DNA of 64,000 nt, from assembly GCA_033964015.1 (NCBI GenBank), contig JAWWUD010000062.1:62001-126000 (forward strand). The letters are read 5' to 3'. Made by a program: the position numbers and the translations under genes. Shown piece after piece: positions 1 to 64,000 of the stretch (position 1 is the stretch's first letter; every line of letters begins with the position of its first letter). Under the pieces are notes generated by a model. The model was not told where the DNA came from and ran no database searches. It saw nothing but the letters and a program-made list of their open reading frames with translations. The stretch is from Scolanthus callimorphus (lineage: Eukaryota > Cnidaria > Anthozoa > Actiniaria > Edwardsiidae).

Positions 1-559
1 TTGCTCATCTTAAGGTGGATCGACCCAGTAATTTTGCACCCATGCCAACCAATTTTGAACCTCTCATATAAAAACAGTTTGAATTCAATCGCGCAGCCAA
101 TATAACATACCTACTACACATAGACTGAAACACATGTCAGTACAAAATTTGGGGAGAGATCCGAGTTAGTATCACGTGACAATCAGGCCACGCCTAATTT
201 TACTCTCACCCCACTTTCAGGCTGTAACGATATTTTTTCAATAAATGCTCTATGGTACCTCGAGATTGAATGATTGCCTACGTGTAACTGAAGTTTGACT
301 AAATTCTACAAGCCCAATCTGAAGATATTTTAGGATTTCTAAATCAGAGCTATAATTTATGTAAAATTCAGTGTAGTGAACTAACATGGCAGAGTTTGGT
401 ATTTCATGATTATAAATTGAAGGTTTTTATAGCTCATTCTATTTTGAATATGTTTAAAGAAGGTGATGCCTCTAATAAGAATTACATATTTCTTTGCGAT
501 TTCGAAAAGGATACAAATGTAAGTATCAACATAATTGCCCCGCGCATCGGCTCACAGCG
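1..559. other. Non-coding stretch, no gene seen
   Basis: AT-rich sequence with only short open frames that lack splice context or recognisable motifs. No repeat boundary is visible before the foldback that begins near 560. Confidence 0.5.
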
Positions 560-1193
560 AAATTTTGGCCTACTTTCAGAAAGTTTGTTTTGATTTAAAA
601 AATCGTATTTTTTTTTTCACTTCAAATTTTTGGACGACTCCGATTGATCAATTTAAAGTTTGTCTCCGAAGTTTCATATCAATTGAAATCCTCTATGGTT
701 ATCAAATGTGGACGCAAAAGTCGATAAATATTGGATGGATTTATGCAGTTTCTGCCCTGGGACTAGCTATTGTTCTTTGTTCGGCATAAAATCGAATTCC
801 AGTGCGGCACGGAATTCGCGCCTGACTGCTCAACGAATCGTCCCCGACATATGGTAATTTTAATTTAAAAATGCAGAACAAAAGACCGAAAAGCCTAAGA
901 AAATTATAATACGTCGGAGAGTAGCCAAGCAAGGACATGCCCACGTGCGCTCCATTGGAATTCGATTTTGTGCCGAACGGGAAACAATAGCAAATCCCAG
1001 AGCAGAAACTACAGAAATACATCCAATGTTTATCGATCTCTGCGTTCCCAGTTGAACGCCTTAGAGGATTTTAATTGATATGAAACTACGAAGACAAACT
1101 TTACATTGATTCATTTGTGTCGTCCAAAAATTTGATGTGAAAAAAACTACGATTTTTTAAATCAGACCAAATTTGTTGAAAGTAGGCCCAAAT
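560..1193. repeat. Large foldback repeat with ~240-bp arms
   Basis: Bases 560-804 and 953-1193 are imperfect reverse complements of each other, separated by about 148 bp. The arms share long blocks such as GGCCTACTTTCA, AAAATCGAATTCCA and the GATTTAAAAAATCGTA region. Open frames on both strands here (for example 741-1022 minus) are by-products of the symmetry. The arms have drifted by several per cent, so this is not a very recent insertion. No flanking target duplication was recognised. Confidence 0.8.
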
Positions 1194-1339
1194 CTATATA
1201 TTAGTCGATTCAATGATATGAATCATGCATTCATTGTTGACTGCACTTTTTTCCGCAGACGCCCTACATTTCAACCAATTTGTAACTTCACCGCGCAAAG
1301 GATAAAAATGCAATATTCCGGCAATCCTAAATCAGCTAA

Positions 1340-2085
1340 GGGAGCGTTCATAATTTATCTAGAGGGGGGGCTATGATGATTTTGAGGGGGGGGGCCTCTC
1401 TTTTTCCCTAATATCATTTAGGGGGGGCTATGGAAAATTTCCAACAAAAATAAAACCAAGCACATACACTCGTGCACTCGGTCGAGTGAGAAAAATTTGA
1501 CAATTGTAACCACCCAAAGTAATCATCACATGGTCTAAATTGGGTGGCAACAAGATGTAAACACCGTTAGCCGATTTGGTCTATTCCTGTTTTTTATTTT
1601 ATTTTGACAAATGTTGATACTGAGAAGTAAAGTACGAACTAGAAGAATGGCGTCCACTCCTTGTGCTGCAAGGTCCCTATGCCCAGTGGCTCAAACTCAC
1701 GTTTACTCTCGCTCTCCTCACTCCATGTTTCGCCCAAGACAATGTTTGTCTCCATTGTCATCATCATCATCCTCTTTTTTCAGCTTCCAGAAACAATGTA
1801 AAGGGAGTTCAGTCCTTCAGTAAAAAGCTGCTCTTCCCATTAGTAATCTTTGTAGCGTAATCTTTGTGGGTTTGACATGTATATGGTCTTGGGGGCCAGC
1901 ACATGTATATGTGCTGGGGTGGGGGGGGGGGGGGGGGCTATGATATTTTTCTTTGATTATTTGACATCTCTTGAGGGGGGTCAGGAAAAAATCCCTGAGA
2001 TCATCAGGGGGGGCTTCAAAAAATGAAAAGAAAAAAATTAGGAAATCATCATAGGCCCCCCTCTAGATAAATTATGAACGCTCCC
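1340..2085. mobile_element. Harbinger-like non-autonomous element, TAA duplication
   Basis: The element starts GGGAGCGTTCATAATTTATC and ends with the reverse complement, GATAAATTATGAACGCTCCC, giving ~45-bp terminal inverted repeats. It is flanked by TAA at 1337-1339 and 2086-2088. A 3-bp TWA duplication with G-rich termini is typical of PIF/Harbinger elements. The interior is G-rich and non-coding, with runs of 7 to 20 G. No transposase is present. Confidence 0.7.
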
Positions 2086-2374
2086 TAAACGATCATTTAT
2101 TGGAATACAGCGGAAAGCACAAATTTAAGTTATGCTGTCTAAAGTTGATTCTTCAATGATATGAGAATAATTGTGGTTGCATGCTTCTACTTGAAGGAAA
2201 AAGGCCAGAACATCATAGGCCCCCCTCTAGATAAATTATGAACGCTCCCTAAACGATCATTTATTGGAATACAGCGGAAAGCACAAATTTAAGTTATGCT
2301 GTCTAAAGTTGATTCTTCAATGATATGAGAATAATTGTGGTTGCATGCTTCTACTTGAAGGAAAAAGGCCAGAA
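2047..2374. repeat. 164-bp tandem duplication of the element end and its flank
   Basis: Bases 2047-2210 and 2211-2374 are near-identical direct copies. Each contains the last ~39 bp of the inverted-repeat element plus ~125 bp of its original flank. The duplication therefore happened after the element inserted. Confidence 0.9.
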
Positions 2375-2492
2375 CATGAATAGCTTCTCAAGCCATGTCA
2401 AGCTGTGTTCAAACAGTTTAACTGAAATAAATTAAACTTCATAGTCATACTCAGCCGGATTTGATATTAGGAAAAGATGTTCTGTAACTTAC

Positions 2493-2645
2493 CTCACGCA
2501 GAAATGCTTTTCTATCTTTTCTAGGCGCCTTCTTGGCTTTGGAAACTGTAAACTCTTCTACCCTGCGAGCAGAGGAAATCACTGCTCGCAGGGTATAACT
2601 CTTCAAACTCATCGCACGAATGTATTGTGTGACTACACAGTGCAT
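2493..2645 (-). other. Possible first coding exon, unassigned
   Basis: On the minus strand an ATG at 2645 (or 2612) opens a frame of up to 51 codons, ending at a good splice donor (GAG then GTAAGT at 2492-2487). The peptide is basic (Lys/Arg-rich) and I do not recognise it. A perfect hairpin repeat lies inside the frame, which argues that part of it is repeat-derived. No downstream exon lies to the left within the window. Treat it as a weak candidate. Confidence 0.2.
2559..2595. repeat. Perfect hairpin, 14-bp arms
   Basis: TACCCTGCGAGCAG at 2559-2572 is followed after 9 bases by its exact reverse complement at 2582-2595. Confidence 0.9.
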
Positions 2646-3456
2646 TTGTGTTGTATTTTCATCAAAGAATGTTGAGATTTTCTTTCAACATCACCGAGCA
2701 GAGACAATTCGCGGAGAAGACCCGTGACTCTCTCCCGCGTTAGAATCCATGTTCACATGCGACGCAAACAGTAGCTAGCTAGGCACGATCGCTAGGCCAG
2801 TGTGTGCTCCATTCTGATTGGTTAACTGTTTCAATCTGGTAAAACGTTATTTTTAGTCGCCTGACAGGAGCGGACAGGAGCCGTTTCACCAAAAAATAGT
2901 AACAAGACCCCCAGCAACGGGTGCTGGAATTGTATTTTCTTGTTGTTACGATGTATGACGTAATTCCCCTTGGGAATCACTATTCTCTTATATACCACTC
3001 CTTAGCAGTGGCTGTTCACTTGACATCGCAGATTCCTGTTATCAACCGGGGCCAATTTTTCCCTGTTCATTGTAATCATACTTCCAACGAAACAAAGAGT
3101 TGTTGGAAAGTGTGTTCATTATGGTTCATAGCTTTATTATAATTCCAGGTAATTTAGAATGATTGAATATGTTTCAGATTATTTTCTGGGAGAACTCTTC
3201 TTATACTGCCATTTCGTACACGATTAATGTGCAACTGTGTTTCTTGATAGGCTTAACACTTTGGTATGAAAAGTATAATATCTAGCATATAATCTCGCTT
3301 CCTGGATTTCCAATCTGGTAGTTAGTAACCGAACGTTTAGTTAGTCAGTTTAGTGTAAAGCTTTAATCCTCGGAGCTTAATACGTTGCATCGAACGAGGA
3401 ATACGTTCCCGGGTTTTTGTCCCACAGGGTTTTATCCCGGGTTTTCGTATCAGGCA
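2646..3456. other. Non-coding stretch left of the Copia element
   Basis: No convincing coding frame, RNA gene or repeat boundary was seen. A 73-codon frame at 2921-3142 has no recognisable motif. Confidence 0.4.
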
Positions 3457-3833
3457 TGTTGAAGAAAAAAATTGGTTGTCTGAACGGAAATGAAGATGTC
3501 TTGATTCTTCAATATTCAGTCTTTAATCAGCAGTGGTGCCTTTCACACAAGGGCAGGTTTAACACAAGTGAAGAAATGCCCGAGAGCGTACAACTTATAT
3601 ACATAGCCACGGAATGTTCTAGAAGAGGTAAACATTACATCATTGTATTGTTCCTAAAATAGATCCATAACATGTTACAAATATTGTAAGTGCACGAATA
3701 CTGCATGGAACATTCCGGAAATATCTAGATTGCTTTTAATCATGCTGAGTCATCATGAGTCACTGATAATAGTTTGAAATAGTCCATTCTCCGTGGATCT
3801 GGAAAGTTCGCTAAGAGTGCATATTTTCCAACA
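3457..3833 (-). repeat. Copia 3' LTR
   Basis: 377 bp, TGTTG...CAACA. Being at the left, it is the 3' LTR of this minus-strand element. It differs from the other LTR by a few substitutions and small indels (for example GTCACTGATA against GTCACTCACTGATA). Confidence 0.95.
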
Positions 3834-3848
3834 CTCCTCCTCAATCGC
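3834..3848 (-). other. Copia polypurine tract
   Basis: On the minus strand the bases directly before the 3' LTR read GATTGAGGAGGAG, a purine-rich primer for plus-strand synthesis. Confidence 0.7.
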
Positions 3849-3855
3849 AAGGGAA

Positions 3856-6837
3856 CTATCCAGTAACTGGTTTAACTCGAGCCATCTCTCGAAGCCTTGA
3901 AAACTGTCGTTGATTCAAGCCTTTAGTTAACATATCAGCAATCATGTCTTCCGTCCTGCAAAACTTGATTTCGATGACGCCATTACTCACTTGCTCACGA
4001 ACAAAATGAAACTTTATATCTATATGCTTGGCGCGTCCATGGAATTGTGGATTCTTGGTCATGCATATGGCGGACTGATTATCCTCAAAAATCAATGTAG
4101 GTGAAGATTTCTGTTTTCTGATAGAAGTTGCTGAATCCATATAGTTCCTTGAGCTGCGCTGGCTAGTGCCATATACTCTGCTTCTGCAGTCGAGAGCGCC
4201 ACGCACGTCTGTTTCTTGCTTCTCCAGCTAATTGCTGCTCCGCCCATTTGGAACATATATCCAGATGTAGACTTACGATCGTCTAAATCTCCAGCCCAAT
4301 CTGCATCTGAGTATCCTATGCAATCCTTTGCTTCATCTCTGCTGTAGAGTAGACCAAGATCCCTTGTTCCATTCAAATAACGTAGGATGCGCTTTATGGC
4401 AGTCCAGTGTTCTTTTGTTGGCTTTGCGCAGAATCGTGCGACATTGCTCACAGCATATGCAATGTCAGGCCTTGTTCTAGTTGACAAGAATAGTAGACTG
4501 CCAACCGCCGACTGGTATTGGGTCTGATCTGTCTTCTCATTGTCATCTGTAGCTTTGACTAGCTTCGAGCTTACATCAACTGGTGTACTTATTGGTTTAG
4601 AGTTATCCATACCAAATTTCTCCAAGACACCTTTCGTGTACGCTGATTGACCAATCCAAAGTTGTCCGGTTTCTGGATTCTGGACTACTTTAACACCCAA
4701 AAAGTGATGCAGCTCGCCCATGTCTTTCATCTTGAACTGTTTGGATAGGGCTTGCTTGACTTCAGTCATGCGTCTGTCACTTTTACCGGTCAGAAGTATA
4801 TCGTCGACATACACGGCGATAATAAACATCTCTCCCTCCAGGGCCGTAAAGATGCAGGGGTCTCCAGTGGTTTGAGCGAAGCCCATCTTCTTTAGCTTGT
4901 CGTCTAGTACAGCATTCCAGCATCGAGGCGACTGCTTGAGGCCATAGATACTTCTTTTTAGTTTACAAACTAAATGTTCTTTGCCTTTAGCTGTAAAGCC
5001 CTCTGGTTGTTTCATGTACACCTCCTCCTGTAGATCTCCATTCAGAAACGCGGTTGTCACATCCATCTGTCGTAACTGTAAACCATGCTGTGTTGCCATG
5101 GCAATAACTGTGCGTACTGATTCAAATCTGACTACAGGGCAAAACGTCTCGTCATAGTCAAGTCCATACTGCTGTGCGTACCCTTGAGCCACGAGTCGGG
5201 CCCTGTATCTTTCAACGTTTCCGTCAGCATCGGTCTTGAGCTTAAACACCCATTTACTACCCACTGGCTTTCTGTCTTTTGGAAGCACAACGAGATCCAT
5301 ACTTCGTTTTGCTTCAGCGACTCAAGTTCCTTGTTCATCGCTTCCCGCCATTTTACTTTGTCGTCACCTGATAAGGCTTCTTTTGCTGTCTTGGGCTCTC
5401 TCGGCTCAGCGTTTGCTACTGTTACCCACTCGCCATAGTAATCAGGTGGTCTTGTCTCTCTTGTTAATCGACGTAATTGGGGTTGGGCGTCTTTTTCTTC
5501 TGTGTCATCAGACTCTCCCGAGTTGCAGTCAAACTCAACGAGACGATCTTCATCTTCTTCCTTGACCTCTTGTTCAGCCTTAGGCTCCTCCTTAGGTTCA
5601 GCTTCCTTCTCTTCACAGAAGACGACATCACGGCTGTAAAACACGCGTCGCTTCTCAGGATCATAGAGTCTGTATCCTTTGGTTTCTTCGCCGTATCCAA
5701 GTAGGATGCATTTCTTGGCTTTCGAGTCTAACTTCTTTCGTTCATCTTTCGGAACGTGTGCGTATGCAGTGCACCCGAATGTGCGTAGGTGCTCTACATT
5801 GGGTTTGTCGCCTGTCCATGCTTCATATGGAGTCATGTCCTTCAGCGCCTTGGTTGGACTTCTGTTCCTCAGGTATACCGCTGTCGATAATGCTTCTGCC
5901 CAGAACTTGGGTGGCAGCTCCGCATCTTCTAACATCGACCTCACGGTTTCCACCAGAGTCCTGTTCATCCTCTCCGCTACTCCGTTCTGTTCAGGTGTTT
6001 TCGGAATGGTTAGTTGACGACGAGCACCCTCAGATTTCAGGTAGCTTTCAAACTCTGCAGAGGTATATTCTCCTCCATTATCCGTGCGCAAGATTTTCAG
6101 CCTATGTCCACTAGACTTTTCCTCTATTTATGGAAGACCTCATCTTTGCGCTTCAGGATATACACCCACACGTAGTGAGTCTTGTCATCAATGAAAGTGA
6201 GAAAATATTCTCCACCGCTCAGGGACTTTGTGCTCATTTTCCCACAAACATCACTGTGGACCAAACCAAGTGGCTCCGCGGACCGTCTGCTGCCTTGGAC
6301 CGGAAATGACTTGCGGTGAAGCTTGCCTTTCGTGCACGGCTCACAGATCTTTTTCCCCTTGGAAAACTTGTAGTCGAAACCTTCGACCATGTCGTCCTTA
6401 GCCAACTTCTTCAGGTTTTCCACACCCAGGTGTCCATATCGCCGGTGCCATGTTTCTGCAGCGGCATTTGACTGTGCTCGGCCGTCACGACAATTCAGGT
6501 AGTAGAGATTTCCTACCCTTGTCGCAGTCCCTATCAACTTCCGGTTCCCGTCCGTAATCACGCAACCGGCCTCGCTGAACTCCACGGCCTTTCCAGCTTT
6601 CGTCACTCTTGACACACTGAGTAGATTGTATGCCAGCTTTGGTACATACAATACATCATGCAACTTGCACTTTGTTTCACCGTCCTTGGCTACGAGCTCC
6701 AGTTTAACAACTCCTTTTCCAGTAGCCTCAATGACAGTTCCATCACCTAATGTGACTTCCTCGGGCTCTTCTAAGCTACAAAGTTCGACAAACAGCCGTT
6801 TATCGCTGCACATATGACAGGTTGCACCTGAGTCCAC
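3856..6837 (-). pseudogene. Copia pol: protease, integrase, RT, RNase H (frameshifted)
   Basis: The 6837-6124 frame begins with the aspartic protease motif DSGATCHM, followed by the integrase zinc module (WHRRYGHLG, then CEPCTKGK) and the first part of the catalytic core (HSDVCG). The 6091-5132 frame continues the core with DNGGEY and the Glu of EQNGVAERMNRT, then an acidic linker. The 5300-4092 frame holds the Copia-type reverse transcriptase (QMDVTTAFLNG, catalytic YVDDILLTG) and the start of RNase H (DADWAGD, TAEAEYMA). The 4206-3856 frame holds the RNase H end (EDNQSAI, AKHIDIKFHFVRE). The active-site residues remain, but breaks near 6125, 5290 and 4130 separate the pieces, and another near 6840 separates them from gag. 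Confidence 0.93.
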
Positions 6838-7616
6838 GATCCAGCTATCCTATTTGCCTTGTGTTTTCCTCTGTGCGCATTCTCCTTTTTGTGCGCGGAA
6901 TCATAACTGCCACTTGCCAGTTCTCGACAATCTCTTTTAATGTGACCAAATCGATGACAGTGATGACACCTTGGGCCTTTGCCTTTTCTGCGATGCTCAC
7001 CAGCCATTGCCTTTATCTCGCCACCCGAGCCGCAATATTTCTCTTTTAGCTTGCCTTCTTCGTGTAACAAGCGCTCGGTGACTATCTCCATCTTAGGCAC
7101 TTCTGAGTTTGCTTCAAGGGCCGTAACTAGCATGCTGTAAGAATCAGGAAGGCTTGCGAGTAAATGAACTACACGATCTTCCTCTTTAACGGGGTCACCT
7201 GCTGCCGCAAGGCCGTCGAAGATTTCTATCATCGCTTTGATGTGCTTTTGCACGGAATCACCGTCCTTTAATCGTAAAGAGTACAACTTGCGTCTCAGGG
7301 CGAGTTTGTTAGCCCACGTTTTCTTCTGGAATTGATCCGCAAGTCTGTTCCATACAGCCGCAGGGTCTTCAGGTTCTCCTAACAAGTAGAGAAGAGTCGG
7401 GTCTACGGAGAGCACTATCGTAGCTAGAGCGCGGTCTCTTTGCGTCATGAACTTGGAATATTTTTCCCCTTCTGTCTCAGCGGGTGCAGCTTCCTTTTCG
7501 CACACAATATCCCAAAGTCCATCTCTCATCAGAGCCATCCGACACTGTACTTTCCATGTAGGATAGTTTTTCCCATTCAGCGGAACTATCGCGACGGTTT
7601 TCGAGTCTGTAGCCAT
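6771..7616 (-). CDS. Copia gag with CCHC zinc knuckle
   Basis: A 281-codon frame starting at the ATG at 7616, about 140 bp inside the 5' LTR. The N-terminal LNGKNYPTWK motif and the central Gag helices are those of Copia-type gag (UBN2 family). A CCHC knuckle, CHHCHRFGHIKRDC, lies near residues 217-230. Gag packages element RNA into virus-like particles in the cytoplasm. The last ~30 codons run out of the pol frame because of a shift near 6840, so the native gag-pol junction is lost. Confidence 0.9.
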   Translation of the reverse strand: MATDSKTVAIVPLNGKNYPTWKVQCRMALMRDGLWDIVCEKEAAPAETEGEKYSKFMTQRDRALATIVLSVDPTLLYLLGEPEDPAAVWNRLADQFQKKTWANKLALRRKLYSLRLKDGDSVQKHIKAMIEIFDGLAAAGDPVKEEDRVVHLLASLPDSYSMLVTALEANSEVPKMEIVTERLLHEEGKLKEKYCGSGGEIKAMAGEHRRKGKGPRCHHCHRFGHIKRDCRELASGSYDSAHKKENAHRGKHKANRIAGSWTQVQPVICAAINGCLSNFVA

Positions 7617-7741
7617 GCTTTTAGAACTTCCACAGGTATCCCAAGATTTGCGTGTAACACAGTCACTTCAAAAGGCCAGGTCACTCAGATTCAAAATGGC
7701 GATCTACGAGTCTCTTCGAGTCTTCGTCTTCAGGCTTGCAC

Positions 7742-7757
7742 TGCTGGGCCCATAACC
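7742..7757 (-). other. Copia primer-binding region
   Basis: Directly downstream of the 5' LTR on the minus strand the sequence reads GGTTATGGGCCCAGCA. This is the expected place for a tRNA primer site. An initiator-tRNA-like pairing is likely but not checked. Confidence 0.55.
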
Positions 7758-8135
7758 TGTTGAAGAAAAAAATTGGTTGTCTGAACGGAAATGAAGATGT
7801 CTTGATTCTTCAATATTCAGTCTTTAATCAGCAGTGGTGCCTTACACAAGGGCAGGTTAACACAAGTGAAGAAATGTCCGAGAGCGTACAACTTATATAC
7901 ATAGCCACGGAATGTTCTAGAAGAGGTAAACATTACATCATTGTATTGTTCCTAAAATAGATCCATAACATGTTACAAATATTGTAAGTGCACGAATACT
8001 GCATGGAACATTCTGGAAATATCTAGATTGCTTTTAATCATGCTGAGTCATCATGAGTCACTCACTGATAATAGTTTGAAATAGTCCATTCTCCGTGGAT
8101 CTGGAAAGTTCGCTAAGAGTGCATATTTTCCAACA
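7758..8135 (-). repeat. Copia 5' LTR
   Basis: 378 bp with TGTTG...CAACA ends, near-identical to the copy at 3457-3833. It should hold the element promoter, but no clear TATA box was assigned. Confidence 0.95.
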
Positions 8136-8261
8136 AAGCAGCGTATCATGGTTTGCATTTTTATTAGGTTTAAGTACTTAGCTTTTTAGGTAAAAGTTTT
8201 GTAATTATGTAACTTTAAATTTTCTCGTCATTTTGTACTTAAGGTTGGCCAAATTATTTCT

Positions 8262-8267
8262 ATTATA
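8262..8267. repeat. Target site duplication ATTATA (left)
   Basis: ATTATA directly abuts the left end of the Polinton-like element and matches 14979-14984 exactly. Six-base duplications are the Polinton/Maverick signature. Confidence 0.9.
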
Positions 8268-9027
8268 AGTAGTATAGTAGGTATGGAATTAGCCCCTTTT
8301 TTGCGGAGCCCGGTGCGGAGCCGCGGAGCCATGACGTCACAAATGAGGAGCCCGGTGCGGAGCCTCGGAGCTTTTTTCGGAGCCCGGTGCGGAGCCCGGT
8401 GCGGAGCCGCGGAGCCGGATGACGTCACAGACTATTTTTTTGCGGTTGAGCCTGCGGCTGAGCATGCGGGTGAGCCGGACGACGTCATTGCCTATTGTAT
8501 TCAAAACAAAGGGAGACAATAGGATACCCCCCCCCCCCCCCCTACTTTTTTGTCTCAAGACAAAAGAAGGAGCATTGTGGTGAGGAGCCTATTGTAATTG
8601 GAGACATTAGAAGGACACCCCCCACCCCCCTACTTTTTTTTGTCTCAAGACAATAGAACAATAAAAGCTATTGTTCTCGGACTCAATAAAAGCCTAGCAC
8701 TGAAGTCACCATCGAGTAATATTATTCCACGGTTCAATGGGTTCTTATGCTAATGAGTCTTTTGTATTTCTAAGTCTTTTGTGTAAGGGATTAGTGTTTG
8801 TTGACTGCAAGTCGAATATTAATTATAGTGTAAGGTTTTGTTTATGCGGAGATAACATGATGCAGAAATATGGTTTATTCTCTTTATTATAAAATGAATG
8901 AATATCGATTACATAAAATACTATTACATAAAATACTACCACTAACGGTTAGGTAAATAACCGCTTTATTAAGAAATTGATTACAAGTCTAAAGTCTGTT
9001 CACTAGTATTCTTGACTTGAGGTAGAG
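8268..9027. repeat. Left terminal inverted repeat of the Polinton-like element
   Basis: 760 bp matching the reverse complement of 14224-14978 with few differences. The outer part holds GC-rich tandem units based on GCGGAGCCCGGT. Two copies of the CRE-type octamer TGACGTCA lie at 8332-8339 and 8420-8427, with a third near-copy at 8481-8487. A C-run at about 8527-8542 is longer than in the other arm. The inner end overlaps the last ~16 codons of the acidic zinc-ribbon gene. Confidence 0.92.
8965..8970 (-). terminator. Poly(A) signal inside the left inverted repeat
   Basis: AATAAA on the minus strand, 11 bases past the stop codon of the acidic zinc-ribbon gene. The same hexamer in the opposite arm serves the ATPase gene. 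Confidence 0.6.
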
Positions 9028-9853
9028 TTTTCCACTCATCTTTTTTCTTGTTGTAATACGAGCCCGCCATGCAATCATAACACCGCAGAAAAGACCCCTT
9101 CCAAGCTTTTCCCATTGGGGATTGCTTTTGACAAACTGGGCATTCGTAGAGTTTGTCTTTTTCGTAACGTCCGGACATTTTATCTTGCCACAAGCATTTT
9201 CCACACCCAGCAATATCGATGCGATAAGAATTGTTCCCTTCACAATGACTGCATAATCCATCAGCTTTCTTTTCAATGTCACCCGAGACTCCATCTCCCA
9301 CTTGTCTCATGTCTTCGTCACTGGATTGCTCAGTTTCCTCATCATCGGATTGCTCCACGTCCTTATCGTCACTAGATTGGTCAGTTTCTTCATCACTTTC
9401 ATTATTATCGTCCGTTTCATCATCGCTAGACTGCTCGCTTTGTGTCTCCCTACTTTCATAGGTAACTACATCGTTCAAAGCTGCTTTGTTACGGATCAGT
9501 CTCTTATCAATTCCTAATTCTGCAAGTCCCTCGAGAAAAGCCTTTAAACCTCTTGGTGGTGAAATGTCTTCGCTGAAAGGTAGTAATACAAACTCTACAA
9601 GATCAGCAATAACTGTGTTTGGTATTCTGCGTTTACGACGAATCATTTCCCCGTTAGGCGACCAAAACAAAATATCTTTAGAGGCGGCTATACTGTGCAG
9701 AAGGTCTCGGGCATTTTGATAGGGAACAGCATTTGAAATCTGATTCAACACGTCTTTGATTCGAGGTCCATCTTTTTCCTCCTCTTGCTCACTCTCGTCA
9801 TCGCTAGACATATCGCTGTCTGAGTCCAGTGAACGTTTCATGGCGAATACCAT
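8981..9853 (-). CDS. Acidic zinc-ribbon protein of the Polinton-like element
   Basis: 290 codons from the first ATG at 9853 (a second ATG at 9841 gives 286). The frame is open upstream but has no ATG there, and the TATA box at 9889-9896 favours one of these two starts. Layout: an acidic N-terminus rich in Ser, Asp and Glu; a hydrophobic helical module at about residues 30-130 (ILFWSPNGEMI, then IADLVEFVLLPF); a long Ser/Asp/Glu-rich linker at about 135-195; and a C-terminal zinc ribbon with four pairs, CSHC, CGKC, CPVC and CYDC. The last ~16 codons lie in the inverted repeat. I do not recognise a named family. Similar helical modules occur, to my recollection, in other metazoan Polinton-like copies, which is not checked. 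Role unknown; nucleic-acid or protein binding is only a guess. Confidence 0.75.
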   Translation of the reverse strand: MVFAMKRSLDSDSDMSSDDESEQEEEKDGPRIKDVLNQISNAVPYQNARDLLHSIAASKDILFWSPNGEMIRRKRRIPNTVIADLVEFVLLPFSEDISPPRGLKAFLEGLAELGIDKRLIRNKAALNDVVTYESRETQSEQSSDDETDDNNESDEETDQSSDDKDVEQSDDEETEQSSDEDMRQVGDGVSGDIEKKADGLCSHCEGNNSYRIDIAGCGKCLWQDKMSGRYEKDKLYECPVCQKQSPMGKAWKGSFLRCYDCMAGSYYNKKKDEWKTLPQVKNTSEQTLDL

Positions 9854-9888
9854 TGGCAAATGATTTGCTGATCCTCAAACGTGACTTG

Positions 9889-9896
9889 TATTTATA
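9889..9896 (-). promoter_or_regulatory. TATA box for the acidic zinc-ribbon gene
   Basis: Minus strand reads GGGTATAAATAC, placing TATAAATA 36 bases upstream of the ATG at 9853. It sits just past the stop codon of the pX-like gene (9900), so the two minus-strand genes appear to be separately promoted. Confidence 0.7.
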
Positions 9897-9899
9897 CCC

Positions 9900-10214
9900 T
9901 CAGAGGAGTAATGCTAAAACAGGGACGAGTAGGTCTTGGACAAACCCACCCCCTTTTTGTGACAAGATTTGCTGTTTTTCTTTGAAAGGGGTGGAACCAC
10001 TAGCCAAGGCGCCTAGGTCCTCCCCGTGTCGTCTTATGTTACTAAACTCCTCGTCACCCAATGGAATATATCCATTTCCAACATTATGGGCAATCTGAGT
10101 TAGAGCATGTACTTGTTCTGGGGTGGCTGTGTCGAGAAGGTATTGACGCTGATGCCGTGGGCAGTGACACAAGGCTTGTAGGAAGCCTACGTTGTTCTTC
10201 ACTACTCGAGACAT
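9900..10214 (-). CDS. Small pX-like (adintovirus-type) protein
   Basis: 104 residues from the ATG at 10214. A longer in-frame start at 10250 overlaps the TATA box and is unlikely. An N-terminal helical region includes FLQALCHCPRHQRQYLL and a conserved-looking ALTQIAHNVGNGYIPL segment. A basic/polar middle with RRHGEDLGAL follows. The C-terminus, QKGGGFVQDLLVPVLALLL, is a glycine-hinged hydrophobic tail. This overall plan (small, helical, QKGG followed by a hydrophobic end) is what I associate with the pX or minor-virion-type protein of metazoan adintoviruses and Polintons. Function as a virion or membrane-active protein is inferred. It is the first gene left of the repeat array and diverges from the ATPase gene. 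Confidence 0.7.
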   Translation of the reverse strand: MSRVVKNNVGFLQALCHCPRHQRQYLLDTATPEQVHALTQIAHNVGNGYIPLGDEEFSNIRRHGEDLGALASGSTPFKEKQQILSQKGGGFVQDLLVPVLALLL

Positions 10215-10250
10215 GGTTGTAAATGAACAGAAGAAACATGATGTTACCAT

Positions 10251-10258
10251 TATTTATA
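10251..10258 (-). promoter_or_regulatory. TATA box for the pX-like gene
   Basis: Minus strand reads GGTATAAATAAT, 37-44 bases upstream of the ATG at 10214. It matches the box of the acidic gene almost exactly. Confidence 0.75.
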
Positions 10259-10303
10259 CCATTTCTTTATTGGAATAGCATTCTTTTGATGTGGCTTTAA
10301 AAC

Positions 10304-10353
10304 CTTAACTAGCTAACATAGTCTAACATAGTCTAACATAGTCTAGCTACCTA
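10304..10353. repeat. Left remnant of the decamer array
   Basis: Three copies of the decamer TAGTCTAACA type followed by TAGTCTAGCTACCTA, the same units as in 12296-12775. This is the part of the array left of the inserted composite element. Confidence 0.9.
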
Positions 10354-10626
10354 CAATCACCGACAAAATTGTTGAGAATTTTATGTCTATAATCGTTACA
10401 GATCGCCATACTAAAAAGTGTTGTGTTTCCATAAAATAAACCGCTACCCTTCTGGTTAAAACCCCTCCCCCCAACTCAATGTTGTTTTGTCAAACGCGCT
10501 AGTGGTTGGGCTTCAACATTGAATAAGGGGGAGGGGAAATTAAAGCCAAGAAGACATCGCTTACGCAGTTGAAATGGAGAAAAGCATTTTCGAAGGAAAA
10601 TTCTCAACCACTTTTGTCGCTGATTG
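10354..10626. repeat. 273-bp end module A (MITE-like)
   Basis: Has its own imperfect terminal inverted repeats (CAATCACCGACAAAATTG at the start, CTTTTGTCGCTGATTG at the end). As far as I can read it is base-for-base identical to 12023-12295. Confidence 0.9.
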
Positions 10627-12022
10627 TCTGAGCTTGGGAATACTGGTTTTATTGTTTTCACGACTTCCTGGACCAATCGCATTAGGTGAAAAGCGAATAA
10701 ACTCACGCAGATTGACAAAAGCAATCATTTCATAATGATTTTAATGTAGTTATCATGATTATTCGGATCTACTGGACGAAAAAGTGAGCTTTTTATTCTG
10801 GAAACTATGCAGCAAAGACAGCCTCGCGCGACCCTTGACGTCATCGATTTGAGGAAATTCCGCCACCAGGCTCACTGTGGTGCTTCGTGGAATCCAATAA
10901 TGGTGTGAATGGCCTATGATGATGCTGTTCAACAAATAATTGAACGAAGAATTTGGCTTTTTAACGTATACCGACTGCACAACAACGATTTTTGAGCAAA
11001 TTTGACAGAGAAACCCCTGGCAAAACAAGAAAAACACAGACAACCAGTTCTCAACACGCGCATTCGATGCCATAAAATCGTGTTGTTTACAAGATAGCAC
11101 ACGAAAAGTAGCACATGAGTTAGCTCTTAGTAATATCTCGAAAAATTATGCGTCGATACATTAGTGAAGAGAGGACAAAATGAGAAAACATGGCTAATAC
11201 ATATGTTGTTGACGAGTGTAAGGGAAACGTGCCTCGCGATTTAGCTCGAAAACCTCGAAATTTCATATTACCGAGTACCAAAAAACAACGAAAAGTATTT
11301 ATTTCAAGTTGTTTTATCATTTACACAGTAAAAGTTAATGAGTTAGTCTGATTTCTTTAATTTAAACACGAAAATTAACACAAAACGGCACGCCGTACGC
11401 GTCACCATTCTGAGAGATAAAGAGAACAATACCAGATTTCTTTTTGTTTTTGCCGCGCCGTACGGTGAAGCGTTTGATCAACCTAAAAACTGTTTGTAGA
11501 TCCCTCAAAGCGTTTCAATTCCAGTTGTTTTGCGTCGGGATGATTATATTTGCACATTTCATTCACCTGAAGTTCCCAGAAACCTAAAATCTCTCTTCGC
11601 GATTAAGTTATGGGCAGATTTTCTCGGGAACCACACTTCACCGGAAGTCAAATCAAACAGGTGACGTCATCACCGAAAGATGATCTCTTATTTGCACTGA
11701 AACTTCAGTTTTGTGCAGCTTTCACGATTTATATCCACAAAACTCCTAACAAGGCTCATTTTGATAAACTTTGTTTCCTCACGAATTTAATATCATTTAA
11801 TTTAGTTCAACTGACAGCTTCTTGGCGCAGCCCTTGTCTCAAAATGGCCCCCAATTTCCTTGAAAACCTTGTTGTCTGTATCAATGAATAAGAATGCAAA
11901 TGGCTCCAAGTAGCTTCAACTTTCGAAATTAGGACACACAATTCGTTCTGTCTTTCAAATTTGTATGATTTTAGCCATACTAGCCCGTTTTAACTTCATT
12001 TCCGAAAAAGTCGATTTTCAGA
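10627..12022. other. Core of the composite element, no gene recognised
   Basis: 1396 bp bounded by short inverted TCTGA / TCAGA at the junctions with the end modules. Several short frames exist (for example 10759-11100 minus and 11610-11891 plus), but none shows a known motif. Confidence 0.5.
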
Positions 12023-12295
12023 CAATCACCGACAAAATTGTTGAGAATTTTATGTCTATAATCGTTACAGATCGCCATACTAAAAAGTGTTGTGTTTCCA
12101 TAAAATAAACCGCTACCCTTCTGGTTAAAACCCCTCCCCCCAACTCAATGTTGTTTTGTCAAACGCGCTAGTGGTTGGGCTTCAACATTGAATAAGGGGG
12201 AGGGGAAATTAAAGCCAAGAAGACATCGCTTACGCAGTTGAAATGGAGAAAAGCATTTTCGAAGGAAAATTCTCAACCACTTTTGTCGCTGATTG
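12023..12295. repeat. 273-bp end module B (MITE-like)
   Basis: Direct copy of 10354-10626. Identity implies a recent duplication or ongoing gene conversion. Confidence 0.9.
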
Positions 12296-12775
12296 TAGTC
12301 TAACATAGTCTAACATAGACTAACATAGTCTAGCTACCTAGTCTAACATAGACTAACATAGTCTAGCTACCTAGTCTAACATAGTCTAACATAGACTAAC
12401 ATAGTCTAGCTACCTAGTCTAACATAGTCTAACATAGACTAGCTACCTAGTCTAACATAGTCTAACCTAGACTAACATAGTCTAGCTACCTAGTCTAACA
12501 TAGTCTAACATAGACTAACATAGTCTAGCTACCTAGTCTAACATAGTCTAACATAGACTAACATAGTCTAACATAGACTAACATAGTCTAGCTACCTAGT
12601 CTAACATAGTCTAACATAGACTAACATAGTCTAACATAGACTAACATAGTCTAGCTACCTAGTCTAACATAGTCTAACATAGTCTAACATAGACTAACAT
12701 AGTCTAACATAGACTAACATAGTCTAGCTACCTAGTCTAACATAGTCTAGCTACCTAATCTAACATAGTCTAACT
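12296..12775. repeat. Decamer tandem array upstream of the ATPase gene
   Basis: About 480 bp built from decamers AGTCTAACAT and AGACTAACAT, punctuated by a 13-base spacer AGTCTAGCTACCT in higher-order units of roughly 43 to 63 bp. The array lies between the divergent TATA boxes at 10251-10258 and 12782-12788. The period equals about one turn of B-DNA, so a bound factor would recur on one face of the helix. That role is inferred. Confidence 0.95.
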
Positions 12776-12781
12776 TGTGTG

Positions 12782-12788
12782 TATAAAA
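12782..12788 (+). promoter_or_regulatory. TATA box for the ATPase gene
   Basis: TATAAAA lies 45 bases before the ATG at 12833 and immediately after the decamer array. Confidence 0.75.
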
Positions 12789-12832
12789 GAGGGCTCGAGT
12801 GCAGATTGTGTCAGTTAAGCACACGTATCGTC

Positions 12833-14194
12833 ATGGGAAGGTCATGCCCTTTATGTGGGAAGCACCAAAATAATATTTCGACTCATCTTAGCAGGATTCA
12901 CGGAATGGATGGGGCCGACAGAAAGTATTGGCTGCAACAGGAAATCAATCAGCGAGGAATTCCCTCTTTTCCTAGGACACAAAATACAATAGAGAAGCAT
13001 GATTTGTGTGGGCCCTTTCAACTCCAACATCCTTTTACCTGCATGGTCGCAGGAATGACCGGAAGTGGAAAAACCGTTTGGGTACAGAAACTACTAGAGC
13101 AGGCACAAAAAACAATCTCACCCCCACCCCAACGCATAGTCTGGTGCTATGCTCAGTGGCAGCCAGCCTACACCGCTTTAGCCATGTCTATGCCACAAAT
13201 AGAATTCGTAAAAGGAATCCCAACCAACATTGAGCAAGACTCGTACTTTGACGTGCATATACGAAACCTCATTGTCATTGACGATCAGATGATTGAAACC
13301 GGGAATGACGATAGGATTGCAAACTTATTCACCAAGGGATCCCATCACAGAAATCTGTCAGTGATTTATATCTTACAAAATCTGTTCCATCAAGGAAAAG
13401 TCAATCGAAACATATCCTTAAACAGCCACTACTTGGTCCTATTCAAGAACCCAAGAGACCAATTGCAAGTGATGACGTTGGCAAAACAAATGTATCCACG
13501 CAACACGCATTACTTTCTTGACAAGTATGAAGAGGCTGTGCGGAAACCTTTTGGCTACCTGTTTGTTGACTTAAAACCAGCAACCAACGACAACTGCAGA
13601 CTACGCACCAATGTCCTTCCTGGGGAAGAGACAGCCATCGAGAAAACGGATGACGCCATTGGGAAAGAGCTCCTAAAATTTCTTAGTTATCAAAATATGG
13701 ATCTTTCTCCAGAGAAGCTGCGCATGAGAGAACTACACGACAAAATGAATGACATCCTTCACAGTCAAACTATGAGTGAAGGTGACAAGGTAATACGATA
13801 CACGCAGCTTCAAAACGATTTGTTGCGAATGAAGCACCAAGCAAGTCACACTCCTCCAGCGAGTGTAGAACCACCAGTAGCAACACCTACCTACACTACT
13901 CCCCAAAGTATCCCGTTATCATCACCCGAGGCAGCCACCATACCCTACTCGGCAAAGGTGGTAGAATCTCCCAAGACATCCTTTGTTCCGCTGACCCCAA
14001 CACTTCCAGAACTGACTTTGACACCGCCACCATCAGCGAGTATTACCCCAAAGAAGCCAAAGAAGCCAAAATTAAAAAATATATTAAAGAATTATTTGGA
14101 TGATGATGCCGATAAAGACGGACCGTATCTAAAATCCACGTTGAGACGCTATCGGTTGCGTTCTTACCGTTCTTCTCCGTATAAAATTAAATAA
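12833..14194 (+). CDS. A32-type DNA-packaging ATPase (FtsK/HerA fold)
   Basis: 453 residues from the first ATG at 12833. The frame is open further upstream but has no ATG and contains the TATA box. An N-terminal C2H2-like finger (C5, C8, H18, H23) precedes the ATPase domain. Walker A is GMTGSGKT at 74-81; Walker B is LIVIDD at 146-151. A downstream LFTKGSHHRNLS block (165-176) and ILQNLF (180-185) are typical of A32-like ATPases of Polintons and adintoviruses, which pump genomic DNA into capsids. The C-terminus is a Pro/Thr-rich linker (about 350-420) and a very basic tail. The gene runs outward and uses the poly(A) signal in the right inverted repeat. The ATPase motifs look intact and the frame is unbroken. 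Confidence 0.88.
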   Translation: MGRSCPLCGKHQNNISTHLSRIHGMDGADRKYWLQQEINQRGIPSFPRTQNTIEKHDLCGPFQLQHPFTCMVAGMTGSGKTVWVQKLLEQAQKTISPPPQRIVWCYAQWQPAYTALAMSMPQIEFVKGIPTNIEQDSYFDVHIRNLIVIDDQMIETGNDDRIANLFTKGSHHRNLSVIYILQNLFHQGKVNRNISLNSHYLVLFKNPRDQLQVMTLAKQMYPRNTHYFLDKYEEAVRKPFGYLFVDLKPATNDNCRLRTNVLPGEETAIEKTDDAIGKELLKFLSYQNMDLSPEKLRMRELHDKMNDILHSQTMSEGDKVIRYTQLQNDLLRMKHQASHTPPASVEPPVATPTYTTPQSIPLSSPEAATIPYSAKVVESPKTSFVPLTPTLPELTLTPPPSASITPKKPKKPKLKNILKNYLDDDADKDGPYLKSTLRRYRLRSYRSSPYKIK

Positions 14195-14223
14195 CAAAAA
14201 AAAATTGTAGCTAATAGGGAAAC

Positions 14224-14978
14224 CTCTACCTCAAGTCAAGAATACTAGCGAACAGACTTTAGACTTGTAATCAATTTCTTAATAAAGCGGTTATTTACCT
14301 AACCGTTAGTGGTAGTATTTTATGTAATAGTATTTTATGTAATCGATATTCATTCATTTTATAATAAAGAGAATAAACCATATCTCTGCATTTTCTGATA
14401 TGTTATCGCCGAATAAACAAAACCTTACACTATAATATTCGACTTGCAGTCAACAAACACTAATCCCTTACACAAAAGACTTAGAAATACAAAAGACTCA
14501 TTAGCATAAGAACCCATTGAACCGTGGAATAATATTACTCGATGGTGACTTCAGTGCTAGGCTTTTATTGAGTCCGAGAACAATAGCTTGCATTGTTCTA
14601 TTGTCTTGAGACAAAAAAAGTAGGGGGGTGGGGGGTGTCCTTCTAATGTCTCCAATTACAATAGGCTCCTCACCACAATGCTCCTTCTTTTGTCTTGAGA
14701 CAAAAAAGTAGGGGGGGGTATCCTATTGTCTCCCTTTGTTTTGAATACAATAGGCAATGACGTCGTCCGGCTCACCCGCATGCTCAGCCGCAGGCTCACC
14801 CGCAAAAAAAATAGTCTGTGACGTCATCCGGCTCCGCGGCTCCGCACCGGGCTCCGCACCGGGCTCCGAAAAAAGCTCCGAGGCTCCGCACCGGGCTCCT
14901 CATTTGTGACGTCATGGCTCCGCGGCTCCGCACCGGGCTCCGCAAAAAAGGGGCTAATTCCATACCTACTATACTACT
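14224..14978. repeat. Right terminal inverted repeat of the Polinton-like element
   Basis: Reverse complement of 8268-9027 with few differences, including a shorter G-run and small changes near 14385-14410. It carries CRE-type octamers at 14819-14826 and 14907-14914. It also carries a non-coding copy of the 3' end of the acidic zinc-ribbon gene. Confidence 0.92.
14281..14286 (+). terminator. Poly(A) signal for the ATPase gene
   Basis: AATAAA 87 bases past the ATPase stop codon, inside the right inverted repeat. It is the mirror of the signal at 8965-8970. Confidence 0.6.
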
Positions 14979-14984
14979 ATTATA
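14979..14984. repeat. Target site duplication ATTATA (right)
   Basis: Exact copy of 8262-8267, adjoining the right end of the element. Confidence 0.9.
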
Positions 14985-15109
14985 TGGTACATTTTTTGTT
15001 TTTCAAGAGAGTAATCATGCTTATGGCATGCTTCATTATGACCTCACACAAGCACAAAACGTAATGACTAGTTATTCCATTGAGTGTTAATCCTAACTGT
15101 CCACAAGCT

Positions 15110-15133
15110 AATAATAATAATAATAATAATAAT
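15110..15133. repeat. (TAA)n tract, 3' tail of the LINE
   Basis: Eight trinucleotide repeats. On the minus strand they form the (TTA)n tail beyond the LINE coding region, as is common for L2/CR1-type elements. Confidence 0.75.
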
Positions 15134-16465
15134 CAGTTTAATTACTCTTTTCGTAGCTTAACAGCTAAATTACAAGAGTGGTCAGTATTCAATTCAATTT
15201 ACATACATCTCACACACATCAACTATATCTATATGTAACAAACATACCTAATCGCTTTGTCGAGGCCACAGCTGGGTCACCCCTAGCAGCGCCAGACCGA
15301 AGATTATATCCGTGAGACACACTTGTGCGCGGTGGTAACAAGTTGGCAAGGACACCAGTGTCCCGTACTCTCTGGATAAACTTAGTACTAGCTGCGTGGC
15401 GCCGATCCGAGAGAGTATGGAGACCACAGCGCACAAGTGCGTCTTCGTATGAAAACCCAGGATAGATGATATATAAGGCTGTTTTTTGAACACTCTCAAC
15501 TAGAAAACTTAAGTAAACTGGCAAGTTAGCCCAGACTGGAGAGGCATACTCCAGCACAGAGCGAATCAGGCTGGAGTACACCAAGACCAGGTCCTCTTCA
15601 ACAACACCAGCCTTCTTCAAGCAGCGCAGTGCGTATAGGCGTTTGCGCGCCCTCTTGACAATGTACTCGCAGTGCGTACTCCAGCATAGATTTTCTGCAA
15701 TGTGAACACCAAGCAATTTATACGTGGTGACGCGCTTAATTACAGACCAGAAAGCTGTAGAGGAGGAGGATGGTGTGGTTTATACTGTAAGAAATCAACA
15801 AACATCTCCTTGCATTTGACTGGGTTGAGTCGCATGCCATGCTCACTAGCGTATGAGGAAATATCTCTAGCAATAAACGGCAAAACACTGGTGGAGCACC
15901 TAGGTATAATCTCTTTTATAGAAAGGTCGTCAACATATTTAGCCCTGGTTTTCCATTGTTTGGCTAGATTATTCACAAGTACGGCAAAAAGTAAGGGTGC
16001 CAATTTTGTCCCTTGGGGAATACCACCCCTCGGTACAACATGGCCCGAGATGACATTACCTATTTTAACCGACTGTGATCTACCTGTTAAAAACGATCCG
16101 ATCCACGTGATGAGCACATTATGCACCCCGAGATTGCGCAGCTCAGTACAGAGGACATTATGGTCCACAAGGTCGAAACCTTTGCTAAAGTCAGTAAATA
16201 AAATTCTGGCATAGCAATGGCCATTGTCCAGTGCTTCTAGAATACAATGTAAGGTGTAAATTAAGGCATGCGTAGTTGATTTACCCGGAAGTGCAAATTG
16301 CAAAAAGTCAATATTATCAATGGCTTGACGATACAAAGAGCTAAGTGTGAAACCTTCCATGATTTTAGCTATCTGACCTGTGAGAGTAATGGGTCTTAGA
16401 TCATTTTCTACTAACTTGTGAGCACCAGTGTACGAGTCACATGGAGCACCATGTGTACGAGTCAC
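15110..16465 (-). mobile_element. 5'-truncated LINE (CR1/L2-like reverse transcriptase)
   Basis: The frame 16465-15740 encodes reverse transcriptase blocks in order: LRPITLTGQIAKIMEG, FTDFSKGFDLVDHNVL, GGIPQGTKLAPLLF and the catalytic YVDD. The frame 15716-15219 carries the C-terminal thumb region (MLGVHIAENLCW..., RARKRLYALRCLKKAG, SLIRSVLEYASPVW). The two are separated by a frame change near 15740. No endonuclease domain is present, so the copy is 5'-truncated at about 16465 and dead. The clade assignment is by motif style only. Confidence 0.88.
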
Positions 16466-17132
16466 GCACTAGGGAATCATATCATATTGTCGAGTATCTT
16501 TGCTCTTAGTACTGACACACATGATGCGAAGGGTTTTAATGAATCTACATTACCATATTTCTGTATAGACATCAAGACACAAATTCTGTATACGCAGAAT
16601 GAAATTCATTACAGTTTAGAAAAAGTTCTTCATTTTTTCTGTTTTTCAGATAATTTTAGCGCGCGATTAGTTTCACATTTATCGCAAATCAACGGGAATT
16701 TATTCAAGACAATAGGTATCTTAGTAGATTTGAAGCGTTGTCTGTATTTTGCAAAAAAATAGGTATTTTGAACCACTGCCATTGCGTGTTATTAATAAAA
16801 AAACTAAGAAAATTTGCACTCTAAGGTGGCTTATAGCAGTTTTTAGTTGACTCTTCGGTCTGGTTTGGCCTGTATCTTACGTGCTATACATACACAGAAA
16901 GGCAAGCCACTTTACAAGAAACATGCAATTGATCGTTATATGTGTTTACATGTTTTGTTTAAATTGACGCTTCCATGACAACGAAATGGCGGCCCTCCAT
17001 TTTTTGAGTTGAAGAATCCACCCAGACATGCAAGATAACTTTTCGCAATACCAACGCCAATGAGGTCAGACTAGAAGTTTGAAGAAATAGGCCAAGAGCG
17101 TTTCGAAGACCATTTTTTGTCAAGAAAATCAA

Positions 17133-17280
17133 GCGTAGTCAATCAAACTCGTGAGCCAATCAGATCCTTTCCTAGTTTCGCCCAGTGCGACATGTCTGTT
17201 GCGACATGTCTCGAAAAACAAGCCAAAGGAGTGCACTGAACAAGGATCCGATTGGCTCACACGATTGTGATTGACTACGC
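17133..17280. repeat. MITE-like inverted repeat
   Basis: GCGTAGTCAATCA at the left and TGATTGACTACGC at the right, with inner arms TGAGCCAATCAGATCC and GGATCCGATTGGCTCA. 148 bp, non-coding. Confidence 0.75.
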
Positions 17281-17722
17281 AGCCTACTTAACTGCCAAAG
17301 GCTCACTAGATTTGAACCTACAGGGTCAGGTGTTATCAGAAACACTTGCAAATGGCATTTCTAGAAAGGTTTTTATTATAAACGTTGTGACTGGTGATTT
17401 TTCCAACTGTTATGTACCGTTCGAATTTTGATATTGGGAGAGTGCAAGTGGGTTTTTTTGCAAAAGAAAGGAATCTTGCGTTTGACTAGTTACCAGACCC
17501 CACCCGGTAAGGAGATAAAATTGCTCATATTATCAGAAATATTGATCAAAATCAGTTGAAAAATAGATAATTCGACGTGTTTCTCTATAAACCATATTAG
17601 AAAATAACACCTATGTTGTATTGTGAATGTGCGCATTCTGATTGGTTAAAAAGCGTGTTTGTAAGAGACATGAGAAACACGATTGTCACGCAGCGCTGTC
17701 GCGCGTGTGTGTTATTTTCCAA

Positions 17723-17911
17723 AAGCAATAAAAATACTTTCTGCGTGCTCTCTGGTTTCTTACAAACACTCGGGGAATGTTGGTCGAACTGATAAAACTT
17801 GAAAGACACATCGCCTTCGGCTGGTGTCTTTCAAGTTTTGATCAGTTCTCCCAACATCCCCCTCGTGTTTGTAAGAAAGCAGAGAGCACGCGGAAAGTAC
17901 TTTTATTGCTT
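17723..17911. repeat. Near-perfect palindrome, ~90-bp arms
   Basis: Arms run from AAGCAATAAAA to TTTTATTGCTT and fold about position 17817 with almost no loop. Open frames here are symmetry artefacts. Confidence 0.85.
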
Positions 17912-18314
17912 AAGTGCAAAGTAGCCAAATGCAAAACGTTATAAGTAAAGATAAATACGTCGGAAAACTCGCATGTGACGGTAGTGAGTACCACCTCGCT
18001 GCTTCCAGTCAGTATCATCTCTCGGCGGCAACGAACGCCGTCGTTGGCTTGTCGAAGATTATTCGATGAAATTCGGCGCTCGCTCGCAACGGAGATTATG
18101 CAAAACGACAGATGATTCTGGAACTCTGGAAAGTCTAACTAAGAGCGGTAAACAACGTAGACAATTATGTTTAGCGTATAGGATGAATAAATGTAGAAAG
18201 ACCAGAATAAAATAAATTAGAAGCTATCAAAGCGACTAAGAAGGACAAATTAAAAAAGTCGCTCAAATCTGACCGTAGCATTTGCTTCGGTTGCACTGGA
18301 CTAAATCCGCCCCT

Positions 18315-20090
18315 GGTTACTGAGAACCTTCGCGCACGTCCTCGGAAAAAAAATCATACTCGCCCTTAGTTTAACCAAAACTTGTCAACCTATAAATCGT
18401 TGGAAAGCTTATAGAATGGACTAGCGGGCTATTGCAAAAAGAAGTAACATTTTAATAAAGATAATTTTTTGGAAGGTTTTATAAAAAATTTGAATGTCAC
18501 ATTTTCAAGAGCAGAACTGCTTGACCTTGACTCCCAAGAAACACATTGTTTTAATCCTTAAAGGTGTTTCTCAAAAACCGTGTCTGCGTTTTTTAAAATT
18601 TTGTTTAGTTCAAAAGTTATGATTTTTTAAAATTTTTAGAGCGTGAAAATTCTATAAAATTTGACCTTGGAAATAGTTTCAACACCTTTAACGATTAAAA
18701 CAATGTGTTACTTGGAAGTGAAGATCGAAGCTGTTCTGCAGGGGTAGCTCATATGAAACTTATCCCATACAAGCGTGAACATTTGCTAATTTGGGGTCCA
18801 GGCCAGCGCGGACGTTATTTTGATGCTCTACGCATGCGTAATTGACTCAAATATTAAGTCATTCACATGCCGAAGCGTGAGAGCTTCAACACGAAATACA
18901 AATTACCCCAAATCTATCTTCTAAGAAAAGGAAAATAGAAAGATAGAAAGCTATACGAAGTTCAAAGACAATGAGCAAGCGACACTGAAAACCATTATGT
19001 TGAATTGGATTCGGCGAAGTAGTACGATGAAGCCAAACTTTAATTTATTTGAACCTTGTTGAGCGAATTACAATTCCATCTTCGGATACCATGCCAGAAC
19101 GATCACTACTATTTCATGAAGAACTTTATCTTCACTAAAAAATAGAGCGATCAATCGAACTAAAACCTCGAGTTAATAAAACTGAACTTACTTGTTAATT
19201 TCGTGATTAAACGATGGGTATTCAATGCCTTTCGATCCAGCATTTCCAGTGCTTTGATCGCCTAGCGCTTTGATCGAGCGCTACCGACGAGAAGGTCACG
19301 AGAACGGTAATTTTGAGCACATACAAGATTTCCGCTGCCATTTTCTCCGCGCTAAATCGCACCGAACGAGAGCATATGCATCAAAATCCGGGAAATTCAA
19401 TAGACTATTCGAATATTGCTGGTTTTTGATTGGTCCTTTTGCTAGCTTATAAAAACCCAGTCTATCCCAGCCTAGTGCCTAGAAGTCGATGAACGCCTTG
19501 TAAATGCTGTCACAAGCGATCGGAAATAATTGCAAATTCTCCGCAGGAAACAAGCGACTTTGAAGTTCAAACTATCACAGCTATAGAGAATGAAGATGTA
19601 TATTCTATATTCCGTATACTGGTTTTTGATATTTCGTATTACTTGGCGTAAAATTGGCAAATTGCAAAAAAAAAATGCGTGATTTTTGGGGAAATCATAA
19701 GAGACAACCGGAGGGGGCGTGAGCGGATTTTCGTCTAGTGACCTTTCGTACGGGGTATGTTTTATATGTGAAAGTGTCACACATTAGACCTTGGAAATTT
19801 AATAGTTTCAACACCTTTAAGGGGGGCCTTTAACGATTAAACAATGTGTTACTTGGAAGAAGTGAAGATCAAGCAGTTCCGCAGGGGTAGCTCTTGAAAG
19901 TGTCACACCCACATTTTTAATAAAACCTTTAAAAAAATTATATTTGTTAAAAAATGATTTCTTTTTGCCATAGCCCGCTAGTCAATTCTATAAGCTTTCC
20001 AACGATATATACCTAGGTTGGTATGTTTTGGTTAAACAAGGAGTTGTATGATTTTTGTTTCGAGGAGGTGCGCGAAGGTTCTCAGTAACC
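18315..20090. mobile_element. 1.8-kb inverted-repeat element with ~250-bp arms
   Basis: Starts GGTTACTGAGAACCTTCGCG and ends CGCGAAGGTTCTCAGTAACC. About 250 bp at each end (18315-18560 and 19840-20090) are imperfect inverted copies. Each arm includes a second, internal fold (CACATTGTTTTAATC at about 18542, with a reverse-complementary segment at about 18690-18715). The interior has no recognisable transposase. No target duplication was settled. Confidence 0.7.
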
Positions 20091-20263
20091 TTAACTGAGA
20101 TAAAACTGACTGGGAGCTCCGCTTTAAGCCAGTGCCTAAATCTATAAATTACAGGGTTGAACGAAAATGGTAGTAAAACGCATACTTTCCTCGATCCGCC
20201 CCGCAATTTTGAAAATCGTACTACGGCATTAGCGCCGAAAAGGTTTAATTTTGGAAGACGAAA

Positions 20264-20702
20264 GTCCCCGGGGAGGGTGGGACGACTCCCACATTTTTTG
20301 GTCGGGGATGATCGTCAGAAATTTTCAGTTTCACCCTTAAAAGATACCAAACATGGTGCGTCTTAAACAATTTCTTACCCTCACAAAAGAAACCCTAAAA
20401 GATGAGGCCGTGTGTGCCAAGTAGGCGTGAAGGAGACAGGTATAACAGGTAAAAGATACCCATCAAGAAATTTCCGTGTTTGACTGAAATCTGCCTTTAA
20501 TGTTGGCTATTTTATCGTCTTCTCATTTTCTCATTTCTATATCGTCTTCTCGACTATTTTGGCCCTAAAAGATACTAATCTCCCTAACTTTATTGAAGAT
20601 TAAGATCACCCCTAAAAGAGTCCAAGGCCCGTGATCAATGTAACCCCTAAAAGATACGACGATCATCCTCGACCAAAAAATATGGGATCCCCACCCGGCG
20701 AA
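20264..20702. repeat. MITE-like element with internal CCTAAAAGAT repeats
   Basis: Arms of ~50 bp: TTTTTTGGTCGGGGATGATC (left) pairs with GATCATCCTCGACCAAAAAA (right). The interior repeats CCTAAAAGATAC-type words at least five times. Confidence 0.7.
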
Positions 20703-23700
20703 AGTCACGCTGATCAAATGCCGTCATCGAAAAAAAAAACATCGTAATGGGCCTTGATTGTTTTTAGTTATAAACGCTCGATCGCAGTATCCTCTTTATG
20801 CGCACGAAGCACGCTGCAGTTTTGAAGATATTGAAAGAAATGAAAAAATAATAATATTGACCGAATATGTTTGTTAGTTTTTCCACCACCATCTTTACTT
20901 GCGCGCATTTTATTATTCTAGGTAGAGAGGCCTGCTGGATGTTTTTTTATTATTATATTATTATTTATAGTCATGTCCCCTTGTTCCAGAAATACCAACT
21001 CTTCCGCTTTTGGCGGGAGACTCCCACTTTTCGGCTGTTTCTCCCGCTTGGGAATTTCGGAGATTTTCTCTCATGTTCCCTTATATCTCCCGCCAATTAC
21101 TTCTCGGAAAAAATAGCTAATTCCAGGAGCCCATTTAAACACAACTTGCATAAGATCGTTTTTAAAACTTTCTTTCCGTGATTCGTGAAAAATGGGCTCC
21201 TGCTAATTCCCGTCGTTTTTGTTCACTTGAGGTTGGCATCTCTGTTGTTCGTAAGTAGCCCTCGGTGATCTCGCTCGGCACCGTGGTTGATCTTAAAGAA
21301 CATTTCTAAGGGACGGACCATTGGAAACGTGATGGGGGCGGTGGGGATTGGGAGGTTTCAGTCTTGGATGGATTTTTTTTTTTGGTCTGCGTGTCATGGA
21401 TGGATTATTTTTTTTCGTCCAAGGAGCTTGGATGGATTTTTTCCCCAGCATGTTGTTTGCTTGCAATGCTTTTTTAAAGGTTTTGGTTGAATTTTATTTT
21501 TAGGGTTATTTTTTTAATGTTACTTTTAGGGGAGATTGTACGTTTCTTTCGAGTATATGAGTGAAATGAAGTCAAGTCAAAATCCTCCTGATGGATTTTT
21601 TTTTTTCATGAGTGAGCTGGCTGTTGGGCCGCCTGTGGTCATTTCTTATGCGCCAGCGATGTTATGTCTAGCGGACTTATTTTTGGCAAGATGGCGATGG
21701 CGAAGAAGATCAATTCAAAATCGGCGGCAAGAAAATCTAGGAAAAAGGTTAGACTTTACTGCGGTTTCCATTATTCTGCGAACTCTGCTCCGACTTATTG
21801 ATTGTTTTGTTGTTCAAAGCGTGTTTTCAAGGCGTTCATGAGTCAAATATCTAAGCAATCTGGCGGTAGCTTTGCATGCTTGTGGTTGCGTTCGGAAGGC
21901 AGCTACTAAACCACGATTTAATCTTAACTGTTGCTTCAGATTTAGCAGTCCTTGCTAGGTAATCGAAATTGAGATTTCTAACAAACGACCCGTTTTGTTT
22001 TCTTGAAAACTGCTGAAAACTCGTGCAATCAAAGAATGTTTGATAAACTAATCGAACTTCGATGTCCGAAGTTTTGGTTTTGATGTGAGATTTGTCAGCG
22101 CATCGAGTCAGTGTTATCCGCCTCACCTTCGCCTCGGCAGATCGCAAACCTTGGTGTTGAGAAATCTCACTATCAGGCTCAACCTCATCCAATAAGTGTT
22201 AATTATTGGCCACACGCCAACACACTGTCACATTTTCGGCTTCAACTTGCAGTAATCACACCTTTTTGCTGAAAAAATTAAGTTGAACCTACCCGTCAAT
22301 CTAGAGGGTCAGTGGGGTCTGAATGAAAAACGATCAAAATGAACCTTGCGTAACAACATGAACAAAGGAAGGTTCTAGCGAATTTTCACAGCATTTGGGC
22401 AAACGTTTCGGGAAATGTCTGACATTTTCTAGCGCTTGCAAAGGTGAATGCACTGTAAAAATGAAGCCATGACTTTGGTGAAGAGTTAAAGGAGTGATTT
22501 CATTAGTTTATTAAACGTCAGAAACATTGTACCAAAATATCGAGCTCAGCATAAAAATTTAGCTAAACTTTATTCTGAAGTTGCTCTAAAGGCCCATTTA
22601 CATGCTGTGATTTGTCAGAAGGTGTCAGGCCGATTGTCGGATGGTGCATTCACACACTGCGATTTGTTGAGCCTCTGCTTCGATCTGGGAAGTGAAAAAT
22701 CAGGCCCTACAACAAAAATCTGTTGAATCGCATCAAGTTTTTAGAAGTCGGTCCGACACAGAACGAATGTAAAGAAAATCGGCCCGACAAATCGGTGCGT
22801 GTAAATCAGCCTTCAATAGTTTTGCAGTCTACCAAAACTTAACTTTCAAAGTGAATATGATACCATTCGACCACGAGTCACACATGGGGGTCCGGTTTAT
22901 GTTTGTTGATCTTTAAAAATTAGCCAATTAGTGAAAAATCCATCCTCCACCTGAAAGTTCATTAATTTCAGTTTAGTAAATTCAGGGAGTTGGCAAAGTT
23001 TTAGGTCAAAATGTTGTAAATTGATCAAGAAACAGGTCTATGAATGTTTGAAATTGAATGTTGTTTCATTTGTGCACAGGCAATACCTCACCTGAGGCAG
23101 ACCAGACTGTTGGTGGATTGAGTAATATTATTTTTAATAATTGTGAAAAGCTCACTTATTTCCATTGATGTCTCCCATACATGTATGTTTGATGGGGAAA
23201 TCACTTGGAATCCAATAAAAGTCACATAATTCTTGGTAACACTTACTTGGGTTGCAAATTTGAGGCTCTACCCCAGTGTAAGAACCTGTGTATTGTTCAC
23301 AAGTTGCATCACAAAGCTTCTTTTGCTTAGTAGAACAAATCATGATGAAATAAGAACTAAACACAAAGGGGTTCTCTGGGAATGGTTCTTACACCTGGGT
23401 TAACCCAAATTTAGGTGGGTTTTAGGGTCATTCAAACTAGATTCCCTTGTCTTTTTTTTTCTTCTTTTCAGCTCGCTCCCCTCCACTATTGTATTACACA
23501 ATGGGAGTTCTACTGGATTCCCCACCAAATAAAATATACAAGAGACATAAGAGGAATTAAGACAAATTTTACCAGGATTTCAAGCAATTTTGACAGAAAG
23601 TGGTAAAAAAATCCAGTTACTCAAAACTTAAGAACCCCTTGGCTTGATTTTGGTTTGCTTTCGAAGAACTATATATAAGGAATAACTTGGGTTCATCCCA

Positions 23701-24264
23701 CCATGAAATTCACACAGAAAGTGGAGAAATTAAATTTCAAAGTTTACCACCTGGAGTACAATAATAGGAAAACTCCATGTCAAGCGCAATTCCTTCCAAA
23801 CCCCTATACCTTTGTATATAAACTTCGAAATGTATTTTCATAGGTTCTCTTCAAGATTTCTTGATGGAACTAACTCGAGTTACTTCTTGCATGCAAACCT
23901 TTCAAAAGATGCAATAAAGTCAATAGGTGTACTGTCTAGGAACCCGATTTTTGGCTCGAATCACTAAAACAAAACTTTGCAATGTATTTGCAAACAAAAA
24001 TACTCAGTCCACTTTTAGTCTGGTCTGCCTGTGGTTTGTGTGAGAAAAGCGTTTGCCACCCAAATTTTGTTTTGCATGAGAAATGTTAATTCGATGGATA
24101 ATTTCATGGTGGTTTCTTCACTTTTTCAAACCTTGTGGTTTCATGAGGACTTGGCAAATTAACTATAATAAAATATGAAACATCTACTTTCTATGGACCT
24201 CCTTAAGAGCCCTGGATCCAAAGTCACTTTCATGTTAGTAAGTTTACTAAATTTTAATATAAAA

Positions 24265-24592
24265 CAGGGTTCGTACGCGTCCTGGAATATCCTGGATTTT
24301 CATTCCCTTGAATGGATTCATTCCCTTCAAGTCCTTGAAAGTCCTGGAATTTTAAGGAAAATTGTTGAAAACTCCTGGAAAATGTTTAAACTGAAATGTG
24401 GTTGAATCAGTCAGTTTCGTGAATTTGATTTTGGACTGCAAATTATGACATCCTTCAGACTTATCATGTGTTTTTTTTTGGGGGGGGGGGCATTTCTACC
24501 CAATAAAATCTCCTGGGAAACTCCTGGAAAAATAACTAAAGACTTCCTGGAAAATACTGGATTTTTGTCATTCAGAAAGCGTACAAACCCTG
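24265..24592. mobile_element. hAT-like MITE with CAGGGTT ends
   Basis: Begins CAGGGTTCGTACGCG and ends GCGTACAAACCCTG. It contains repeated TCCTGGAA / TTCCAGGA words. The flanking 8-mers are similar but not identical, so the target duplication is uncertain. Confidence 0.65.
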
Positions 24593-25484
24593 AATAATAA
24601 TAATATTTTTTTAGGGATGCCAAGGAAACAGAGGTATGGTCAGAAAATAAAACTATAGCACAAATAAATACAAATCTGAACTTTGAAAAGGCCAAATTAT
24701 ACACAGAAAAGGCAAAGTATGCCTTTTCTGGAAAACAACAAGGTATAATTTTCTAGAGCTCGTAAGTCCAAAACATTTTGACCAAGATGATGGTGTAAAG
24801 TATGGGAAATAAGAGTACAGTCCAACAAGCAACTGAAAAACCCTGGAATTTTGTTAATTTTAATCTCACAATCTGATTGGCCATCCAATAGCAGGGCTGT
24901 AGCAAGACTCCAAAAACTGGGGGGGGGGGCACGACATATAAAAAACTCAAGGCTAATTTTTTGGGGAAAGATTATACTCTTTTGTGCGCAAAGCGCGCCG
25001 AAAATTTAGAGCCCAGCATGTCAAATAACCGCATGATTGGGGGAACTTTGATATGCAGGGTACAAAATCCAGAGTTTAGGGGTTGTTTTGGGAAAAATCC
25101 GGCCCCAGTAGGCCCTGAATAGGCCATGGTAAGAGTAATAAGAGTCCACACCACTCTGCTTACATGTACATCCACATCAGCTTCTTTATCTTAGTTCCTT
25201 ATCGCATGATAATGGTGTTCAAAGCTATAGATTTTTAGTCTTTTTAGAACTGAAGTAGGTTGCATAAAATAAGTTGCAAATCTGATCTACATTAGCTTTG
25301 CAGTGGAGTTCTTGTAATCATGACACTGATAGTTTGAATGTAAAGGACATTCATGGTATAGGTTCATGTTGTAATGTCTAGATAGCCTCATCCTGTCCAG
25401 ATATGTGCATTTTTCACTTACTGCAGCTGCTTTTGCTGTCTTCCAAATTCAAGTTTTAGTTTCTATGGCAAACATTCCCTGGGT

Positions 25485-25702
25485 CCAGGCCCGACATTAA
25501 CGTTTTTCGCTCGGTGCCACTGGCGACCAATTCAAAAACGTTTAAGTCGCCAAAAGCAATATTTAGACGCCATATACACGTGGTTTTCAGGAGAACATAG
25601 AAAGATGGGGTTCCATTTGACGACTAGCTCTAAAATGTTGGTCGCCAAGCCCCAAAGTGTAGTCGCCATTGGTGACTATATGGTCGCAATGTCGGGCCCT
25701 GG
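25485..25702. repeat. MITE with CCAGGCCCGACATT ends
   Basis: Left end CCAGGCCCGACATT, right end AATGTCGGGCCCTGG. 218 bp. It holds dispersed GTCGCCA words and no gene. Confidence 0.75.
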
Positions 25703-25984
25703 GGTCTGTGATATTTTTTGTATTATTTTGCTTATCTGGAACTTTTCAAGGTTTTACAAGAATCAACCTTCAGATTCTTCTGGCAGCGAGATGGCCTTGT
25801 TCTTTTCTTGAGGGCATTGTTGCAAAGAGCTTCAGGCGCCACTGCTACTTAAAATAAGTTTTTAACAATACAAATGCCTTGTTTGCTAAACAATAACATC
25901 CTGAACAAAACATGGGTCACTCACACTATTAGTTCCTCCCACTATTAAAATTTTTGTCCTTTTTTGTATTTTTATTTTCACTTA

Positions 25985-26376
25985 GGCACCGTCCACACTA
26001 CGCCGATTAAATTTGAAAACGGCTAATTATTTATACGGCTGTGCCTACCGTCCACACTGCACCGGCTAAATTTACCACCGAAAACGGAACTTTTCGAAAA
26101 CGCTACTGAAATTGGATAAATTTTAAAACGCCGGCTACGCATTTTAGTGTGGACGGCGAAAACGGCGCTTTTCGAAAACGATGACGTCATGTCACACGGC
26201 TGCGAGGAATTTATGACCACGCGGGCTCTCTCGTGTTTCTTTTGGCGCATGCGCTAAGCTGACGTTTTTTGTGCGTTTTCAAATTTACCCGGCGTAGTTT
26301 GGACGGAAAACTTTTGTTCCGTTTCAGAGGCAAAATAGCCGTTTTCAAATTTACCCGGCGTAGTGTGGACGGTGCC
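25985..26376. mobile_element. Harbinger-like MITE, TTA duplication
   Basis: Starts GGCACCGTCCACACTACGCC and ends with GGCGTAGTGTGGACGGTGCC. Flanking TTA lies at 25982-25984 and 26377-26379. 392 bp, non-coding, with degenerate internal copies of the ends. Confidence 0.8.
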
Positions 26377-26515
26377 TTATTTTTCTTTGCAAGGCTCTTA
26401 TTGTTTTGCGGTATTTAAGTGCCAGGTTTCAGCCTGTAACTAGGTTCTTATATGCGGTTTTTTACTGTAGTTAATCTGTCCCTTGAAAGTTTATTTTTCC
26501 GCGTTGTGGTTACAG

Positions 26516-28249
26516 GGCGACAAACATGATGATGGCCAGAAACATGGTAATGAGAAGTCAAAACTTGGCCAAACACCTGACAAACACCTTGGAAAGCCAA
26601 AGATACAAGACAAACAAGGCACCGTAAAGGGCTATTTGAAATGCGGTGAAAGCGGAGAAAATTTCACAACGCTAAGTTCCCTTAGACGACCTGAGCCAAC
26701 ACATACACAAGTAACGAAACATGAATGTGGGCAATGCGGGAAGCTTTACACTCGACTTTGTCATCTACGAGTGCATGAGCGAGGACACGCAAGGAAAGAT
26801 TATCATCAGTGCCAAGATTGCGGCAAACGTTTCTGTCAGCTTGATAAACTACGAGCCCATGAACGCGTACATGCAGGACTGAAACCATATTCATGTCAGA
26901 TATGTAACAAATATTTTACTGCGATGAGTACCCAAAGAAACCATGAGTTGATCCATTTAGGGCTGAAACCTCACGAGTGCAAGGAATGTGGAGCAAGTTT
27001 CACTCTGCTTGGTAATCTGAGGAGACATGAGCAATCACATTTAGGACTAAAACCATATCAGTGCAATAAGTGTGGCAAGTCTTTCAGGGAAATGGGTACC
27101 CTCAAGAGTCACGAGCAAACACATGTACAGCAAAGAGTCAAACAACACGAGTGTCCTACGTGCGGGAAACGTTTCTTTAGATCTAGTTATTTACGCAATC
27201 ATCAGAAAACTCATTCAGCAAAATCTTATACATGCAAAGAATGTGGGAAATGTTTTACCACAGTAGCGTATCTTCAAAGCCATGAACGGACACACAAACA
27301 ATCAACGCCGTACGAATGCCCAGATTGTGGAAAACGTTTTAAATGGTGGAATTCACTGAAATGTCACGAGCGGTATCATAAAGGAATAAAGCCATTTAAG
27401 TGTACTGACTGTGGTAAGTGTTTTATTCAATCCAGTGTCTTACAAGTACACCGGCGAAAACACACGGGAGCCAGACCTTACAAATGTGGAGATTGCGACA
27501 AGTATTTCTTAACATTAGCTCATTTAAAAAGACACAGGCAAATTCATAACGGATACAGGCCATACAAATGTACGGATTGTGGCAAGTGTTTTATTGAGTC
27601 TAGTGGCTTAAAAGTACATCAGCTGACGCACTCAAGAGTAAAAGCTTATGAATGCAAAACATGCGGCAAATGCTTTAGCCAGCGATATTCTCTCAAAGTA
27701 CATCAACGAACACACACCGGAGAGAAGCCTTATGCTTGTGGCAAGTGTACTAAACGTTTCAAGCAAATTGGAACCCTACGGAATCATCAGCAAATTCACT
27801 TGGGTATTAAAGATCACGAATGTAAAGAATGCGGGAGATGTTTTGTTCAGCTTGGTAACCTAAGACGACACGAAGAAACGCATTCAGGAAAGAGGCCATA
27901 TCGGTGTGCGCAATGTTTTAAGAATTTTGGTACGGTTTCAAATCTAAAGAAACACGAGAAGACACATTTTGGACTAAAACCCTGTGAATGCCCCAAATGT
28001 GGGAAACATTTTGGTACTTCCAGTTCCCTGAGAGCACATTTGGTAGCCCATGCAGGAATAAAATCTCATGAGTGCAAGAAGTGCGGTAAATGTTTCGGTA
28101 CGCGTAGTAACCTGAAAGTTCATGAACTAACACACACGGGCATTAAACCATACCAATGTGATCAGTGCAGTAAATGTTTCAGTAATTCCGGTAATCTGAA
28201 ACGACACGAACGAAACATACACTCAAGTGCTGTAACTACAAAAAGATGA
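26516..28249 (+). CDS. C2H2 zinc-finger protein, last exon (18 intact fingers)
   Basis: The exon begins after a splice acceptor (GTGGTTACAG, ending 26515) in phase 0 and runs 577 codons to a TGA at 28247-28249. There is no ATG near its start, so a 5' exon is needed and was not found. After a short charged lead (GDKHDDGQKHG) comes one degenerate finger, then 18 C2H2 fingers of the C-x2-C-x12-H-x3/4-H form. They run from HECGQCGKLYTRL to YQCDQCSKCFSNSG. Linkers vary (HLGLK, HTGEK, HAGIK), unlike the uniform TGEKP of vertebrate KRAB proteins. No KRAB, BTB, SET or SCAN domain is visible. A nuclear DNA-binding regulator is the family expectation; its targets are unknown. The frame is intact. Confidence 0.9.
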   Translation, partial: GDKHDDGQKHGNEKSKLGQTPDKHLGKPKIQDKQGTVKGYLKCGESGENFTTLSSLRRPEPTHTQVTKHECGQCGKLYTRLCHLRVHERGHARKDYHQCQDCGKRFCQLDKLRAHERVHAGLKPYSCQICNKYFTAMSTQRNHELIHLGLKPHECKECGASFTLLGNLRRHEQSHLGLKPYQCNKCGKSFREMGTLKSHEQTHVQQRVKQHECPTCGKRFFRSSYLRNHQKTHSAKSYTCKECGKCFTTVAYLQSHERTHKQSTPYECPDCGKRFKWWNSLKCHERYHKGIKPFKCTDCGKCFIQSSVLQVHRRKHTGARPYKCGDCDKYFLTLAHLKRHRQIHNGYRPYKCTDCGKCFIESSGLKVHQLTHSRVKAYECKTCGKCFSQRYSLKVHQRTHTGEKPYACGKCTKRFKQIGTLRNHQQIHLGIKDHECKECGRCFVQLGNLRRHEETHSGKRPYRCAQCFKNFGTVSNLKKHEKTHFGLKPCECPKCGKHFGTSSSLRAHLVAHAGIKSHECKKCGKCFGTRSNLKVHELTHTGIKPYQCDQCSKCFSNSGNLKRHERNIHSSAVTTKR

Positions 28250-29951
28250 GGAGAAGGTGGGGGCGGAAGGAAAGGCTGTAAAGGCGATGGTTTGCTTACA
28301 AGTACTATAAGAAAATTTGTCCTAAAACTGTATGCCAAAACTAGCACTTCATTACACATTTCTCAACTTTGCACGTGCGTATTTGCGTAAATTACGGCAC
28401 GCCCCTGCCAAGGTGTTTATTCGTTTTTGTTCCGCGCTGAGAATTTTCAAAGACATGGTTTGTTTGTGTTTTTTTTTTCTTGTTACGCCGGTGAGTCAAA
28501 CTATCATAGCCAAGCAGGTTTTTGACATTTTTCGCCTCACGGTGCAGTCAAATGGCTTTTCGTCGCGACAGAAAGCCCAGGCGACGGTACTAGGCGAAAG
28601 AGGGGAAAAACTTGATTGGCTTAGATGGTTTGGCTGGCGCAAAAAAAAAAAAGGTCCAAGACCAAAGCGACGTTTTGAAAATGCCGAGTGCTTTAGGCCT
28701 GGTTTCCATATAGTCTTATCTGTCGCATCAGTCGACCGCGAAACAATGGAAATTGAAATTATTCTTTTGTTTCACGGTTGACTGATACGACAGATAAGAC
28801 TATATGGAAACTAGGTTTTAAGCTTTAAGCTGACTCACTCGAAATTTAAAATGCACCCAACTGTGTCTAGAGCGGAAAGCTCAAGGACATAACGTTTGTG
28901 TTTTTCCCTCTATTTTGGTCATTCTTTTTTCAAATCCTATTTTCATGATGTATAAATAAGGTAATAAGAATCAATCTTCTTGAAAACATTTTTAGAAGTC
29001 AGACACAGTTTGAGTCACCTTTAAATTTTGCATATCACCCTTCACACGACAATCTACGAAAAAGACAGGTCTAGAGCATAGATAGATGCCCTTTATTCCG
29101 GGTATTTCTTGGTGTTACAAGATGTATTGTATTTTGGATTGGAGCTATTGTATTCCATCTTATTGTTTCGTTCTACGGTCTTTTGTCTTCTATTGTCTTT
29201 ATGCCTCTGGTGCCTTGCAACACCAAGAAAGAGCCTTTATTCCGCTTTCATATCCTTATCCATTCAATTCATTGCGTCGTGTTGTTTATGCCCTTGACAT
29301 CTCAACTAAAAAAATAGATTGAGAGACCAGTTAATAGATTAATTTAAGTTTTTCAACAGTTATTTTTTATTTGTTTTATTTTTTTCGTTTTCAAAACCAA
29401 AACTTAACCAACACGGCACGCAGTGCATAATAGAACGGTGGCATATGGAAAATTTCTCATAAATCATTAGAAAAAAAAGCATTAAATAGCAAAGCAGTAA
29501 TAAAAGTGTTACTGTGCTTGACTGCTTTGGTCAAAGCTGACTTCTACTAGTTTGCATAAAATAAATGGTACCATCTTTTTAACTCATCTTTTAAGCAGTA
29601 TTTTGACTGACTTTGTATAATCCTTCTAGTTTTTATATTTTTTATGGTTTTTGTTTTTTTTTCTCCTTTTTTATTCTTTTATTCTTTTCTCTTTTATATA
29701 GATTTTTAAAGTTTTTATTGTAAGTAGTATATCATAGTTAACAATTGTAAAACGCTTAGAACATTCCTGTATAACGCTATATAAATGCATTATAGTTAAC
29801 GACTGTATGTATGTATGTATTATTATCTATAGGTAGACCTCTCTCATACATGCGCACTGGATTTCAGTGGTAACAATGAATTGTTACCACCAATGTTTCT
29901 ACAGAAATTCCCTGTGTATCGCGCAGCGATACTATGGCGAGCGTTCCGGGT
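28250..29951. other. Non-coding stretch right of the zinc-finger gene
   Basis: No gene was recognised. A 149-codon frame at 28332-28781 runs into the palindrome at 28698-28815 and shows no motif. A (TATG)n microsatellite lies at about 29803-29820. Confidence 0.5.
28698..28815. repeat. Palindromic MITE
   Basis: CCTGGTTTCCATATAGTCTT at the left pairs with AAGACTATATGGAAACTAGG at the right. 118 bp with a short centre. Confidence 0.85.
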
Positions 29952-30705
29952 ATAATAATAATAATAATAACTTTATTATGACACGGGCAAAACAATCAGG
30001 GCTTTAAAAACTACAATTATTATGCTATCTATAAATATATGTATAAAAATCTAATTATGTTGTCTATATTTAAAACATGCGTGCTTTCCGTGAATACCGT
30101 GTATTAAGAATAAAAAAAATCACTACAGCCATGTTTAAAGCTGTTCAGAGATTCTGCTTGACGAAGCTCTAGAGGCAGGCTGTTCCAAAGCACCGCACCG
30201 CGTGATTTTTTTATTTACGCCCACTTCATGGCACTTAGAAATTTTTCAGGCAAGTTATTGAAAAAAAAGGAAAAAGTATTCATGGTGGTGCGAACCCTCA
30301 ATCCCGTGCAAATTACCTATTCATAACCCAACATCTTACACATGAGCTACGAGAGAGTTCGCAAGTCAACATTTCCCTTTTAATTCACTCATAGAACGAG
30401 GATATGTGAATCATAATGAATATTTATACTAGCTAGCCGCCATCTTAGCTACCCGCACCGCCGTAACTGTTTTTTAGATAGTTTGTGCGGGGCTTTGAAA
30501 CAGCAAGTTTGTTCATGGTGTCTCTCAATGTGTAATCAGTGACGCTACTACGGTTTACAAATCTAGGTCTGAGATATTCAGGTGTTAGATTGTTTAATGA
30601 TTTGTAAACCATAGTAGCCATGTGGGATCTTCGCCGATCAGCTAACCTTTTCCAACCCAGACTCTCAAGAAGTGGTTCTGCGTCTGCGTCGTAGCAGAAG
30701 AAGTA
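29952..30705 (-). pseudogene. LINE 3' fragment, interrupted by a 251-bp insert
   Basis: Minus-strand translation from about 30705 gives the reverse-transcriptase C-terminal region: WKRLADRR, MVYKSLNNLTPEYL, RDTMNKLAVSKPRTNYLKNS. It resumes after the insert with LWNSLPLELRQAESLNSFK at about 30195-30130. The 3' end is CATAATAAAGTTATTATTATT at about 29952, a tail typical of CR1/L2-like elements. The insert at 30202-30452 splits the frame. Confidence 0.8.
30202..30452. mobile_element. 251-bp insertion with a 9-bp direct duplication
   Basis: CCGCACCGC occurs at 30193-30201 and again at 30453-30461, bracketing sequence that interrupts the LINE frame. No clear terminal inverted repeats were seen, so the class is open. 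Confidence 0.6.
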
Positions 30706-31060
30706 TAGGCCCTTCCCTCTTTTGTTGCGTGTGGGTGGTCAATTCCTTTCACCCGCCCAACCGTATCACACATTATCACTAAAACGGTGAAGCGTTACCG
30801 TAGCGCATGAAGCGCAAATAATGTGAATGCTCAATACAAATACATAAAAAACATGAATATATAATTTCTAATTATAGTTGTGCTGACCCACCGGTCAGCA
30901 ACATAACGACATAAGGACGATAAAAGCATGTGAAAATAATTGAAACTAATCAATTTTCCATTCATCATCATTAGATTACTTCACCAAAGCAATCTTATGT
31001 TAATGGTATGACTAGTTTTACGGGAAAACTAGGTGGTCTGCGTCGGCGGAGACGTGAACA

Positions 31061-31255
31061 TGAACAACAACAACCAAGGGTTGAGATTTATGTTAAAAGC
31101 CGTGGAAAAATGGTGTTTTGCTGACGTTTCGAGCGTTAGCCCTTCGTCGTTAGCCCTTCTTTGCTCCGACGAAGGGCTAACGCTCGAAACGTCAGCAAAA
31201 CACCATTTTTCCACGGCGTTTAAAATAAATCTCAACCCTTGGTTGTTGTTGTTCA
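31061..31255. repeat. Palindrome with hammerhead-like core
   Basis: Arms of ~90 bp run from GAACAACAACAACC to GGTTGTTGTTGTTC. They contain GAAGGGCTAACGCTCGAAAC. The plus-strand word at 31166-31193 has CCGACGA, then a 4-bp potential stem (GGGC/GCTC), then GAAAC and GTC. This resembles the type I hammerhead layout CTGANGA...GAAA...GTC with one core mismatch. Confidence 0.75.
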
Positions 31256-32127
31256 CAATCTTATGTTAGTTTTGTGGATTTCCACTTTTTGAAACCACTA
31301 AAATTTTGTTCGCGTGATATTTTTCTTATGTCGTTATGTCGCAAGTGTGCACCAGGCTTTGACTCGATTCAATAAACTAAGCTAAGGATTTGACAATTCA
31401 CAATTCCCCTTTGTTTTGTTATTCAAAAGTTTGGTGTTAATGAGGCAAACAAAAAGATATACGAAAAGGATTTTGGGATTAGTGGTGTAAGTGTAATAAA
31501 GGGAATTGAGAATTTTCGTACTGTCTATCTTTCGATCATTTCGCACCACTACACACTGATTGCATATCCTAAATTTTCTCTGCTATATTCATGAATTCAC
31601 TCATTTAATAAAATGAGCATTACCACAACTTCATGTTATTGCCACGATGCCTTTAGACTGGTTTTCGTTGGTTTTCATCACCGTCAAGGATGTTTTGTTG
31701 AAGATACGTCTAAATTGATACATATAACAAAATAGAAACATCATTTCCGCAGTGTGTATTATCCGGGTTCAGTATGTATTAATTTCACAGTCTAATGAAA
31801 ACCACTCTTCGTTTTGAGTATTCTAGAATATCCTTATAAACGCTAAAACATATTTGAACTTGATTCTTAAAAATCAACAGATTTCCATATTGGAGATATC
31901 GTAAATTGCCTCTTGCAAGGAAATTATATGTCTTGCGACTGCGTTTTGCACTAATTGCCAAGCTATCCTGACATCCCATTCGAAATATTGCAGTCTCCGG
32001 ATGAATCGTTTTATTATTGGATTGCTTACGCTCAAAAAGGTTTACCTACCGCAACTGCTAACACCTAAGAGACAACGTAATACGCTATTAGATCTTTACT
32101 ATTAGATTATAAATTTTCGTTCTTTAA

Positions 32128-32472
32128 GACCCCGTCCACACGATTGCGTTCGTTTAGAAAATGCATCTTCCTATTTGCGTTTCAAAAACATCTCGTCCAT
32201 ATGTAGCAATTTCGAATCGTTTCTGCCCGTCCATACACTGGCTGATAAGCCGTATTGCCGTATGTGCAACGCATGCGTAGTGAAGCGGGACCAATAATCT
32301 GACGTCATTGTCTTCGGAAAGTTCCGTGCGTCCGCACGAAAACGCTACGGTATCATTTAAAAAAAAATCCACTCTGGATAGCGTTTTCAAAAGGTTGCGT
32401 TTTACGTCATCGTTTTCATCGTATACGTGTGGACGATAGCCGTATCCGTAACAGAAAAGTGTGGACGGTTTA
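32128..32472. repeat. MITE with CCGTCCACAC ends
   Basis: Left GACCCCGTCCACAC, right GTGTGGACGGTTT. Internal words resemble ends of the 25985-26376 type (CGTCCA, GTGTGGACG). Confidence 0.65.
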
Positions 32473-33043
32473 ATTTTCGCGGCATCGAGTAAGTCGCGCG
32501 AAATATGTTTTGAGGTGCAATATGTTGTGTCATCCTATTAGCTGCTTAGGTTGGTTAGTAATATTGGGGAAGTATTTTTAGAAGGGTCCTTGAGCGTCAA
32601 ATTATTCCAAGATAGAAAAGAAAAATATTCTTTAGATATGATAAAGGCCATACTCACGACCTACAAAACCCAATTGCTATTTTGTGGACTTTTGTGTCTT
32701 TTGCGTGAGGGCATCCCAGTAGAAATGGGCCAATTATATTTTCCCTGCACACGGAGTCGAGGGAGGGGAGTGGAAGGAGCGCTTGCAGATCAGGTGAAGC
32801 ATTGAAATTCCGGGAGAGTGCGCTAGTGGAATGTCCAGAGCGGATTGGGTTTGGCAAGTAAGGTTCTCAACCATACTGGCTGAAACCAGGCATTAATGTT
32901 ACGTATCTTTTCTCTGCTGAAAGGTACCCCACTGTTAGCTTGCAATACTGGCATTTAAAAACTGCAGATTTTCTGCTAGAAAACGTAGAAGATTTACAAC
33001 TTAAATTTACCAAGAAACGAAGAGTAGTGAAGGTACGCTCTAC

Positions 33044-33049
33044 TTTAAT
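33044..33049 (-). terminator. Possible poly(A) signal of the TMEM163-like gene
   Basis: ATTAAA on the minus strand, 32 bases past the stop codon. Confidence 0.35.
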
Positions 33050-33080
33050 GGCTCACATCTCCAGGTAATACCTAAACTAG

Positions 33081-33992
33081 TTACATGTAATAAGGAAATA
33101 TTCCTACTTCTTCACTTTCAATAGCGTCCGTTTTCTTGCTTTTCCTCCCTACACAGGCTAGGTTAGGCCCGCATTGTTCCACGTCAACAACGATTAGTTT
33201 GACTCCATACAACAAAGACACTACTCCAAGTAAAATAGCCACCGAATGATCCAACCACCACAACCCAGGCTTGAATGCGCGGTACAACATTGTCGAGATT
33301 AGCATTCCGACGCTTGTTGTTCCAGCCAGTGCATTGTCGACTGCTTCGGCGCGGAGAGATGAACTTTTCAAACGCTTTGATATGTAATAAAAACTGTATG
33401 CCAGTAGAAGGTGGGCCACGGCACTAAACACTAGTATAACCAACAACTGTTGAGTCTGGTTAGGATGGTCTTGAAAGCAAAAGTGCACGACAGAAGCACT
33501 TAAAGTAGCGGTCCCAGTTAAGAGGAAGCAACATGCTATCATTAAAGTTGCAAGCCGTTCTTTGTGTCTTCCTCCGTCGTCACTGTTTAAGTCCTTGAAA
33601 CGCCATAGGACAACAACCGTGCTGAATGCCTCGAGCATAGCATCAAACGCGCACGAGAAAATAGAAGAGCTGGCGGTCTGATGCGAAGCGTAGAAAGATG
33701 AAATACTAATCGATAAAGTCGTAATGACTGCTATCACAGCAACTGCAAACGCCGCACGACCCCATCGTTGTCGAAAACTCACAGGAATGAAAACTTTCTC
33801 TTCAATTAAACTAAAGAAGATGACATCTTCTTCTTCAAAGTCCGGGATGTTCTCGATCTCTTCCGCGGAAAGCTCAAACGCGTTTGTTTCAAGCCGTTCC
33901 GGTGAGGAGGACAATAAGGGCAGAAGTTTTTCGTTTTCGTCGTCGTGTTTCACTGCATTTTTTAGAAGCTGGTATCCTTGAAGGCAGGACAT
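33081..33992 (-). CDS. TMEM163-like cation-efflux membrane protein
   Basis: A single exon of 303 codons; vertebrate TMEM163, a zinc-efflux member of the cation diffusion facilitator group, is about 290. The start ATG at 33992 gives a ~75-residue cytosolic head with LLPLL and acidic stretches (EEIENIPDFEEED). Six hydrophobic segments follow at about 80-105, 111-131, 148-170, 183-205, 222-238 and 248-270. The second contains FDAMLEAFSTVVVLWRF; D117 and E121 occupy the D-x3-D metal-site spacing of the family. D219 in AVDNALAG and D248 in WLDHS are further candidate ligands in the fifth and sixth segments. Single-exon structure could indicate a retrocopy, but the frame is intact. Family call good, exact orthology uncertain. 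Confidence 0.8.
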   Translation of the reverse strand: MSCLQGYQLLKNAVKHDDENEKLLPLLSSSPERLETNAFELSAEEIENIPDFEEEDVIFFSLIEEKVFIPVSFRQRWGRAAFAVAVIAVITTLSISISSFYASHQTASSSIFSCAFDAMLEAFSTVVVLWRFKDLNSDDGGRHKERLATLMIACCFLLTGTATLSASVVHFCFQDHPNQTQQLLVILVFSAVAHLLLAYSFYYISKRLKSSSLRAEAVDNALAGTTSVGMLISTMLYRAFKPGLWWLDHSVAILLGVVSLLYGVKLIVVDVEQCGPNLACVGRKSKKTDAIESEEVGIFPYYM

Positions 33993-36986
33993 TCCGGGAA
34001 ATTACGCCGTCAACGCATTCTCGTTAATATATCACTTGTCAGCAAACCGACAGCGATTTTCCTTGACAACGCTAAAGGAAAGCATCTTTCTTGCTTTGCA
34101 GCTCAATAATTGTAACGCTTCAGTTACGTGAAGTAAAAATATACATTTTTTAACGCCACTCAAAACTTTTCCGCTTTTGTTAATCTCCACCTAAGCGTGC
34201 ACATATATTCCGATCAATTCAATTCTTAGCCTTTTGCTCTGCTTGAAAAGTTTCGCGAAGCCTAAATAACATCAGTAGGGATACCATCAAGAAAAAAGGC
34301 TGCTTTATTTGTTTTAAACTCAGGAATGTTAGGATTTTTACGATTAAGTAACTTTTAGCTACTTTGTCGTCCCTGTTCGTGTTTTTACTCCAAATCGTCA
34401 TCATTTTATTGCAACATTTTCAACAAGAAAGATCGGAACTCGCCTCAATGCCTGATTTGGCACGTTTAGCGTCTCTGCATATTATTACGTTGCTAGAGCA
34501 TATCATTCACTTTAAATAAACAACATTTAGGACCTACTAACTTTGACTATCTTTCTGGCTCGTATCTAAAACGTTCTAGATATACACTAGGTTTTCGCAT
34601 GTATATTTTTTAATGACTTGATAGAAACTCCATTATCTAAGCTGTATTATCTGGGATTAGTCTAGTATTGAATATAGTGCAGTGGCCGCAAACCATTGCT
34701 TACAAGCCCTGTAAGGGTATAGTCAGATTCTACTTTCTCAACTTTTCTGAAAATAAGGAATTGCAATAAAGAGGGTCATTTCAGAAACAAGCTGCAAGAA
34801 GCAAATATAATATAAATTGAAATTAAGCTGATTGCTGTTAAAAACTCGAGCATTTATGCCGTTGTTTATGGATTCGTTGTTTTGTTTATATTACTATTGA
34901 ACTGTAGAAATAAATCCTTTTGTCAGAACCCCAATAGATCCCTTTCGCTTGGGCGTAATGTTGTCCCATTTCAGATCACGTTGCATTCCTGCCGCCAAGC
35001 GAAAGAGATAATGACGTCTATAGCAGAAAAACTGAACATGCTAGTTTCGCACGTACTTTCTGTATTTAGTTTTTAGAGCTATAGTAGAATCCTAATTCTG
35101 GCCACTCATGCTTTTTTACTAAAACTTTATTTAGATAGAGAGCAAAGATTTTGGTAAATTTTGAAAAGTGACCGACACCAAAGTTTTGGTTGAAGCCATT
35201 GCCCGTTCCTCTTCAATCATTCATTTTTCAAGTTTGCGCGGCCCTTATGCCGTCCAAAGAGCCCTAATTCCGGACACTTTTCTTGCGTTCTCTTATTATA
35301 CTTTACTTCATGCGAGCTACTAACTAATTCTACAGCCAAAGTATTTCTTGGAAGTGATAATATCTTGTACACCTTGTTAATGTCACTCCCACAAAACTAA
35401 ACGCGTTTTTCAGAAATTTTTTAACTCGCTCGCGTCGCGTCAAAAATGCATGGTCGGATATTTTGGGCTCTGGATATGTTAAACCTCGACTATCAGTGAT
35501 TTTAACTATTTGTTCGAATTTATTTTTAAGAGGCGCATTTGCTTATGCGAGCCGATATTCTAACAGTGATTTTTACAAAAGTCCCTCTTGTGCAAAAAAT
35601 CTTTGCGCGTTTTTTTTTCCCGAAACTTCGGATTTTGGGTCATTCGACCTTCATTTTTTTGTCATTCAAGTTCGATGAAAATTGTACGAGCGAAATTGCA
35701 GTACAAGATAGAGCCAAAAAATGACCATGAAAGTGGAGCAATATCAATGTGCTCTTATTTTACTGCCAATATAAATCCGATACGATTTACGAACTCGGCA
35801 ATCCACTACTCCTCCTGAGATTAAGTTCAAAATTTCATGACCGTAGCTTTACAGGTAGATTCGCGATTACTATTTATTCAGGAGCAGCTAAAAAAAATAA
35901 AAAGTTCAAGTGTGGACGCAGCAGCTGACAGCAGTGAGCAGGTAATTTAGGGGTCGTAACGTTTTGGTGTTAGGTCTTGGTTTTATAGACACCCGATACC
36001 ATGGATACACTAAAGTTCGAAAATTACGTCAAAAGAACTAAAAGTTCACTAACTGTTCTAGCCTAAGTATCAGGCGGAACTTAATTTTTCCAATAGAAAA
36101 TTTTCAAGGGAAACGAGGGAGGGCCTGCTTGACTGTTAACTCATCGCCCAGAAATAACTGAGAAATTATTTGTTATAACAGAAAAACCTTATTAAAACTT
36201 TCCAAGTTTCATCTGTACATTCTGAAACGTTCTCCCAGTTTCTCTGTTTTCATTGTCCAAGTGCCGGCCAAAACAAAAGGCGCCCTTGAAGTCGTTGGTA
36301 AAACCAAAAACTTAAGAAACCTCCCACGGTCGGATTTCTACGAATTAAATTTGGATACGTGTTATTCCTACGTCTTTGACGTCAATTAATTCCCATGTTG
36401 CATTTTGGCCAGGTGAGAGAGGCCCGCTTTGGGGGGTCAGAGGATTTTGGGTAATACAAGGTCAAAAGATGCAGTGATCCTCCCTCTATAAGTACAGTAA
36501 TTAACGTGATCCCCCCTCAGAGCAGTTAAACACACACACACACCCTATTTCACCTAGTAGAAGACATTTACAGATAGAGAATCGCATTTTTGCGCGCCCG
36601 AATTTTGATAAACGCATTTCATCAAGCCTCAGAGAAAGTGTACATGAACGTTTTTTATGTATAGTAAACAAATCCTCTAGGTTTTATTATTCATGCGCGT
36701 AATTGCGCGCCGAAATGACGAAATTATTATTATTCATTTGCGTGAAGCGCGGCCCAAATGACGAATTGCTAGCCTGTAACGTCGAACTCACGCTTCTTCT
36801 TTCAAACATAGTGACAAATACAACATAAATGATCAGGGCGCGCAACATTATCATAGCGGCCTTGTTCCACCGAGAGTCTCTGTGCCGAAATTCCTATTAA
36901 CAACATTTGTAACTTCATTTAGATACCTTTGAAAACAAAATGAAGGTTTCACTATTCGGTACGTACTCAGCTTTCCTCGGTCTGAA
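33993..36986. other. Non-coding stretch right of the TMEM163-like gene
   Basis: No gene was supported. It includes an inverted repeat at about 34925-35005 (CCTTTCGCTTGGGCG with CGCCAAGCGAAAG) related to the palindrome at 52221-52404. A (CA)n tract lies at about 36531-36545, next to G/C-run sequence whose partner may be near 41215-41240. Confidence 0.45.
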
Positions 36987-37429
36987 TCAGTCGCGCCTTC
37001 TTGATAGCAAAGATTTCCAATAAACAGACCATATCTCCGTTAGCTTTTTCTTCAAATTTATAGAAAAGCTGCCCAAACTTTTTGAGGAAACTTTAACACT
37101 AGAAAGAGTTCCAAGACCACAGATCTTTAAAGCATTATCAACAAATGTCACCGACCGAGAATTGTGTACCATGTTTACAGCTTTTCCTACTAATGTATTC
37201 TGATAAAACGGGTCTTTCAATCTCAACCAATATTTCACCACCAAAAAAATAACCTGTACCATAAGTGGGACTCTGCCCAACTCTCCATAAACCGCAATAT
37301 TTGACGACTTCGAATGAACTCCCAGAACCCGCTTACAGAACTTCAAGTGAAGTTTCTCCATTACGGGAATCACCGAAAACAGTTTTGTTCTGAAAGAGCC
37401 ATTGTTCTGAATCTTCCCCAAAAGATCAC
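36987..37429 (-). pseudogene. LINE reverse-transcriptase C-terminal fragment (downstream part)
   Basis: Minus-strand frame with KLHLKFCKRVLGVHSKSSN and AVYGELGRVPL, a pattern of the region after the reverse transcriptase core in non-LTR elements. It is cut at 37429 by the LTR element and continues at 40374 on the other side, with ATCAC duplicated at the break. Confidence 0.75.
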
Positions 37430-38419
37430 TGTCACGTAGTGCCCTCCGTAAATTAATCGTATTATCATAGTGGTTATAATTAGGTTATCATAAGGAATAA
37501 TACAGTAATGATAATTAGAAACTCTATTGTTTCTAGAAAGCAATTAAAAATCATAACAATAAGTTAGTAATTTCATCACAGTAGTTTACATCTTTATTGC
37601 ATTTAGCACCTTGTAATAGGGCAATCAGACTTATGTAATCTATCTTCTTTTCAATCTCGGAACAATGAATGTCACAAGTTTTGAACGTAAAATTGTATAA
37701 ATACGCGCAGGAAAGTTGTTGAAGAAAGAGAGTTGAGTTGGAAGCGGCACGTACGGTTCGTAGTTGAAGTGTTTGGCCGAGGGCCGGGAGAGTTCTCCGT
37801 TATATTTTGCAGATTTGGCACGCTCACAGCTGGGAATCACCAGTTGGGATTCACGATAGTCAGAGGTGGATTAAAGTGTTAATTAATTGGAAACTGCTAG
37901 TTGAAGGAGAGGAGAAGAGAAGTAAACAAAGTATCAAAGTCATGTGGACAAGGGAAAGGAGCTGAACGAAAACAGAAATTTGGCGTGTAAAGTTGGAGTT
38001 GGAGTTATTGGAGTTGGAGTTTTATGGAGAGACACATTTACGGAAATTGGATTGTTTTTTTGTTGCAAGTTACGGGATTGTTTTACGAACGCTTGAATGG
38101 GAGGACATATATATAGTAAGGTAACAAAGAGAATTTGTATGAACTGAAATATAAAGGAATGTAAATCAACCAATTATGCTAGGACATTGAAAGTTTGCAA
38201 CGGAACGTTATATGAAGTATTTATTAGTATTTATTTAGTTATTAGTTATTGGCCATAAGCCATCATTAGTATTATTAGTAATTATATTATTGCTATTGTA
38301 GTATTTAGAATTAAAATTAAACTAATTGTTATTCTTAGTATCGAGTCTTTACTGGAAGGGGAACACGTCAGTGCGCGGACACAGGGGGCCCACATTTTCC
38401 TGTGACACGCAACGTCACA
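37430..38419 (+). repeat. 5' LTR (990 bp)
   Basis: TGTCACG...CGTCACA. Nearly identical to the 3' LTR apart from a 117-bp duplication there and small indels. Confidence 0.93.
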
Positions 38420-38671
38420 GTTTTTTGGTGGCAGCGGTGGGATCCCTTTGGTTGTTTAAACGTGTTCCTCAGAAGTAAAAACTCTGGACAACTTAGCTAT
38501 TAGTTAATTAGTAGTAGTAGATTATGGAACCTGTTAGTAAAGCAGTAGATTACGACTCTTGGGAGTTAGATAATTTAAGAAAGGAAGCTGAGAAAAGGGA
38601 AATAGCATTCTCAAGTAAGGACGGCGTAAAAACAGAAGAGTCAGTCAGTGCCAGAAAGCAGTGTTAAATTT

Positions 38672-39214
38672 ATGAAGATAAGAGAAATGAGAGAAAATGA
38701 AGACATAGATGATTATTTCAGGATATTTGAAATGACTGCTAGAGCACAGAAATTGCCAGAGACTCAATGGGTAGGAAACCTGGTACCTAAACTTACTGAG
38801 AAGGCTAAGTCTATTTATTTAGAGATTCCGGATAGCGTTTGCCAGAATTATAAGGAGACTAAAGCTGCTATTATTAGGGCCTATCAACTAACATCTGATC
38901 ATTATAGATACCGGTTTCGCAATTCCCAGAAACAGCCCGACGAGGATTTTGTGCAGTGGGGAAGTCGAACGAGACGATACCTTAACCGTTGGATGCCTGT
39001 AGCAGAGGCAACAGGTAACCCAGAAAAGATCTTAGAGCAGGTGATAATTGAAAGACTTCTTGATGCGGTAAGTCCAGAGCTCAGATCTTGGTTAAAGGAG
39101 CAAAAGCCCAAAACTGCTGAAGAGTTAGGCAATTTGGCAAACTTGCATGTGCAAGCCAGAAAGGGACCACTTGGAAGCAATCATGGTAACGTAGACGCCC
39201 TTAGCCGAGTTTAA
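38672..39214 (+). pseudogene. gag-like capsid fragment fused to the end of RNase H
   Basis: The gag start is probably the ATG at 38524 (MEPVSKAVDYDSW), but that frame stops after 47 codons. A second frame (first ATG 38672) carries MKIREMRENEDIDDYFRIF, WVGNLVPKLTEKA and YRYRFRNSQKQPDEDF, which resemble the retroviral-type capsid C-terminal (SCAN-like) region. It ends abruptly in NHGNVDALSRV, the sequence usually found at the end of RNase H in Gypsy-type pol. The join after about KGPL marks the internal deletion. Confidence 0.75.
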
Positions 39215-39275
39215 GTACTTAAGCATAGACGTGCACTATTTTATTAGCATAAAATAGTCTTTTTTAGGGGGGAGG

Positions 39276-40373
39276 TGTCACGTAGTGCCCTCCGTAAATT
39301 AATCGTATTATCATAGTGGTTATAATTAGGTTATCATAAGGAATAATACAGTAATGATAATTAGAAACTCTATTGTTTCTAATTATCATTACGTAGTGCC
39401 CTCCGTAAATTAATCGTATTATCATAGTGGTTATAATTAGGTTATCATAAGGAATAATACAGTAATGATAATTAAAAAACTCTATTGTTTCTAGAAAGCA
39501 ATTAAAAATCATAACAATAAGTTAGTAATTTCATCACAGTAGTTTACATCTTTATTGCATTTAGCACCTTGTAATAGGGCAATCAGACTTATGTAATCTA
39601 TCTTCTTTTCAATCTCGGAACAATGAATGTCACAAGTTTTGAACGTAAAATTGTATAAATACGCGCAGGAAAGTTGTTGAAGAAAGAGAGTTGAGTTGGA
39701 AGCGGCACGTACGGTTCGTAGTTGAAGTGTTTGGCCGAGGGCCGGGAGAGTTCTCCGTTATATTTTGCAGATTTGGCACGCTCACAGCTGGGAATCACCA
39801 GTTGGGATTCACGTTAGTCAGAGGTGGATTAAAGTGTTAATTGGAAACTGCTAGTTGAAGGAGAGGAGAAGAGAAGTAAACAAAGTATCAAAGTCATGTG
39901 GACAAGGGAAAGGAGCTGAACGAAAACAGAAATTTGGCGTGTAAAGTTGGAGTTGGAGTTATTGGAGTTGGAGTTTTATGGAGAGACACATTTACGGAGA
40001 TTGGATTGTTTTTTTGTTGCAAGTTACGGGATTGTTTTACGAACGCTTGAATGGGAGGACATATATATAGTAAGGTAACAAAGAGAATTTGTATGAACTG
40101 AAATATAAAGGAATGTAAATCAACCAATTATGCTAGGACATTGAAAGTTTGCAACGGAACGTTATATGAAGTATTTATTAGTATTTATTTAGTTATTAGT
40201 TATTGGCCATAAGCCATCATTAGTATTATTAGTAATTATATTATTGCTATTGTAGTATTTAGAATTAAAATTAAACTAATTGTTATTCTTAGTATCGGGT
40301 CTTTACTGGAAGGGGAACACGTCAGTGCGCGGACACAGGGGGCCCACATTTTCCTGTGACACGCAACGTCACA
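39276..40373 (+). repeat. 3' LTR (1098 bp) with a 117-bp tandem duplication
   Basis: Same ends as the 5' LTR. The block at about 39285-39391 is repeated from about 39392, making this LTR ~108 bp longer than its partner. Confidence 0.9.
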
Positions 40374-40490
40374 ATCACCACCCCAAACTTCACAACCATA
40401 TAACAAAATGGGCGCCACAAGCGAAGAGAAGAGTTTTAGAAGAACATTATCGCTAGAAGAAAAGCCAGACAACAGATCATGACAGGCGTG
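40374..40490 (-). pseudogene. LINE reverse-transcriptase fragment (upstream part)
   Basis: Minus-strand frame with LLKLFSSLVAPILLYGCEVWG, the well-known segment after the LINE catalytic core. It leads straight into the LTR insertion point. Sequence beyond ~40490 no longer reads as LINE. Confidence 0.75.
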
Positions 40491-41393
40491 TAAATGTCAA
40501 CACTTCCACAAGAAATAAGCTTTACTTTTTCTTTGGGTAAAATAGTTCTTCGATTAATAAAGCGTTTATTGGAATGAGAAAGGAAAGCGTAGTCAAACTC
40601 TGGAGGATCTTGTGTCTTCTTTCTCCACTCAACATTGTACGAGTTCTGGCGTTTAAAGTCTAACCAATAGCGTATATGTAATGCTTGTAGCCAGAGCTGA
40701 AATCGCTCAGCTTCCGACACTTCAAAGAAATAGGCAGCTCCATGTTCTGTTCTGACTACATCTTCTGTATTTACCTTAATGTAACCTAGTGTTACGCTTG
40801 CCGCAAGGCCAGAGAACCAGCCTGAGGCGGAAAGCCGAAACTGGTAGCATAACCAAAACCTGGAGGGGGAGAGGAAAACGGAGGGAATGGGTGACGGAGC
40901 GTAGAAACTGAGTTAGTAACCTGCTGTGGGGCAGAGTTAGGAGCCGTAGCGGTGGAACTTGACCTGGATAAACATGCGCATACTGACCTGTCATTGATCG
41001 CGAGTGATTAAACCGAGTAATAACCCGTTTCATCACATTGGATAACTCCTGTAAGCGTGCACTGAAGTTATCATAAAAATAACGATAATTTCATACAAAT
41101 GAAAGAGAAGTTGCTGGAATAACTACTTAGAAAATGTCTTGTGATCCCCCCTTTCAGGGCTTTAGGTTTTGAGAGATCCCCCCTTTCGCCCGCCCCAGAA
41201 TGAAGTGATCCCACCAAAAATCCTCTGCCCCCCCTTATCTTTTAAACCATAATTGTCCTGTAATCTGTGTCATTATTACATCACCCGCGCTATATACTAT
41301 AGTTTATCGTAAGTACAACAGTAATCATTCAAAATACGTTAAATGATTGAAGCTACATGCAAGTGAGGAGATTGTTATTGCATTAATATAACG

Positions 41394-41545
41394 AAGCACG
41401 GGTGGCGCAGCGTGTAAAGCGCTTGCCTCTCACCTCTGTGCACCGGGTTCGAATCCCAGTCGGGGGCAGTTGGGATTTTTCTCTGCTGTTTCGAACCTTG
41501 TGTTCATCGTGGGTTGAAGTGATTCGTCATTTCTCCTGTGTTTCA

Positions 41546-41577
<32 letters not shown>

Positions 41578-41640
41578 CGTCTCTCAGCCCACTACACTTA
41601 ACCACTATGCGAGGGACGTTAAACAAACAAAGTGCTCACT
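41394..41640 (+). mobile_element. tRNA-derived SINE
   Basis: The head has an A box (TGGCGCAGCGTG, from 41403) and a B box (GGTTCGAATCC, 41446-41456) at tRNA-like spacing. A body with GAGACAATAAACCGAGGTCC and a GGGACGTTAAACAAACAA tail follow. It is non-coding. The lack of a clean 3' acceptor stem argues against a working tRNA gene. Confidence 0.8.
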
Positions 41641-42707
41641 ACAGAATGATACATCCTAACAACCACTCATGATTGTAAACTGCATTGTATAAATCGCAGT
41701 CCGCATCTAGGGATCAGACATGTCCACATCTGTAAACCGCATTTGAACATGTCCATATGATAATTTGCGGTATACAAGTGCATACATTTCATTTTTTTTT
41801 TCATTTGACTGTGGAATGAGGTTGTATTGAATTCTGTGCATACTCCACGAGTCATCGAACCATCAAAGATTGAGTCTTCATCATTTTTACGTTTTAAGCG
41901 CTGCATTGGAACAAACTGGGCTTTGTTTTCGTGGAAAATGCATCTAAATTAGTTGAATGTAGCCCTGAAATGTTAAGAAAACATGATAATACCGAAAATG
42001 GAATATGTATAATCAATTTCGTGTTTGACCTGTGCGGCGTGAACCCGACATCGTTCGATTCACGTGTCTCTGGTATAGAATCCTCCATGGATTGCCTGAC
42101 AAATAAAGGTCGACTAGATAAATCACCAAATAACTACGCCTTGAATTTGTCAATTTTTCACTCAATTCTATATAAAGATAGATATAGACAGAAGCCCGAG
42201 TTCACGCAGTTATGCGTCTAGTTCTTATTTCATCATGATTCGTTCTACTAAACAAAAGAAGCTTTGTGACGCAACTCGGGAACAATACACATCGACAGGT
42301 TCTTTTTGTCACCGGAGTTGAACCTTCTAGCTTGAGAGACCAATCGTCCAAGCTTTTCTCGAGTTTCGAGAGAAAACATTGACTTTTATTAGCATCATAA
42401 TAATACACATGAAAAAATCTCTGGATTCTGATTGGCTGAGAGCAGTGCAGTTTTTAGGTAACAAAGTGCCGAAAAAAGGTAACAAAGTGCAAAAATGGTT
42501 AACAAAATGCAAATTTTCTTTTGAAATGCTAAAATATTTTGATAACATAGAGCTATATTATGGAAACTTTGTTTTTTGTCCATGTTCAAATTCTGTCAGG
42601 TTTTGGTCCATATTTCAATCAAGGAAAAATTCGTGCGGCTTGTTCAGTTTGTAAGCAGATTTTTTGTGAATGACTCCTTAGAATTTTTTTCATGTGTATT
42701 ATTAAAA

Positions 42708-42872
42708 GGAAATCATACGACTTTTCTCGTTCAATTTGGAATTTATTTACACTCGTGGGTTTTTCAAAAAGCTCAAATTGCACTCGCCGGCGGCTCGTGC
42801 AATTTTGATACTTTTTGAAAAACCCACTCGTGCAAATAAATTCCAAATTGAACTCGAAGTCGTATGATTTCC
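42708..42872. repeat. Palindrome, ~80-bp arms
   Basis: GGAAATCATACGACTT at the left pairs with CGTATGATTTCC at the right, folding at about 42790 around GCACTCGCCGGCGGCTCGTGC. Confidence 0.85.
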
Positions 42873-43398
42873 TATACAAACAACTATGGATGTTCGATGT
42901 GTAGATAAGCACGTGGTAGTGATTTGCCAGGCACCATAGCCCGAAACACAAACTTGCGTGACGGCGAGTTGACACAGGACGCCTGCGGACGAGGCTGGCC
43001 CGCGGTATGCAAATCAGAAAGGCGAATGTTTATCAACAAAACTCACATGTCGTAACCTAGCTAGAATCCGGTATAGAAGCTCAGATTCTGAACCCATTCT
43101 CGTAATGAATTGCACAATACATCACAACCAAGTTTTACTTACACGTCGTCAGTTTACTTGAATACTACTCGAGTTCAGATTGACAAAGTAAAGATTGCAT
43201 GCATGATTTTGTGGCTTGTCGTGTTTGACGGGTTTATCAGGTACCTCAACCAGCCAATCACCATCCGGTATTGCCGGTAAAACTTGTTTTGATGCGAGCG
43301 TAACAACTTTTACAACTCCACGTTGCCTTTACTCAGTAGTGTTTTCAGCCTCGAAGTAACAGTTTCCTTTCTCTGCTTTTCGCCTAAATAGATCATCA

Positions 43399-46300
43399 AT
43401 GGCTCCCGTAAGTAATTTTCCTCCGCAATTTCCTCTCCTGACGATTAATGATAATCCATGTTTTATAATTTTATCTTTTCTTGCAGAAACGCGGCTTCTT
43501 AGAGCGACTAGATGCTGGTGAAGTTGTGATCGGAGATGGCGGGTTTGTTTTTGCGCTGGAAAAAAGAGGTTACGTTAAAGCAGGACCTTGGACTCCAGAA
43601 GCAACTGTAGAACATCCAGAGGCCGGTAAGTATCGAACTTGCAGAGGCTGAAAAAAATCATACAAATTCTAAATATTAGGAGGTAAGTTGTAATGTTTAT
43701 CATCTTCGAAAGCCTACGAGCTGTGACGAAGTCCAAAAACTCGGAACGAAGAAGAAGAAATCCTTTGACCTTGATCCAATTTTTGGGACAACCTATAAAA
43801 GATTTTCATTCACACGGTTCTTTCCGACATTCAAACATTCGTGTGAGTGGGTTCCTAAAAGCAGTTGTGCTTTTTTATTTTGAGTATTTGCTGTCTGTTA
43901 TAAGCTTACTTTTCGACGACGTGGCTACCCTTTTTCGATTCAAATCCTGTTTCCGTAATATGGAAACCGGATTTGCCAGCCAAACCTCATGCATGTGATC
44001 AAACAATTGTATACACTCTGCAAGAAAAAAATATCTTGGGCTTTCTATTTCTAGTCCGTGAATAAGAATTCTAAATTCCGTCTGAGTAGAAAAGCGTTCG
44101 AGCGGCCATCTATTCACTGTGGTTTTCGTGTGTGTACTGATTATTGATTTACCCTTTTAACCTGAGTAACTTTACGTAAACAAATCGAAGCGCGCCGCAA
44201 GGAAAAAAAAAGTTCCCTCGATTTACGGACGTTCGCCGAAGAAGGGGCTGCAAGCAGTCTATTTTAAAACAAGCCTAGCTCATATTGTTCACAAGTTGGC
44301 TCTGAGACACATTTAGATCACGTAAAATTTTATGAAATAATAGAATTACTGATTAGTTGTTTTCATGCTACAAACTGTAGTACTCTGAAACTGTGGAGGT
44401 GGGGCAGGGGTGTGTGATGTCTAAGGTCATTCTAGTGGATTGTGAAATCTAAAATGTACATTAAGGCCCTTGAATTAATTGGCAAAGGTCATCCTAGTGG
44501 ATTGTGAAATGTACTAGAAATGTAAATTTTAATTTCCACAAAAAATTTAACACTTGTCAGCCCAAGAAATGTGGAGTCGAGCATTTCTTTCAGATCTCAT
44601 TCTCTCTTTTTCCGATCAAATGTATACCATACATTTGCCAGTTATGATATAAAGTATAAACTTTAATTTTTTTGGTTGTTTGGTGATAGGGTATGTATTT
44701 TAATAAGGCTACCCTAAGTGCAAAAAAAAATTTGATTGTGCTGCAAATAGTGGAAAGACAGTTTATTTTAAAACCTTTTCATGATTAACAAAATTCCACT
44801 ATGATTGTGACCAATTGGACCACCTTGATGACTAACTTCAAGTATGCAGTAGGGCTTATACAATTTTAACCATAGGTCTCTTGTAGGGTCTCCAGTGTAT
44901 ATACCGCTATTATCTATATTGTAGATAGGTCTCGGGGTGTATAAACCACTATTTTATTTTTTGTAGATCTAGCTCACAATATTCATTGAAGCTATGGATT
45001 TTCAGCAAAGTTACAAGCCTAGTCCTGGAGTCAGGCTTCCAAAAAAAGGGCCTGAATTCACCCCTGGTAGACACAGGAAATGCTTTTTATTGCTTTATAA
45101 AATAACTAAACACACAAAAGCTTGTCTATTTACAGACACAGCTTTCGAACAATCAGTTTTTTCTGTGCTTTATTCTGATTGATTTTTAAAAAATCCATGC
45201 CCTATTTGAAAGGCATTTGCTAAAGAGTTAGCTGTTATGTTAGTTTGGATAGCTGGAATTATGCTTTCCTGTAATATGGTGATGTATAGACTGAATGGAT
45301 ATATACTAGTGTTATTAAACTGCACCTTATTTGTTTGTTTTCTATATCTCAGTGCGAGAACTTCATCGTGAATTCCTGAGGGCAGGATCAGATGTTATGC
45401 AAGCTTTCACCTTCTATGCCAGTGATGACAAGCTAGACAACAGGGGTAACACAGCTGGCAAGACATTTGGAGTGAGTTATAGCATTAGGCATATGCATCA
45501 CCTTGGCATCTCTAAATCTTTGAGTGGCACCTCTGAGTTTTGTTTGATACTACCATATTCAAGCTACTGTGGATGCACTCAAGGATGCTAGGAACAATGT
45601 GTGGTTCCAGAAATTATCCATACCCCCCTACGGAAGGGCAATGGAAATTCCAGAGGGGTGGGGGGTCAATTTACCTGATCACTTCCATACAAATACTGTA
45701 TTTTTCCTTGGAAATTCCAGAGGGGTGGGGGGGGGGGGGGGGGGGTCAGTTTTCAACACCCTTTCGTGGAGGGGGTATGGATATGTTCAGTGGTTTCTTG
45801 TCTAGGTTGAGCCCAATTTCTAAACGGTATTATAATGTATTATAATTATAGTGTTTTAGAATTAACCCTAAGCTAGTTAAACATACATGTTTTATAGACA
45901 AATAGTTGCATTTCCTGAAACCTGATTTTCTATAATTTTAATGACAATAATAATAATTTATTAACTGTAGCATCTTCAATCAATAATATTGTGTCTTGAT
46001 TTGGAGCCAGCCAAAGTCTTTGCTGAAAAATCCTGCATAAAAGTCCAGTTTCAAATTCTCTAATCTACCACTGAATAGGCATCAAAGGCACATAAATGCA
46101 GTGGGAGCCTCGATTTGAACCCAAAAGTTGCAAATATCAACGAGTCCAAAAATTTTTGTCTATTGTATCCATTCGAGCTTCATCAGTTTCTCATCGGTAT
46201 TCACAACTTTTCTACTTCAAACTGAGGCTCCCACTGTATTTATGCGCCATCAATGCCTATTCAGCGGTAGACTAGAGAATTAGAAACTGGACTATTTGAG

Positions 46301-49300
46301 AAAATTTTCCACATAATTCCAATGCAGGGTTCCCACGGGTCCTTGAAAACCTGGAAAGTCCTGGAATTTTGAATGTCCTTTTCCAGGTCTTGAAAGTCCT
46401 GGGCTTTTCAAAAAAATTATGCCAAGGTCCTTAAAAGTCCTGGAAAAACTTTTACAAATGAGTTCTGGGAAATTTTGTAACAATAAAAGTGATTAATAAA
46501 CAAAATAAACAGTGCAAAATTAAATTTGTTTGTTGAATGTAGTCCATGAAACCAAAATGTCAAGATGTGTGCAGATGCAGTACCATATGCTATGCTTTTT
46601 TTTTCGGTATGCAAGGTCCTTAATTTTTTTCAAAAGTCCTTGAAAAGGTCCTTGAAAGTCCTGGAATTTGGACTTTCTAGAAATTTCTAGAAATTCCAGA
46701 GGGGTGGGGTGATACCCCTTTTGATGGTGGAGTGGGGGGATGCTTTCTGGAATCACACAATCTACTGTGACTCTACTTTTCAAAAGTCCTTGAAAAGGTC
46801 CTTGAAAGTCCTGGAATTTGGACAGCTTTCAAAGCGTGGGAACCCTGCAATGGCCTAGATTAGTCCAAGCCCTGTAAATACCCACTATTATTGTAAAATG
46901 AATAAGGGGTTCAAAAAGCAGTGTGTCATGGCCATATAACCTCAAGTAATTTTGTCTTGTAATAATATTGTTTGTTTTTATTCCACTTAACAGTGTAGTG
47001 CTATAAATGAAGCCGCCTGTGACCTGGCACAAGGGGTTGCCAATGAGGGGGATGCTCTAGTTGCAGGAGGCATCTGTCAGACACCTACATATCTCAGTGG
47101 CAAAGGCAAAGAAGCTTGCCAGGCTGAGTTCCTGAAACAAATTGAAGTGTTTCTTAAAAAGGATGTTGATTTTATAATTGCTGAGGTATGTACATAATTG
47201 TCAAATATCTTCCAGGCATGTTTGATTCACAGGAGGCAAATACGTATGTGATTTCAGAAAACATCCTCCCCACATAAGGGATTTGGACATTCCAGAGGCA
47301 GTAAAATGCTTTTAATTTCCAATACAATTAACTGGTGTTTTTCTCTAGAAATTCCAGAGGGGTGGGGTGATACCCCTTTTGATGGTGGAGTGGGGGGATG
47401 CTTTCTGGAATCACACAATCTACTGTGACTCTTATCTACTCTGTCATTCTTGCCACACATTTGTCATCATTGTCATGTCAGCTATGTTTCCATGTTTTAT
47501 TTTAAGTCCTTTAAAACATACCTGCGTAGGAAGGCCAACATTCAGTTATGCAGAATTCAATTATTCCACAAAAAAATCCACAGACACATCCTGTGAGGAA
47601 ATGAGCAATCTCGTTCCCAGAGCCTCTCCTTCATGCTGACTCGGAGGCTCTGGATGCAGACGAAACTGGATGTCCTAGAATCTAGGAGCCATCCGGTTTT
47701 CCATATATGGTGACCATCTTTGTCGGTTAGACGAATTTCAAAATGGCGGGCGGGAATATCGGCCAATCAGGATCGGCTACGATTGTCTGCCGCCAGAGCC
47801 TACGACAAACAACAACAGTGGAGTAGCTCTGGGAACGAGATTGGGAAATGAGAAATTCAAGAGGGGTTGGGTTGGTGCATGTGGTTATTTCCCTGCCTAA
47901 AAGAATGCAATATCCCACACTTAAATAATAAAGTAATTCAATAAAGGTTACCTTGGACAGCATTGTTTTGCAATCACTCAAGCAAAAGCATGTGGCCCAA
48001 ATATTTAAGGAACCTTTATTCAATTACAGGTATTCAATGAGAATGGAATAAATGTGATTGCTCCTATGGAAATGCTGGAGAAAATACATAGAATGTTTTT
48101 AAAAAAGTTAAAACTTTTCTGAAAAGGAAATTAAGTTAATGGGATATTCATAATAGAATTATTTGTGCTGGTTTAATCATAAGCTAAACTTATTGCAAAT
48201 GGGGAAACCTTTTTATTGGCTAAAGTTAATTGGCAAATAGTAACAATATCTATTACAGAAACTGCTCACTGTCAATCACTGCCTTCTTGCATTTTACAAC
48301 CTGCATATATCATACTTTATAATTACATATGACAGAAAAGATAAACAAACAAACAGGCAAAACAACAACATTCAGTGCTTTTATCTGAGCATTATCCTTT
48401 GCAAGCTAGCAAAAACTGTGTCAGGAAGGGAAATGTGCTACCAAAATGAATAGAGTATTGTTATTGGCACATAGTAAATTGTAAAAAAAATGAATCAAAT
48501 TGTACTTTGTTGTATCTTAGCATGGCACAATGTCCCATCTTGAGTACCTGTACAATTTGTTTCAGCAACTCCTACTGTATTTTATTCTACGTTTTTTGGG
48601 GTACTTTTTCGTTAAAATGGCATACTTCACAAAAAATGGTTGTTCACTTTAAAGCTTATGTCCTGGGCTATAGCAATGGTATGCAATTTATTTTAATTTT
48701 ACCAAACCCGAATTTGTTATGGAGTTCCCTTCCCTATGCATCAGTTCAACTTTCGCAAAATAAAATATTTGCTTTCATCCATTGACACCATATTACAGTA
48801 TTAGCATTGACTAAGATGTGTTGTAAAATAAAAAGACATGTCAGGGATTTTGGAAATTTGCTCTCCTTTTCAAGTTATGATTTTTTAAAGATTTCTTTAG
48901 CATCTTTTATAAAAACAAATCTATAGCAGACACACAAAATTGGCTCTAAAGTCAACTCTCATCATGATTTTTTAGAACACATATCTAAGCCCATGGTAAA
49001 ATTGACCCGATGCATTGGAAAGCAAACTTCCTAACAAATTGTGTTTAATCAAATTAAAGAAATAAAGTTTTCATAATTGAGGAGAAGAAATAAGCTTTAA
49101 AATGAGGTATCACTTTGTCAAGATGCAACTTTTTTGAATAAATTATGGCATTTTAACGAAAATAACCACAAGTAGCCCGTAACCTTAATACGTACTGTAT
49201 TGAAAAAAAAAGACTTTCTAATTATGTTTTATCCTGCATAAATTAGTATTTTGAACATGTGGAGGAAGCAGTGTGGGCTGTCGAAGTGCTGAAAAACTGT

Positions 49301-52300
49301 GGCAAGCCCATAGCCTGCAGTCTGTGTATTGGACCTGATGGGGACATGCACGGTGTTTCGGCCGGCGAGTGTGCTGTCAAATTGGCGGAAGCAGGTATAA
49401 TATGGTAAAATGGGTACAAACTGTGCCTTTTCTGAAGAACATTTTGTAAAACGCCAAGACGTACACTGACAGTAATTTGTTCCCAAGACCTTGTTTCTAC
49501 TATGAAAAGTTTTCACTTTAAAAGAACAAACAATCAAACAAAGGAGAATTTGTAACAGTTTCACAGGAAATTCCTGCAGAAACCCATTCATGGCTTACAA
49601 CCTAGTCCAAAGAAGAATCAGAACAGTTTTGACTGTGTGATTCCAGAAAGAAAAACCAGGAATTCCCCTTACATCACTGTGGGATGGGGGGTTATATCTC
49701 ATTTCCATCCGTAGGGGGTGGTAGAATTATTCTAGTGGGAGCTCTAATGAATGGGTTTCAGCAGAAATTCTCTCTTTCTCGCTTTTCCTTTCTGGTAGTG
49801 TGTAATACTATCAGTATTTTTTCATGTTATGGAGACATAATTTTTTATGGCGAGTGCCTTGCTTGCCTCATGCTGGCTACGGGCCTGGGGATGAGTCAGT
49901 GCATTTTGAATTTCGAGGAGCCATTATGACATTTGATTCAAGAGTTTCCTTTGTGGTGAGAAAGACAGAGCGGAAATGACCTGCTTAGATCACTAAATTT
50001 CAAATAATAAGGTCAGGTTAGCTCAGATAAGCTTCATTTTTTGCATACAGACTCCTTGTCTGATTAAAAACAAAATATCAAAAATGACTGTTTTCTAATG
50101 GATCCGTCTTTGAGATATTAGACTTTAAACATTGGTTTCTGTGCCATTTTATGGGAGAATTAGTACTTTGATCAGGAATTTTGCAAACTTTGCTCAATCA
50201 TATCTAAAATTCATATTCTTCAATTTTCTTAAAAATTTGGAATTAAGCTTTTAGCCATAGAAACTCTTTGTATACGGAATCTTGAGCTTATATATTGAAA
50301 TATGGCAAAGTTAGACATTTCATTTTTGGTCATTTCCGCTCTGTCGGTGAGAAACAATAAGTCATGCAGTGTTAGATGGATGGGAAAAATGGTAGGATAT
50401 GTCCTCAGAAAGATCATGAAAAAACAACTTAGAAATTGTAGATTTGAATTCTTCCAGTGTTAGTAGGGATTTAATTGTTTTATAGAAGTAAAAAATCAGG
50501 GTGTTTAGGATTGTTTAGGTTTTGGGAAACTGGCTAGAAAATAAAATGGCTGATAAACATAAAGGAACAACAAAAGCATTTGATACATGGTACACCTATG
50601 CAATACTGTAGCCCATGAATGACATATTTTTATCTTTTTTCACTTACCTGAGTCCCCACTTTTCCATTATGCTTTTCATGGCTCAGATTGTATAAAATGA
50701 TTTTGGTATTTTTGAAGATATTCTTTTCTGATGGTCATCCTAGTTTGAAAATTTCCTTAATGGGGGAGGGTAGTATGAGTGCATTTTGATTTTTTTAATG
50801 GCTATTGGGTTAAGCTGTAGGAGGTTTTAGGGGGAGCAAAACCTCCTTGCCCAAAGGGAGTTTATGGATCAATGTCTATACAATGAATGTTTTTGCTTTG
50901 AGGCTTTATGTAAAAATATAAGTCTATAGGGAAAAGGGGGAAACAGTAAATTGTCAGCATGTGAATTTAAATTCTGAAACATACACACTCTAGTGCATAA
51001 TAATATGATATAAGCAGGATATTAGCTTTACAGAGAATAAGTAAAATCACACAATGTAGTTATAAACATAAATTTTCTGTCCATCTTGGGTCTGGTGGGA
51101 TGGGTGCAATATTTCACGAGTGCATGATGTATTCGATTGGCCCCATGTACTCACTGTTTTCACTTTCAGAAGGACAACCTCCTTGAGCTGATTCTAATGC
51201 ATTACTTTCCTTTATCTGGTTGCAGGTTGTGACTGTATTGGTATTAACTGCCATTTTGGTCCTGTCAAGAGCTTGGAGGCCATGAAGCTGATGAAGGATG
51301 CCCTGGATGCTGCAGGGTATAAAAAGCACCTTATGGTTCAACCTCTGGGTTACCACACCCCTGACGCACAAAAGCAGGGCTTTATTGATCTACCAGAATT
51401 CCCCTTTGGTAAGGACTGATAGCTTTAATGCTGCAAACAGAGCTTTGTTGATCTTCAAGCTTTGGCATATTGTTTTGCCCAGTGGGGCGGGGGATTTATG
51501 CGCTTTAGTGCTTTTCTTTTGCCCTTGGGGTGGGGGATAAGTCATACTACCGAAATCACTAAACTGCCGGCACCCTCGAAAATTCGATCGATCGTTTGTC
51601 AGTTTCGGTTCGCTCGTCTGGGTGTTTGGATCGATCCAAATGGTCACGTGACATTTACATTTTTGTATCAAACAATAGAAAAAGCGTGTGTTTCCATGGT
51701 TTGGTACAAAATTTAAATGTCACGTGACCATTTGGATCGATCAAAACAGCCAGACGAGCGAACCGAAACTGACAAACGATCGATCGAATTTTCGAGGGTG
51801 CCGGCAGTTTAGTGATTTCGGTAGTATTGAGGCAAGACAGAGGCGAAATTGTTCACTTTGGTAGGGGCTTAGAAAGAAAATAATTAATGACCCTCATACC
51901 GGTATGTGGAGCATTATCATCATTATCGTTTTGTTTTGCTCTGGGTTTCCAGTAATATACTTTCACAACGTACCTTTGGGGATTCCCTATCATTTTTGGG
52001 GCATCATAGCTCTGAAAACTACCTCTCGGGATGATTTGTAGGTAAAACAAAATGTAGGTTTTACAAAGGTGAGCCCGCGATCCTACTCGTAATCTAGCGT
52101 GACATTAACGGTACTTGCGTGACACCGTGATGGTCACTTTTTGCTTTCAACGCCTGGTTCGCCTCTTAACCTTGATCGCCAGCGTGCCAAGTTCTACCAA
52201 GTTCTTGGGGTCGATATTGAATAGACCTATACGGCTTTGGCGTAATGCTTTTCCATTTCAGATCACATGGCATTCATTTGAATAATCCTTTGTTTGGAAT

Positions 52301-53692
52301 GCTTCCATATTCATATATCCGTAGCAGACAAAAGAGAGAATACTCATGGGAATGTAACGTGATCTGAAATGGGAAAACATTACGCCCAAGCCGAATAGAT
52401 CTATTAGATTGGGTGTTTATAAACTTGTGTTCTATTGAACGCTTCCGCGGGAACCCTGTGCGTTAACGAGAACACAAGTACTGAATACGTGTATGTGTTT
52501 CCTTAGGCCTTGAGCCACGTATCTGCACCCGTTGGGACATGCACAAATACGCGCGTGATGCCTACGACATGGGGATCAGGTTCATTGGAGGCTGCTGTGG
52601 ATTTGAGGCATATCATATTCGCGCTGTAGCTGAAGAGGTGAGCCAAACTTCTAAATATATGGACTTGAATTATGGTTTCACTTACTGTTAGATTAACAGT
52701 GATATCAACTCTGTTTTAGCTTGCGAAGGAACGTGGCAAACTCCCAAAAGGTAGCGAAAAGCACGGTCAGTGGGGCGATGGTCTGCGACAACACACGAAA
52801 CCGTGGGTGCGCTCGAGGTAACGAAGCAACTCCTTCAACTTCCCTAGAATAACGTCTGTGGCTAATGGCTAATAAAATAAGAAATAATTGCGCTGGGTCC
52901 CAACAACTACTGTATATGGACTTAGGAAAAGCGACTGATACGTCAAAATTGACTTAGCGAGACAAAGACTGTTTTTGAAAATAAATATCGACCTTATACA
53001 AGCTTACGCAGGTAGCCGTCTGTTTGCCGTCCATTAGGGATCCGTTTTTTTAGCGCAACGCCGTGAAGTGTGATTCTCAAGCTTGCAATCCAGCTACATG
53101 GTCAATACAACTACATGATGTTGAGACGAGCTAGATAGTATTTGACTCGTGTGCGCGAGTCCAGTATATAATAATACTACTTTGGAAATTGGCAGTTATA
53201 TTTTTTAATGTAACTATTGAAATATCCGCACTCTCCCTGTTGAGGACCTCTGAATCCTAGGGTGGGTGGCCATCGAAAAGCACTGGAATTGCAAGGTGGC
53301 AACCCTGTAACTGGATCAAAATTCCCAAAAATATGGATTTTCAGGGTGGATGAACATAATTTCTAGGGTGGTCATGAGAAAATTCACTTGAATTCCAGTA
53401 TGGGTAGGGAAAACCTAAGATTTCCAGGGTGGGTAACTGAACCTGTGGTCCTCAACAGGGAAGTGCGGGTTATTTTTGCGACTGCCCATGGTGCGCGTAT
53501 AGTAATCATGGAACTTGTCATCGCAGGGCCCGCCGTGAGTACTGGGAGAACATCGACCCATCGAGTGGCCGGCCCTACTCTTCCGCGATGTCAAAACCTG
53601 ACAACTGGGGCGTAACACGTGGAGACAAGCTCCTCAAGCAACACACCGAGGGCACCACTGACGAAGAACTTAAAGAGGTCTTTCAGCACTGA
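43399..53692 (+). CDS. BHMT: Betaine-homocysteine S-methyltransferase, nine exons
   Basis: Transfers a methyl group from betaine to homocysteine, giving dimethylglycine and methionine in the cytosol. Coding exons: 43399-43407, 43487-43625, 45353-45471, 46994-47185, 49247-49394, 51226-51408, 52507-52637, 52720-52817 and 53527-53692. All have GT-AG borders and compatible phases, and total 1185 nt (394 residues plus stop; the human enzyme is 406). The order of conserved blocks matches the family: [20 protein letters not shown] (D20), GDALVAGG, E153 before [17 protein letters not shown] (C211), [10 protein letters not shown], and IGGCCGFE (C293, C294). C211, C293 and C294 are the three zinc ligands that bind homocysteine. 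Introns 2-6 are 1.1-2.1 kb and filled with small repeats. BHMT rather than the related bacterial-type methyltransferases is clear from the full-length colinearity. Confidence 0.96.
46325..46847. mobile_element. hAT-like MITE in BHMT intron 3
   Basis: Begins CAGGGTTCCCACGGGTCC and ends GCGTGGGAACCCTG, with CAATG directly on both sides. It is full of GTCCTTGAAAAGTCCTGGA words and is a distant relative of 24265-24592. A second element sits inside it at 46686-46774. Confidence 0.7.
46686..46774. repeat. 89-bp repeat, copy 1 (nested)
   Basis: Identical to 47344-47432. It has short inverted ends ATTCCAGA and TCTGGAAT. It is bracketed by ~40-bp direct copies of host-element sequence (CAAAAGTCCTTGAAAAGGTC at 46631 and 46782). 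Confidence 0.8.
47344..47432. repeat. 89-bp repeat, copy 2, in BHMT intron 4
   Basis: Exact copy of 46686-46774. Related but diverged sequence occurs at about 45595-45740 and 49640-49730, so this G-rich family is abundant in this gene. Confidence 0.85.
47606..47843. mobile_element. MITE with perfect 9-bp duplication, BHMT intron 4
   Basis: Ends CAATCTCGTTCCCAGAGC and GCTCTGGGAACGAGATTG. GGAAATGAG is duplicated at 47597-47605 and 47844-47852. A nine-base duplication points to Mutator-like transposition. 238 bp, non-coding. Confidence 0.9.
49964..50345. mobile_element. MITE with perfect 9-bp duplication, BHMT intron 5
   Basis: Ends GACAGAGCGGAAATGAC and GTCATTTCCGCTCTGTC. GGTGAGAAA is duplicated at 49955-49963 and 50346-50354. 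It belongs to the same family as 61205-61584. Confidence 0.93.
51544..51827. repeat. 284-bp near-perfect palindrome in BHMT intron 6
   Basis: ATACTACCGAAATCACTAAA at the left, TTTAGTGATTTCGGTAGTAT at the right. The ~135-bp arms meet near 51686 with very few mismatches. Confidence 0.9.
52221..52404. repeat. Palindromic MITE in BHMT intron 6
   Basis: ATAGACCTATACGGCTTTGG at the left pairs with CCAAGCCGAATAGATCTAT at the right. The shared block CCATTTCAGATCAC also occurs at about 34968. Confidence 0.8.
53227..53468. repeat. MITE in BHMT intron 8
   Basis: CCGCACTCTCCCTGTTGAGG at the left, CCTCAACAGGGAAGTGCGG at the right. The interior repeats AGGGTGGGTG-type words. Confidence 0.8.
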
Positions 53693-53892
53693 GAACTAGT
53701 AGACCTGCAATCCGATCATTCATTCGATTGTTTAAAGTGTTTGATGATCAAATGTTCCATTGAACACCCATGCCCATTCACGATTGGTTGATGTTCGGGA
53801 AACTTTAGGGAGGGGCTTGTATAATAGAACTTGTATAATATATTGCATATTAAGTAACTTAGGCATAGAACATACGCCGGTCTTACCAATGA

Positions 53893-54041
53893 GGGTTAGC
53901 ACTCGTTCACATTGACCAAAAGGACGTCGTATTGTCTGTGAAACAATAGAACGAGGCATAGATATATTGTGATGTTCCTCGTTCTATTGTTTCACAGACA
54001 ATACGACGTCCTTTTGGTCAATGTGAACGAGAGCTAACCTA
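53893..54041. repeat. Palindrome, ~70-bp arms
   Basis: GGTTAGCACTCGTTCACATT at the left and AATGTGAACGAGAGCTAACC at the right fold about 53966. The inner arms AACAATAGAACGAGG match exactly. Confidence 0.85.
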
Positions 54042-54186
54042 CCATGAGCCGTTCCTAATGTAAATGAACTTAGACAATAGGGATTCCTCATTTGCACTAG
54101 GAACGGGTTATGATTTAGGCCAGCGATGCTCGATACATTTTGCATGATTTAAAAGCTGTATTCATTGGTGTTAAATAATTTGTGTT

Positions 54187-54192
54187 AATAAA
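54187..54192 (+). terminator. Candidate BHMT poly(A) signal
   Basis: AATAAA 495 bases past the stop codon, beyond the palindrome at 53893-54041. No nearer canonical hexamer was seen. Confidence 0.4.
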
Positions 54193-54302
54193 AGTGAGTT
54201 TCAGAGGTGTATGTGAACTTAGGTTGGTACATATTGGTCTGGATATCAGGCGGAATTTTAATTCCCCTTGGACGAGGATCCTGATACTAAGGCTAGATAC
54301 TA

Positions 54303-54765
54303 AAGCCCTGGCCAAACGAAGCGCAAATTCCACGCAAGTCGATGCGAGTCATCGTGACTTGCACAGACTTGTGTTGAGGTGGCCAAACGAGATGCAAGTT
54401 TTGATGCAAGTTGAGTGTTTTGGTGCTTTGCGCGCGCTAATGACGATATGATCAAGCCACGATCACGCGTGTTCAAGCTGGTGTTTTTCTTGGTAAAAAA
54501 GACAAAACAAAATAAAGAAATCTCACTCACTTTCTTGTAAATAACAGCTAGATATAGTGCAACATTTTGATGACTTATTTTAGTCATGTTTCGTTAATTT
54601 GGAAAACGTAGAAAATTGGAAACGTGCATCAACTTGCCTACACTTGCGATGTGGTAGCCAAACGAGACGCAAGCTGCGTGAAAATTTGAAGTCATCACAA
54701 GTTGGTGGCCAAACGAGCGCAAGTCGACGCAAGTAGCAAAACGTGCGTCGACTTGCGTTTCGTTT
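54303..54765. repeat. MITE with internal GGCCAAACGAG repeats
   Basis: Ends with GGCCAAACGAAGCGCAA on the left and an inverted GCGTTTCGTTTTGG on the right. Several GCCAAACGAG.CGCAAG words lie between. Confidence 0.65.
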
Positions 54766-55704
54766 TGGAGCCGTAGGGACTGGGAATGAGTACGAGATAC
54801 GGCGCGCTATGAATTGTGGGTCATGCGCTAAAATACATCCCATAACTCCGCGCCCTGATAAAACTATCCCACAAACTATTGCGCACCCTAAAAACACCGG
54901 AAATCGCTTGGGTACGAGACTGAACAATTGTTTTCTTGTGTACTTTTTTTAGCCCTTACTCTCACCCAGTACGTGCCCAGAGTAGGGGCGCTTTCAAGTC
55001 TAAGATGAAAATGTCCTAGGTTCTCGATATCAACTGTATATAATGGTAATTATGTACTACCATAATTACGTCTACACCGGAACAGGGAAAAGTACTTCTT
55101 ATTTGATGGGGCTGACTGCCTGGTTTTTACTTTAAAAACGCAACTAAAGTCTGTTTCATTGGATTCGACGCGGCAACCGATCGAAGTTTGGAACGGACCT
55201 AAACAAATAGATAAACTGGTTCCTCCCTTTTTTCGTCGAACTGCCCTGTGGTGTCTCATTTGGCGCTTGTATCGCCGCTCAGACTTGCCGAAATGCACAA
55301 GGCCTTACTGCTAAATGGCTTTCCCTTTCCTGTGAAAAGGCTTATTCAAGCGACGATGGCTATCGCGAGCTATCTAAAAAGGTATAGATGATAGCGAAGC
55401 CAGTGCATTACTTAAAGGCAGATGCGCCTATGCAGAGGGGGCGCTAGAAGCACTGAAAATACAACGTGAAAACAATGTCTAAATATATCGAAAAAAAGGT
55501 AGAGCTGAGCAGACAGTGAGACAGGCGAGGCGTATTGATATGAGTATTCCATGTACTTTCTTCGCTTATGTGGTCCCGTAAGATTGCACACCGCTTGATA
55601 TAAACGGTACCCGTGAACGTATATTAACATAAGACGGCTGGTGCTGTAAAAAAAATGACTAATATTTTAGAGCGCAAACAGCTTGGTATGAAATTCTTTG
55701 CAAA

Positions 55705-55933
55705 TACAGCCGATGGCGTTTGACTGTTTTACCCTAACAGTTTGAAAGTTGGGTTGTGAGACAAAAAGTCGGACGTTTCCAAAGGCAACCGCCATGTGTA
55801 TTTTTCACTGACCAATCTGAGAGTACAGAACTCTTTGGTTCGCCATAGATACGTCTCGTTTCATCCTAGAAACGCAACTTAAACATAACGTGCGAGGTGT
55901 TAGGGTAAAACGGTCAAACGCAATCGGCTGTAA
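55705..55933. repeat. MITE with TACAGCCGAT ends
   Basis: TACAGCCGATGGCGTTTGAC at the left, CAAACGCAATCGGCTGTA at the right. The inner TTTTACCCTAACA and TGTTAGGGTAAAA arms also pair. Confidence 0.8.
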
Positions 55934-55993
55934 ATAGAAACGATATAGGTGAAGTAGGCTAGAAAATGTATTTATTTTCGTGTTTGAATTTAA

Positions 55994-56367
55994 TGTTCTG
56001 AGACGTCGACCCCTGGGGTGAGAGGAGCTATCCCTTTTTCACCTTTTATAATACCGGAACCTCGTGTTTAAAGTGTATGCCGCGCTGTATGCGTATACAT
56101 TGGTTCGTTTGTCCATTGTGAATTTAGAGGAGCACTGTAGAACGCACGATGATTGTTGTAAGATTAAGGGCGGCTTGCATGAAGTGCAAGTATCGGCTGA
56201 ACGGCCAGAGCATGATTTGCAGACTGCATGACAAGGAATGCTGTCTGCAAATCATGCTCTGGCCGTTCGGCCGATGTTCTGAGACGTCGACCCCTGGGGT
56301 GGGAGGAGCTATCCCTTTTTCACCTTTTATAATACCGGAACCTCGTGTTTAAAGTGTATGCCGCGCT
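55994..56367. repeat. Direct 93-bp repeats around a captured gene fragment
   Basis: Bases 55994-56086 and 56275-56367 are near-identical direct copies (TGTTCTGAGACGTCGACCCC...). Between them, 56097-56241 copies 145 bp of the furin-repeat exon (62908-63052) with about one difference. A partial inverted copy at 56242-56275 then forms a hairpin with 56191-56224. Confidence 0.92.
56097..56241 (-). pseudogene. Captured fragment of the furin-repeat exon
   Basis: 145 bp matching 62908-63052 in the same orientation, covering part of two Cys-rich repeats on the minus strand. It has no splice sites or start of its own, so it is not expressed as a protein on its own evidence. Confidence 0.92.
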
Positions 56368-56497
56368 CAGAGGCAAAATTGGAGATTCTTTTGCATTGAA
56401 TGATAAATAGTTTGGTGAGCACCTCAGGATGACTTTATAGACCATTGTCTCGTAACGTACTTGACCCGCGGATTTCATAATATATAGCAGCATACAC

Positions 56498-56808
56498 ATA
56501 GGTCATTCTCGTATAACCCAGAGCTCCCCGGCTCGTCACCTCGATCGCGGTGGATGCTCTGGTGACACCCTTTTAGGACGTTTGCTGATTGGCTGATTTT
56601 GTACGTTGCGGCATGCGCAGACAGTTCTTTCTCTCCAAGGCTCTGTATCAAATCACACGCATGTGATTTAATACAGTACCCTTGAGCTGCAATGTGGGCT
56701 GAGTACCCGTGAACGACACCGCGGCAAAACGTACTACGCACGCGCAGTCGTTTTGCGGTGGTGTTCCCGTGAGCTGGCCGAGTACTCGTGAGCTGAGAAT
56801 GGACCTAA
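56498..56808. repeat. Inverted-repeat element
   Basis: The outer words GGTCATTCTCGTATAACCC and GAGCTGAGAATGGACC are weakly inverted. The inner arms GAACGACACCGCGGCAAAACG and CGTTTTGCGGTGGTGTTC pair well. Confidence 0.55.
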
Positions 56809-57705
56809 GTCTGATTGTCGAGTACTAACATGCGCATATGAAATCACGATATGATAACACAACAGGCATAAAACGAGCGATGTTTTATTTCCTTTTTATT
56901 CTTTTATATAGTGTACATTTTTATTCATCTCACGGGAGTCAGTAGTCACGTGCATATGGTCCCGGTTGCCACAAGGTCGTGACTAGATGGGATACCTCTA
57001 GTGGAGGTGATTAATAATTTATAGGCATAAACAATAGAACGTTGTACCGTGAAGCCTATGAATTATTAATCACTCCTTCTGAGCTATCCCTTCTCTAGCC
57101 ATGACCCTGCAACAAGCGGTTTTTGAAGATGCCTGCACGAGCAAAGCACGTGAACAGTTAGCCTCATCCCCAGGATTCTTCTTCTCAGCAAATCTGCTTT
57201 TGTACTCCTTTTTTATAGCGCCTCACGCATGAGAGTGTGACTTCATAAAACCCTGTGGTGGTAAACGCTCGCGGAGAAGCCTGGGAACGAGGCTAGTGAA
57301 AAGTTTAAGATGATTCGTTTGTGAATGGGTATAGAACTTTAAAATAATAGCCTTCGCTGTATCCTCCGGCTATTAGAATAACTGATATGAGTACTTAGAT
57401 TTTTTGCAGATATAAATAGGATGTAACTTTGTTACACAGACTGATAAAATTATCAAGAGACGACATCCTTCTTACAGCCAAAGACGCTCAAGCGTCTAGA
57501 GCGCAATAATGAGTTGATTCCTGGATACTTGGATCCATTTTTCGATTCAATAATGCATTCGGCTTGAGAAAACGTCTATCAATTTTGAAGGGTTTTCGGT
57601 TTTGATTGGGCGATGGACGACGGAGGCACTTCCATATATAGAACATTCTACAGGGAGTCTTATAAAACAGTGATAATTCTTCTAACTGGAACTTATAAAC
57701 ACCTT

Positions 57706-57739
57706 GACGTTTCGAACAACATCCGTTGCTCTTCATCAG
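57706..57739 (-). ncRNA. Hammerhead ribozyme-like core
   Basis: Minus strand reads CTGATGA, one A, a 7-bp potential stem (GAGCAAC with GTTGTTC, one G-U pair, loop GGAT), GAAAC and GTC. These are the conserved type I core elements in order, with the minimal two-pair stem III reported for Penelope-like elements. Stem I is only partly convincing. Activity is not shown. Confidence 0.55.
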
Positions 57740-58026
57740 AATGGAGTGGTAGTTATTACTCGGGAGACTTGAACCTAGATAAGGCTCGGTCACAGACTCC
57801 CGAGAGTTCCACCCAGAGGCCCCCCCCCCCTTTGCGGTTCAAGGGGGGTTGCCGCACCCTTGTGTGTATAGCCTCCTTGATCCCGCGCTCGAACCAGCGA
57901 GCTTCACGGTCCACGAGTTCGGCAGTCTACAGGGAGCCTTCTGTTTGCGAGTACGAATTTTGTTACCAAGCAGGGAAGAAGTTATGAGCCTGGTAGTAAG
58001 CCTCTCGCTTTAGAGAAGAAATTTTT

Positions 58027-58141
58027 AAGTAATGTTTACAAAACGAGCTGAAGTGTTTTATCGGCAGATAGAAACACGAGGCGAAGCCGAGTGTTTCTAT
58101 CTGCCGATAAAACACGACAGCGAGTTTTGTAAACTACTTCT
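58027..58141. repeat. Palindrome, ~50-bp arms
   Basis: GTTTACAAAACGAGCTG and TTTTATCGGCAGATAGAAAC on the left mirror the right arm about 58084. The loop is GAGGCGAAGCCGA. Confidence 0.88.
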
Positions 58142-59005
58142 AAAACGGTTGCCAGTAATAATTCATAATTCCAAGCTAGTTAAAAAAAGGAAATAAATTT
58201 GTGAGAACTACTTCATTGAAATCGAGAATAAGAAATCTGATATAGATTGGCTTCAAGTTGTATTGTTTAGCTATTTTGAAATGGCAAACAAACGATTGAC
58301 AATGAGAGCTTTTCATTACGAATAGTGTATTTAGAGAGGCGTTCCGAATAATTGACATATCTTCTGTGTTGGGACAAAAGGTCTGTTCATAATTACATGA
58401 CTTTCAAAAAGAGAATTTGGAATAGCTGTCACTTATTTACCTATAATAATGATGAGCAAAGAAATGCCGTTCAAATGTCATAGACAAGAAATGAATGTAT
58501 TAGCGATACCAGCGATACCTATAATAACGCTAGGGCTTTGTGATAGGCTTTTGTAAAGAAAGGGCTATGTGATTAGTTTCGGGGGCAGTGTTTCCTATTG
58601 TTTTTTATTCTTTTTATGATTCAAATTTCTTTGACAAAATTTTCTTTGTCATGCGCGTAATGCATCATATGCAATTTGCCCATTCATTCTCGTTTAACAA
58701 AGCAGTGCGGTTCGTACGGACTCGCCAAGTAGAGTAACTTGGACGGGTGAGTTAAATTCGTTTATCTGTGCATGATTTTGAGCCCAATTCAAACCAAGTA
58801 TTTCCCAGCAATTGTCAAAGATGTCCTTTTTGGCTCGTTTCACGAAATGTTCACAGAAGGGTGGTCGGCACTGCGCGAGTCGTTGTTGGATGTTTAAATC
58901 ATGGCCACCGAAAATTAATAAATGTGATAAATGAACTATCTTTTTACAAAATGCACGTACTCATTTCTAACATGCGTTCTTTTTCCGTAGGTTACGGGAA
59001 AAGGT

Positions 59006-59350
59006 GGAAATCATGACCACAGGGCGTTTGTAAGAGATGGGGTCTCCATAAATATTATCGGGGAAACATGCTGTTCTGGTGAGTTGTCCTATCATTACTG
59101 ATGCTCAGTGAACCAAACTTGATAGAGAACTGTGCTCACTGAACTGGATCTGATATAGAACTCTGACGTCACCGGAGTTCTATGTCAGATTCAGTTCAGT
59201 GCGCAGCAGTTCTATATCGTTTCTGGCTGCTTGAGCAGCATTTTGATATGGCAACCAATCAGAACAGCTGTTCCCTGAAAATATTCATGGACTCCCCAAA
59301 ATGCTAATTTCTATCGGGGTATACAAACGGCCTTCATGGTCCTGATTTCC
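59006..59350. repeat. MITE with GGAAATCATGACCA ends
   Basis: GGAAATCATGACCA...GGCGTTTGTA at the left and TACAAACGGCCTTCATGGTC...GATTTCC at the right are inverted. A second palindrome (ACTGAACTGGATCTGATATAG and partner) occupies 59140-59200. Confidence 0.7.
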
Positions 59351-60154
59351 ATTGTGTTTGCCTGATTGACTATTCATGAGTTTTAGAATCAGTATTATCA
59401 TGTTCCAAGAAGCACCAGCCCGTGATTTAAGAGTGTCGGTACGTTGGTGCCAGGAGGATCATCAAGCATTTTGAACCGAAAACCGAAAAACCCAGTTTAA
59501 ATTGAAAGACGTTTTCTCAAGCCGATCGCATTATTGTCTCGAATAATGGATCCAATACTCGAAGAATCAACTCATTATTGTGCTCTAGGGGGACGTGTGG
59601 GCGTCTTTAGCTGTAAAGGCAGCTTGTCATGCATGTTGCATGCCGCGCAACCTAACGATATAGCTCAAATGCTATAAAAAAATTCAGTCGGTAGCTAGAA
59701 AAGGCTTGTCCAAAACGTTTTTGTCCGAGTTGGCACGAACTATATAGTTTATGCCATCTAAAAATTCAACTCAGTTTGTTCGAGCTGGCGTTACAGAGGT
59801 GGCGTAGCGTGACCTAAGGAATTTCATAGGCTTTGTTTCCAACTACCATTTGAACTTCTGACTTTGGATAATATATTATATAGTTATCAATACACATGAA
59901 AGTGTAGTTATCGGGAAGGAGGGATGCCCAGTCACGAATCACCTAATGGTGCTACAGAATATAGAAACGGATAAAGCTATAGACATGATTCGCCATATCA
60001 TTGTTTCGTTGCAGACACGCAGTCAGTCAGAAGAAATGTGCAAATGATTGGGGAGGACACAGGTTCTATTTCAAAATTAGTAGGCTATACATTTTGACGT
60101 TATTGTTTCTCAAATGGAACTCATTATTATTCTTTGAAAAATTGTTCAGTACGA

Positions 60155-60358
60155 AGTAGATCTCATTTTCCGTACGTCTGTGCTGTAATAGATACATAGA
60201 TGACGTCATAGCGAGTCATCAACAAAAAAGGTACGTTATAGGATAGCGTGGCGTGACAGTCGAATGGCGTGACAGTCCAGTGGCGAGACGGTTATTCATG
60301 ACTAAGACGTCGTCTGTGCATCTATTACAGCACAGAAGCACGGGGAATGAGATCTATT
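60155..60358. repeat. MITE with AGTAGATCTCAT ends
   Basis: AGTAGATCTCATTTTCCGTA at the left and its inverted counterpart ending GAATGAGATCTAT at the right share CTGTGCTGTAATAGAT. The centre contains TGACGTCA-type words. Confidence 0.75.
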
Positions 60359-60480
60359 TGTTTTTATACAGCACCAACAAAAACTGATTTTTCTCGCGAT
60401 GAAAAGCCGAAAGAGCGCGTGCATTTCAAACTCGGTTTTGGCATGCAGATGCTATGACGTCAATCGTGCGCGTGTACTGT

Positions 60481-60747
60481 TAAGCCCTGGCTAAACTAGG
60501 ACACATGTAGCGCGCAACATAGTAGCCGGACTCATATTTCCTTCATGTTTCCCAGTTTAGCCATGCGAGAAACATTGTTGCGCTCGACAATGTAGCCGGG
60601 ACACAAACAAATGTTTCTTCGCAAGACAAGAAACATTTATGTGTCCGAGACACACGCGTGCGATGTTTCCTAGTTTAGCCACTCGGGGAAACATGCAGGA
60701 CACAAATTTTGCGCGCCACACGTGTACTAGTTTAGTCATAGCTTTAA
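60481..60747. repeat. MITE with CTGGCTAAACTAG ends
   Basis: AGCCCTGGCTAAACTAGGAC on the left, GTACTAGTTTAGTCATAGCT on the right. Internal words AGTTTAGCCA and GAAACAT recur. Confidence 0.7.
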
Positions 60748-60980
60748 TCACACGGCCTTTTGCGCGCGAGACTCAGATGATGTGTCTCTAGTGCGAGGCC
60801 ATCTGGGAACGAGATTAGTCAGATTATGCCGACCAATCAGATCGCGCGTTTTACTAGCGTTGTTGTGTAAATAATTATGTCAGCTAGAAAGCATGGTTGA
60901 TTCAACCACGACTGGTATTGCATGACTTAGACCGCTTGCAGTCCCGCTTGCAGTTCTTTGGCGAACGTCCGCGGGAAAAC

Positions 60981-61154
60981 GCCGCGAGAGTCAAGAAAGC
61001 GTGCTACTCGCCGCGAGAGCCGAGAAAGCGTGTTACTCGCCGCGAGAGCCGAGAAAGCGTGTTACCCTCCGCGAGAGCCGAGAAAGCGTGTTACTCGCTG
61101 CGAGAGCCAAGAAAGCGTGTTACTCGCCGCGAGAGCCGAGAAAGCGTGTTACTC
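60981..61154. repeat. 29-bp minisatellite, six units
   Basis: The unit starts GCCGCGAGAGCCGAGAAAGC and repeats exactly every 29 bases for 174 bp with a few substitutions. Because 29 is not a multiple of 3 and the unit lacks stops, all three plus-strand frames stay open. Confidence 0.95.
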
Positions 61155-61204
61155 GACACCGTAGACAAATGGAAGCGCGCGCGCGTAAAAAAACCCACTT
61201 CCCT

Positions 61205-61584
61205 GACAGAGCGGGAAAACCCTGCTAAAATCACTAAATTTCAAATAGTAAGGTCGGGTTAACTCAGATAAGCTTGATTTTTGCATACAGACTTCTCATT
61301 TGATGGAAAGCAAAAATCAGAAATGACGTTTTTCTAATGGATCCCTCTTTGAGATATTAGACTTTAAACTTTGGTTTCTGTGCCATTTTATGGGAGAATT
61401 AGTACTTTGATCAGGAATTATGGAAACTTTGCTCGATCATATCTAAAAGTCATATTCTTCAAATTTCTTTTAAAATTGGAATTAAGCTTTTGGTCACAGA
61501 AACTCTTTGTATACAGAATCTTGAGCTTATATATTGAAATATGGCGAAGTTAGACATTTCATCTTTGGTAATTTCCGCTCTGTC
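61205..61584. mobile_element. MITE with perfect 9-bp duplication
   Basis: Second copy of the 49964-50345 family, ending CCGCTCTGTC. CACTTCCCT is duplicated at 61196-61204 and 61585-61593. Confidence 0.93.
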
Positions 61585-62621
61585 CACTTCCCTCGATTAA
61601 CCGACGCTCGCCAAAGAAGGGGCTGCAAGAAGTCTATGCATAACTAAAATCTCTTCGACAATATGCCCGACAGAAAGTTACAAAAAAACATAAAATGTGA
61701 TGTGAAGACTATGCATATTTTTATGGTTAGAAAAACTAACGGACTGCTACGCTTCTGCTGAAAGCACGCTTATCAGTCCTTCCCACAATCCTTTGCCGTC
61801 TCATTCGACCAAGGGACTGCAACGAGTTCTTTATTTGTTTAGTTATCAAAGCCAGCGGGAATACGTGGATTTCCACAACTGGCTTCTATGTTCGCTCTAC
61901 GGTTTGCTACACTAAGTATTATACCTGTATTTGAAATTTATATGATATATATTACTTTGGATATAAAACTATAATTTGGTAACAATCATTTCATTTGGTC
62001 TATATTTAGTATCAAAATAATGCTAATAATATAAAATGCTGAGTTATGGTAACATCAATCTCAATTTCCTTCCTCATATGAACTCTATTAAAACCATTTT
62101 TATATATCTTTGCTGTTTAGGGTTATTCATTTGTTCTCGCACAATTGTAAAAGTATTAAAAGAATGCACAGCATTCCTACTTACTTTGACGATCATTATT
62201 GAATTGATTCTTTTGGTTGCCTTGTTGTCAGTAAAGCTGCTACGAAATTCGTCCCTCTAGCTGGATCTCGTGTGCATGCAATCCTCTGACGAGATACGAA
62301 GAGCAGGTACAACGACTGCCATGCGCTCCGTTTGATTATTTTTGTATTTTTGTGGATATGCTTGGGTTACTTTTTCCATATCCCATTGACAACTGTTGTG
62401 TTGCCAAATTGATCTGAGTGATAGACAAAGTCACTGTACTTGATTGCATTCTCAACGTATGTTACCAAAGTATACTGAGAGTATATTCAGATTCATATCC
62501 GTGTGTCTAGCAGGTTGCTTGTTTGTTTGTGTATCAGCCAGACGGAGGGACAAAAGAAGCAGTCAAGTCGAGAACTTCAGCAAACAATGTCAGGTCTCTT
62601 CAAAGTTATCTTCATTCTCGA

Positions 62622-63622
62622 TCAGCCCCATTTCATGCTCGGTTTGTCGTCCTCCTCATCAACATCAATCCTGACATACCTAGTTTTCCAGCATAGCTTG
62701 CCAGTGGATCGTAACTGTAGAAAGCCAAATATAGCGAAGAATAGGGCAACACATACCAAAATGGATAGGATAGCAAAAGGCAAGACTAGGCTTCTACTGG
62801 GATCGGCTAATAATACCCTAAGCGTCTTTACGGTTGGATCTTGTACTGATCGATTTCTTGGTCTTCCGGATGTATTATCTGGGCACGATTTTTTACATGG
62901 CGTACAAACATTGGTTCGTTTGTCCATTGTGAATCTAGAGGAGCACTGTAGAACGCACGATGATTGTTGTAAGATTAAGGGCGGCTTGCATGAAGTGCAA
63001 GTATCGGCTGAACGGCCAGAGCATGATTTGCAGACTGCATGACAAGGAATGCACCGTGATATTTGTGACTTGTTGTTGATGTGCAAAAAAGTGCTGCTCG
63101 GGCAGCTTGGTCGACACGCGTGTTGATAGTAAACCTGGCCACTAGCGCAACTTAGGCATTGTTTTTCACCAGCTCCATTACACGTCCTACAGGACGAATG
63201 ACAAGCCTTACAGGTATTACCATCTTTAAACTGTCCTTCTTGGCAATCCGAAATGCATCTTCGTTGACTCTCAGAGTAAATCAAACCCTTGACACATCTG
63301 CTGCATTCAGTAGCCCCGCTACCGACGCATTCGGAACAGGTAGGGTGGCAATTCTCGCACACTCCTTGTTGTGTGTTCTTGAATTGTCCCAGTGAACAGT
63401 TCCCTATGCACGTGAACCCTTGCAAGACGTGGCTTGGATTAGCACAGGTGATGCAGTCGCTCTTGGATGGTCCCACACACCGAGAGCAAGTGGAGTGGCA
63501 CTTGCGACACTCGCCATTCTTGTGGTCGTAATAGCGACCCACCTTAGCACACTCCCGAACGCAATAATGATCATTGAGGACGAACGGCGGAGTACATCTG
63601 GTGCAGTTTGTTAATCCGTTAC
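62622..63622 (-). CDS. Furin-repeat type I membrane protein, last exon (PC5/6-like C-terminus)
   Basis: The exon starts at 63622 after a minus-strand acceptor (TTTTTTAG) and runs ~333 codons to the stop at 62622. Its 5' exons lie beyond the window. It encodes consecutive furin-type Cys-rich repeats with CHSTCSRCVGPSKSDCITC, CHPTCSECVGSGATECSRC, CHSSCRTCNGAGEKQCLSC and CHAVCKSCSGRSADTCTSC. A linker, one transmembrane segment (LVLPFAILSILVCVALFFAI) and a ~30-residue acidic cytosolic tail (RIDVDEEDD) follow. This layout matches the C-terminal domain of membrane-bound PC5/PC6-type proprotein convertases, which cleave secretory precursors. Other furin-repeat receptors are possible since no catalytic domain is in view. 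Part of the exon is copied at 56097-56241. Confidence 0.8.
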
Positions 63623-64000
63623 CTAAAAAATAAATTATCAACAACTCGATCAAGTATTCCTAAGATATATAACATAAGCTTCGATGTCTCCAAAACTAAT
63701 GAAATGGTTATTTTCTTCTCGCATTTTATGCTAATTAGTCATAGACCATTTTCTAGCTCTTGAAACGTAAAATCATCAACAAAATGTATAGCTGTCAACT
63801 CTCCTGCATTAGGCAGGAGTCTCAAGATTTTGATTCTTGTCTCAAAAACTCAAGATTTCTAAACTCTGAGGGCTGACAGCTATGCGAATGGCTTGGGATC
63901 AATCCCAAACGCACTATCAGTGATATCACTTTCCCATTTCAGTTGCGTATGCAATTTTGCTATCTATATATAAATAGAGCAGATTTCAGATTACTGTCGT
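63623..64000. other. Intron of the furin-repeat gene
   Basis: No coding signal was seen. A small inverted word pair (TCAAGATTTTGATTCTTG and nearby AACTCAAGATT) lies at about 63820-63865. Confidence 0.5.

Follow-up and report, generated by a model that had tools for sequence, protein, structure and literature searches.

Autonomous Polintons are ~15 to 20 kb long and carry genes for pPolB, integrase, protease, and capsid. What, then, is a much shorter unit with Polinton-type ends that has a packaging-type ATPase gene and two companions? The question is raised by positions 8268 to 14978 of a 64-kb stretch of Scolanthus callimorphus contig JAWWUD010000062.1, which we refer to as the window.

Ends and genes of the element

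The element has 5'-AG termini of the (AGT)2 type, the Polinton end motif described in PMC8097293. Its left terminal inverted repeat (8268 to 9033, plus strand) begins with AGTAGTATAGTAGG, and its right one occupies 14218 to 14978 on the minus strand. These arms are ~765 bp long and align over 774 columns with 96.1% identity, the differences being 9 mismatches plus 5 gap openings. Apart from the two ends of the element, the window has no other occurrence of the terminal 13-mer, and a perfect ATTATA target site duplication (TSD) flanks it at 8262 to 8267 and 14979 to 14984. Long inverted repeats, a 6-bp TSD, and these termini are the marks of a Polinton/Maverick end, and the ends, the duplication, and the ~760-bp repeats reported in the first-pass annotation were all recovered.

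A later insertion at 10354 to 12295 (1,942 bp) does not belong to the ancestral unit. It has inverted ends with TA on each side, consists of ~1.4 kb between two 288-bp repeat copies that are 98% alike, and is absent from L002, a copy elsewhere. Without it, the element measures 4,767 bp vs 4,773 bp in L002, in agreement with the ~4.8 kb originally proposed. Between the divergent genes runs a tandem array of CTAACATAGT-type units (12296 to 12780), a short stretch of which is also found at 10303 to 10353.

The three genes first described, each with its TATA box, were confirmed as open frames. The A32-type packaging-ATPase-like gene (12833 to 14194, plus strand, 453 aa in the ORF list) is unbroken, encodes an N-terminal zinc-finger motif, and has TATAAA at 12782 to 12787 on the same strand, 51 bp 5' of its start. 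On the minus strand lie a pX-like gene (9900 to 10250) and an acidic zinc-ribbon gene (8981 to 9853, 290 aa), the final codons of which fall inside the left terminal inverted repeat. The starts common to relatives sit slightly inside the first ATG, at 10214 for pX (giving 104 aa) and at 9841 for the zinc-ribbon gene; minus-strand TATAAA motifs lie 44 bp (10253 to 10258) and 55 bp (9891 to 9896) 5' of them, respectively. TATAAA occurs eight times in the element on both strands, five of them away from gene starts.

The window ATPase matches Pox_A32 at E = 8e-4, which falls short of the Pfam cut-off. Eighteen of 20 aligned family members match Pox_A32 at E <= 0.01, and the window protein shares 34% identity across 237 aa with an ATPase that passes the cut-off and comes from a Polinton of the same genome, placing it among the A32/FtsK-type ATPases related to those of Polintons. 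Walker-A and other motif residues are almost invariant among its relatives, as would fit a functioning ATPase. Such conservation tells against a reading in which the three proteins interfere with or regulate a helper, as a decoy ATPase plus a regulator, rather than package DNA, to the benefit of the element's spread or of the host. We consider this reading unlikely, though no solved structure significantly matches the acidic zinc-ribbon protein, and some adintoviruses are reported in PMC11071296 to have zinc-finger regulators.

Neither PolB or RVE integrase nor capsid or protease genes were found among the element's ORFs of at least 80 aa or in a Pfam scan of five of its ORFs, and the element is absent from the 99 genome places listed in the capsid search. 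IMG/VR scans with the ATPase, pX, the ATPase alignment, and the zinc-ribbon alignment gave zero confirmed relatives. PDB fold searches with zinc-ribbon and ATPase models returned nothing at E <= 0.001, the PDB sequence search no meaningful match, and the PHROGs search weak matches only.

Copies in the host genome

The genome contains 96 ATPase matches, and the three-gene layout is kept in 26 of the 29 other loci examined. Of 30 loci, 24 have a terminus 3' of the ATPase gene, and the terminus pattern has 407 genome matches vs none for a reversed-pattern control. Family units are mostly 4 to 7 kb, and the 6-bp TSD differs in each of four full-length copies (ATTATA, AATAGG, ATCGCA, and GTAAAA). 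Insertions at several sites with duplications led us to reject host-domesticated genes.

For the ATPase, the median dN/dS is 0.206 over 347 non-independent pairs of best-scoring copies; for pX, the pooled pN/pS is 0.197 across the 16 best-scoring copies. Both genes are under purifying selection, at ~0.2. Further copies with the same inverted ends, a recurring layout, and a low ATPase dN/dS were what the first-pass annotation had proposed to look for, and each was found. Its suggestion of recent mobility fared less evenly: the 96.1% identity of the arms makes it a weak case for the window copy and the 99.6% identity of the arms of L007 a better one for that locus.

Of the 99 capsid matches listed, none occurs within 15 kb of any of the 96 ATPase matches, and among the termini listed, none of the 27 end-paired units combines a type-1 ATPase with a capsid match. 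This separation of like-ended units could be read as a two-part virus-like element, with packaging genes on the present unit and capsid and polymerase on another that lacks them. However, the full-size units examined carry their own ATPase and pX, and we give this reading very little credence. Units of 1.2 to 3.4 kb with these ends and with neither an ATPase nor a capsid match exist in the same genome, as do 169 PolB matches, many with long open frames.

Full-size Polintons and a proposed satellite

A 14.3-kb Polinton in the same genome (TSD TTCGGT) resembles the element at 82 to 85% over the terminal 39 bp, after which the similarity ends; the first-pass annotation had proposed to look for a shared terminal ~50 bp. 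This Polinton, the sole end-sharing one examined, has an integrase, capsid-like genes, and a polymerase in several broken frames, so that end signals are common to the small element and a larger one with integrase and (broken) polymerase genes. It also has homologues of all three genes, adjoining one another. Its ATPase is in two pieces, which are 37 to 53% identical to that of the element when taken piecewise. The pX-like protein matches its pX (hhalign 98.1%, E = 9e-14, 104 columns) and is homologous to it; the match to the C7 Polinton is weaker (48.6%). The zinc-ribbon domain matches a 246-aa protein of the 14.3-kb Polinton (91%, E = 1.1e-6), as does, weakly, the ATPase tail (53.5%, E = 1.3e-4). 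Relative to pX, the ATPase of the element is inverted compared with that of this Polinton.

Judged from these matches, the three genes are the counterpart of the ATPase, pX, and 246-aa block of the full-size Polinton, with the ATPase reversed. The N-terminal part of the zinc-ribbon protein is, on the same comparison, a domain of the 246-aa protein, and the C-terminal end of the ATPase may derive from another part of it. Because the genes have diverged far from those of the Polinton, they imply an old, separately maintained lineage.

For the C7 Polinton, no facing end pair was found in L055 to L059. One possible left end was observed at L059:2955. Loci L056 and L061 contain genes that we take to be pVI-like, penton-like, and adenain-like.

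The simplest alternative is an internal-deletion derivative of a full-size Polinton that spread a few times and is decaying, its genes being leftovers. Stops or frameshifts in some copies, the resemblance of the element's ends to a full-size Polinton's, and the presence there of a homologue for each of the three genes are compatible with it, but the identical junctions shared by 26 of the 29 other loci, the dN/dS of ~0.2, the inverted ATPase, and ATPase identities of only 37 to 53% to the end-sharing Polinton and 34% to another have largely refuted it, and we hold it to be quite improbable. The one-off deletion that the first-pass annotation had named as its own refutation is excluded by the copies, their divergence, and the inverted ATPase; against it stand the 96 ATPase matches, the layout in 26 of 29 loci, the four TSDs, and the purifying selection on ATPase and pX.

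The high copy number, the likeness of the ends to those of full-size elements, and the lack of polymerase, integrase, and capsid genes point to a satellite living off such elements. We think it probable that the element is a non-autonomous, trans-mobilized Polinton (Maverick) satellite whose own genes may serve in packaging. The original proposal of packaging genes kept and replication and integration borrowed is supported by the copies, the layout, the dN/dS, and the ends. The polymerase and integrase of end-sharing Polintons would recognize the terminal motif, copying and inserting the satellite in trans, and the three proteins would give it its own route, or a preference, into helper capsids, by analogy with other virus satellites. 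Against this reading stands that the Polinton already has an ATPase of its own.

The genome also contains a second type of ATPase mini-element; the two ATPase lineages are 34% identical, with dozens of matches each. Some copies are integrated as head-to-head palindromes that are nearly perfect and flanked by 6-bp target duplications; for another four ATPase pairs arranged head to head (C13, C1, C8, and C6), no end was found in the stretches examined. Near-perfect palindromes would suggest a snap-back or hairpin replication intermediate, with the dimer captured by a helper integrase. We tentatively raise the possibility, to which we give somewhat less than even weight, of a guild of capsid-less Polinton packaging satellites in animal genomes, with at least two ATPase lineages and some palindromic members formed in this way. 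If so, Polintons would be functioning viruses that support an ecology of satellites within the animal germline. The palindromic copies offer a way into the replication of this kind of DNA.

Comparison with known systems

Maverick particles have not been observed so far, according to PMC8097293. A unit that lacks capsid and polymerase genes but keeps a packaging-type ATPase under selection is best understood if DNA is packaged by something, and is indirect evidence for Polinton particle formation, for which the element is a small three-gene test system. By title or the start of the abstract, mostly outside the subscription literature, we found no description of Polinton satellites or of polymerase-less ATPase Polintons.

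The element is like an autonomous Polinton/Maverick in its 5'-AG (AGT)2-type ends, long inverted repeats, 6-bp TSDs, and homologous ATPase and pX-like genes. It differs in size (~4.8 kb vs 15 to 20 kb), in the polymerase, integrase, protease, and capsid genes, none of which were found in it, and in its ATPase, which is inverted and has a zinc finger and a long tail.

P4 and PICI are virus satellites of the same logic. Like virophages and virus satellites, as portrayed in PMC4028283, the element is small, lacks full replication machinery, and would use helper particles. Virophages, however, have their own major capsid protein, and no capsid gene was found here among ORFs of at least 80 aa or by Pfam. 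Unlike virus satellites, the element is integrated with Polinton-type ends, and its helper would be an endogenous element; the satellite logic known in phages and giant viruses would thus reach endogenous animal elements. With non-autonomous DNA transposons, it shares ends, target duplications, and presumably movement in trans, but unlike them it keeps three genes, with its ATPase and pX under purifying selection.

Structure, copies and selection

The window element (8268–14978) exists in many copies and has ends of its own; two of its genes are under selection, and a larger element shares its terminal motif and contains a homologous gene block. We read it as a non-autonomous, trans-mobilised satellite of Polintons (Mavericks). 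Its inverted arms of ~765 bp (96.1% identity, 774 columns) end in 5'-AGTAGTATAGTAGG within a perfect ATTATA duplication, bearing out the 5'-AG termini, ~760-bp inverted repeats and ATTATA target-site duplication (TSD) described in the first-pass annotation. The ATPase gene lies on the + strand and the pX-like and acidic zinc-ribbon genes on the − strand; the TATA box reported for each was confirmed as TATAAA 44–55 bp upstream of the start shared with relatives. An insertion at 10354–12295, with inverted ends and TA at both sides, interrupts the element. Without it the element measures 4,767 bp, in agreement with the ~4.8 kb claimed and with the 4,773 bp of host locus L002, which lacks the insertion and encodes an ATPase 100% identical to the window's (rounded protein identity). 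The inserted segment is composite: ~1.4 kb bracketed by a pair of 288-bp repeats that are 98% alike and have inverted ends of their own. In the adjoining region, frames at 4092–7667 (− strand) lie outside the element, and we take them to resemble a Ty1/copia retroelement.

Searching the host genome (597 Mb, 302 contigs) gave at least 96 matches to this type-1 ATPase, with 93 of 1634 candidates scored and some of the 96 being pieces of one gene. The three-gene layout recurs as anticipated: at 26 of the 29 other best loci the ATPase has pX and zinc-ribbon matches next to it, arranged as in the window, the exceptions being L003, L004 and L005. Counting the window's own locus, 24 of 30 have a window-like terminus within 1.5 kb after the ATPase. 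Other copies with the same inverted ends were likewise found, giving four full-length units with four different perfect 6-bp TSDs: the window element (ATTATA), L002 (AATAGG), L007 (ATCGCA; 4,515 bp) and L010 (GTAAAA; 4,166 bp). Arm identity is 99.6% in L007; in L002 the longest aligned piece reaches 98.9% over 624 bp and another 72.6%. Named protein relatives come from stony corals and sea anemones, which suggests that the host is an anthozoan. Entries P0123 and P0241 both lie on contigs of 2022 bases, and P0122 and P0247 both on 1769-base contigs; taking equal size to mean the same contig, the zinc-ribbon and pX genes probably adjoin in other organisms too.

The ATPase is free of stops in 28 of 30 copies, and among these its dN/dS is low, as predicted (median 0.206; 347 of 378 pairs, dS 0.05–1.5). 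The full 104-aa pX frame is present in 15 of 30 loci, with an end-altered frame in four more, and gives a pooled pN/pS of 0.197 (16 copies, window's own included). Both values lean low because the pairs are non-independent and the loci are the best-scoring ones.

A second mini-element type and palindromic units

A second mini-Polinton type of 4,308 bp (L063:3614–7921; G000:C1:42447771–42452078) has similar ends and the TSD GCCACC. Its A32-type ATPase (type 2) scores above the Pox_A32 cut-off and aligns with the window's at 34% identity across 302 columns that take in the zinc finger; an acidic 158-aa gene accompanies it. At least 96 matches to it occur in the host genome (92 of 1267 candidates scored), among them at least 12 head-to-head pairs 2.2–3.4 kb apart. 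One of these pairs (L064/L065; G000:C14:22128816–22137418; TSD GCAGTT) is a near-perfect 8.6-kb palindrome with 4,259-bp arms of 99.77% identity and the terminus AGTAGTATAGCCG; each arm carries PC4-like (just under the Pfam cut-off), ATPase and acidic genes. The window's own family includes a head-to-head unit of ~5.07 kb (L004/L005; G000:C40:198781–203846) with TCGGTT at both outer sides and ATPase copies that differ at 2 of 1317 sites; it gave no pX or zinc-ribbon match. That the flanks differ speaks against a folded-read artefact. For four further head-to-head pairs, no ends were found in the stretches probed.

Full-size Polintons and shared ends

The full-size unit at C1:26350061–26364335 (L061, L062; TSD TTCGGT) encodes an rve/chromo integrase, PC4-domain and C2H2 proteins, and capsid-like and protease-like products (DJR-like and C48, each E 0.015, below cut-off). 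Its polymerase is broken into several frames, one of which matches PF03175 at E 3.1e-6. The proposed sharing of the terminal ~50 bp with a full Polinton held for 39 bp of this unit (82–85%) and failed beyond. Its ATPase, 108-aa pX-like and 246-aa genes are adjacent on the same strand. Compared with the satellite's proteins, the ATPase matches in two pieces (53% over 108 aa, 37% over 171 columns) and pX at hhalign 98.1% (E 9e-14); the C-domain of the 246-aa protein matches the zinc-ribbon N-domain (91%, E 1.1e-6), and its N-domain the ATPase tail at only 53.5% (E 1.3e-4).

A second, canonical Polinton on C7 has a 1581-aa polymerase frame, an ATPase of 245 aa that shares 34% identity with the window's, and perhaps a pX gene (48.6%). 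At L059:2955 (G000:C7:13416954) stands AGTAGATTAGTAG, two mismatches from the satellite terminus. This is possibly the left end of that Polinton; no partner end was found in L055 or L058. Scoring 76 of 534 PolB candidates in the host genome gave at least 169 matches, and many of these have long open frames, so possible helpers are present; the same-end candidate examined, the C1 unit, has a broken polymerase.

The terminal pattern AGTAGTATAGTAGGNNNNGAATTA occurs 208 + 199 times in the host genome, and its reversed control 0 times. The first 100 terminus places (C1 to part of C3) yielded 27 units with facing ends at most 25 kb apart. Twelve have a type-1 ATPase match (ten at 3.9–6.9 kb, two at 14.0 and 14.8 kb, one of these two being two neighbouring mini-elements on reading), one a type-2 match only, three a capsid match (14.0–14.3 kb) and 11 none of these. 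None of the 27 combines type-1 ATPase and capsid matches, and no type-1 match lies within 15 kb of a capsid match among the at least 96 and at least 99 listed. Shorter units of 1.2–3.4 kb (G000:C3:19376978, C2:27414749, C2:1298098, C2:12674384, C3:26453167, C2:9438214) share these ends, gave neither an ATPase nor a capsid match, and are possibly gene-less derivatives.

Proposed mechanism and known systems

Under the satellite reading, replication and integration would be supplied in trans, via the ends, and the three satellite proteins would favour packaging of satellite DNA. The case for the involvement of a particle comes chiefly from the ATPase being under selection in a unit that lacks capsid genes. 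Palindromes may arise from strand switching in replication, perhaps aided by the element's tandem array.

Polintons are described as 15–20 kb long, with a gene set that includes pPolB, RVE integrase and an FtsK-like ATPase (PMC4028283); for vertebrate Mavericks, end motifs of the (AGT)2 type and duplications of 6 bp have been reported (PMC8097293). No description of Polinton satellites with retained packaging genes turned up in the literature searched. We file the window element as a Polinton by descent, non-autonomous and satellite-like in behaviour.
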